Source: a virus. Taken from it: a DNA stretch of 31,566 nt. The stretch spans positions 1-31,566 of IMG/VR virus record IMGVR_UViG_3300028025_000019. One strand, written 5' to 3'. Shown piece after piece: positions 1 to 31,566 of the stretch (within the stretch, counting starts at the first letter, position 1; each line of letters begins with the position of its first letter). The translations under genes and the position numbers were made by a program. The notes below the pieces were generated by a model that saw only the letters and a program-made list of their open reading frames with translations, ran no database searches and was not told the origin of the DNA.

Positions 1-127
1 GCTGCAGGCTGCGCGCTTAGTTTTGTTACTTCGCTTGAAAGTGTTTCGTTTGCTTTCTTCATTTCAGAAAGTTCGCTTTCCAACTTAGCAACTAACGAAA
101 GAAGTCCTTCAACCTCTTTGCTTAGTG
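1..127. repeat. terminal direct repeat, left copy
   Basis: Identical to 31440-31566. Both copies lie inside the same minus-strand gene, whose frame continues across the join, so the repeat marks circular closure of the contig rather than a duplicated gene. The length equals a common maximum assembler k-mer. Confidence 0.95.
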
Positions 128-473
128 TTTCCTCAGCAACAACCTCAGAAGCTTGTTCTTCTTCGATTACTACTTCAACCTCAGGAGCTTCTTCTTCTTC
201 CATTGGTTTCAATTCGGTTACAAGACCACCCTCAACAACAACAACAATTCCTTCTGCTGTCTTGTATTCTCCGTCCGCGATTACAACCTCGTTGCCGTCT
301 GCGTCTTTAGCGAATACACGAACACCAGCTGCCCAAGTGTCGCTGTCTGAATAGATACTTGTTCCGTCCTCTAGGATCGCTTCAACCATTTGTTTAACCT
401 CAACAACCTCTTCGGCTGATAGGCTAACATTGTGTTTCGCGAACAGAGCGTTTACTTTTTCTCGTAAATTCAT
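1..473 (-). CDS. scaffold-like head protein, N-terminal part (gene crosses the circle junction)
   Basis: The gene starts at the ATG at 471-473, runs to base 1 and continues on the circular map from 31439 to 31340, giving 190 residues. The N-terminal part (MNLREKVNALF...) is followed by a small beta-rich segment (about 40-80), a very acidic stretch of Glu and Val (about 88-120) and a predicted coiled coil (about 120-145). It lies between the prohead protease and the major capsid gene, where a scaffold or capsid-assembly protein is expected, and the acidic coiled-coil make-up fits that. The role is inferred from composition and position. An in-frame ATG at 528-530 would add 19 residues, but the bases between resemble an untranslated A/T-rich leader (caaacaaacaattaacagaatt), so I prefer 473. 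Confidence 0.75.
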   Translation of the reverse strand, partial: MNLREKVNALFAKHNVSLSAEEVVEVKQMVEAILEDGTSIYSDSDTWAAGVRVFAKDADGNEVVIADGEYKTAEGIVVVVEGGLVTELKPMEEEEAPEVEVVIEEEQASEVVAEETLSKEVEGLLSLVAKLESELSEMKKANETLSSEVTKLSAQPA

Positions 474-570
474 AATTCTGTTAATTGTTTGTTTGACCTG
501 ATAATATAAAAAGGCGTACATTTGTTTCATAATTGATTTTTTTAGTTCAATTTTTGATTTTTGGTTTAGA

Positions 571-600
571 CGGTGGGCGTGATTTCCCACCGTTTTTTTT
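571..600 (+). terminator. strong hairpin followed by T8, oriented for the plus strand
   Basis: CGGTGGG (571-577) pairs with CCCACCG (586-592) around an 8-base loop, followed by T8 at 593-600. The T run serves plus-strand transcripts although every nearby gene is on the minus strand. It therefore either blocks antisense transcription or acts on the minus transcript only as an A-preceded stability hairpin. It overlaps the stop codon of the 58-residue gene. Confidence 0.65.
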
Positions 601-775
601 AACCCAAAGTGTCCAAAATCGCGTTCAATACTTTCAATTCATCTTCGCTTAGTCCGTAGGTCTTAAAACCCATTTCAGTTTTCTTGTCTGTTATTTTCGT
701 AAGCGCATTGAGAAACAATGTCGCATCGTCGTTGAATAACTCCAACTTTAAAAAACCCCCTGCTTCGATGTTCAT
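599..775 (-). CDS. 58-residue hypothetical protein between protease and scaffold genes
   Basis: The ATG at 773-775 directly abuts the protease stop codon (776-778), and the frame ends with TAA at 599-601. The protein begins MNIEAGGFLKLELF and reads as a mixed alpha/beta protein with no cysteines, signal or membrane segment. Its tail (LSEDELKVLNAILDTLG) looks helical. Position inside the head-assembly cluster suggests a minor head protein, but I do not recognise a family. The product is shorter than many gene-calling cut-offs. Confidence 0.65.
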   Translation of the reverse strand: MNIEAGGFLKLELFNDDATLFLNALTKITDKKTEMGFKTYGLSEDELKVLNAILDTLG

Positions 776-1681
776 TTACTTGTTCGGATTATACGCCCAG
801 TTCAAAAGAGAAATTGTTCTTTTGCTTCCGCAAACGTTCCCATTGCTATCTTCTAAGATGTCGCCTGCCTGATTTTCGCGCATACGATTGATGAAGGCAA
901 TTGTCTTTCCCGCGTCTTCGTAGTGTTTCTCCGTCCAATCAGCTTTGTTCGTTTGAAGCAATTCAAGATTTCTTTCTATTGGCCCACGATCTAACGAAGC
1001 CAACGTTGAACATTCCGTTTCGGACCACGCTTTCAATTCTGAATAGGTCATGTTTACCACGTTCATATAATCGTCGTAGCGCGCTTCAATTTCTTCTTGC
1101 GTGGCTAACGTTAACAACTGCTCTAATTCTTCAATTAATGTTGGTTGTTGTTCGCTTAAATACATTTCTTTTTCTGCGATGAAGTTTCCTTCGATTGAGA
1201 AACCTAACACTTCTTTGTTTTGTATCTGCTTTTTCACTTCTTCATTCTCCACTTTCATACAACCGAACCAAGTACCTTCTGGAAGGTCAAACCCGAAGTT
1301 CTTTGACTTGTCATTTTCTCCTTCAATTATCCACGTTTCAACCAACGAAACACCGTCAACCACTTTTGCGTGTTCAACTGTTGCGTTGTTTTGGTTTGCT
1401 TGTTTCAAATAATTGTAAGCAATTGCTCTGATTGTGTCCTTCGAATACTTCACATAGTATTCTTCGTTTGTTTCGTCGTTGCGTCTGTAAATGAGTTGGT
1501 CAGGGATCAATAACGCTCCGTACAAAAGACCTCTAAAATCTTCTTTGAATTTTACGTTGTGTTGTTCTGATAGCGCGACGAAGTCGACACCGATTGCAGG
1601 TTGTTCTACTACGCTGATAGCGTACACTCCGAGCAATCCTGCGTCGTCAATTCCGTATTCGATTACTTTAATTTTTTTCAT
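776..1681 (-). CDS. XkdF-like prohead protease with extra C-terminal domain
   Basis: 301 residues. Residues 1-180 resemble the XkdF-type putative phage serine protease: an N-terminal strand (IKVIEYGIDDAGLLGVYAIS), a VEQPAI segment, FRGLLYGALLIPDQLIYRRN, then TVEHAKVVDGVSLVETWII and a GTWFGCMKV strand ending in GFSIEGNF. The His of the TVEH segment and a Ser near GFSIEGNF are plausible catalytic residues, inferred only from the family. Such proteases cleave scaffold and capsid N termini during prohead maturation, which fits the scaffold and capsid genes just downstream. Residues from about 205 to 301 form a separate helical segment ending KRTISLLNWAYNPNK, a tail I associate with Bacteroidota phage proteins but cannot assign. 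The stop abuts the next ATG. Confidence 0.75.
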   Translation of the reverse strand: MKKIKVIEYGIDDAGLLGVYAISVVEQPAIGVDFVALSEQHNVKFKEDFRGLLYGALLIPDQLIYRRNDETNEEYYVKYSKDTIRAIAYNYLKQANQNNATVEHAKVVDGVSLVETWIIEGENDKSKNFGFDLPEGTWFGCMKVENEEVKKQIQNKEVLGFSIEGNFIAEKEMYLSEQQPTLIEELEQLLTLATQEEIEARYDDYMNVVNMTYSELKAWSETECSTLASLDRGPIERNLELLQTNKADWTEKHYEDAGKTIAFINRMRENQAGDILEDSNGNVCGSKRTISLLNWAYNPNK

Positions 1682-1684
1682 GTT

Positions 1685-3613
1685 TTATCCTCCTAATCTT
1701 GATTGATTTTGTATTAATTGTTGAGCCTCTAAATTGCTTGATACTTGACCGCTCACGACGTACGCTTGCAGCGGTGGTTGTTGTTGGTTGGGTTGGTTGC
1801 CCAAGAACGCAAAGTTCGCAGGTGAAGGTGCGGTTGTTCCGCCGCCACCACCACCACCCGTACTCATATTTGTTCCAGAAGGTGCGCTTGCGTTTCCATA
1901 TTCCGTCTTTGATATTTTCAATACGTTAGCTAGTCCCATTGCTCCAACGATTGACGCTTGAATAATACGAGCGGTTGTTGAAGGCATTGTCTTATCGTTT
2001 AACGCTCTGTTTATACCGCCATAAGTATCGACAACAGCAGACGCAAGGTTCAAAGATTTTTGAATTTGAAATTGACGTTTGGACTCTTTCTGTCCTTTTT
2101 TAGTGAACGCTTCGTTCAACGCTCCAAGTGCTTGCAATCCACTTGAAACAAGTCCAATTCTTGCGTTGAAAGCGGCTTGTTCTGCTGCAAGTTTTTCATC
2201 TGCTGTTTTCTTTGCCGCTTCAATTTCTGCATCTGAATACTTTTTGTTTATACCAGCAATTTTGATTTTTAAATCCTCTTGAATTGCTGTTTCTAATTCA
2301 GCGTTTCCGACTGCTAATTCTTGAAGTTTTTCAGCAGCCAAAACAGCATCATTTATTTCTTCTTCTTTCGCTGTTGATTGAAGTCTTTGAAGCTCTTGAA
2401 ATTGTTGTTCCCTTCTTGCAAGTTCTTTCTGTCTTTCTTCGTATCTCTTTTCGTTGTTTTTCTTTTCTTCTTCAAGTCTTTCTTCGTCCCACTTTGCGAA
2501 AATTGCACTTATTTCTTCTTGCGATTTTTCAAATTCATCTTGTTCTTTTTTTCTTTCTTCTGCTCTTTTATCTCTTGCATCCTTATCGGCTTTATCTTGT
2601 TGATTTCTAAAACCGTCAAGAGAATTTTGCATTGCTACAATGTTATCTTCTTGCTCTTGAAAAGACTTTTGTAAATCGGCTTGTTGTTGTTCTGGATCAA
2701 TCAATAAGTCAGCCGCTAAATCTGTAAGTCCTTCCGCTAAATTAGTTGTCTGACCTACCCAAGAAGCTATCTTGTCAACTGTTGAAAGTAACAAATACAA
2801 TGGTGCGTTAATCCAACGAATAACACCTTCAAGAATTTCCCTATTTCTTTGAGCCGTTTCAATTTGCGCTTTCTCTTGACCTCTTTGCGTTTCTAAACGA
2901 ACTTTCGCTTCTTTAATCGCTGCTTCTATTGCAGTAATTTTCATATCTCGAATTTCCTTTTCCGTCTTTCCTTGACGTTTTAAGGTTTCTTCCATTGCAG
3001 AGATATTGTCGTAGTTCTTTTTCGCTTGTTCCGCGCGCTTTGTTTGAAGTTCTAATAATTCACGCTCCTGTTCATTTATTCCTGTCAGTCCTTTTTCAAT
3101 TGCAGGGAATTGCTTAATGATAGTATCGAAGTTTGCAACGATTAAAGCAATGGCCGCAGCCAACATCAAATAAGGATTTGCAAGTACCGCTTTCGCTAGT
3201 TTTCCAAGTCCTTGAATTAACCCACCGATTTCTTCTTTTAAAGTCTTAAAATCGATTTTGTTAACAGCCGCACCCATACCCGCCAACGCTTGACCCGCTC
3301 CTTTCAAGTCCAGGTCCATTAAGCGACTACCGAACAAACCAACGTTATTCGAAAGACCTTCGAAAGCGTTACCTGCGTTGGCACTAATTTCAGCGGATAA
3401 GTCGGAAATGTTGTCCTTTAATTCAGCAGCACGCGCGGACGCTTTCTTAAATTCTTCGCTCGATTGATCCATTGACAACAACTGTTGTTGGAGCGCGCGA
3501 AGTTCCGCTTTCGCAGAGGTAAATCCTTTCGCTGTATTTTCTGCTGCATCTGCGGTTTGGTTCAAGACCGTTACCGCGTTACTCGATATATTAAATTCCT
3601 TCGTTGTAGCCAT
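1685..3613 (-). CDS. tail tape measure protein
   Basis: 642 residues. Helical N terminus with coiled-coil heptads (30-80), a hydrophobic segment at about 142-165 (LANPYLMLAAAIALIVANF), a long charged coiled coil rich in Glu, Lys and Arg (about 310-480), a second hydrophobic helical part containing SLNLASAVVDTYGGINRAL, a glycine run, and a C-terminal tail with AYVVSGQVSSNLEAQ. This layout is typical of the short tape measure proteins of Bacteroidota siphoviruses, which set tail length and sit inside the tail tube. If the usual 1.5 angstrom per residue holds, the tail would be about 95 nm; this is inference. Its ATG overlaps the stop of the upstream gene by one base (TAATG), implying coupled translation. 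Confidence 0.88.
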   Translation of the reverse strand: MATTKEFNISSNAVTVLNQTADAAENTAKGFTSAKAELRALQQQLLSMDQSSEEFKKASARAAELKDNISDLSAEISANAGNAFEGLSNNVGLFGSRLMDLDLKGAGQALAGMGAAVNKIDFKTLKEEIGGLIQGLGKLAKAVLANPYLMLAAAIALIVANFDTIIKQFPAIEKGLTGINEQERELLELQTKRAEQAKKNYDNISAMEETLKRQGKTEKEIRDMKITAIEAAIKEAKVRLETQRGQEKAQIETAQRNREILEGVIRWINAPLYLLLSTVDKIASWVGQTTNLAEGLTDLAADLLIDPEQQQADLQKSFQEQEDNIVAMQNSLDGFRNQQDKADKDARDKRAEERKKEQDEFEKSQEEISAIFAKWDEERLEEEKKNNEKRYEERQKELARREQQFQELQRLQSTAKEEEINDAVLAAEKLQELAVGNAELETAIQEDLKIKIAGINKKYSDAEIEAAKKTADEKLAAEQAAFNARIGLVSSGLQALGALNEAFTKKGQKESKRQFQIQKSLNLASAVVDTYGGINRALNDKTMPSTTARIIQASIVGAMGLANVLKISKTEYGNASAPSGTNMSTGGGGGGGTTAPSPANFAFLGNQPNQQQPPLQAYVVSGQVSSNLEAQQLIQNQSRLGG

Positions 3614-3831
3614 TAGAATAGTAGTTTATATAAGATAAATATCCAAAACGCCACGTTTACAGAAATTCGAGTAACTTTCAAAGCGTAGTGTTTCCACAAC
3701 TTCAATTGACGCTTACCATTTGCCACCTTTCCGAACTCTGTTTCAGTCTTGATGTTTAGTTTTAAAAACTCTAAACAAGCGAGCATTGCGTCGGCTTTAT
3801 TTTGAAGATGTACTTTTGAAGTCTGTTCCAT
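3613..3831 (-). CDS. 72-residue protein with C-terminal membrane segment
   Basis: Short basic protein whose last 22 residues (TRISVNVAFWIFILYKLLF and preceding) form one hydrophobic segment; the N-terminal two thirds are soluble and helical (KADAMLACLEFLKLNIK). The start lies 35 bases inside the end of the preceding tail gene and the stop overlaps the tape measure start by one base, so it sits in a tightly packed tail operon. No other gene covers 3614-3796. It could be a tail-tip or membrane-insertion accessory, but I do not recognise it. Confidence 0.6.
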   Translation of the reverse strand: MEQTSKVHLQNKADAMLACLEFLKLNIKTETEFGKVANGKRQLKLWKHYALKVTRISVNVAFWIFILYKLLF

Positions 3832-6433
3832 TTGAAATAATTGTTATTGTGTCACCTGCTGCGCTTAACGTTACGCTTCCGCTACCTTCAACCGTTTCTC
3901 CCGTGTATGCTTGCACTGTTAAAGGGTTAGCACCAGAAACAACGCGTTGAATAATCAATTCACGTCCTGCTGTTGTCGTTGCAGAAGGCAAATAGATTGT
4001 TATTCCATTCGATGTCGTATCTGCGAAAATCATTCGGTCAAAGTTCGTCACAACGTAGTCTGTCGTTATTGTTCTAACTGGCTGCGAAACACCAGCTCCA
4101 AAACTAACAGGCGCACCGAAGCGCGTTGGTGCTAGTGTTGGTGCTTGCGCTGTTATGAAAGAACGTGTCCCATTGTTTGGTGTTGAATAGCAATTGTTCT
4201 TTGCGTTGTTCCAATTGTAGCCAAAACGCAAACAACAGTCTTGTGTAATTGTCGCAGGATCTCCGTTCGGTGTTTCCCAATTTAACGTTTGGTCCAAGTT
4301 AGCCGACACAGGTATAAGGTCGCAGTCGTTATCGATATCCAACACACGAATGAGTTTCACCTTAGTGACGTTTTGTTCACCAACAACGTAGCCTTCAATG
4401 TCCAACACACGCCACCAACTATCAATAATCCATATTTTGTCACTGAATTGAAACGTGAAGATGTCGTTTAAAGTAAGTGCAAACATTCCTTCTAAGATGC
4501 GCGCTTGTCCGTCGTAAAGTTCACGATAGTAGTTTCTCCACCAACGATTGTATAAGTTGTTGTAAGGGTTCGCAATGATTGTGTGCGGTGGTATTTCAGG
4601 AGCGAAGTTAAGGTCGCTATCTGATACGCTAGCGTTCATTGTTGAATAGTTATTCAAACATTTTACCGCTGTTTGCACCACACTATCTGAAACCTCATCG
4701 TACATATTCACGAAGAAGTCAGCGAAATAATACAGGATGCGTGGTTTAGGTTGAACGAATTGCCCTTCTGCGTTCAAGAATTTAGGAACAACAACATCGG
4801 TATTTTCGACAGGTGCGGAAGGCGTTGAGGCGAAAGCCAACTCAACCTTTTCTTCACCTGTTGCGAACTCGTTGATTACTTCGAAATCGTTTTCTGTTAC
4901 TTCATAACGTCCGTAGATGCGACCATTTTGAGTGTACAACGAATTAAAATAGTCTCCGTCTTCGCTGTATGTGAACGTGAACTTCGCCTTTTGTAGGTCG
5001 GTTGTTGGATAATAAGTGATGTCTTTCGATAAGTCTAATTTGTGCGACCAATCGAGCGTGTTACCGCTTGCGATGTATTCAACCATTGGTTCAATGCGGA
5101 GCGTGTTTGGTAGCGTCTTATCTGCAACGAAAACAAGGTTGAACATCTTTTGAATTGACGTTATGAAATCAATTTGCTTCATGTCTGGAGCGTTGAACTC
5201 CATTTGAACTGTCGCTTCGGTTAATGCTGTTGACATTGAAACAAGTTTTATTCCTGTTCCGCTAAAGTCATCAATACCACTACTTCCGTTTCCTATCAAA
5301 TCAATATCAAAATCCCAAACAAAACCGCCTTCACTATCAAGATAAATTTTTAATTCGTCACCTTGATTAAGTGATATTGTAACATTTTCATTTATTGCAA
5401 TTTCTCCGTTTTCAAATTGATTAATAATAACCGATGTTGAGTATTGATCATTTACAAAAAGATATACAATTAAAATAATTGCACCACTACCACCATTTAT
5501 TGTATATGTTCCGTTCGTCCAAATATTAAAAGTATATTGGCTGCTGAAAGGAGCTGTAAAAATACCACCGCTCCAATTGTTCCCTGCATCTTCCGCTTCA
5601 ACGTAATCTAAATACAAAGGATAAAATGAAGTAGTGGACGCTGAAAAGTTTGTTGTGATATTTGAAGTTGCAACAAGTAAACTAGCGTTGTCATTTAATC
5701 CTGCATTAGTATCTAAATACTGACCGTTCACAAAAGGAACGTAAACGTTTTCTAGTATATCTCCAAGATAATCACTTGAATACTGCAATCCTGCATCGTT
5801 CATTATTTCATCGAACAAGTATTGAGCCTTCACCGCAGGTGTTAAGTGTCCAACGTACAAAGGTTTGTAAAGCGGAGAAATAGGTGCTGTATTTGAATAG
5901 ACAGGTTGACCTTCAACGTTCGTTGCAGTTAGATTGAACTTGTCGCATAGCGTTAAAATCGTGTGCGCGTTAGGTGGTGTTTCAACATATTCATGAAGTA
6001 AATCGTAGTCCAAATCACCCGCAACAATGCTCTCAATATCTTTGAGTTTCTTTTCATTTAGTAATCTTGCAAGGTTTGGTACTTCACCGAAAAACACAAT
6101 CTCAAATTCGAACAACTTACCACTTTGCCAATACAACTTTTTTACCTGAATGTGTCCACTTGCAATTGGTATAGTGTTCACCGTTAGCACCGCATCAACC
6201 TTCTTGCGAAAGTCAAACCATCCGTCAAAATTTACGTTGAAGATAGCACCGAAAAAGTCGGTATTCGTCTTTGACGCTGGAACTCTAAACTCCTGCGAAT
6301 AATTGCCAACAGAAGCGAAGTCTGTGATGTCCGTGAACTTATAGTTCAAGTGCATCTTTTCATTCTCGTAAAGGTCGAGAATTGCGCTGTTTCCGTTGCT
6401 ATCGGTTAGCGTTAGTATTACTTCGTTCATCAT
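3797..6433 (-). CDS. large tail tip / hub-like structural protein with inserted beta domain
   Basis: 878 residues, beta-rich. Residues 1-250 look like the tail-attached core (RVPASKTNTDFF, KVDAVLTVNTIPIASGHIQVKKLYW). Residues about 265-390 form a Gly/Asn/Ser-rich insert (FTAPFSSQYTFNIWTNGTYT) resembling a C1q/TNF-like jelly roll. Core sequence then resumes (MKQIDFITSIQKMFNLVFVAD). Residues from about 790 carry a Thr/Ser-rich beta repeat (GRELIIQRVVSGANPLTVQA) of the type found at tips of phage fibres. DNA of the insert (about 5260-5660) is visibly more AT-rich than its flanks, which suggests horizontal exchange. The start is MM with an ATGA overlap to the preceding gene. Function is inferred from position between the other tail genes and the tape measure gene. 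Confidence 0.7.
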   Translation of the reverse strand: MMNEVILTLTDSNGNSAILDLYENEKMHLNYKFTDITDFASVGNYSQEFRVPASKTNTDFFGAIFNVNFDGWFDFRKKVDAVLTVNTIPIASGHIQVKKLYWQSGKLFEFEIVFFGEVPNLARLLNEKKLKDIESIVAGDLDYDLLHEYVETPPNAHTILTLCDKFNLTATNVEGQPVYSNTAPISPLYKPLYVGHLTPAVKAQYLFDEIMNDAGLQYSSDYLGDILENVYVPFVNGQYLDTNAGLNDNASLLVATSNITTNFSASTTSFYPLYLDYVEAEDAGNNWSGGIFTAPFSSQYTFNIWTNGTYTINGGSGAIILIVYLFVNDQYSTSVIINQFENGEIAINENVTISLNQGDELKIYLDSEGGFVWDFDIDLIGNGSSGIDDFSGTGIKLVSMSTALTEATVQMEFNAPDMKQIDFITSIQKMFNLVFVADKTLPNTLRIEPMVEYIASGNTLDWSHKLDLSKDITYYPTTDLQKAKFTFTYSEDGDYFNSLYTQNGRIYGRYEVTENDFEVINEFATGEEKVELAFASTPSAPVENTDVVVPKFLNAEGQFVQPKPRILYYFADFFVNMYDEVSDSVVQTAVKCLNNYSTMNASVSDSDLNFAPEIPPHTIIANPYNNLYNRWWRNYYRELYDGQARILEGMFALTLNDIFTFQFSDKIWIIDSWWRVLDIEGYVVGEQNVTKVKLIRVLDIDNDCDLIPVSANLDQTLNWETPNGDPATITQDCCLRFGYNWNNAKNNCYSTPNNGTRSFITAQAPTLAPTRFGAPVSFGAGVSQPVRTITTDYVVTNFDRMIFADTTSNGITIYLPSATTTAGRELIIQRVVSGANPLTVQAYTGETVEGSGSVTLSAAGDTITIISNGTDFKSTSSK

Positions 6434-7668
6434 AAGCCAACAGGTTGAGAGTATTTCAAGTTCAAAGTAACGTTGTAAAGTTTAGAATATCTTTCGTCCT
6501 TGATAACAAAGTTTTGAGTATCGACCAAGACAGGTGTTTGTGTTCCGTCGTCGTTGATTATAAAGACGTCGTTTGAACGACAAAGCGTTTGAAGTAGGTT
6601 GAATTCACCAACCGATACCCAGTCGCTGTTTATTTGTAGTCCTTTCGTCGTTGTAACGTAACGGTCGGTTACACCTCTGTCGTAGGTGTTGAAAGTAAAC
6701 GATGAAGCGTTGTAAGAACCAACTACTTTTTGATATTGCTTACGATCGTAGTTGAACGACAGCTCCGACTTCTTCGTGAAGTTGAAGTAATCAGTACCCC
6801 CGCAAGTGTTCGTCCAACCGAGACGCACATTGTCAAAGCGACAATCATCAGCGACAAGATAGAAACAATAAACACGTGAAGAAGGGGTGTAAATAGGGAA
6901 GGCTGTTTCTTTTCCAAGTTGTATTGTATAGTATTTTGCACCTGTTAAATCTAACCCACCCCACAAGTTGATGTTCGCGTAGTAGCTACCGATGACATTC
7001 ACAATAGACGAATTACTTTCCATTGTCAAAAACTGCGTGTCAATTACTGTATCCGTGTCGTCGTAAGACGTGAAAACAGCAATGTCGAAGTCGTTGTCTA
7101 CAAGTAACGCAGAAGACGAAGGAGCGTACATCACACCGTAATCGGACAAGCGCGTTGGAATATAAACCCAGTCACTTGATAAACCGCGTGAAGGTGCTTC
7201 GCTCCACTTGTGCGTGTCGGTCGTTCTTTCGCTCATTAAATACTTTGTAATGCCGTCTAACGCATAGCGTGTGTTCGGGTTTGGTTTGTAACCGTCTGCA
7301 ACTTGATATTCAGCAAGGAACGCATATACGTCGTCGATGTCAGCCATTCCTAAACCGCTAACCGTGAACACTCCGTCAACTAGCCAACCCTCTTTTATCG
7401 TGCAAGAGATGAATGCGACGCTGCTGTTTTCCGTGTCCGCTGAGGTCGTTAAAAGTGAAGCGTCGTGTTGTAATTGTTCACGAAAGATAGGTGCTAAATC
7501 CAACACCCCTTTGTTCGCTGCGTTGGGTTGTACGTTCACTTGGAACGAACCGAAGTCAAACACGAAACGAAAGCCTGCGTTCGCCACGTTCGTTGAAGAT
7601 GCAACGATCATTAAGCGTTGTCCAATGGGTGTGTATTCGTATGGTTGGTCGTTTATTGTAATTGCCAT
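6430..7668 (-). CDS. tail structural protein
   Basis: 412 residues, beta-rich, without signal peptide or membrane segment. It begins MAITINDQPYEYTPIGQRLM, then FRFVFDF and VLDLAPIFREQL, features I associate with a conserved Bacteroidota phage tail protein placed beside the hub. Tyr, Asp and Asn are frequent and the C terminus (VTLNLKYSQPVGL) reads as a strand. The stop overlaps the next gene by four bases (ATGA). Its role, perhaps distal tail protein, is inferred from gene order; no catalytic motif is seen. Confidence 0.65.
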   Translation of the reverse strand: MAITINDQPYEYTPIGQRLMIVASSTNVANAGFRFVFDFGSFQVNVQPNAANKGVLDLAPIFREQLQHDASLLTTSADTENSSVAFISCTIKEGWLVDGVFTVSGLGMADIDDVYAFLAEYQVADGYKPNPNTRYALDGITKYLMSERTTDTHKWSEAPSRGLSSDWVYIPTRLSDYGVMYAPSSSALLVDNDFDIAVFTSYDDTDTVIDTQFLTMESNSSIVNVIGSYYANINLWGGLDLTGAKYYTIQLGKETAFPIYTPSSRVYCFYLVADDCRFDNVRLGWTNTCGGTDYFNFTKKSELSFNYDRKQYQKVVGSYNASSFTFNTYDRGVTDRYVTTTKGLQINSDWVSVGEFNLLQTLCRSNDVFIINDDGTQTPVLVDTQNFVIKDERYSKLYNVTLNLKYSQPVGL

Positions 7669-7671
7669 TTT

Positions 7672-8208
7672 TTATATGTCGTTAAGTTCATTATCTAAAT
7701 TTGCTCCGAAGTCTTTACCAAAAGCCTCAAAGATTTTCGCCTCGTATTCGTCCCATATATTCTCCATTGCGTAGTCAAACGCTTTCCAACCTTTAATTCC
7801 TTCACGTCCTATCTTGCGCGCAATTAAGAACGCCACTTGTTTTTTGAGTGCTTCTGTTGGCTTCTTGAATTTACCGCTTTCCTTGTCGCGCAACTTGATA
7901 GGCTTTATTCGCATCCAATCTAAAATCGCGCTCACGGGCGGTTGCTTTCCTGGTTTCCTTCCGTCTTCACGAGCTAAGAAATACTTCGACGCTTTGCCTT
8001 TCGCGTATATCGAAATGTTAACACTTTGACCTTTGATTTGCAGTCTGTATTTCAAAGACTTTTCGAGCGTACCACTTGCCACCGCGTTGGTGAAGTTCTT
8101 GCCGACCTTTCGCTTCATGCGATAGTCGGACTGCATCAATTCAACAAAGCGTTTTGCCATGTCGTTAACGACAGCGAAGAAGTTTGGTGCGCTCTGTTCG
8201 TTAGGCAT
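7672..8208 (-). CDS. HK97 gp10-like tail completion / neck protein
   Basis: 178 residues, basic. The centre carries an REDGRKPGKQPPVSAILDWM segment, the Pro-containing loop plus helix typical of gp10-like virion morphogenesis proteins, followed by a helix with FLIARKIGREGIKGWKAFDYA. Proteins of this group help join head and tail or finish the tail end. It lies in the tail cluster and overlaps the 41-codon gene upstream by eight bases. The C terminus is acidic and helical. Family assignment is by motif recognition only. Confidence 0.72.
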   Translation of the reverse strand: MPNEQSAPNFFAVVNDMAKRFVELMQSDYRMKRKVGKNFTNAVASGTLEKSLKYRLQIKGQSVNISIYAKGKASKYFLAREDGRKPGKQPPVSAILDWMRIKPIKLRDKESGKFKKPTEALKKQVAFLIARKIGREGIKGWKAFDYAMENIWDEYEAKIFEAFGKDFGANLDNELNDI

Positions 8209-8326
8209 CTTTCTCTTGTTCCTCTTTTATCTTGTTAAAGAATTGGATTAGTGGCAAGCCAAATTTGACAGGCATCTCTTGAATGAAAGCGTCAAGTTGC
8301 TTTAAGTGTTCCTCTGTTAGTTGCAT
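8201..8326 (-). CDS. 41-residue hypothetical protein
   Basis: ATG at 8324-8326, TAA at 8201-8203. The product (MQLTEEHLKQLDAFIQEM and 23 more residues) is a charged amphipathic helix pair with no cysteine or membrane segment. It starts one base after the stop of the 89-residue gene and overlaps the gp10-like gene by eight bases; this exact packing is the main evidence that it is translated. It is short enough to be missed by default gene callers. Function unknown. Confidence 0.6.
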   Translation of the reverse strand: MQLTEEHLKQLDAFIQEMPVKFGLPLIQFFNKIKEEQEKDA

Positions 8327-8327
8327 A

Positions 8328-8597
8328 TTAGAAAGATAAAATTGTAACACCTATTGCGTTTGCCACGCATTGCTCCACCCACGAATTATCCTCACCCCAC
8401 GCTGCGAATTCTTGCTCGGTCAATGTGTAGTTACCATTGCTTAAAACCTTCGAAGGCACTTCCTCAGTTGCTTCTGATTTTAACTCGTAGTAAGTAGTGC
8501 AAGTTGTTGCGCTTGTTTCGAAGTTCAAGATTAGCACTGTCATCTCTGTTGCTGTCCCTTGATTTAAAGGGAAGACTATTGGTTGTATTTTAGCCAT
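8328..8597 (-). CDS. 89-residue conserved structural-cluster protein
   Basis: Small acidic protein, mostly beta at the N terminus (VLILNFETSATTCTTYYEL) with the conserved-looking LTEQEFAAWGEDNSWVEQCVA segment near the C terminus. I associate this pattern with a small protein next to the fibre gene in Bacteroidota phages; no biochemical role is known to me. It has two Cys residues (one in each half) but no metal-binding pattern. It follows the fibre fusion gene after 18 bases. Confidence 0.65.
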   Translation of the reverse strand: MAKIQPIVFPLNQGTATEMTVLILNFETSATTCTTYYELKSEATEEVPSKVLSNGNYTLTEQEFAAWGEDNSWVEQCVANAIGVTILSF

Positions 8598-8615
8598 TGT
8601 TTATATTGTTTGTTA

Positions 8616-11396
8616 TTATACTGATGTAATTGTTTCCCACGCTGAAGCACCACGCACGCAAAGTTTACCCAAAGTTGTATCGTAAACTACTAACCCTGCT
8701 GCGGGTGTAGCAATAGCGTTCTTTTGGGTTGTGGTCATTCGTGGAGGTAAGAAGCCTTGTGTTGTTGAATCTGCTTGAAGTATAGCACTATAACCTGTTC
8801 CGTTACCTGTAGTTATATTACCAATCAATACTGCTCCGCTTCCGCCTAAACCTTTTAAAACTATACTTCTGTTTCCATTATTTGACGCTTGGATACTAAC
8901 ATTTCCGTTGTTATCATAAGGTGTGATAAGCGAACTTCCAACCGCATTTAAACCGTTAGGAGTTACATATGTAGTTGCTGTTCTTGATGAGGTAAGTCTT
9001 CCACCAATAAACATACCCTCTCCAAATCCACCTGCTAATAAATTTATATTAGAATTAAGAATATCTATCACTATACTTCTTGAAGGATAGGGAGTATTTG
9101 AAATTGTTAAATCACCGCCTAATTGAATTGCGGGAGTTGCACTACTCAACGATAATTGCCCACTCACCCTCGCAGTCCCATTCACATCGAGCTTAAACCC
9201 TGCGTCTGTTGTTGTGCCGATGAGGACGTTTCCGCCTGTTGCAACACGCATTCTTTCAGAGCCGTTTGAATGGAATGTTATTCCTACCCATTGCGAAGCG
9301 CGATAACCACCTATTGCTAAAATAGTTCCTGCCGCTGAATCCGCTCCGTAAGCATCCCACCCTCCAAAAGCCTGATAAGTGTAAAAACTACCGCTTAAAT
9401 ATGAAGAGTTATAGTTGACTAATTTATTAGTGCCATTGACTTGAAAGATTGCTGTTCCAAGTAAAGTAGTACCTCCAATAGTAGCAGATGATAATGCAGT
9501 TAATGAACTACTAACTCTTGCTGTTCCAGTTACATCTAACGTGCTTGCAGGCGTAGCCGTACCAATTCCCAACCTACTATTCGTATTATCCCAAAAGAAA
9601 TTAGCACTCTCCTGCAACACATTGCCCGTTCCTTCGAACAACACACGTCCAACCGTTCCGCTTGTGATAGGTGTAGTGCCTACTGCTAAAGTAGTTGAAC
9701 CACCTACCACCAAATCACCACTACCTAAAACAGACGCGCCGTTAATGGTCTTAATGTTCGTGCCGCTAACGAGAGTGTCTTGTTTAGCGTTTAACGCGGT
9801 CTGTGTAGCCGTTGAGATAGGCTTGTTTGCGTCGCTCGTGTTGTCTACATTTCCAAGACCTACAAAAGTCTTGTCTACTGTTTCGTTCTTCCACAAAGAA
9901 GAAACGCTTTCGTAAACGAGTGCTTGGTTATCCGTTGGTGAAGTGATAGCCACGTTGTGCAATTCGTCCAACTCCCACCCGTTCATCACCTTAACGTAAA
10001 TCGAACCGTTATTCGCGTGAGCGTACTCAACGTAACCCACGACAACGATGTGTCCTGTCGCTCCTGTTGGCTTGATGTTCGTCAACGCACCCGCTGTTGT
10101 TGGAGACAAATAAAGAACGTCGCCATCCGCCCACGTTTCACCTTGAAGACTTCCCGTTGTATTGATGTTTTCAAGTTGCCCAACGGTTAGGATAAAACCT
10201 TCCTGATTCGTTGCAATGGTCTCTGTAACTATTCCTATTGTATCTGCGCTGTTGGTGTCGTTGTTTGCTTGTGCCAACGCAACCGCCAAACGACCACCCT
10301 GCGCACCGCTAATTCTTACCGCTTGATAAGCCGCCTTAGTTAGCGTTGTGTTTGGTGTTACTTTGTTCACTATTCGAGCTACTAAGTCAACACCGTTCTT
10401 CAAAGAGACGTTACCGCCCTTTAACAACGTTTGTGAACTTCCTATTGTGTTGTTCCATTCAGTCGCACCTACGACGTAACCTGCGCCCGAAGGACTAACG
10501 TTCAACGCGATGTGGTCGGCTGTTAAGTTATGAGTTCCCAAGTCAACGTCGGTCGTCGCTCCCGTGTAAGGAACAAAACCGCTCACGTCTGGAATGGTTG
10601 GCTTGTTGTCTAGGTCGTTGTAATCATTTGAGAAAGCAACCGCTCCTAAATCGGCGGTGTTCGCCTTCAACAAGATTTCCTCTTGAAGATCGTCAATGGC
10701 CGCTTCGATGTCGATAATCGTTTGACACGTTGGAAGCGTCACGCAAGTAAGACCTACTTCATCCGTCAACAAGTACCAACCGCGCACCCCTTCGTCGTTC
10801 GTTCCGTAGTAGTAGTTCGGCGAAGGCTCGGCTTCGTCATTCACTAACGAAACGTTCCCATTCTCGTCGCGTGTGATACTATCAATGAAGGTCAAGATTG
10901 AACCCGTGCCACCTGTTGAGCTTTCGAAGAAATCATTCCATTCAGCAGGGATAGAACACGCGTCCCAATAATAAGGAACGAGCAAATCTAAACTAACCGT
11001 CCAACCTGTTAACGTGTGTTGAAATTCTTCAAGGAATGGCTCTAACGAAACATTTTGAACCGTGATTAAGTCACCGAACAAAACGCGGTGGTTTGTAATC
11101 TCGGCAATCAAATCTTCTGCAATTCTTTGAAGGTCGGATAATGCTTCGCGTTGGTATTCGCTCTTATCTTCTTTGTCGCGTGGTAAGTCAGCAAGGACAA
11201 TCTGAAAACTGAAAGTCTTCATTCCCTGTGAATAAGTCACGTTTGAAGGGATAACGTGCATGAAGGGATATTCACCAAACTTTTCAAGGTCGGAAACCTC
11301 AATCTGTCCGTGTGAAAATCTCTTTAAAATAAAATGTCCAGCCGCGAAGGCTTTAAATCTATCTATAAGTGCGTTGTAGCTTTGTACGTTCGACAT
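8616..11396 (-). CDS. tail-terminator-like domain fused to a long tail fibre
   Basis: 926 residues. Residues 1-155 form a compact alpha/beta domain (FAAGHFILKRFSHGQIEVSDL, FSFQIVLADLPRDKEDKSEY, ending LLVPYYWDACSIPAEW) that I know as a separate tail-completion or tail-terminator-like protein in related phages. The rest is a fibre: VPYTGATTDVDLGTHNLTA, FVGLGNVDNTSDANKPIS, TALNAKQDTLVSGTNIKTI, two GTARVS repeats within LDVTGTARVS and LDVNGTARVS, and an LPPRMTTTQKNAI end segment usual at the tips of such fibres. The fibre part probably binds the host surface. DNA of about 8740-9500 is more AT-rich than the 5' half. The gene start lies inside the frameshifted chaperone extension (38-base overlap). 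Fusion function is inference. Confidence 0.75.
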   Translation of the reverse strand: MSNVQSYNALIDRFKAFAAGHFILKRFSHGQIEVSDLEKFGEYPFMHVIPSNVTYSQGMKTFSFQIVLADLPRDKEDKSEYQREALSDLQRIAEDLIAEITNHRVLFGDLITVQNVSLEPFLEEFQHTLTGWTVSLDLLVPYYWDACSIPAEWNDFFESSTGGTGSILTFIDSITRDENGNVSLVNDEAEPSPNYYYGTNDEGVRGWYLLTDEVGLTCVTLPTCQTIIDIEAAIDDLQEEILLKANTADLGAVAFSNDYNDLDNKPTIPDVSGFVPYTGATTDVDLGTHNLTADHIALNVSPSGAGYVVGATEWNNTIGSSQTLLKGGNVSLKNGVDLVARIVNKVTPNTTLTKAAYQAVRISGAQGGRLAVALAQANNDTNSADTIGIVTETIATNQEGFILTVGQLENINTTGSLQGETWADGDVLYLSPTTAGALTNIKPTGATGHIVVVGYVEYAHANNGSIYVKVMNGWELDELHNVAITSPTDNQALVYESVSSLWKNETVDKTFVGLGNVDNTSDANKPISTATQTALNAKQDTLVSGTNIKTINGASVLGSGDLVVGGSTTLAVGTTPITSGTVGRVLFEGTGNVLQESANFFWDNTNSRLGIGTATPASTLDVTGTARVSSSLTALSSATIGGTTLLGTAIFQVNGTNKLVNYNSSYLSGSFYTYQAFGGWDAYGADSAAGTILAIGGYRASQWVGITFHSNGSERMRVATGGNVLIGTTTDAGFKLDVNGTARVSGQLSLSSATPAIQLGGDLTISNTPYPSRSIVIDILNSNINLLAGGFGEGMFIGGRLTSSRTATTYVTPNGLNAVGSSLITPYDNNGNVSIQASNNGNRSIVLKGLGGSGAVLIGNITTGNGTGYSAILQADSTTQGFLPPRMTTTQKNAIATPAAGLVVYDTTLGKLCVRGASAWETITSV

Positions 11397-11643
11397 AGTT
11401 GTAGTCTATTAGGTAAGTCATATAAGTAAATATACTCCACGCGGATTTTTCCGTAATTGCGTCCAATTTTGTTATGTCACGCCCGCACGCTTCCATGAAT
11501 AAGTGATACCAACCGTACCTTCCTAACACCTGGTTTAGGTTGTCTCTGTCTTCAATTGCTCCGTCAATTCCTGCGTCAACTTCGTCACCTCTGTCTCCAA
11601 ATAATCGAGCGAAGTGTTGCTTAGTTCGTTGAGCAAAGTCGAA
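11359..11643 (-). CDS. tail assembly chaperone T-domain, reached by -1 frameshift
   Basis: This frame has no stop from the T9 run (11642-11650) to TAG at 11359-11361, giving 94 codons. Its second half (VLGRYGWYHLFMEACGRDIT, then SAWSIFTYMTYLIDYNY) is unlike the in-frame end of the upstream gene and has the appearance of the T domain of G-T chaperones. The first part has no good start codon; the only ATG is within HLFMEAC. Reading the upstream gene to the T9 run and slipping back one base gives a product of about 258 residues. The G-T pair recruits the tape measure protein during tail assembly in lambda-like phages. Confidence 0.7.
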   Translation of the reverse strand, partial: FDFAQRTKQHFARLFGDRGDEVDAGIDGAIEDRDNLNQVLGRYGWYHLFMEACGRDITKLDAITEKSAWSIFTYMTYLIDYNYVERTKLQRTYR

Positions 11644-12134
11644 AAAAAAAGCATCGCACCATTGAATTGTTCAAGTGTCATTTGCTCGACTAACTCTTCA
11701 CTCATTGCTCTTTTATTGCTGTTGTATTCTTCGATAAGGTATTTCGAACCCACACGCTTCACGATAGGACGATAAAGAACAGACATTATTTTTACAATGT
11801 TTTCTTCTACGTTGGCAGCCCACGTTGAGATGTCAGCGTATTCGCCAAGTGATATTTCGTAAAGGTTAGGAATAAACCCGAAGTCAGTATCCTTGACCGT
11901 TATCGTCTCAAAGAACTTCGCGCTCTCGTTTAACAACGTATCGTCGAACGCAGCGAGTAAGGTTGGAACGTGTTGCATTGGAACCTTTTGTACGTCGTCT
12001 TTTGAAAGGTTGGAAATAGCAACCAACTTTTCTACGTCGCTCTTTGCTGTCTTGAACTCTTTGTATTGCTTCAGCGATATGCTCGCGTAGTCGGCAGGGA
12101 TTGAAACTCTTATACTCATATTTGATTTATTCAT
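11535..12134 (-). CDS. tail assembly chaperone, G-like zero-frame product
   Basis: 199 residues from the ATG at 12132-12134; an in-frame ATG at 12117-12119 (MSIRVSIPADYASISLKQY) and a GTG at 12143 are alternatives. The protein is mainly helical and acidic: a short N-terminal strand, a KQYKEFKTAKSD helix, NLSKDDVQKVPMQHVPTLLAAF, then NLYEISLGEYADISTW. This plan matches chaperone proteins encoded before the tape measure gene. Codons 162-164 lie on the T9 slippery run; without slippage translation ends 35 codons later. Upstream is a 118-base non-coding stretch, so it may start a translational unit. Confidence 0.72.
   Translation of the reverse strand: MNKSNMSIRVSIPADYASISLKQYKEFKTAKSDVEKLVAISNLSKDDVQKVPMQHVPTLLAAFDDTLLNESAKFFETITVKDTDFGFIPNLYEISLGEYADISTWAANVEENIVKIMSVLYRPIVKRVGSKYLIEEYNSNKRAMSEELVEQMTLEQFNGAMLFFSTLLNELSNTSLDYLETEVTKLTQELTEQLKTETT
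11642..11650 (-). other. T9 slippery run for -1 ribosomal frameshift
   Basis: On the coding strand the zero frame reads CTT TTT TTT TCG. A one-base backward slip gives TTT TTC GAC and enters the open frame of the T domain. A run of nine T lets tRNA-Phe re-pair without mismatch. A polymerase slip at the same run would have a similar outcome, and a sequencing indel is the trivial alternative. Confidence 0.65.
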
Positions 12135-12143
12135 AATTAACAC

Positions 12144-12261
12144 CCGACTTTAGCTTGGTGTGTTGTATTAGCGGTTGCTGTTACTACCTAATACAGCTAG
12201 TTGGAATCAGTCGGTCGCCCTGTCCAACGCACTCTACTTTATTCAAGAGGTAGGTACAATG
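12144..12261. other. non-coding stretch with stem-loops before the chaperone gene
   Basis: No open frame on either strand. Perfect 8-base arms TGTATTAG (12164-12171) and CTAATACA (12188-12195) enclose 16 bases; further arms pair 12200-12204 with 12224-12228, and 12140-12144 with 12157-12161 just before the start codon. No T-loop or tRNA acceptor arm is found. It may be a structured leader controlling the chaperone gene or an RNA processing site. Confidence 0.4.
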
Positions 12262-12417
12262 TTATGAACCACAATACAAACAACCTTCGTCGTCGTCGTC
12301 GATAGTGTTAGCTTCGTTGTATATGCGTATTGCTTCCATCTCGATTTGTTCCTTCGTCCACTCTGGGTTGAAAGCGCGTATCTGTGATTTCAAGAAGTTT
12401 AATTTGTTGTCGCTCAT
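12262..12417 (-). CDS. 51-residue protein with C-terminal CxxC
   Basis: ATG at 12415-12417, TAA at 12262-12264. Begins MSDNKLNFLKSQIRAFNPEW, has a helical middle (KEQIEMEAIRIYNEANT), four consecutive Asp residues and ends EGCLYCGS. One CxxC could bind metal only as a dimer or with a partner. The gene starts one base after the stop of the 81-residue gene. Codon use resembles its neighbours. Unknown function. Confidence 0.6.
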   Translation of the reverse strand: MSDNKLNFLKSQIRAFNPEWTKEQIEMEAIRIYNEANTIDDDDEGCLYCGS

Positions 12418-12418
12418 T

Positions 12419-12664
12419 TTATACTATTAATTGTTCAATATCTATTTCGTGATGGCTGAGTAACGCTCGAAAGTATTCAAACACTTCCTCAATCCCTTCT
12501 TGGTACGCGCCTTCTTGTCGTTCGTTGTATTTGGTGAACTTCCTGTAACCGTTCATTTCAATTTCCCACAATAACATAGCCATGTCACGCGCCTTTGTTA
12601 TTCTGTTGAACTCAACACGATCGTCGAAGTCGGTAAGGTCAAATGTCAATGTTGCTGTACTCAT
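12419..12664 (-). CDS. 81-residue conserved phage protein
   Basis: Helical acidic protein beginning MSTATLTFDLTDFDDRVEFN, with a helix that contains MAMLLWEIEMNGYRKF. The DLTDFDDR...EFNR segment followed by a LWEI helix is a pattern I have seen in small proteins near terminase genes of Bacteroidota phages, without a known role. It overlaps the small terminase gene by four bases (ATGA), so the two are probably translated together. A packaging accessory role is possible but unsupported. Confidence 0.65.
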   Translation of the reverse strand: MSTATLTFDLTDFDDRVEFNRITKARDMAMLLWEIEMNGYRKFTKYNERQEGAYQEGIEEVFEYFRALLSHHEIDIEQLIV

Positions 12665-13074
12665 AACTTGTCATTGATTATTATTTGAATAGGCGCATCG
12701 TTAACACCTGCAATTTCATTTCGCTCAACGTACCCTCTTTTCTTTCCGCGCGTCTTCAAATAGAAAATTGTTGCGCTTGTGTTGGGTGCGTCTTGAATAC
12801 GTATTACTTCACCGTCTGGTGTTGACACCTCGCGGTGCGCTCCCTTAATCAATTCGAATAACTGACTTTCTGCAAAGTCAACAGCAAGGTCTGACAATGA
12901 TTCAACCTTTGCTTTGTAATCTTCGTCTTCTTGCAACCAACGATAGTGTGTTGTTCTATCTATTCCAACAATCTCACAGGCAGAAGTCACCACACCCAAA
13001 GTGCTTTCGAGAGCCTTTAGCATAGCAGTCTTTTTTAGTGTTGCGTTTTGTGGTTTGTTTTCTTCCTTGCTCAT
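12661..13074 (-). CDS. terS: terminase small subunit
   Basis: 137 residues. A basic N terminus is followed by a helix-turn-helix at about residues 29-50 (VVTSACEIVGIDRTTHYRWL), as in phBC6A51-type small terminase subunits, then a helical segment (LAVDFAESQLFELIKGA), a short beta hairpin with the dipeptides typical of the family (NTSATIFYLKTRGKKRGYVE) and a C-terminal strand. It should bind the packaging start site and load the large subunit. The large subunit lies 8.3 kb away on the opposite strand, which is unusual. A 450-bp non-coding region begins about 730 bases upstream in transcription order and could hold the packaging site. Confidence 0.8.
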   Translation of the reverse strand: MSKEENKPQNATLKKTAMLKALESTLGVVTSACEIVGIDRTTHYRWLQEDEDYKAKVESLSDLAVDFAESQLFELIKGAHREVSTPDGEVIRIQDAPNTSATIFYLKTRGKKRGYVERNEIAGVNDAPIQIIINDKL

Positions 13075-13122
13075 AATTTATAAATATAAAAACTACTCTC
13101 GTTTTCTTTTCGAAGGTAACAA

Positions 13123-13476
13123 TTACCCTAATTTACTCTTGTAGTGGTTAATAAGTTGTTCCATTTTCGAGTCGTAGTATTTAGAGAATGTTTTGAATCC
13201 GTCGTTGTCTTGTTCGAATAGTCTGAATAGAACACCTCTCAAACGTTGTGAAGGCTTCTTTAACGTATCTTCTAACTCACTCTTTAGACTTTCTACTGCG
13301 TCTAGTTCTTCGCGCTTAAAGTCCTCGTCTTTGAACGCAAGATAACCAAATTGATTAGCAATTGTGAATAGTTCTGACGCTTGAGCAGGTGAAAGTTCAT
13401 TCGTTCCAAAGGTTAGTTTAAGCGTCTTGTCCTTTCGCGTACCTACTGATTCGAGTTGAGCTGGAATTAATATCAT
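13123..13476 (-). CDS. 117-residue conserved phage protein
   Basis: Begins MILIPAQLESVGTRKDKTLKLTFGTNEL (two strands), then a helix (SPAQASELFTIANQFGYLAF) and a C-terminal helical part containing KKPSQRLRGVLFRLFEQ and YYDSKMEQLINHYKSKL. I recognise this as a common, uncharacterised protein of Bacteroidota phages that often lies near replication or terminase genes. No catalytic motif is visible. It overlaps the upstream zinc-ribbon gene by four bases. Bases 13075-13122 to the terminase gene are AT-rich and non-coding. Confidence 0.65.
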   Translation of the reverse strand: MILIPAQLESVGTRKDKTLKLTFGTNELSPAQASELFTIANQFGYLAFKDEDFKREELDAVESLKSELEDTLKKPSQRLRGVLFRLFEQDNDGFKTFSKYYDSKMEQLINHYKSKLG

Positions 13477-13616
13477 AGATTTTCTTTACATTTATTACAT
13501 TGTCTAAAACCTGCTTCTAAAAAATGTTCAGTTACAAAAACATCGTCTTTAGTAAATCCGCAAGTATCACAATAATTTTGTGTCAATAATTTTCTTATGA
13601 ATTTTAGTATTTTCAC
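13473..13616 (-). CDS. 47-residue zinc-ribbon protein, GTG start
   Basis: GTG at 13614-13616, TGA at 13473-13475. The product has CDTC (Cys16, Cys19) and CNKC (Cys40, Cys43), a classic four-Cys zinc ribbon with 20 residues between the pairs. The GTG lies one base after the stop of the 62-residue gene and the stop overlaps the following ATG by four bases, so the frame fits the operon exactly. DNA is more AT-rich than neighbours. A nucleic-acid-binding or transcription adaptor role is possible; no partner is known. Confidence 0.62.
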   Translation of the reverse strand: MKILKFIRKLLTQNYCDTCGFTKDDVFVTEHFLEAGFRQCNKCKENL

Positions 13617-13617
13617 G

Positions 13618-13806
13618 TTATCTGTTTTCGGGTAATCTCTCGTAACTAAAATACTTCAAAAAGTTTGACATCATAAAATGAGTGTTTGTACTTCCACCTG
13701 TTGTATAATCTTTCTTTAAAGCGTTATCCATTGCTATTCCTGCAGCAAGTGCTTTTTTGTAGTCTTTGTGATTGACGTAGTGTTGTTCTGCAAGTTCCTT
13801 GTACAT
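13618..13806 (-). CDS. 62-residue hypothetical protein
   Basis: Helical protein: an N-terminal helix (YKELAEQHYVNHKDYKKALAA), a GGSTNTHFMMSNF middle and an aromatic C terminus (FLKYFSYERLPENR). It is the first reading frame after the long non-coding region, so it would be the first gene translated from a transcript starting near 14.2 kb. No known motif. The sequence before the ATG (aatttaagaataacaag) is A/T-rich without a Shine-Dalgarno site. Confidence 0.55.
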   Translation of the reverse strand: MYKELAEQHYVNHKDYKKALAAGIAMDNALKKDYTTGGSTNTHFMMSNFLKYFSYERLPENR

Positions 13807-14207
13807 CTTGTTATTCTTAAATTCAAAAAAACGTTGGTATATTAATTACTCCCGAGAATAGATCTTGAGCTAAGTGAGAGATAGAAGTATCCAAGCACAC
13901 TAATTTCTTAATGTGTTGGACTCTCACTTTTGCGATAATTACTCCGTCGAATGAGTCTCTCGCTGTCGTGTCCTCAAGTGAACAGCAATGTCCTTGAGTC
14001 TGGAATCTATCTTTCGAAGAATTGCCTCTCCGTGTGTCGTATGGCTTATTCCTTTGTCATACCATTGGGCTTTAACACAATCCCACAGTTGCCCTTATTC
14101 GTCTTTTACCCTGCCGTTCAATACTCCCGACGATAAAAAATATACCCCCAATTATTTCAGCCGCCAAGCAAAAATAAAAGGGGGTAGTTTCGCATTGCTT
14201 GGCTATA
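13807..14207 (-). ncRNA. candidate structured non-coding RNA or packaging-site region
   Basis: The 449 bases between genes (13807-14255) have no credible protein frame. The minus-strand RNA folds well by eye. A 5' pair of interleaved stems (14195-14203:14163-14171 and 14180-14186:14143-14149) forms a possible pseudoknot. A closing stem AUAGAU/AUCUAU (14005-14010:13858-13863) encloses a compact H-type pseudoknot, with CUCAAG:CUUGAG (13993-13998:13973-13978) and UUGCUGU:ACAGCGA (13982-13988:13960-13966) and loops of 4, 3 and 6 bases. It also encloses a long hairpin (13872-13880:13921-13929, continued at 13890-13894:13916-13920) capped by a GAAA tetraloop. GU pairs and the GNRA loop appear only on the minus strand, favouring RNA of that strand. 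TACTCCCGA occurs at both ends (13847-13855, 14122-14130). I do not recognise a known family; a cos/pac site is the main alternative. Confidence 0.5.
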
Positions 14208-14215
14208 CAAATATA
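14208..14215 (-). promoter_or_regulatory. TATATTTG -7 box before the structured RNA
   Basis: Minus-strand TATATTTG matches the Bacteroidota TAnnTTTG -7 element and equals the box of the early promoter at 15646-15653. A start about seven bases downstream would fall at the first stem of the structured RNA. No TTG lies at the usual 19-20 base spacing (nearest spacings are 12 and 25), so an activator or the phage sigma-like factor might be needed. Confidence 0.45.
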
Positions 14216-14255
14216 CGTTGCTACTTCCAAAGGTTGCCTGCAAAGTTTTCAGTTT

Positions 14256-14696
14256 TTAATTGTTCAAATCAACATCAACATCCTTCATCGAATCAAGAAA
14301 CGTATTGATGTCTTTCTTAACGCAGGGCGGACACGTTGAACGCTCGTTGAATGCTCCTGTGGCTTTGTCTTTGAACGAATAGAACTTCAGCATATCTTTC
14401 TGCTCCAAACGTCCTTGCGCTTTCATATCGAGCAAGAATCGTTTGAACTCGATTTGTTCGTCCATAGAAAGAACACCGTTCCATTTTGACGCAGGACATT
14501 GCGCGAAGGCTAACTTCGCTTTGATAGGCATAACACATCCGCACAACTTAATCGACTTACGACGGAACAACACTTCGGTTTCTACTTCGTCGCCAACGAT
14601 CAATGGACCGCAAGACTGCGTGGATGCTTCGAAGAATTTACAGGTGCGACAAATTTCAAGTCGTCTTTTGTACTCATTGCTTTTTGCGAATAACAT
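14256..14696 (-). CDS. cysteine-rich, probably zinc-binding protein
   Basis: 146 residues with eight Cys in pairs: CRTC (16, 19), Cys29, CGC (52, 54), Cys67 and CPPC (122, 125). The first six fit the pattern EICRTCKFF...CG...LCGC...CPASKW, which I associate with small uncharacterised proteins of Bacteroidota phages and hosts; it probably binds one or two zinc ions. The middle is helical and charged (DEQIEFKRFLLDMKAQGRLEQ). The start lies 23 bases inside the sigma-like gene. It may bind nucleic acid or assist the sigma-like factor; that is inference from position only. Confidence 0.65.
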   Translation of the reverse strand: MLFAKSNEYKRRLEICRTCKFFEASTQSCGPLIVGDEVETEVLFRRKSIKLCGCVMPIKAKLAFAQCPASKWNGVLSMDEQIEFKRFLLDMKAQGRLEQKDMLKFYSFKDKATGAFNERSTCPPCVKKDINTFLDSMKDVDVDLNN

Positions 14697-15177
14697 TTGC
14701 TCTTATTTTTTGTTTGATACTATCAATTGTTCTGTACAAGAATACAGTTGGTATTCCTGTTTGTTTTGAAAATTCTCGGTAGGTAAATCCTTCGAAGATG
14801 TACTCTTGGAAGATTAAGCGTTCAAACTCGGTTAGACGACTGATAAGAATATCCAGTTGTTCGTTTGTCATTCGTGCGCCTAACCACGTCTTATCCACCT
14901 CGTGAGCATATTCTTTGAAGTCTCTGCGGTTTCTATTCCAGGCAATCGTTTGACGGTAGAAAGGTGAGTTTGGTGAGTTGACTGAAAGATACATAACGCG
15001 AATGAGGTAAAACTCAAACTCTCCTGTTTCGATTAGTTTCTCAATGTGCTTCGAGCCAAACATAGACAACAAACAATCATGCAAAAGATCCTCATAGAAA
15101 TCTTCACCTCGTGAAATTCCTTTCGCAAGTTCTTTGAACTTCTTGTAGTGTCCGTCTATGTATTGGTCAAGTTTCAC
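14674..15177 (-). CDS. sigma-70-like RNA polymerase sigma factor
   Basis: 167 residues. Residues 20-62 look like a reduced region 2 (RGEDFYEDLLHDCLLSMF then FEFYLIRVMYLSV). Residues 105-160 look like region 4 (LDILISRLTEFERLIFQEYI, then FTYREFSKQTGIPTVFLYRT), a helix-turn-helix that would contact the -33 element. The spacing between them resembles ECF-type factors, though the protein is divergent. It is encoded in the first minus-strand operon, before all structural genes, so a role in switching host RNA polymerase to late promoters is plausible. The start overlaps the nuclease stop by four bases. It might instead be an anti-termination or DNA-binding regulator. Confidence 0.65.
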   Translation of the reverse strand: MKLDQYIDGHYKKFKELAKGISRGEDFYEDLLHDCLLSMFGSKHIEKLIETGEFEFYLIRVMYLSVNSPNSPFYRQTIAWNRNRRDFKEYAHEVDKTWLGARMTNEQLDILISRLTEFERLIFQEYIFEGFTYREFSKQTGIPTVFLYRTIDSIKQKIRANVIRKKQ

Positions 15178-15584
15178 CCATTCAAGTATTCGTCTATTCT
15201 TTTGATAGCTTCCTCACTACCCTTACAAATATAAGAACAATAGTTTCTGTTTCTTAATTGCTCCTGCCAACGCTTCTGTTCTGGTGATGCAGTACCACCT
15301 TTTTCCTTCTTCATCTCAATAGCAAGACCGTGATATTCTCCGCGTGGTTCGTAAATGAATAGGTCGGGAAACCCTTTGACGTAACCGGTACGTTTCATTT
15401 TTATCGCTTGCAAGTAACTTGTCCTCATTCCACCGGCTGAAGCGCAGTACAACGCTTCAGGATATGCTAAACGAAGGTATTTCACAACGATTTCTTGTTG
15501 ATTTGCTTCGCTTTCAGGTGCAATTTTACGCTTCGCACTACTTTTTTTGTATGTTTTCTTAAAAGTTTTCACGTTCATTTTCAA
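15174..15584 (-). CDS. VRR-NUC family nuclease
   Basis: 136 residues. A basic N terminus is followed by the PD-(D/E)XK-like core of VRR-NUC proteins: helix with Glu26 and Gln30 (ESEANQQEIVVKYLRL), GFPDLFIY with Asp74, LAIEMKKEKGG with Glu90 and Lys92, and a SPEQKRWQEQLRNR helix. The family includes stand-alone phage resolvase-like enzymes. It could process replication or packaging intermediates. It is the first gene of the minus unit, about 90 bases downstream of a predicted promoter. Two starts are possible (15584 and 15578); the first is kept. Catalytic residues are inferred from the motif, not tested. Confidence 0.83.
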   Translation of the reverse strand: MKMNVKTFKKTYKKSSAKRKIAPESEANQQEIVVKYLRLAYPEALYCASAGGMRTSYLQAIKMKRTGYVKGFPDLFIYEPRGEYHGLAIEMKKEKGGTASPEQKRWQEQLRNRNYCSYICKGSEEAIKRIDEYLNG

Positions 15585-15623
15585 TCAGTTAGAAATTATT
15601 TTCAATTTATTTTCATTTTTTTG

Positions 15624-15653
15624 TTGTGTATTCAAAAGTTTAGCATATATTTG
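15624..15653 (+). promoter_or_regulatory. early plus-strand promoter
   Basis: TTG (15624-15626), 19 bases, then TATATTTG (15646-15653): an excellent match to the Bacteroidota TTG / TAnnTTTG promoter. The expected start near 15660 leaves a leader of about 30 bases before the first early gene at 15689. It faces away from the minus-strand promoter. Confidence 0.75.
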
Positions 15654-15674
15654 TCAAACAATTAACAACAACAC

Positions 15675-15705
15675 CAAAGATAAACAAAATGAAAACAACG
15701 CTCAA
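15675..15705 (-). promoter_or_regulatory. divergent minus-strand promoter
   Basis: On the minus strand TTG (15703-15705), 20 bases, then TATCTTTG (15675-15682) fits TTG / TAnnTTTG. It would drive the nuclease and sigma-like genes with an 85-base leader. It overlaps the start of the first plus-strand gene, so the two divergent promoters could interfere with each other. Confidence 0.55.
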
Positions 15706-15868
15706 CATCAACTCAAATCTTCAAGTAGTAGTAGAAATTTCAGAAGGTAACGTATTCGTTCAAACAATTACAAGTTACGACAAAAGAAGTTATTTCTACA
15801 ATACAGTAAGCGAAGCAATTCAAAACACTTGTATCGTTCCATTACAAAAATACTTATTATCAATATGA
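15689..15868 (+). CDS. 59-residue first early protein
   Basis: First frame after the early promoter: ATG at 15689, TGA at 15866-15868, four-base overlap with the next ATG. Product begins MKTTLNINSNLQVVVEISEG, a beta-rich N terminus, then aromatic-rich SYFYNTVSEAIQ and a helical end. No metal or membrane motif. First early genes of phages often act on host functions; that is only a positional guess. Confidence 0.65.
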   Translation: MKTTLNINSNLQVVVEISEGNVFVQTITSYDKRSYFYNTVSEAIQNTCIVPLQKYLLSI

Positions 15869-16113
15869 GCCAACAAGGAGTAACAGAAAAAACAACAGAC
15901 CACCCATTCATTCAAAGCGTTAAGCGAATAGAAATGAAGTATGTAGATTTAAGTAATTGCGTAAGGTATGAAGCCTTACTACTTGACGGAAGAAAAATAC
16001 TTTCAGAAATCAATCCGTACGTTAGACCAGTTATCACGATTGACGAATGGGTTGAAGAAGCCATTGAAGTAGTTAACAAATCTTTTTTTAGTTCAAAATA
16101 TGAAAACAAATAA
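15865..16113 (+). CDS. 82-residue hypothetical early protein
   Basis: Start set at the ATG at 15865, which overlaps the upstream stop by four bases; an upstream TTG at 15829 is in frame but lies inside the previous gene. Mixed alpha/beta: MSQQGVTEKTTDHPFIQSV, a beta pair (KYVDLSNCVRYEALLL) and a C-terminal helix (IDEWVEEAIEVVNKSFF). One Cys, no known motif. Function not recognised. Confidence 0.6.
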   Translation: MSQQGVTEKTTDHPFIQSVKRIEMKYVDLSNCVRYEALLLDGRKILSEINPYVRPVITIDEWVEEAIEVVNKSFFSSKYENK

Positions 16114-16117
16114 TCAA

Positions 16118-16231
16118 ATGAAAAAAACCTTACTCTTTATCGCGCTTCTTTTCGGAGCAATGTTAATCGCAGGAACGATTGACGAACAAACAAGACAACT
16201 AGAACAACAACCAAACACAATAAACAAATGA
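16118..16231 (+). CDS. 37-residue membrane or secreted peptide
   Basis: ATG at 16118 after aaataatcaa, the A-rich leader used by other early genes; an earlier in-frame ATG at 16100 lies inside the preceding gene. The product starts MKKTLLFIALLFGAMLIAGT, a basic N terminus plus a 17-residue hydrophobic core, then a polar tail of Gln, Asn and Thr. It resembles a single-pass inner membrane peptide or signal peptide. TGA overlaps the next ATG. A superinfection or host-takeover peptide is possible; no evidence beyond shape. Confidence 0.6.
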   Translation: MKKTLLFIALLFGAMLIAGTIDEQTRQLEQQPNTINK

Positions 16232-16398
16232 AAGTAGAACTAATTCAAAAGACGACGCTTACAGATATGTACTACGTCATCAAAGTAAACGGAGAATTTC
16301 ACATGTCGTACAATCACTACGACGAAGCGGTGACAGCATACGACCGCATCAAACAAGCGACACCACGCGAAGAAGTAATACTATCAAAAGAAATCTAA
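16228..16398 (+). CDS. 56-residue hypothetical protein
   Basis: ATG overlaps the upstream stop (ATGA); TAA at 16396-16398. Beta strands MKVELIQKTTLTDMYYVIKV and GEFHMSYNHY are followed by a helix with DEAVTAYDRIKQA, a small beta-beta-alpha fold that occurs in many short phage proteins of unknown role. Codon use matches the neighbours. Confidence 0.6.
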   Translation: MKVELIQKTTLTDMYYVIKVNGEFHMSYNHYDEAVTAYDRIKQATPREEVILSKEI

Positions 16399-16413
16399 AA
16401 ACCAATAAATCAA

Positions 16414-16644
16414 ATGAACAATGAAAGAGCCAATTTTTACAAATCAATTTTTCTCTTTGAAGAAGAAGTACAAATTCTTATTGACGGAATCATTACCGCA
16501 CAAAATTACTACGGTAATCAGAAGAATGGGTCAACCTCTAGGGATCAATTGTGCGAACAACGAATTGCAGAACTTGAACGAGTATTCCTCAAAGTTACTA
16601 CTTCGTCTTGGAAAGAACTACCAGAGCCACCAAAAGAAATCTAA
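16414..16644 (+). CDS. 76-residue hypothetical protein
   Basis: ATG preceded by accaataaatcaa, the recurring early leader. Mostly helical (FLFEEEVQILIDGIITAQNY, then CEQRIAELERVF) and ends PEPPKEI. Codons are well formed through the stop at 16642-16644. A second well-formed stretch in the +1 frame follows directly (16645-16780), so this gene may originally have been longer. Function unknown. Confidence 0.6.
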   Translation: MNNERANFYKSIFLFEEEVQILIDGIITAQNYYGNQKNGSTSRDQLCEQRIAELERVFLKVTTSSWKELPEPPKEI

Positions 16645-16780
16645 CTTTATTTGTGTTTATTCGAGCGCGTCAGCCTACAACCTAACGCACAACGAGATAG
16701 CAGCCAACATTGAGAAACATCAAAAAATTTCAGAATTGCGTTGGAACGACGAATTAATTGAATACATTTGTAACCACTAA
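16645..16780 (+). pseudogene. orphan coding-like stretch in the +1 frame after the 76-residue gene
   Basis: This stretch reads as plausible protein (SASAYNLTHNEIAANIEKHQ, then a segment ending RWNDELIEYICNH) with good codon use, but has no ATG, GTG or TTG near its beginning; TAA is at 16778-16780. It lies in the +1 frame relative to the gene before it. It could be a 3' part cut off by a frameshift, the second half of a +1-frameshifted product, or use a rare ATT start. Confidence 0.35.
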
Positions 16781-16794
16781 AAATCAAAATCAAT

Positions 16795-17076
16795 ATGTAC
16801 AATCCAAAAATCACTTATCACTTTTCAATGGACGACATAAAGCGTCTGAATGAAGAAATCAAAGTAATTGCGCAGAACTTCGAACACGACAACGGTTGGT
16901 TTCACGAAAACGAAGGTCGCCAGTTCACAGACGAAAACGGAAACACTTTCGACTTCGATGTTCTTGGACGCTTCTTTCGCAAAGATGAACCCGACTACGA
17001 TCTCCACTACGTTCGTTTGAAGCGTGACGGAATAACATTCGAGTTCGACTATCGCATCTTTCAAGACCGCATCTAA
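16795..17076 (+). CDS. 93-residue hypothetical protein
   Basis: ATG after aaaatcaaaatcaat. Acidic and aromatic: a helix (MDDIKRLNEEIKVIAQNFEH), then repeated beta strands rich in Phe, Asp and Arg (FTDENGNTFDFDVLGRFFRK, LKRDGITFEFDYRIF). The charge pattern resembles small DNA-mimic or host-inhibitor proteins, but this is only a compositional remark. The stop abuts the next ATG. Confidence 0.62.
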   Translation: MYNPKITYHFSMDDIKRLNEEIKVIAQNFEHDNGWFHENEGRQFTDENGNTFDFDVLGRFFRKDEPDYDLHYVRLKRDGITFEFDYRIFQDRI

Positions 17077-17868
17077 ATGGGTTATTACAAGCGAATAAGC
17101 GAGGAAGAACAAATGTCAGCAAACGAATGGTTCTGGCAGAACGAAGAAGCGAAACTCGCAAACAAATTTGAAAATTATATAAATCAACAACAAATAAACA
17201 ACAACAACATGAGCATCATTGCACAACAAAACAACAACAACAGCGGAGGTCAAACAGTACCTGCAGGAACGCACGTAGCACGTTGCTATCAAATCATTCA
17301 CATTGGAACAATTGTGGACACTTACCAGGGCGAAGAAAAGCTAGTGAACAAGGTTCGCTTAGTGTTTGAATTGCCACTTGAAACCGCCGATTTCGGTAAA
17401 GGTGAACAGCCGTTTTCAATCGGTCGCGACTTCACACTTTCAATGCACGAGAAAAGCGGACTAAGAGCCTTCGTTCAATCTTGGTTAGGTAAGGCAATGA
17501 GCGACGCAGAAGCAAACAAATTCGACATTGGTACTTTGTTAGGTAAGGAAGCAATGGTTTCTGTTATGCACCGCACAGCGAACACAGGGCGCACTTACGC
17601 AGACTTAAAGGGAGCATCACCACTTGCAAAAGGAATGGTTTGTCCACCACAAGTGAACGCTTCGTTCTTGTTGGACTACGACAGCGAAGACTTCGACTTG
17701 CGCTTTAAGATGCTTCCAGAATGGTTGCAAAACAAAGTGAGTTCTTCTGCTGAATTTAGTAAACGTTTGGAGCGTTCAGCGGATCAAATGAACAAGGCGA
17801 AGGAAATGCTCGAAGCGAAAGGATTAGTTCAACCAACACAAGAAAACGAAGACGACCTTCCATTCTAA
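17077..17868 (+). CDS. single-stranded-DNA-binding-like protein (DUF669-like)
   Basis: Up to 263 residues. The core from about residue 58 (TVPAGTHVARCYQIIHIGTI) through LVFELP and FTLSMHEKSGLRAFVQSWLG resembles DUF669-like phage proteins of the SSB/recombination group. The acidic C terminus NEDDLPF copies the tail of bacterial SSB proteins, which recruits replication partners. The start is uncertain: residues 1-44 are followed by aacaacaacaac and an ATG at 17209, which looks like a leader and start, giving 219 residues. Both starts may be used. It probably coats single-stranded DNA in replication. Confidence 0.68.
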   Translation: MGYYKRISEEEQMSANEWFWQNEEAKLANKFENYINQQQINNNNMSIIAQQNNNNSGGQTVPAGTHVARCYQIIHIGTIVDTYQGEEKLVNKVRLVFELPLETADFGKGEQPFSIGRDFTLSMHEKSGLRAFVQSWLGKAMSDAEANKFDIGTLLGKEAMVSVMHRTANTGRTYADLKGASPLAKGMVCPPQVNASFLLDYDSEDFDLRFKMLPEWLQNKVSSSAEFSKRLERSADQMNKAKEMLEAKGLVQPTQENEDDLPF

Positions 17869-17876
17869 ATAATAAC

Positions 17877-17900
17877 GAGAGGGTTGAAATATACCCTCTC
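17877..17900 (+). terminator. intergenic hairpin after the SSB-like gene
   Basis: GAGAGGGT (17877-17884) pairs perfectly with ACCCTCTC (17893-17900) around TGAAATAT, followed by ttaatctt rather than a full T run. It lies nine bases after the SSB-like stop. It could end part of the transcription or protect the 3' end of the upstream message. Confidence 0.5.
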
Positions 17901-17923
17901 TTAATCTTAAAATCAAAAACAAA

Positions 17924-18217
17924 ATGAAAAAATTAGTAAGCCTTGAAAAGCGCGTTGAGAAACTACTCAAACAGGCGAAGAAATACCGCAACGACAACAA
18001 AGCACTTTGTGTCAAGATATGGCAAGACCAATTCGCAGAGCGCAGAGACATCACAAGCAACTTCTTCGCGATGTACGAACTTGGTAAATACACCACAGCG
18101 GACAACATCACACGCATAGCGCGATTGGTTAAGGAACGCAATCCAGAACTACGCGGAACGAACCACGAAGAGAATAAGAAGAAAGAGCAGTTGATTAAAC
18201 CACTATTGAAAAAATAA
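17924..18217 (+). CDS. 97-residue basic helical protein
   Basis: ATG after aaaatcaaaaacaaa. Starts with a basic helix (MKKLVSLEKRVEKLLKQAKK), then RNDNKALCVKIWQDQF and a DNITRIARLVKERNPELRG segment resembling a helix-turn-helix half. The C terminus is strongly basic (NKKKEQLIKPLLKK). A DNA-binding role is suggested by charge only. I do not recognise a named family. Confidence 0.6.
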   Translation: MKKLVSLEKRVEKLLKQAKKYRNDNKALCVKIWQDQFAERRDITSNFFAMYELGKYTTADNITRIARLVKERNPELRGTNHEENKKKEQLIKPLLKK

Positions 18218-18221
18218 ACAC

Positions 18222-18602
18222 ATGGAAAAGAAAAAACCTTTTGATATTAAAAGACTAAACGAATTTTGCGATTTAGTTAATAAAGGCACAAGTCCTACAA
18301 TGGCTTTGCAAATAATGAGAGCTGCTAAACATTACTATCCAGCGTTGAAAACAGCTAATATATTTTGGGTTACAAAAGACGGTTATTATAAAGCGTTAGA
18401 CAAAGTAACTGAAAAACAATATATTCTTTTTTCACAAGAAAGAAAAAGAGTAAATGCAGAAAGAAATGACAAATACTATTCTCAATTAACTAAAAAGAAA
18501 GCGTATATAAACTATTCAAATCAAACAAAAGCGTTTAATTACAGAAATGAAAAAAAATTATCATTTATTCAACGCATTGTAAAATCACTTTTTAACTTAT
18601 GA
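18222..18602 (+). CDS. 126-residue AT-rich hypothetical protein
   Basis: Helical and very basic; begins MEKKKPFDIKRLNEFCDLVN, then TSPTMALQIMRAAKHYYPAL and a Tyr/Lys-rich second half. DNA is clearly more AT-rich than the genes on both sides (codons such as AAA, TTA, ATA dominate), suggesting recent acquisition. The N-terminal helices might form a helix-turn-helix. The stop overlaps the next ATG by four bases. Confidence 0.6.
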   Translation: MEKKKPFDIKRLNEFCDLVNKGTSPTMALQIMRAAKHYYPALKTANIFWVTKDGYYKALDKVTEKQYILFSQERKRVNAERNDKYYSQLTKKKAYINYSNQTKAFNYRNEKKLSFIQRIVKSLFNL

Positions 18603-18799
18603 GATATATAATTGAAGATGAAAGTCTATCTGCTCACTGCTGCTTTGGTTGGTCAATAGTTGACACCACAGTAGGAAAAATAGATACTATTCACGGTCCA
18701 CAATGGGCAGACCATATCTGTGAAGGATTTGAAGAAAAATACGCTATATTAATCTGCGATGCATTAAACAAATTAGAAAATGAACAAAGCAATCTATAA
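18599..18799 (+). CDS. 66-residue hypothetical protein
   Basis: Begins MRYIIEDESLSAHCCFGWSI, with a strand (VDTTVGKIDTIHGP) and a C-terminal helix (FEEKYAILICDALNKLENEQ). Three Cys are present but not in a metal-binding pattern. It is coupled to the gene before (ATGA overlap) and overlaps the next start by 20 bases. It shares the AT-rich composition of its upstream partner, so the two may have arrived together. Confidence 0.58.
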   Translation: MRYIIEDESLSAHCCFGWSIVDTTVGKIDTIHGPQWADHICEGFEEKYAILICDALNKLENEQSNL

Positions 18800-19019
18800 A
18801 ACGCCATTCGGTCGACTTGTCAAAAGTCAATTCAAGACGATGAACAACTTCAAAAACGTTCTTCGAATAAGCGACCCAACGGCACGTCTTTATGTTACGC
18901 ATCCAGAGCGAATGAGAATTAAAGACTTCAACAACATTTGCCTTCACACAGGACTTTCACGCGAAGAAGTATTCAGCACATTTACACCAACAATTTTAAT
19001 AAACGAGGAAAATGACTAA
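18780..19019 (+). CDS. 79-residue basic hypothetical protein
   Basis: Begins MNKAIYKTPFGRLVKSQFKT; the second half (ARLYVTHPERMRIKDFNNIC followed by GLSREEVFSTF) resembles a short helix-turn-helix, with the turn at HTGLSREEV. It could be a small DNA-binding regulator of the replication genes that follow. It overlaps the gene before by 20 bases and the DnaA-like gene by eight. Identification is tentative. Confidence 0.58.
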   Translation: MNKAIYKTPFGRLVKSQFKTMNNFKNVLRISDPTARLYVTHPERMRIKDFNNICLHTGLSREEVFSTFTPTILINEEND

Positions 19020-19542
19020 CGAACAAATTAGACAAGAGATAGTTGACATGATACCGTTTCGATACATGGAACGCTTCGAAACACTTTGGACGATGCTCAC
19101 GCCACGCTACGAGCGTTTAACGTCCGAACAAATCAAACAACAACAGGAACTCGAAAACGAACGTGAAATGTTCTGGAGCGCACTTGAAGACGTGACGTGT
19201 TCCGTGTTGGGTGTTCCTTCGCAATTGCTTTATTCACCAACAAGAAAACGCGAAATCGTTACAGCAAGACAAATAGTGTTCTTCATTATCCGTCCTTGTT
19301 ATATGCAGAGTTTTGAGAGCATAGGTGATCACTACGGAAAAGACCACGCCACTGTAATGCACGGAGTGAAACAAGCTAGTTGGCAAATTGAATGTGATAG
19401 GAACTACCGAGCGAACGTTGAACGCATCTGTTATTTATTAAATGATATTGGCTATGCTAAACCAATGAAATTTTTAACTAAATTTGTCGAGCATTTAGAA
19501 CACCAAAAAGAAATCAAACTAAAAAAACAATTAAAGAAATGA
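19012..19542 (+). CDS. DnaA domain IV protein without ATPase domain
   Basis: 176 residues. Residues 60-120 match the DNA-binding domain of the replication initiator DnaA: LGVPSQLLYSPTRKREIVTA RQ helix, then IGDHYGKDHATVMHGV, with Asp111, His112 and Thr114 of the DnaA signature (DHxTV). The AAA+ ATPase domain III is absent; residues 1-58 are an acidic coiled helix and the last 40 are basic. In DnaA this domain binds the DnaA box. A free domain could mark a phage origin, compete with host DnaA, or act as a regulator. It is translated with the zinc-ribbon gene after it (four-base overlap). Confidence 0.82.
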   Translation: MTNEQIRQEIVDMIPFRYMERFETLWTMLTPRYERLTSEQIKQQQELENEREMFWSALEDVTCSVLGVPSQLLYSPTRKREIVTARQIVFFIIRPCYMQSFESIGDHYGKDHATVMHGVKQASWQIECDRNYRANVERICYLLNDIGYAKPMKFLTKFVEHLEHQKEIKLKKQLKK

Positions 19543-19742
19543 AATCAGATTTAACATTTTGTCCAAACTGCGACAAAGAACTTTTAGACGAACGCATCCA
19601 AGAAGTGTTAACCGACCAAAATCTTGAAGACTGGGATTGCGCTTATGAAGTAATCGACGACGACGGAGAAATAAAACTCTGCTCCGATTGTCAGGAATGG
19701 GACGACGCAGACGACGACGCGAAAGGCGAAGGGTGGGACTAA
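19539..19742 (+). CDS. 67-residue acidic zinc-ribbon protein
   Basis: CPNC near the N terminus (Cys8, Cys11) and CSDC near residue 49-52 form a four-Cys metal site. The rest is very acidic, ending with a run of Asp (EWDDADDDAKGEGWD), net charge strongly negative. This combination could mimic DNA or bind a basic partner such as the DnaA-like product just upstream, with which it is coupled. Function unknown. Confidence 0.62.
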   Translation: MKSDLTFCPNCDKELLDERIQEVLTDQNLEDWDCAYEVIDDDGEIKLCSDCQEWDDADDDAKGEGWD

Positions 19743-19755
19743 TTAAAATAAAAAC

Positions 19756-20163
19756 ATGATGCTAATACTACAACTAAAGAAACGAGTTGAAACACTCGAA
19801 GCGCAGGTTCAAGAACTATTGAAAGCGCAAACGCAAACCGCTCAACTTCCAGCACCTGTAAAAGAAAAGAAAGAAACATTCAAGAAACCAACGGTGAAAG
19901 AAATCTTTGACTATGCTTGCGAAAAGTTAAGCAACGACGACGCGTTAAAGTTTACCGAGAAATTCCACGCACACTACGAGGCGAATGGTTGGAAGGTCGG
20001 ACGCAATCAAATGAAAGATTGGAAAGCTGCCGTTCGCAAGTGGGATTTAAGTACATTTGACACTTCAAAAACAAACCAACAAATCAAAATCAAAAATGGA
20101 AAATTCGACGCCGATGCTGCGCAACGCATCTACAACGACGCTCACAATTACACAAAGGGTTGA
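19756..20163 (+). CDS. DnaT-like replication protein with coiled coil
   Basis: 135 residues. Residues 1-30 form a coiled coil (LKKRVETLEAQVQELLKAQ), followed by a Pro/Lys linker. Residues 45-95 carry a domain found in primosomal and phage replication proteins: VKEIFDYACEKL, FTEKFHAHYEANGWKVG and MKDWKAAVRKWD. That domain lies in DnaT-like proteins that help load the replicative helicase. The C terminus overlaps the next gene by 68 bases. It probably recruits host helicase to the phage origin with the neighbouring proteins. Confidence 0.72.
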   Translation: MMLILQLKKRVETLEAQVQELLKAQTQTAQLPAPVKEKKETFKKPTVKEIFDYACEKLSNDDALKFTEKFHAHYEANGWKVGRNQMKDWKAAVRKWDLSTFDTSKTNQQIKIKNGKFDADAAQRIYNDAHNYTKG

Positions 20164-20851
20164 TCGTGCGGAAAGAGAAAGCGCATTTGTAGCCGACTAC
20201 GACCTACCAACATTCGTTAAGTTATGCTCAAAGGTCTGCGCGATGTATGGAATAGCACTTCCCGAAGCACAACTACTCCAGATGCTGCATGAATTTATAG
20301 GTAAACACTTTCGGTGGGTTACTTTTGAACACTTCAACCTCGCGTTCGAACTAAATGCAGCGAATGAACTAACAAAGAAATGCGAACACTTCGGAGCGTT
20401 GAGCGTGTCGTTTATTGGCGACGTATTGACACACTACAAACCACACAGGGACAAAGCGAACTTACAAATTCAGAGAGAGATTGCAGAAGCAATAGAAGAA
20501 AAATCACAACAAATAAAGGAGAATGAAATGGCGGTAAACGACGACAGCTGGAGAAGAATGTTGGACGAAGACGTGCAGAGCTTCAAACAAGGCAAAATGA
20601 CGACGTTAGAATTGCGAGGTGTGTCAATGATGCGGTGGTTAGAAGAAAGTAAGCGTATTACAGCGGAAACATTCACGGACGACGAATATAATCTTTGCAA
20701 AGCAAAGGCACGAAAGACAGTCTTCAACGAACAGCAACTAAGCAAAGGAATGGTTGAACGAATGAGTGACAGGAAGCGTCAGCTTCTAAAAGAAGCAATT
20801 CAGTTTGAAGGCTTCCGTGAACTTTACAAACTTTATTTGTCAAAGCAATGA
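20096..20851 (+). CDS. replication-module protein of unknown mechanism
   Basis: 251 residues from the ATG at 20096, which follows the leader aaatcaaaatcaaaa; a TTG at 20057 is in frame but less likely. Mainly helical: DYDLPTFVKLCSKVCAMYGI, FRWVTFEHFNLAFELNAA and FIGDVLTHYKPHRD are the most conserved-looking parts, then a long charged helix. No Walker motif is visible, so it is not a typical helicase loader ATPase. I know the pattern from Bacteroidota phages next to DnaT-like genes. The long overlap with that gene suggests a shared regulation. Confidence 0.6.
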   Translation: MENSTPMLRNASTTTLTITQRVDRAERESAFVADYDLPTFVKLCSKVCAMYGIALPEAQLLQMLHEFIGKHFRWVTFEHFNLAFELNAANELTKKCEHFGALSVSFIGDVLTHYKPHRDKANLQIQREIAEAIEEKSQQIKENEMAVNDDSWRRMLDEDVQSFKQGKMTTLELRGVSMMRWLEESKRITAETFTDDEYNLCKAKARKTVFNEQQLSKGMVERMSDRKRQLLKEAIQFEGFRELYKLYLSKQ

Positions 20852-21198
20852 GTAAGTATAATTGGAACGAAAAAGGGCATTGTGAAAACCCAGACGGAAT
20901 GTATTACAAAGCCGACGGAATTTTCGCTTCTTATGATGTTGCCAAAAATAAGTATGGTTGGAAATACTCGTGGACAATACACGGATCAAACGTGACCATT
21001 TGCACTCCGATTGGTTGGTACGAAGAAGATGTTTATGCAACTGCAAAACAAGCAATTGAACAGGCAAAGTTCGAATTGACACAAGCACTTCAACTAGGAA
21101 ACTTCAATGGACGTTTTGACGGAGTGTTAATGGCAATTGGTGAAGTTGTACAACCGAAAAAAGAATTAGTTAGTGAACCTCAATTAAGTTTATTTTAA
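20848..21198 (+). CDS. 116-residue protein ending in sliding-clamp motif QLSLF
   Basis: Aromatic N-terminal half (KYNWNEKGHCENPDGMYYKA, then KYGWKYSWTIHGSNVTICTP), a helix rich in Ala (VYATAKQAIEQAKFELTQAL), and a C terminus EPQLSLF. QLSLF is exactly the bacterial beta-clamp-binding pentapeptide QL(S/D)LF, placed at the flexible end where such motifs act. The protein could therefore tether to host DnaN and recruit it or block it. It lies between replication genes and the terminase. The core fold is not recognised. It overlaps its neighbours by four bases and one base. Confidence 0.65.
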   Translation: MSKYNWNEKGHCENPDGMYYKADGIFASYDVAKNKYGWKYSWTIHGSNVTICTPIGWYEEDVYATAKQAIEQAKFELTQALQLGNFNGRFDGVLMAIGEVVQPKKELVSEPQLSLF

Positions 21199-21374
21199 TG
21201 AGAAAGTACAAATTCATTCATCCTGTAACAGGCGAAGCGCATGAAGTTTTATGTGAACAAGTGCAAGAGTATGGAACGTCTGCTCAAAATTATTGGTGGT
21301 GCTTAATCGGAGATAAAATAATTGCACAAATTCCGCAGTCTTACGCAATGATTAGAATAGATGAAACCTTATAA
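21198..21374 (+). CDS. 58-residue hypothetical protein before terL
   Basis: ATG overlaps the previous stop by one base (TAATG); the TAA at 21372-21374 lies inside the terminase start region. Begins MRKYKFIHPVTGEAHEVLCE, a beta hairpin, then NYWWCLIGDKIIAQIP. Two Cys, three Trp or Tyr in the middle. Tight packing is the main support. Its role may be linked to packaging by position only. Confidence 0.6.
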   Translation: MRKYKFIHPVTGEAHEVLCEQVQEYGTSAQNYWWCLIGDKIIAQIPQSYAMIRIDETL

Positions 21375-22779
21375 ACCCGAATACCTGCCGCGTCAGATTG
21401 AAGCGTTGAGTTACCTTGCAACCGATTGTGAAGTTGAGCAATTGTTATACGGTGGCGCGGCGGGCGGTGGTAAGACGAAGTTCGGGTGTATGTGGCAAAT
21501 ACAACGACGTTTGAAGTACGCTGGAACACGTTCGCTTATTGGACGTTCTAAATTAGACACGCTCAAAAAGACCACGCTCAACACGTTCTTTGAAACGGCT
21601 CAAGACTTTGGTTTAGTTGCTGACAAACACTACACCTACAACGGACAAACAAACGTTATTAAGTTCTTCAATGGAAGTGAAATAGTGCTAAAAGACCTAT
21701 TCGCTTATCCTTCAAAAGAAAACTTCGACCAACTTGGGTCGCTTGAAATACTTGACTATTTCATAGATGAAGTTTCAGAAGTTACCGAGAAAGCCGTGAA
21801 CATCGTTCATTCTCGTTGCCGCCATAAGTTAACTCATTTCTGCAATAAATGTTCAGCACCAGAACTGAATAAAGGTGAAGTAACAAAACAAGATGAAAGC
21901 GGTAAACCTATTGAATGGAAATGTAGTAATTGTAATTCATTAAGCGCGGGGTTAATTCCGAAAGGTTTTCTTTCGTGTAATCCTTCAAAGGGTTGGTTGT
22001 ATAATGAGTTCTATATGAAGAACAACCGTAACGAACTACCTTTACATCGAGCGCTTGTTCAAGCGTTACCGCAAGACAATCCGTTCTTACCTTCAGCATA
22101 CATCGAATCTCTTAGAAGACTTCCAGAATATGACCGAAAAAGACTTTTAGAAGGTAATTGGGAGTTTGACGACGACAGCGACAAACTATTCAACACGGAG
22201 AACCTGCTTCGAATGTTCCGCAACGAAGTAATCAATGAAGGAAAGAAATATATCACAGCCGATATTGCGCGTTTTGGGAAGGATAGAACGATTATTATTG
22301 TTTGGGAAGGTCTTACCATTATCGATATAATTGAACTCAATCGTGCAGGAATTGACGAGGTTGTAAATAAGATACGCGTTGTGATGAAAGAACATTCAAT
22401 TCTTTTACAAAATGTTATCTGTGATGAAGATGGAGTTGGTGGGGGAACGGTCGACTTTCTTAAGTGTTTAGGATTTCAGAACGGATCTAAACCAAAACAC
22501 CCGCAATATCAAAACTTAAAGAGTGAATGTTACTACAAATTGGCTCAATACGTCGAAGAAAACAAGGTCACAATCTTATCTAACACACGCAAAGAACAAA
22601 TCATTCGCGAACTGGAGATGATTAAGCGACACCGCGCAGACGTGGATGGAAAGTTGCAGGTAACACCGAAAGACGTTATCAAAAACCGCGAAGGAATAAG
22701 TCCAGACGTTGCCGACGCGATAATGATGCGAATGTATTTCGAACTCAATCCAACTTATGGACAATATGTTGTCGGTTAG
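21361..22779 (+). CDS. terL: terminase large subunit
   Basis: 472 residues. Walker A is GGAAGGGKT (31-39), Walker B with catalytic Glu is YFIDE (133-137), and SCNPSKGW (205-212) is the coupling region. The nuclease domain shows Asp301 in TADIARFGKD, Asp355 and Asp357 in CDEDGVGGG, and Asp449/Asp452 in PDVADAIMM. An inserted zinc knuckle uses Cys161, Cys164, Cys188 and Cys191. This is the ATP-driven DNA packaging motor and cutting enzyme. It is on the plus strand in the early block, apart from the small subunit and all head genes. The first 14 bases overlap the preceding gene. Confidence 0.95.
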   Translation: MKPYKPEYLPRQIEALSYLATDCEVEQLLYGGAAGGGKTKFGCMWQIQRRLKYAGTRSLIGRSKLDTLKKTTLNTFFETAQDFGLVADKHYTYNGQTNVIKFFNGSEIVLKDLFAYPSKENFDQLGSLEILDYFIDEVSEVTEKAVNIVHSRCRHKLTHFCNKCSAPELNKGEVTKQDESGKPIEWKCSNCNSLSAGLIPKGFLSCNPSKGWLYNEFYMKNNRNELPLHRALVQALPQDNPFLPSAYIESLRRLPEYDRKRLLEGNWEFDDDSDKLFNTENLLRMFRNEVINEGKKYITADIARFGKDRTIIIVWEGLTIIDIIELNRAGIDEVVNKIRVVMKEHSILLQNVICDEDGVGGGTVDFLKCLGFQNGSKPKHPQYQNLKSECYYKLAQYVEENKVTILSNTRKEQIIRELEMIKRHRADVDGKLQVTPKDVIKNREGISPDVADAIMMRMYFELNPTYGQYVVG

Positions 22780-22799
22780 AATTATTTAGCATACATTTA
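22769..22799 (+). promoter_or_regulatory. possible internal promoter after terL
   Basis: TTG (22769-22771), 20 bases, then TACATTTA (22792-22799), one mismatch from TAnnTTTG. The context TTTAGCATACATTT is nearly the same as TTTAGCATATATTT at the early promoter. The predicted start coincides with the ATG at 22804, so the message would be almost leaderless. Confidence 0.35.
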
Positions 22800-22803
22800 C
22801 GAG

Positions 22804-23016
22804 ATGAAAAACACACCACTATACGAGTCTTTGAAAATGACTTACGAACGCGAACGCGAAATTGTTAATTCGCTTGCGAACTACTTTCAACAAGGAAAGA
22901 TATTAGGAGATATTCTTTTGGAACTTTCTCAACGGAAAGACTTAAACGCGAAAGAGAAAATATATCTCGCGCTTATGATTGGTTCAATGATGAGTAAAAA
23001 TAATGAAGAAAATTAA
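22804..23016 (+). CDS. 70-residue helical hypothetical protein
   Basis: Almost wholly helical: MTYEREREIVNSLANYFQQG, ILLELSQRKDLNAKEKIYLA, ending in Asn and Glu. The hydrophobic face (LALMIGSMM) is too short for a confident membrane segment. First gene after the terminase, 24 bases downstream and next to a possible internal promoter. No family recognised. Confidence 0.55.
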   Translation: MKNTPLYESLKMTYEREREIVNSLANYFQQGKILGDILLELSQRKDLNAKEKIYLALMIGSMMSKNNEEN

Positions 23017-23039
23017 CTAAACCTAAAACCATAAATCAA

Positions 23040-23639
23040 ATGAAAGAACTTAAATTTCTATTACCAAAAGACGTTGAGGAAAAAGAAATACTTGAACGTT
23101 ATATTGAAATAAATGAAAACTACAAAATTCCAAACAAAGATGTTGAAGTAGAATTTGTTTATGAAATTTTATCTTTAGAGAAAGAACTGGATTATCGTTC
23201 TTATATTCTTAAAAGAGAATATACCGAAGAAGAATTTATAAAAGATTACATAAAAACAAATTATAAAAGATACGTCTTAGACAGTTATGAATTTGTTGGT
23301 GTATTTGATCAAAGAAAAAGATTTGTTGGAAAGATGCACGAAGCACAAGGGCAATTTGTTGAAGCGTTAGATAAATTAGAATTTTTTGAAAAGATAGAAA
23401 GCGAAATGTATAACTATTTTGACAACCATTTTAATAATCTTGATTTTAGAAATCTTTATCAAAAACGAGACGGTATTTATTTAGGAACTCGCGGTATTCC
23501 TTCAGCGATTGAAGACCCATTATTTAACCAGAGAATGTTAGGTGTTTTATTGCGAGGTGATAATAGAATAATGACTACAAAAGAATATCACGCTCAAATC
23601 AGAAAAATTAAAAAAGAATTAAAGCAACAAAGTAAATGA
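23040..23639 (+). CDS. 199-residue AT-rich protein with a duplicated C-terminal domain
   Basis: ATG after ataaatcaa. The first 110 residues are acidic and helical (KDVEEKEILERYIEINENYK). The C-terminal part (FFEKIESEMYNYFDNHF, then RIMTTKEYHAQIRKIKKEL) resembles the separate 94-residue protein encoded at 23820-24104. DNA is strikingly AT-rich compared with terL, a sign of transfer. No enzymatic motif. The stop overlaps the next start by four bases. Confidence 0.6.
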   Translation: MKELKFLLPKDVEEKEILERYIEINENYKIPNKDVEVEFVYEILSLEKELDYRSYILKREYTEEEFIKDYIKTNYKRYVLDSYEFVGVFDQRKRFVGKMHEAQGQFVEALDKLEFFEKIESEMYNYFDNHFNNLDFRNLYQKRDGIYLGTRGIPSAIEDPLFNQRMLGVLLRGDNRIMTTKEYHAQIRKIKKELKQQSK

Positions 23640-23836
23640 AGAAAAGTAATTTACTCACGCAAGTCATTGCTGAATTAGAAGCGCGTGAAGCGAAGGGAAT
23701 TGACACCTATGGAACAACACTCGACCGAACTGATTTAACGCGTTCAGAATGGCTACAACACGCATACGAGGAAGCGTTAGACCTTGCGCTTTATTTGAAG
23801 AAACTTAAAATTGAAGAGGATGCGTTATCTAACTGA
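23636..23836 (+). CDS. MazG-like / conserved phage small protein
   Basis: 66 residues with the helical pattern EAREAKGIDTYGTTLDRTDL followed by WLQHAYEEALDLALYLKKL. The YGTTLDRTDLT...WLQHAYEE.LD sequence is well known in phage genomes and resembles the helical MazG-like nucleotide pyrophosphohydrolase fold, with acidic EE..D residues as in metal-binding MazG helices. Enzyme activity is inferred. It lies between the two copies of the duplicated domain. Confidence 0.65.
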   Translation: MKKSNLLTQVIAELEAREAKGIDTYGTTLDRTDLTRSEWLQHAYEEALDLALYLKKLKIEEDALSN

Positions 23837-24104
23837 AGAAGACCAAGTGAAACTAAAAGAAGCATTTTATCAAATGGACAGATTTCGTCAAATTGAAGAT
23901 GCTGTTTATGACCATTTGGTTTCCTTGAAAATTGATATGGAAAATCTATATGAATACAATGATTGTTTATACGTTAGAGGTTGGGGAAAAGACCCCGAAA
24001 ACCCACGAATGGGAATACCAACAACAGGTAAACGCATTATGACTTTGAAACAATACGACGAATTGATTAACAAAATAAAATCAGAAATAGATGCCAGAAA
24101 GTAA
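23820..24104 (+). CDS. 94-residue paralogue of the 199-residue protein C-terminal domain
   Basis: Start set at the ATG at 23820, which follows aagagg, one of few Shine-Dalgarno-like sites here; an in-frame TTG lies at 23811. The protein contains RQIEDAVYDHLVSLKID, NPRMGIPTTGKRIMTLKQYD and ELINKIKSEI. This parallels IESEMYNYF...LGVLLRGDNRIMTTKEYHAQIRKIKKEL of the protein two genes upstream. Function unknown; a gene duplication within the operon or repeated domain capture is likely. Confidence 0.6.
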   Translation: MRYLTEEDQVKLKEAFYQMDRFRQIEDAVYDHLVSLKIDMENLYEYNDCLYVRGWGKDPENPRMGIPTTGKRIMTLKQYDELINKIKSEIDARK

Positions 24105-24267
24105 AACTAAAAAAGGAATTTGTGTTTATTTGCACAAAGACCTGTGGAACGAGATTGACGAGAAACGAGGTGAAAATAGTCGCAACACTTTTTTAAGTGA
24201 AGCAATTCAGTTTTCGTTGAAGTTCTACATTCCCGAATCTAAAGTAAAACTGAAAGAACAAAAGTAG
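24091..24267 (+). CDS. 58-residue ribbon-helix-helix regulator
   Basis: ATG at 24091, inside the end of the previous gene; TAG at 24265-24267. The pattern KKGICVYLHKDLWNEIDEKR then NRNTFLSEAIQF... fits a ribbon-helix-helix: one strand (GICVYLH), a first helix, the SRNTFLSEAI turn and second helix. Such dimers repress promoters; as the last gene of the early block it may shut down early transcription. The end overlaps the convergent spanin-like gene by 29 bases. I chose this call from the motif; it was not found by length. Confidence 0.65.
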   Translation: MPESKTKKGICVYLHKDLWNEIDEKRGENSRNTFLSEAIQFSLKFYIPESKVKLKEQK

Positions 24268-24814
24268 AAAGAGCAGCGACAGACGTTGTAAAGATTAAAG
24301 CGTGGTTTCTGCGCTTTTTTTGTTTGTCTAACTTTTTGTTTTCCACGTTTAGAGTGTTAATTTCTTCGGTCAAAATATCGGTCTTCTGTTCATAAGCCTC
24401 AACGACTTCTTGTAAGTTTTCTACTTTTAGACCTTCAACGTTCAATTGTTCTTTGAGGTTGTTAATAACGAGAGAGTCCGAAGCAATAACGCTGTCGCAA
24501 GAGTTCACCAAACGGATAACATCAACGCGAACAATAGTATCTCGAATAATAACAGCAGAACGATTTCTTTGATAGGTGGTTTTGGCTTTAGATTGAGCGT
24601 CTTCATAGGTGCGGAGTTGTTTGTATAGTTCAATTTGTTCTTGTAGCAGACGATCGTATTCGCCAGCGTTGTAGTTTATGACGCTATCTTGCTTTTGAAT
24701 TTCAACGTGAACGTCTTTTGCCTTATCGCGTCCCCACCAATTCCAACAAATCACCGTCCAAATAATAGCCGTTCCAACAACGAGCAAGACTGCAAATAAT
24801 AAATTCTTTCTCAT
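24239..24814 (-). CDS. spanin-like membrane protein (TM, coiled coil, TM)
   Basis: 191 residues. N-terminal membrane segment (LLFAVLLVVGTAIIWTVICW), a long coiled coil (residues 35-165, e.g. LKEQLNVEGLKVENLQEVVE), a basic KKQKKRRNH patch and a C-terminal hydrophobic helix (ALIFTTSVAALSTFVLSVLL). Spanins link inner and outer membranes to finish lysis, and position after endolysin and holin genes fits. Classical inner-membrane spanins lack the second segment, so another membrane tether is possible. The gene is last in the minus unit; its stop falls inside the convergent regulator gene. Confidence 0.55.
   Translation of the reverse strand: MRKNLLFAVLLVVGTAIIWTVICWNWWGRDKAKDVHVEIQKQDSVINYNAGEYDRLLQEQIELYKQLRTYEDAQSKAKTTYQRNRSAVIIRDTIVRVDVIRLVNSCDSVIASDSLVINNLKEQLNVEGLKVENLQEVVEAYEQKTDILTEEINTLNVENKKLDKQKKRRNHALIFTTSVAALSTFVLSVLL
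24297..24321 (+). terminator. intrinsic terminator of the early plus-strand unit
   Basis: AAAGCG (24297-24302) pairs with CGCTTT (24312-24317), followed by T4 and a T-rich stretch. It sits 30 bases after the last early stop codon, inside the 3' end of the convergent membrane protein gene. The position fits termination of the plus-strand transcript. Confidence 0.6.
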
Positions 24815-25815
24815 AGTATCTTTCCTTCGTGTATGCGGTAATTTTTAACGCTAAACGCTCCGTTGTTTCCTTTCTCAACAATGGCAAATCCGTGATTATA
24901 GCGGGAATAGGGGTTGTAATCGGGCGAAAGTTCACTCAAACAAGCGACACCCCAACAAGTAATAAATTTTCCATTTGCGTCTCGTTCGCTATGTTCAGCT
25001 GTTTGGTGGTGGTGTCCGCATAACGCGCTGACCTTCGTCTTCATAAATAAACCACGCGCTACATTGACTGACGGAAGGAATTGCTTTCCAAATTCGTGTC
25101 CGTGAAAGATAGACAACTTACCAATGTTTAACTTGCTCTTTCCGTCAATCCATTTCACGTCGTGCTTGTCGCAATGGGTTAGCGTTGGAAAGTCGAAAGC
25201 GTCAATGTCGAATAGTTCGGGTGCTTTAATTCGCATATAACGCCAGTAACGTTCTTCGTGGTTTCCTTCTTTGTAATAGATATTCGCGTTCGGGAAAGTG
25301 TTTCTAAGCGACGCGAGGAATTGACGGATTGAATATAGTTCGTCTTTGAATTTTCTCTTGCGTGGATCTTTAACGAAGTCGCTAATCATATGACAATCCA
25401 ACGCGTCACCATTTAAAATGATTGCGTCACATCCTTGTTTCAACCCTTCTTCAATAGCGCACTCCAACGCTTCGTTGTCTTGATAGGGCAAGTGAATATC
25501 GGAAAGAATGAGAAACTTGTTTCCTTTCAATTCAACGTGTCTTCTTTTCTTGGAGTACGACTTCGGAAGTGCGAATGGGTTCAATGGTCGTGGATTTTCT
25601 TCAAGCAATGATTTGTCTTTTAAAGATTTCTTTTGTCGCGCTCCAATTTTACCTCTTATCATTCGAATGGTGGTTCGTGCGTGGTCGAGTGAATTATAGA
25701 CCTCTGGATATTCAGCGAACAACTTTTTCGCTAATGTCATCGAAGGTGTTTCTTTAAATTTAGAACAGATTTCCTCAGCTATTATCCGAGGTGTTTTCTT
25801 GATTCCTCCCTTCAT
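24811..25815 (-). CDS. calcineurin-like metallophosphoesterase
   Basis: 334 residues. Residues 1-90 form a basic, helical N-terminal extension (SMTLAKKLFAEYPEVYNSLD, SYSKKRRH). The catalytic domain has all metal-binding motifs: SDIHLP (105-110), NGDALD (135-140), GNHEER (184-189), HGHE (238-241) and GHHH (267-270). The family hydrolyses phosphodiesters or phosphomonoesters with two metal ions. The N-terminal part could bind DNA or RNA. Its place in the lysis cluster is unexpected; substrate unknown. It overlaps the holin-like gene by 41 bases and the spanin-like gene by four. Confidence 0.85.
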   Translation of the reverse strand: MKGGIKKTPRIIAEEICSKFKETPSMTLAKKLFAEYPEVYNSLDHARTTIRMIRGKIGARQKKSLKDKSLLEENPRPLNPFALPKSYSKKRRHVELKGNKFLILSDIHLPYQDNEALECAIEEGLKQGCDAIILNGDALDCHMISDFVKDPRKRKFKDELYSIRQFLASLRNTFPNANIYYKEGNHEERYWRYMRIKAPELFDIDAFDFPTLTHCDKHDVKWIDGKSKLNIGKLSIFHGHEFGKQFLPSVNVARGLFMKTKVSALCGHHHQTAEHSERDANGKFITCWGVACLSELSPDYNPYSRYNHGFAIVEKGNNGAFSVKNYRIHEGKIL

Positions 25816-26032
25816 TTATTTTTGATTTAGTGAACTTTTCAATTACAGTACCACCAAACATTCCACCTGTCAAAAGAGCGAGCGTGTCAAACATCGCAAT
25901 CGGGCAAACGTAGTATGTAAATGTCGCAACGTAACTCAAAACGATTAAGTTAATTACAACAAATATAGCAATTACTCGCTTACTTGATACTTTTGAACAC
26001 GATGTTAACAAAGATTTCAACCATTCTTTCAT
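25775..26032 (-). CDS. holin-like membrane protein
   Basis: 85 residues with two membrane segments: VIAIFVVINLIVLSYVATFT (about 20-40) and the MFDTLALLTGGMFGGTVIEKF region (about 47-66). The N terminus is basic and helical (MKEWLKSLLTSCSKVSSKRV), the C terminus polar (ENTSDNS). Size and two-segment topology fit class II holins, and the gene follows the endolysin and XhlA-like genes. It overlaps the phosphoesterase gene by 41 bases. Holin activity is inferred. Confidence 0.62.
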   Translation of the reverse strand: MKEWLKSLLTSCSKVSSKRVIAIFVVINLIVLSYVATFTYYVCPIAMFDTLALLTGGMFGGTVIEKFTKSKINEGRNQENTSDNS

Positions 26033-26277
26033 ATAAGTTTGAGAATAAATTGAACGATTAAACCACCAACAACACCAGCAGCGGTTGCAATACCACCCAA
26101 ACGAGCGACCTGCAACCTTTGATTTTGAATGTACTTGTCGTGCTTTTGAACCTTACTCACAAGGCCTTCAATCTTCATTTGATCGTCGCCGATTAACACG
26201 TTGTATATACGGTCAATCTTCTTGTCCATTTCTTGCAATTGTTCGTGTATCAAGGCAATTTCAGTTTCTGTGTTCAT
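26029..26277 (-). CDS. XhlA-like holin-associated protein
   Basis: 82 residues: acidic coiled coil (ALIHEQLQEMDKKIDRIYNV), a KVQKHDKYIQNQRLQVARLG segment and a C-terminal membrane helix (GGIATAAGVVGGLIVQFILK). This is the layout of XhlA-type proteins that work with holins. ATGA overlaps to both the endolysin gene and the holin-like gene suggest a single lysis operon. Assignment is by architecture and context. Confidence 0.62.
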   Translation of the reverse strand: MNTETEIALIHEQLQEMDKKIDRIYNVLIGDDQMKIEGLVSKVQKHDKYIQNQRLQVARLGGIATAAGVVGGLIVQFILKLI

Positions 26278-26720
26278 GACTTAAAGTATAATGCAATTTC
26301 AGCTTCGCGTCTTTTTACCAAACCTGCAAGAACCTTTCCGCCACCTTTATTCCAAAGACGAAAAGAATCAGCAATCGTTGGATCGTTAGGATTGATGTTT
26401 AATTTCTTGAAGACAGAAGACTTTTTGAAACCACCTTGTCCGATGTTGTACGCTAACGAAACACACGCGCTGAATTGGTTTTCGTTAAGTGGTTGTTTGA
26501 TGAATGGCGCAATGGTTACAGCGAATTGATCAATGATAAACTTCGCTAATTCCTCAGCACGTTGTTGAGTTATCACGTCGCCTTCTTTGACCTTCATTCC
26601 GTCTTCGTAGAAAGTGTTTCCATAACCAATCGTCCACACGTTTGCAGGGCATTTGTAAGCCTTCAAACGACAACCTTCAAAACGCTTAATTAGCGCGTAT
26701 CCTTCAGCGTTAACTTTCAT
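26274..26720 (-). CDS. endolysin, GH24 lysozyme
   Basis: 148 residues. The lysozyme motif FEGCRLKAYKCPANVWTIGYG shows the catalytic Glu15, Cys24 in place of the T4 Asp and Thr30, the E-8-C-5-T form of T4-like GH24 enzymes. The QLNENQFSACVSLAYNIG helix follows, then SSVFKKLN and a GLVKRREAEIALYF end typical of the family. It has no signal peptide, so release needs the holin. It cuts the glycan backbone of peptidoglycan at lysis. Codon use matches neighbours. Confidence 0.92.
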   Translation of the reverse strand: MKVNAEGYALIKRFEGCRLKAYKCPANVWTIGYGNTFYEDGMKVKEGDVITQQRAEELAKFIIDQFAVTIAPFIKQPLNENQFSACVSLAYNIGQGGFKKSSVFKKLNINPNDPTIADSFRLWNKGGGKVLAGLVKRREAEIALYFKS

Positions 26721-26826
26721 TAGACAGTTTCTTTATTTGTTTTTCTTTCTTCGCTAGATACTTACGAAATTTTTCTTCGTAAATCTTCTGCATTGTTAAG
26801 TCTTTTTTCCGTCCCTTTTTTGCCAT
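26710..26826 (-). CDS. 38-residue very basic peptide
   Basis: ATG at 26824-26826, TAA at 26710-26712 (11-base overlap with the endolysin start). About half of the residues are Lys, Arg or Glu: MAKKGRKKDLTMQKIYEEKF, then KYLAKKEKQIKKL. Helical, with no membrane segment. It fills the gap between connector and endolysin genes. Possibly a DNA-binding or capsid-interior peptide; function unknown. Confidence 0.5.
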   Translation of the reverse strand: MAKKGRKKDLTMQKIYEEKFRKYLAKKEKQIKKLSNES

Positions 26827-26833
26827 TCATTTT

Positions 26834-27406
26834 TTATTTTAACCAACCAAGTCCAGGCCTTCTGTATTCATAAGGATGTCCGTCGCGACCCATTGAAATT
26901 TCAAAAGCGTTCGAAGGATAAACATTTGTTTGAGACCAAATTTGATTTGTTGTGTTCGTCGTGTATTCTGGAAAGTCAGAGCTGTTGTGACACAAATAAT
27001 CAACCATGCGTTGAGTGTAAAACATCGCCTGCGAACGCGCTTGATCGCGGTAGTTTTGTAAGTCGCTTTGTGAAATAGGTTGAGTGTCTTCGCTTGTTCT
27101 AATTACTAAACTTCCGTTGTCTGTTTTAACGTACAAATGCGGAAGCACTTCGTACATCGTCCACCACATAACCATTCGACGCAAGTAATTATCAAGAAGC
27201 GTTTCGTATGCGCCTGCGATGTCATCGTTCACAACGTCTTCTTTAATCTTATTATACAAGTCAGTTCCCAAATACAATTGAGCGTACTTGTCTTGCGACA
27301 AATAGATTGCAGGATACATCAACAACGGATCAACAGAGCCGTTAATCCAAGTATATTTTTTGATATAGTTTTCGTCTATGAGTAGAACTTCGGGTTGTAG
27401 TGCCAT
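26834..27406 (-). CDS. head-tail connector / adaptor protein
   Basis: 190 residues, mainly helical. LSQDKYAQLYLGTDLYNKIK and LRRMVMWWTMYEVLPHLYVK are the pattern of a Bacteroidota phage family (DUF6712-like) next to portal genes, and it ends EYRRPGLGWLK. The placement two bases after the portal gene is normal for head completion proteins. I see no enzymatic motif. Family name is from memory and should be checked. Confidence 0.65.
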   Translation of the reverse strand: MALQPEVLLIDENYIKKYTWINGSVDPLLMYPAIYLSQDKYAQLYLGTDLYNKIKEDVVNDDIAGAYETLLDNYLRRMVMWWTMYEVLPHLYVKTDNGSLVIRTSEDTQPISQSDLQNYRDQARSQAMFYTQRMVDYLCHNSSDFPEYTTNTTNQIWSQTNVYPSNAFEISMGRDGHPYEYRRPGLGWLK

Positions 27407-27408
27407 TT

Positions 27409-29361
27409 TTATGAGTATTTAAGTGAACCTCTGTTTGGTGTGTCGTTTGGTCTGATTGATTCTACTCCTTTTGGAAATAGTTCGTTTGGTATTTTACCCG
27501 AAACAACAGTATCGTTTTTCAATCCATCGTTAGGCAAAAACTTTCCGTCTTTTCTTTTGCGGAAAAATATCTTTCTAAAGAAAGCGTGTCTGCAATATGA
27601 ACCGCCTTTCCATTCCCAGATGCTATAATTTGAGCTACCACTTGGTGCGAACTCTCCGTTTACACCTGCGTCACCCATAGCAATAATATCTTCGTACTTA
27701 AACAACGCTCCGAGTTTAGAAAGTGCTACCATTTCTTGACAAAAATCGCGTGTTACCATTTCGCCTTCCTTCCAAGTATAGTTTCTTGAATAGTAATAGC
27801 GAACTTTATACAACCCCGTGTCCTTTTCTTCGCTCTTTTCGTTAGGTTTTGCGTAACCGCGAACACTCATAAATTCAGAGCGGAACTTTTCTTCGTCTTC
27901 TGGGTTGGTTACTTCTTCGTCAGATAGCAACTGCCATTCTTCTTCGTCGATGTACTCAGCCTTTTCGCGTAAGTGTGCAAGCCACGCTTCACCTTCTTCT
28001 TTGCTTATCTTAACACCCGCATCCTTTGCTTTCTTCGCAACTACTTTTTTTTTTTGAGCTGACAATTTAGCCACCGCATCGCCTGTTGTTTGAAACATTG
28101 ACTTCGCAACATCAACATCAAGACCTAAGAATTGAACCAAGAATACAATCGCTTGTTCTTGCGTTAGCGTTCCAAGTCCAACCGCTGCGACAATCTCCAA
28201 AGCCGAAGCAATTTGCGCTCCGTTGTATGTTACATCACTAACTTTTTCGGTTATTCCTGTTGGTGTTTCTGTTACGTCTGTTGAAGGTACGTCTATTACT
28301 GCGGTAGGTGCGTTAGAATCGATTGAAATTCCGTCTTCGAAGATAGAGTTCATCTCTATATTTACGTCTCCTAAAATCGGTGTAAATACTTCTTCGATTA
28401 TTCTTTGATAAGGACGAATAACTTGGCTGTTGAATATCTCCAAACCTACCAACATTTCGTCTTTGTTAGAACCGAATCCTGTTGTGTCTCTAATTCCGTG
28501 AATAAGAGGTGAAACAACACGGTGTCCAACCATGATTTGCTTCGCTGTTTCTTCTGATAAAAACTGATATTGCTTGTCCGCGTCACTAAGTGGAAACGCT
28601 TCGATTTGTGGAGCGCGTGTTGGGTCTTCGTTAAATGTCATTAAGAACTTACCCGCGTTACTTGCACCGCTTAATCTTGTTTCCCATTCGCGACGAATAG
28701 CTTCACGTTCTTCTTTCTGCGGTATTCCGTTTAAGAAGTTAATAATGAATGAAGGGAATAATCCGTTCAATATATTATTGACGTGATAAAGTCCCATTTG
28801 ATAGCTCAACTCAACGTAATTCAACGCTCCGAAGTAGTCGGGTTTAGGATAATAAACACTACCCGCGCTCATTCCGTGTGCGTAAATAACTTGACGTGGT
28901 TGTTCTTGCGCGATTGAAGGATTAAACGCAGGAATGAACTCTGGCTTTCCTCTTTTGCTTCGCGTATTTGCCCAGTCTTTCGAGTAAAAAATTCCTGTAA
29001 TATCGTCTTCTTCACGATCGTAAGCCAGACGACAATTTTCAAAAGGTAAGTGGTTGATTTGTACAACGCGTGTGAAGTCCATTGACCATATTACTTCTGC
29101 AACAAATGCGCCTTGAAGTTTTAAGTCGAATGAAATACCTTGCAATGCGTTGTCAAGGATTGTTCCCGTTCCTTTTCCTTCAATCATATACGCAATTGAG
29201 TTCGTCAACGCGTTGTGAATTGGTGAATTGTGAAAGAGATTAAGCAAATAATTTGGATATAAATTATTAGAACCGTAGTCAATCCAACCGCTTCTGTTTT
29301 CTTTTTCAATCGCCTCAACAGGCTCGTATCTTGAAAGTAAAATTTCTTGTATGTTACTCAT
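27409..29361 (-). CDS. portal protein with extra C-terminal domain
   Basis: 650 residues. Residues 1-350 are portal-like: WIDYGSNNLYPNYLLNLFHN, IHNALTNSIAYMIEG, HRVVSPLIHGIRDTTGFGSN and an EIFNSQVIRPYQRIIEEVFT stem helix. The portal ring is the channel for DNA entry and exit. Residues 436-445 lie on the A11 run. Residues about 440-650 are a separate region: charged helices, then YKVRYYYSRNYTWKEGEMVT, VNGEFAPSGSSNYSIWEWKG, YCRHAFFRKIFFRKRKDGKF. That last motif occurs at the ends of several Bacteroidota phage head proteins to my memory; function unknown. The gene abuts the upstream structural gene (one base between). Confidence 0.82.
   Translation of the reverse strand: MSNIQEILLSRYEPVEAIEKENRSGWIDYGSNNLYPNYLLNLFHNSPIHNALTNSIAYMIEGKGTGTILDNALQGISFDLKLQGAFVAEVIWSMDFTRVVQINHLPFENCRLAYDREEDDITGIFYSKDWANTRSKRGKPEFIPAFNPSIAQEQPRQVIYAHGMSAGSVYYPKPDYFGALNYVELSYQMGLYHVNNILNGLFPSFIINFLNGIPQKEEREAIRREWETRLSGASNAGKFLMTFNEDPTRAPQIEAFPLSDADKQYQFLSEETAKQIMVGHRVVSPLIHGIRDTTGFGSNKDEMLVGLEIFNSQVIRPYQRIIEEVFTPILGDVNIEMNSIFEDGISIDSNAPTAVIDVPSTDVTETPTGITEKVSDVTYNGAQIASALEIVAAVGLGTLTQEQAIVFLVQFLGLDVDVAKSMFQTTGDAVAKLSAQKKKVVAKKAKDAGVKISKEEGEAWLAHLREKAEYIDEEEWQLLSDEEVTNPEDEEKFRSEFMSVRGYAKPNEKSEEKDTGLYKVRYYYSRNYTWKEGEMVTRDFCQEMVALSKLGALFKYEDIIAMGDAGVNGEFAPSGSSNYSIWEWKGGSYCRHAFFRKIFFRKRKDGKFLPNDGLKNDTVVSGKIPNELFPKGVESIRPNDTPNRGSLKYS
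28045..28055 (-). other. A11 run at the portal domain junction
   Basis: On the coding strand the bases read CAA AAA AAA AAA GTA at codons 436-440. Loss of one A or a +1 shift gives an immediate TAG; a -1 shift gives a stop after eleven codons. Either would yield a portal of about 440-450 residues without the C-terminal domain. No other gene body here has so long a run. Confidence 0.55.
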
Positions 29362-29362
29362 T

Positions 29363-29746
29363 TTAATAGCCTGTATAAATTACATCTACCGGTATGGTAG
29401 GTGTTGAAACGTCAAAGTAATTTGTTCCGTTAGATAAAATCATTAATCCTTCCTCAACCTTTCCAACAACGGAAGCGTCGGTAGGGTCTGTATTCGTTGA
29501 GCTGTTTTGACCGTACACTTCGTAATGATAACGTCCTGCATCGATTAAACCAACTGTCGTAAGTCTTATTTTAGTCACGCGTTCGTTTTCGTTTATCACG
29601 ACAACTACTTGTTCGAGTTTTTCACCTGTCATTTCGTAAGTCATAACAAGTAAGTAATGCGTAAAGGCAACGTTAAAATACTGGCGACCTTCATCGAGTG
29701 AAAGCCACGCGTATTGATTAGCTGTATTTGTATTGAGGTAAACCAT
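29363..29746 (-). CDS. 127-residue conserved head/neck protein
   Basis: Beta-rich small protein beginning MVYLNTNTANQYAWLSLDEG, with FNVAFTHYLLVMTYEMTGEK, a RVTKIRLTTVGLIDAGRYHY pair and a C terminus DVSTPTIPVDVIYTGY. The start of the fold is a pattern I have seen beside portal and tail tube genes in Bacteroidota phages. No catalytic residues or membrane segment. It sits one base before the portal start, so is co-translated with it. Possibly a head-tail joining or minor capsid protein. Confidence 0.6.
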   Translation of the reverse strand: MVYLNTNTANQYAWLSLDEGRQYFNVAFTHYLLVMTYEMTGEKLEQVVVVINENERVTKIRLTTVGLIDAGRYHYEVYGQNSSTNTDPTDASVVGKVEEGLMILSNGTNYFDVSTPTIPVDVIYTGY

Positions 29747-29775
29747 TCCCTTATTCCTTTACGCTAAAATTACAG

Positions 29776-29819
29776 CACAGAGGGACGTTTAATCCCTCTA
29801 TGTGTAAAAGTTTTTTTTT
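29776..29819 (+). terminator. hairpin with T9 facing the plus strand
   Basis: CAC(A)GAGGGA pairs with TCCCTC(TA)TGTG between 29776 and 29804 (seven plus three pairs with a bulge), then T9 at 29811-29819. As at 571-600, the T run serves plus-strand transcripts in a minus-strand region. In the minus message it lies between the tail tube gene and the next gene and could reduce or stabilise expression. Confidence 0.55.
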
Positions 29820-29821
29820 AA

Positions 29822-30337
29822 TTAGTCTGTAATGATTACAGTAGGAGCGTTCACTAATTTGTAAGCGCGCTTTGCAGCTTCATGAGTGAAAGCCAAAGTG
29901 TATTGGTTTGCGTCACCCAACGCTGTTCCTGTTGCTGCTGTTGCAGTTGAAAGATCAGCACCGTACTCATAACCAACAGCCCACCAATTGTCATTGCTAT
30001 CGTTTACGAAAACAATTACGCGAGCAGTTGCAACGTTTTGCAATTCAAGACGCTTTGCCGCGCTTAATTTGTGCAACATTACGTTCACGGTTTGCGTGTA
30101 GAAAATTGTTCCGTTGTCACGGTTGAAATTTATTGTCTCTTCGAATGAACCTGTTTGAGTTGGCAATTCGTAAGTATAAATTTCTTGCGCATCGTTTGCG
30201 TTAATTGCAGTTACAATTTCGTCTGCATCTAAGGTAAATGAGGTGACGTTTGTTTTGTCAACCAAAACGATTTTTTTAATGCCGCCAATCCCCGTCTTAC
30301 AGTCTAAAGTAAATCCGATGTTTAATTCACAAGCCAT
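29822..30337 (-). CDS. major tail tube protein (probable)
   Basis: 171 residues, beta-rich with one helix: MACELNIGFTLDCKTGIGGI, IYTYELPTQTGSFEETINF, FYTQTVNVMLHKLSAAKRLE and the RVIVFVNDSNDNWWAVGYEYG hairpin. This resembles tail tube proteins of Bacteroidota siphoviruses. Flanking hairpins on both sides isolate it as a short message, as expected for a highly expressed structural gene. The only Cys are Cys3 and Cys13 near the N terminus. Confidence 0.65.
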   Translation of the reverse strand: MACELNIGFTLDCKTGIGGIKKIVLVDKTNVTSFTLDADEIVTAINANDAQEIYTYELPTQTGSFEETINFNRDNGTIFYTQTVNVMLHKLSAAKRLELQNVATARVIVFVNDSNDNWWAVGYEYGADLSTATAATGTALGDANQYTLAFTHEAAKRAYKLVNAPTVIITD

Positions 30338-30356
30338 ATGTGTATGTTTTTTATTA

Positions 30357-30399
30357 GCACAAAAGAGGGGTGGTTTTTACGCCACCACCTCTATCGTGC
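30357..30399 (-). terminator. hairpin between major capsid and tail tube genes
   Basis: On the minus strand GCAC...GAGG.TGGT pairs with ACCACCCCTC...GTGC, a long imperfect hairpin, followed by a T-poor end (taataaaaaa). It sits just after the major capsid stop and is a candidate partial terminator, processing site or 3' protective hairpin that sets the capsid to tail ratio. Confidence 0.5.
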
Positions 30400-30416
30400 A
30401 AGGGTTGGTTAATTAA

Positions 30417-31319
30417 TTAGGCAGTGTATTGGTAGAACGCGATTTCGTTTCCGAAGCCGTATTGTACACCTGCGAAGAATGAACAAGCAAAACGTACGTT
30501 GTCAGAAAGATCGTATTGGTACATATCCAAAACTGCAACGTTGTTCCATTGGTCTTTCAAGTTAGTTCCGAACCAAAGGTTTGACTTTTGGAACATAGCC
30601 ATTGTGTCGTCAGACATACCAGGACACTCGATGATGTCGTATTGTCCCTGCCAAGTCATCTTAACAGTTTCTCCTTGATACAAGTAAGAACCACCGCCAA
30701 GACCTAAGATTGCAGTTCTGAACGCTTCAGCAACGTTTGAAGATACCGCGATTACAGGCTTCTCAGTAGCACGACGAACGCGCACAGGAAGTGTTAAAAC
30801 AAGTTTGTTCATTTCGTCGATTACGTTTGCAGAAGTGATTGCTTCTGGAGCATCAACATCAAGAACATCTCCGTCAGCCAAGAACAAAGTTTCGAAACCT
30901 GCGTACTCACCTGCAGTTGCGTTAACACCTTGCCACATAACAATCTCGTTGTTAGCTGCAACACCTGCCATTACATTAGCAATTAAAGCGTCAGTTAATG
31001 AAGCGTGCAAGAAACCGTCTTGTTCTGCTTTGCTCTCCCAATCCGATAAAAACGTATTTTTACACAATTGTCTATGAACTTGGAATTTTTCTAAAGTCAA
31101 GATACGCTCCGTAAGTGTTACAGTTCCTGTTGGTGTGAAGTCACAAGTCGCGTTTGCGAAAGTAACGTTGTCAACTAATTTGCGAACAACTTGTTTGTAC
31201 TCGATATTTTCTTTGAAAGTAACTGCGTTTAAAGACTCGTTACTTAAGAACGCTGCGCGAATATATCCTGCAGCTTCTTTACCAGCATAAGTGGTAGTTA
31301 ATGAAGTGGTAGTAGCCAT
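30417..31319 (-). CDS. major capsid protein
   Basis: 300 residues. N-terminal TTTSLTTTYAGKEAAGYIRA and the VTLTERILTLEKFQVHRQLC region, then NEIVMWQGVNATAGEYAGFE and MNKLVLTLPVRVRRATEKPV with a C-terminal strand series (WNNVAVLDMYQYDLSDNVRF). The segment spacing fits a HK97-fold capsid protein of the type common in Bacteroidota phages. Neighbours are the scaffold-like gene 20 bases upstream and the tail tube gene downstream. The N terminus shows no obvious prohead cleavage site. It forms the shell of the head. Confidence 0.82.
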   Translation of the reverse strand: MATTTSLTTTYAGKEAAGYIRAAFLSNESLNAVTFKENIEYKQVVRKLVDNVTFANATCDFTPTGTVTLTERILTLEKFQVHRQLCKNTFLSDWESKAEQDGFLHASLTDALIANVMAGVAANNEIVMWQGVNATAGEYAGFETLFLADGDVLDVDAPEAITSANVIDEMNKLVLTLPVRVRRATEKPVIAVSSNVAEAFRTAILGLGGGSYLYQGETVKMTWQGQYDIIECPGMSDDTMAMFQKSNLWFGTNLKDQWNNVAVLDMYQYDLSDNVRFACSFFAGVQYGFGNEIAFYQYTA

Positions 31320-31339
31320 TTTTTAAATTGTATTATTTT

Positions 31340-31566
31340 TTATTTTTTAAGGTTAAATAAGAAACGTTCTTCTGCCGACATTTTAGCGTATGGCTTAGAA
31401 GGTGTTTGTTTTGCCTGTTTTACTTCTTTGATTGAAGACGCTGCAGGCTGCGCGCTTAGTTTTGTTACTTCGCTTGAAAGTGTTTCGTTTGCTTTCTTCA
31501 TTTCAGAAAGTTCGCTTTCCAACTTAGCAACTAACGAAAGAAGTCCTTCAACCTCTTTGCTTAGTG
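31340..31566 (-). CDS. scaffold-like head protein, C-terminal part
   Basis: Continuation of the gene at 1-473; bases above 31439 repeat the left end. This part holds the coiled coil (LESELSEMKKANETLSSEVT) and a basic C terminus (KQAKQTPSKPYAKMSAEERF LFNLKK with TAA at 31340-31342). Basic C-terminal tails of scaffold proteins often bind the capsid protein, consistent with the next gene. The 127-base overlap means this sequence was counted twice in the linear window. Confidence 0.75.
   Translation of the reverse strand, partial: LSKEVEGLLSLVAKLESELSEMKKANETLSSEVTKLSAQPAASSIKEVKQAKQTPSKPYAKMSAEERFLFNLKK
31440..31566. repeat. terminal direct repeat, right copy
   Basis: Identical to bases 1-127; see the left copy. 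Removing one copy gives the circular length of about 31,439 bp. Confidence 0.95.

Follow-up and report, generated by a model that had tools for sequence, protein, structure and literature searches.

The β-clamp-binding motif has the consensus Q-φ-x-[L/M]-[F/L] and is often located in C-terminal tails; the motifs with the best affinity read QLxLF and are tolerant at the third position (PMC11139829). QLSLF is the clamp motif at the exact C terminus of PolC from Bacillus subtilis and binds DnaN (PMC12309361). Clamp-binding tails are also known from mobile-element proteins, as the transposases of many insertion sequences (e.g. of the IS1634 family) engage the host clamp with a C-terminal QLxLF (PMC4549789). 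In Hda, the motif is N-terminal (PMC11139829) and the protein contains an AAA+ domain. Among phage proteins, gp168 of Staphylococcus phage Twort acts on the host sliding clamp and is listed as a DNA-channel binder that blocks loading (PMC11139829), while the small T4 proteins gp33 and gp55 bind the phage's own clamp gp45 with C-terminal motifs (PMC9690074). In eukaryotes, the methyltransferase DNMT1 methylates new DNA while tethered to the sliding clamp PCNA (PMC9690074).

The window, i.e. the whole stretch of 31,566 nucleotides analysed here, encodes a protein of 116 aa that ends with the same pentapeptide as PolC. Unlike PolC, it is not a polymerase but has an unrelated small core. It has no transposase domain, and its motif is linked to a slot of phage genomes that also holds DNA-modification enzymes, which sets it apart from the insertion-sequence transposases. 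Its motif is C-terminal and not N-terminal as in Hda. Twort gp168 resembles it in the role proposed below and differs by the described binding site. A clamp corresponding to T4 gp45 was not found in the phage genome. DNMT1 resembles the tailed methyltransferases of the slot, whereas its motif and clamp are unrelated and the 116-aa protein has no methyltransferase domain. The gene is divided as follows.

20848..21198, + strand: whole gene of the 116-aa clamp-tail protein (small QLxLF family), an ORF from ATG to TAA with homologues
20893..21144, + strand: core, residues 16-99 (AlphaFold2 on 34 homologues)
21145..21180, + strand: variable linker, residues 100-111 (substitution counts, indel, low pLDDT)
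21181..21195, + strand: predicted C-terminal clamp-binding motif Q112-L-S-L-F116 with invariant Q, L, L and F

The initial annotation had described this ORF as ending with a consensus QLSLF at a free C terminus. This was confirmed: the exact C terminus is ...KKELVSEPQLSLF with the final residues SEPQLSLF. Judging by its homologues in 43 and 80 viral-contig loci, the ORF is a real gene. Its end overlaps the next ORF (58 aa) by TAATG, and the predicted isoelectric point of the protein is ~5. It is the sole carrier of Q[LIMV]x[LM][FL] at any position among the 50 predicted genes, while residue shuffles led to an expectation of 0.0065 C-terminal matches per genome by chance.

Searches in IMG/VR yielded 123 loci with 91 distinct proteins in two sister families. 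Family A (three IMG/VR scans) has 43 members including the window, all of which end with QLxLF, x being S, A, T, E, Q or L; a further candidate, locus L046, was a spurious match. The 80 members of family B occupy the same genomic place and end with QLSLF or QLTLF, although one of the two search patterns contained QL and slightly favoured the first two motif residues. Both families are homologous without their tails (hhalign probability 96.7%, E 4e-10). QLxLF was terminal in 91/91 distinct homologues, and only A69, P103, Q112, L113, L115 and F116 were 100% conserved in the joint alignment. No relative was found in the GenBank phage collection or among 180 matches of a pattern scan of bacterial genomes, and no convincing clamp-tail gene was present around the terminases of Flavobacterium phage 11b and Cellulophaga phi10:1.

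Substitutions were counted on a tree of 29 distinct family A genes. The codons 112, 113, 115 and 116 (motif positions 1, 2, 4 and 5) had undergone 19 synonymous and 0 nonsynonymous changes, codon 114 (position 3) 12 nonsynonymous ones between S, A, T, E, Q and L. In the linker (codons 100-111), 77 nonsynonymous versus 45 synonymous changes were found. Given the ratio in the core (292/668 nonsynonymous), 0 nonsynonymous among 19 changes has a chance of ~2e-5, which is simple arithmetic that ignores codon-specific opportunity. Constraint at positions 1, 2, 4 and 5 with a free position 3 is the pattern that a clamp motif with its tolerant third position predicts, and we infer from it that the protein very probably binds the host β clamp. 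Of the earlier proposal that a phage protein seizes the host clamp, docking is thus supported by sequence evolution; the suggested role as adaptor or inhibitor was not supported, as set out below.

AlphaFold2 predicted a core with β strands at residues 16-22, 25-33 and 38-45, a helix at 66-84 and a second one at 91-97. The mean pLDDT was 83 for the whole chain and 81-93 for the core blocks. Past residue 97, no secondary structure was predicted. The tail forms an extension beyond the core with a pLDDT of 43-62 (43-48 for the last residues), so that burial of the motif is not suggested and the motif is predicted to lie in a disordered, accessible tail. A 4-aa indel occurs in the linker of L019/L020.

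The clamp-tail protein gave no usable family match in Pfam, PHROG, NCBIfam or PADLOC. These searches revealed neither an AAA+ ATPase, clamp loader or Hda family, in accordance with the initial annotation, nor a known modification-enzyme or anti-restriction family; the methyltransferase and Mom domains PF00145, PF01555 and PF25680 were absent in Pfam. The best hit of a PDB sequence search had an E value of 0.92 and equals chance. Foldseek against the PDB with two models gave nothing below E 0.02, the best match being a partial one to PURA, and VIA reached a best Z of 4.4-5.0 for the core, which is no convincing PDB fold. The matches to PURA, dsRBD, WGR and Rv1738-like folds were partial, weak and not significant. 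Matches of the core in a viral structure library were uncharacterised proteins.

Relatives of the neighbourhood were collected through the upstream 251-aa gene, i.e. the clamp-tail gene was not used as bait. The stretch between this gene and the terminase gene is an exchangeable slot with the following boundaries and occupants in addition to the clamp-tail gene.

20096..20851, + strand: conserved 251-aa protein, upstream boundary of the slot; the end of its gene overlaps the start of the clamp-tail gene by ATGA
21198..21374, + strand: 58-aa ORF, second slot occupant in some relatives, without clamp motif
21361..22779, + strand: large subunit of the terminase, whose gene bounds the slot downstream (PF04466, E 6.6e-7; phrog_979, E 1.4e-28)

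The slot contained an ORF in 73 loci: the small QLxLF gene in 38, a C5-type methyltransferase, an N6/N4 methyltransferase or an SspD-like protein in 29, and both in 0. The small gene and these enzymes are therefore mutually exclusive (Fisher P 8.5e-15, shared ancestry not being controlled). The C5-cytosine methyltransferase-type genes belong to PF00145 and the N6/N4 methyltransferases to PF01555. The SspD-like protein is PAPS-reductase-like with PF01507 at E 2.3e-4, just below the cut-off, and PADLOC SspD at 3.8e-9. SspD belongs to phosphorothioation systems. Mom (PF25680) and a GNAT acetyltransferase were located next to the small gene in three loci. One slot contained a thymidylate synthase and the slot is therefore not purely devoted to DNA modification.

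The slot enzymes share the tail with the small protein. A terminal Qxx[LMI][FL] was present in 38/38 small proteins, 11/20 C5-type, 5/6 N6/N4 and 4/4 SspD-like ORFs; the C-terminal motif was missing from the other 9/20 C5-type ORFs. The tails read QLKLF or QLTLF on C5-type enzymes, QQKLF on N6/N4 enzymes, QLNLF on the SspD-like protein and QTELF on Mom. Overall, 92/107 slots contained a tailed gene, in a set that includes loci picked for the small gene, while outside the slot the tail occurred on 1/526 ORFs of at least 100 aa. It was absent from homologous enzymes of the eight other phages checked, namely two of Bacteroides, one each of Paenibacillus, Nitrincola and Verrucomicrobia and a faecal contig, together with the Mom proteins of a Listeria and an Acinetobacter phage. 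The tail is therefore no inherent part of these enzymes.

Some slot proteins deviated from this scheme. In L136 (1227-1949), L139, L141 and L142, a 240-aa protein that clusters with the slot C5-methyltransferases has no C-terminal motif and carries QISLF near the N terminus (MKTSQKQISLFTEEQL), where it may serve as a clamp motif. The slot GNAT acetyltransferase of L009 (4441-4998) and L153 (2437-2994) ends with NIISLF, which is clamp-like but degenerate and has no glutamine. The SspD/PAPS-reductase-like protein with its QLNLF tail is alone in the slot in L149 (3632-4423) and three further loci; its relatives in other phages have no tail.

The slot pattern was replicated in a second, more distant clade that was gathered through its own 247-aa counterpart of the 251-aa gene. 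Here, 58 slots contained the small gene (22), a tailed C5-methyltransferase (5) or a tailed N6/N4 methyltransferase (3), each time as the only tailed gene, or no tailed gene at all (28); two tailed families never shared a slot. In many slots of this clade without a tailed gene (L292, L298, L301, L323, L335 and others), the 247-aa gene is followed by a protein of 209-212 aa (MAKDWTIEEMQYLV...) and then by one of 83 aa.

For a phage, the protection of new DNA has to precede its encounter with restriction enzymes. The reading that we prefer, with a rough probability of 0.5, is an accessory clamp-docked protein that acts on phage DNA at the fork and most likely protects the new DNA. The free C-terminal QLxLF peptide would dock on the β sliding clamp of the host DNA polymerase III, and a flexible linker would join this tail to the small β3-α core. 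The core could then act on phage DNA directly at the host replication fork or immediately behind it. Its most likely job would be to protect phage DNA that has just been synthesised, by countering restriction or by aiding modification. Protection is proposed because the slot is filled in relatives by methyltransferases and the SspD-like protein, most of which are tailed; this is an argument of guilt by slot, and for a part of the protein in DNA protection the odds are about even. The mutual exclusion could also reflect a site for the insertion of one gene instead of a shared function. It is conceivable, and put forward more tentatively, that the slot embodies a 'clamp-tag' strategy: an exchangeable DNA-protection cassette in which each protein has a C-terminal clamp tail and acts during synthesis by the host replisome. 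The QLxLF protein, no known modification enzyme, would then represent a new class of fork-tethered anti-restriction proteins, of which it would be the first to be recognised.

The initial annotation had suggested a replication adaptor or a clamp inhibitor, arguing that the phage encodes no polymerase. The record has a direct terminal repeat of 127 bp with identical copies at window positions 1-127 and 31440-31566 and is therefore a complete phage genome of ~31.4 kb. In this genome, family searches for DNA Pol III alpha, DNA Pol A and the β clamp were all negative, and a replicase was not found among the other large proteins scanned with Pfam, these scans being also the sole coverage of B-family polymerases. 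The statement that no polymerase is encoded thus holds for the families tested. The number of DnaA box matches (30 versus 37 expected) gave no origin signal. The nearest annotated terminases are those of Flavobacterium and Cellulophaga phages with 44-45% identity to the one in the window, and a scan of bacterial genomes with the terminase revealed no relative. Further genes that bear on the role of the clamp-tail gene are listed here.

12661-13074, - strand: terminase small-subunit candidate
17077..17868, + strand: NGO0469-family phage replication initiation protein (NF046043, E 4.5e-53)
19012..19542, + strand: DnaA domain-IV-like DNA-binding protein (PF08299, E 2.5e-16), in the same cluster as the clamp-tail gene

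Some plasmid initiators recruit the host clamp or the Pol III holoenzyme at the origin. As an adaptor, the clamp-tail protein would bring the host clamp and the Pol III holoenzyme to the origin of the phage or keep them there, which would suit a genome in which no replicase or clamp was found and a gene that clusters with those of the DnaA domain-IV-like, NGO0469-family and 251-aa proteins. The NGO0469-family protein itself has an acidic, SSB-like C-terminal tail, DDLPF, that was found as DDLPF, DELPF or DDMPF in 8/8 relatives checked. However, many close relatives do not have the clamp-tail gene though they keep the same replication cluster, or have a methyltransferase in its place, and a cytosine methyltransferase should not substitute for a core replication factor. 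The gene is dispensable and therefore no core replication factor; an essential role in replication is unlikely, and we consider the adaptor rather doubtful. As an observation of its own, the SSB-like tail of the NGO0469-family protein is a possible second docking tail toward host replication proteins.

A competitor or inhibitor of the clamp would occupy the groove in place of host polymerases, repair proteins or MutS, and host DNA synthesis would stop. A free QLxLF peptide is able to compete for this groove, which is common to all partners (PMC11139829); a small accessory protein would also suit this role. Yet the phage has its own need of the host clamp, the conserved core would be superfluous, and the known phage inhibitor Twort gp168 is listed at the DNA channel and not at the peptide pocket (PMC11139829). 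The exchange with tailed enzymes suggests that an activity is tethered and not that the clamp is blocked. Inhibition therefore appears unlikely, and fork-tethered DNA protection or anti-restriction is favoured over both roles that the annotation had suggested.

Late transcription or packaging might also be coupled to replication if the clamp-bound protein recruited RNA polymerase or the adjoining terminase. T4 gp33 and gp55 work in this way via the phage clamp gp45 with C-terminal binding motifs (PMC9690074). The clamp-tail gene adjoins the terminase gene, and the gene at 14674-15177 (- strand) codes for a protein similar to phage sigma factors in their C-terminal part (phrog_1740, E 6.3e-11). 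This sigma-like protein has no clamp motif, however, and there are relatives that keep the terminase without the clamp-tail gene, which makes the coupling very improbable. The sigma-like gene is adjoined by a VRR-NUC nuclease at 15174-15584 (- strand). A function of the clamp-tail protein as the small terminase was rejected, as the candidate for the small subunit is encoded at 12661-13074 (- strand).

That the tail is a structural element or recombination remnant at the 3' end of the slot, left on any inserted gene, is very unlikely: different occupants do share the ending TTATTT plus stop as well as the terminase start behind it, but the codons vary between and within families (CAATTAAGTTTATTT, CAATTATCTCTATTT, CAGCTAGAGCTATTT, CAACTAACACTATTT) and this diversity argues against a remnant, as do the zero amino-acid changes at four motif positions and the Qxx[LIM][FL] ends of mid-slot Mom and of Mom in unrelated contigs.

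No description of a slot of interchangeable clamp-tagged DNA-modification genes or of the QLxLF family was found in the literature and databases searched. If the preferred reading of protection at the fork is true, the phage would have found a simple solution via the clamp of its host, as DNMT1 uses PCNA. An exact C-terminal Qxx[LMI][FL] in such slots would then serve as a rule to find unrecognised anti-restriction genes, and the tails would be natural peptides tuned to host clamps.

Mom-family genes are located in L006 (4323-4982) and L008 (1546-2205). The tail is absent from Mom of Listeria phage LP-124 and Acinetobacter phage JeffCo. Among the Mom homologues on 80 viral contigs (L047-L126) that are closest to the L006 protein, 77/80 end with Qxx[LIM][FL], for example QTELF, QTKLF or QLNLF, and a further two differ by an additional residue. 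Clamp-binding tails may be common among phage Mom proteins and as yet undescribed.
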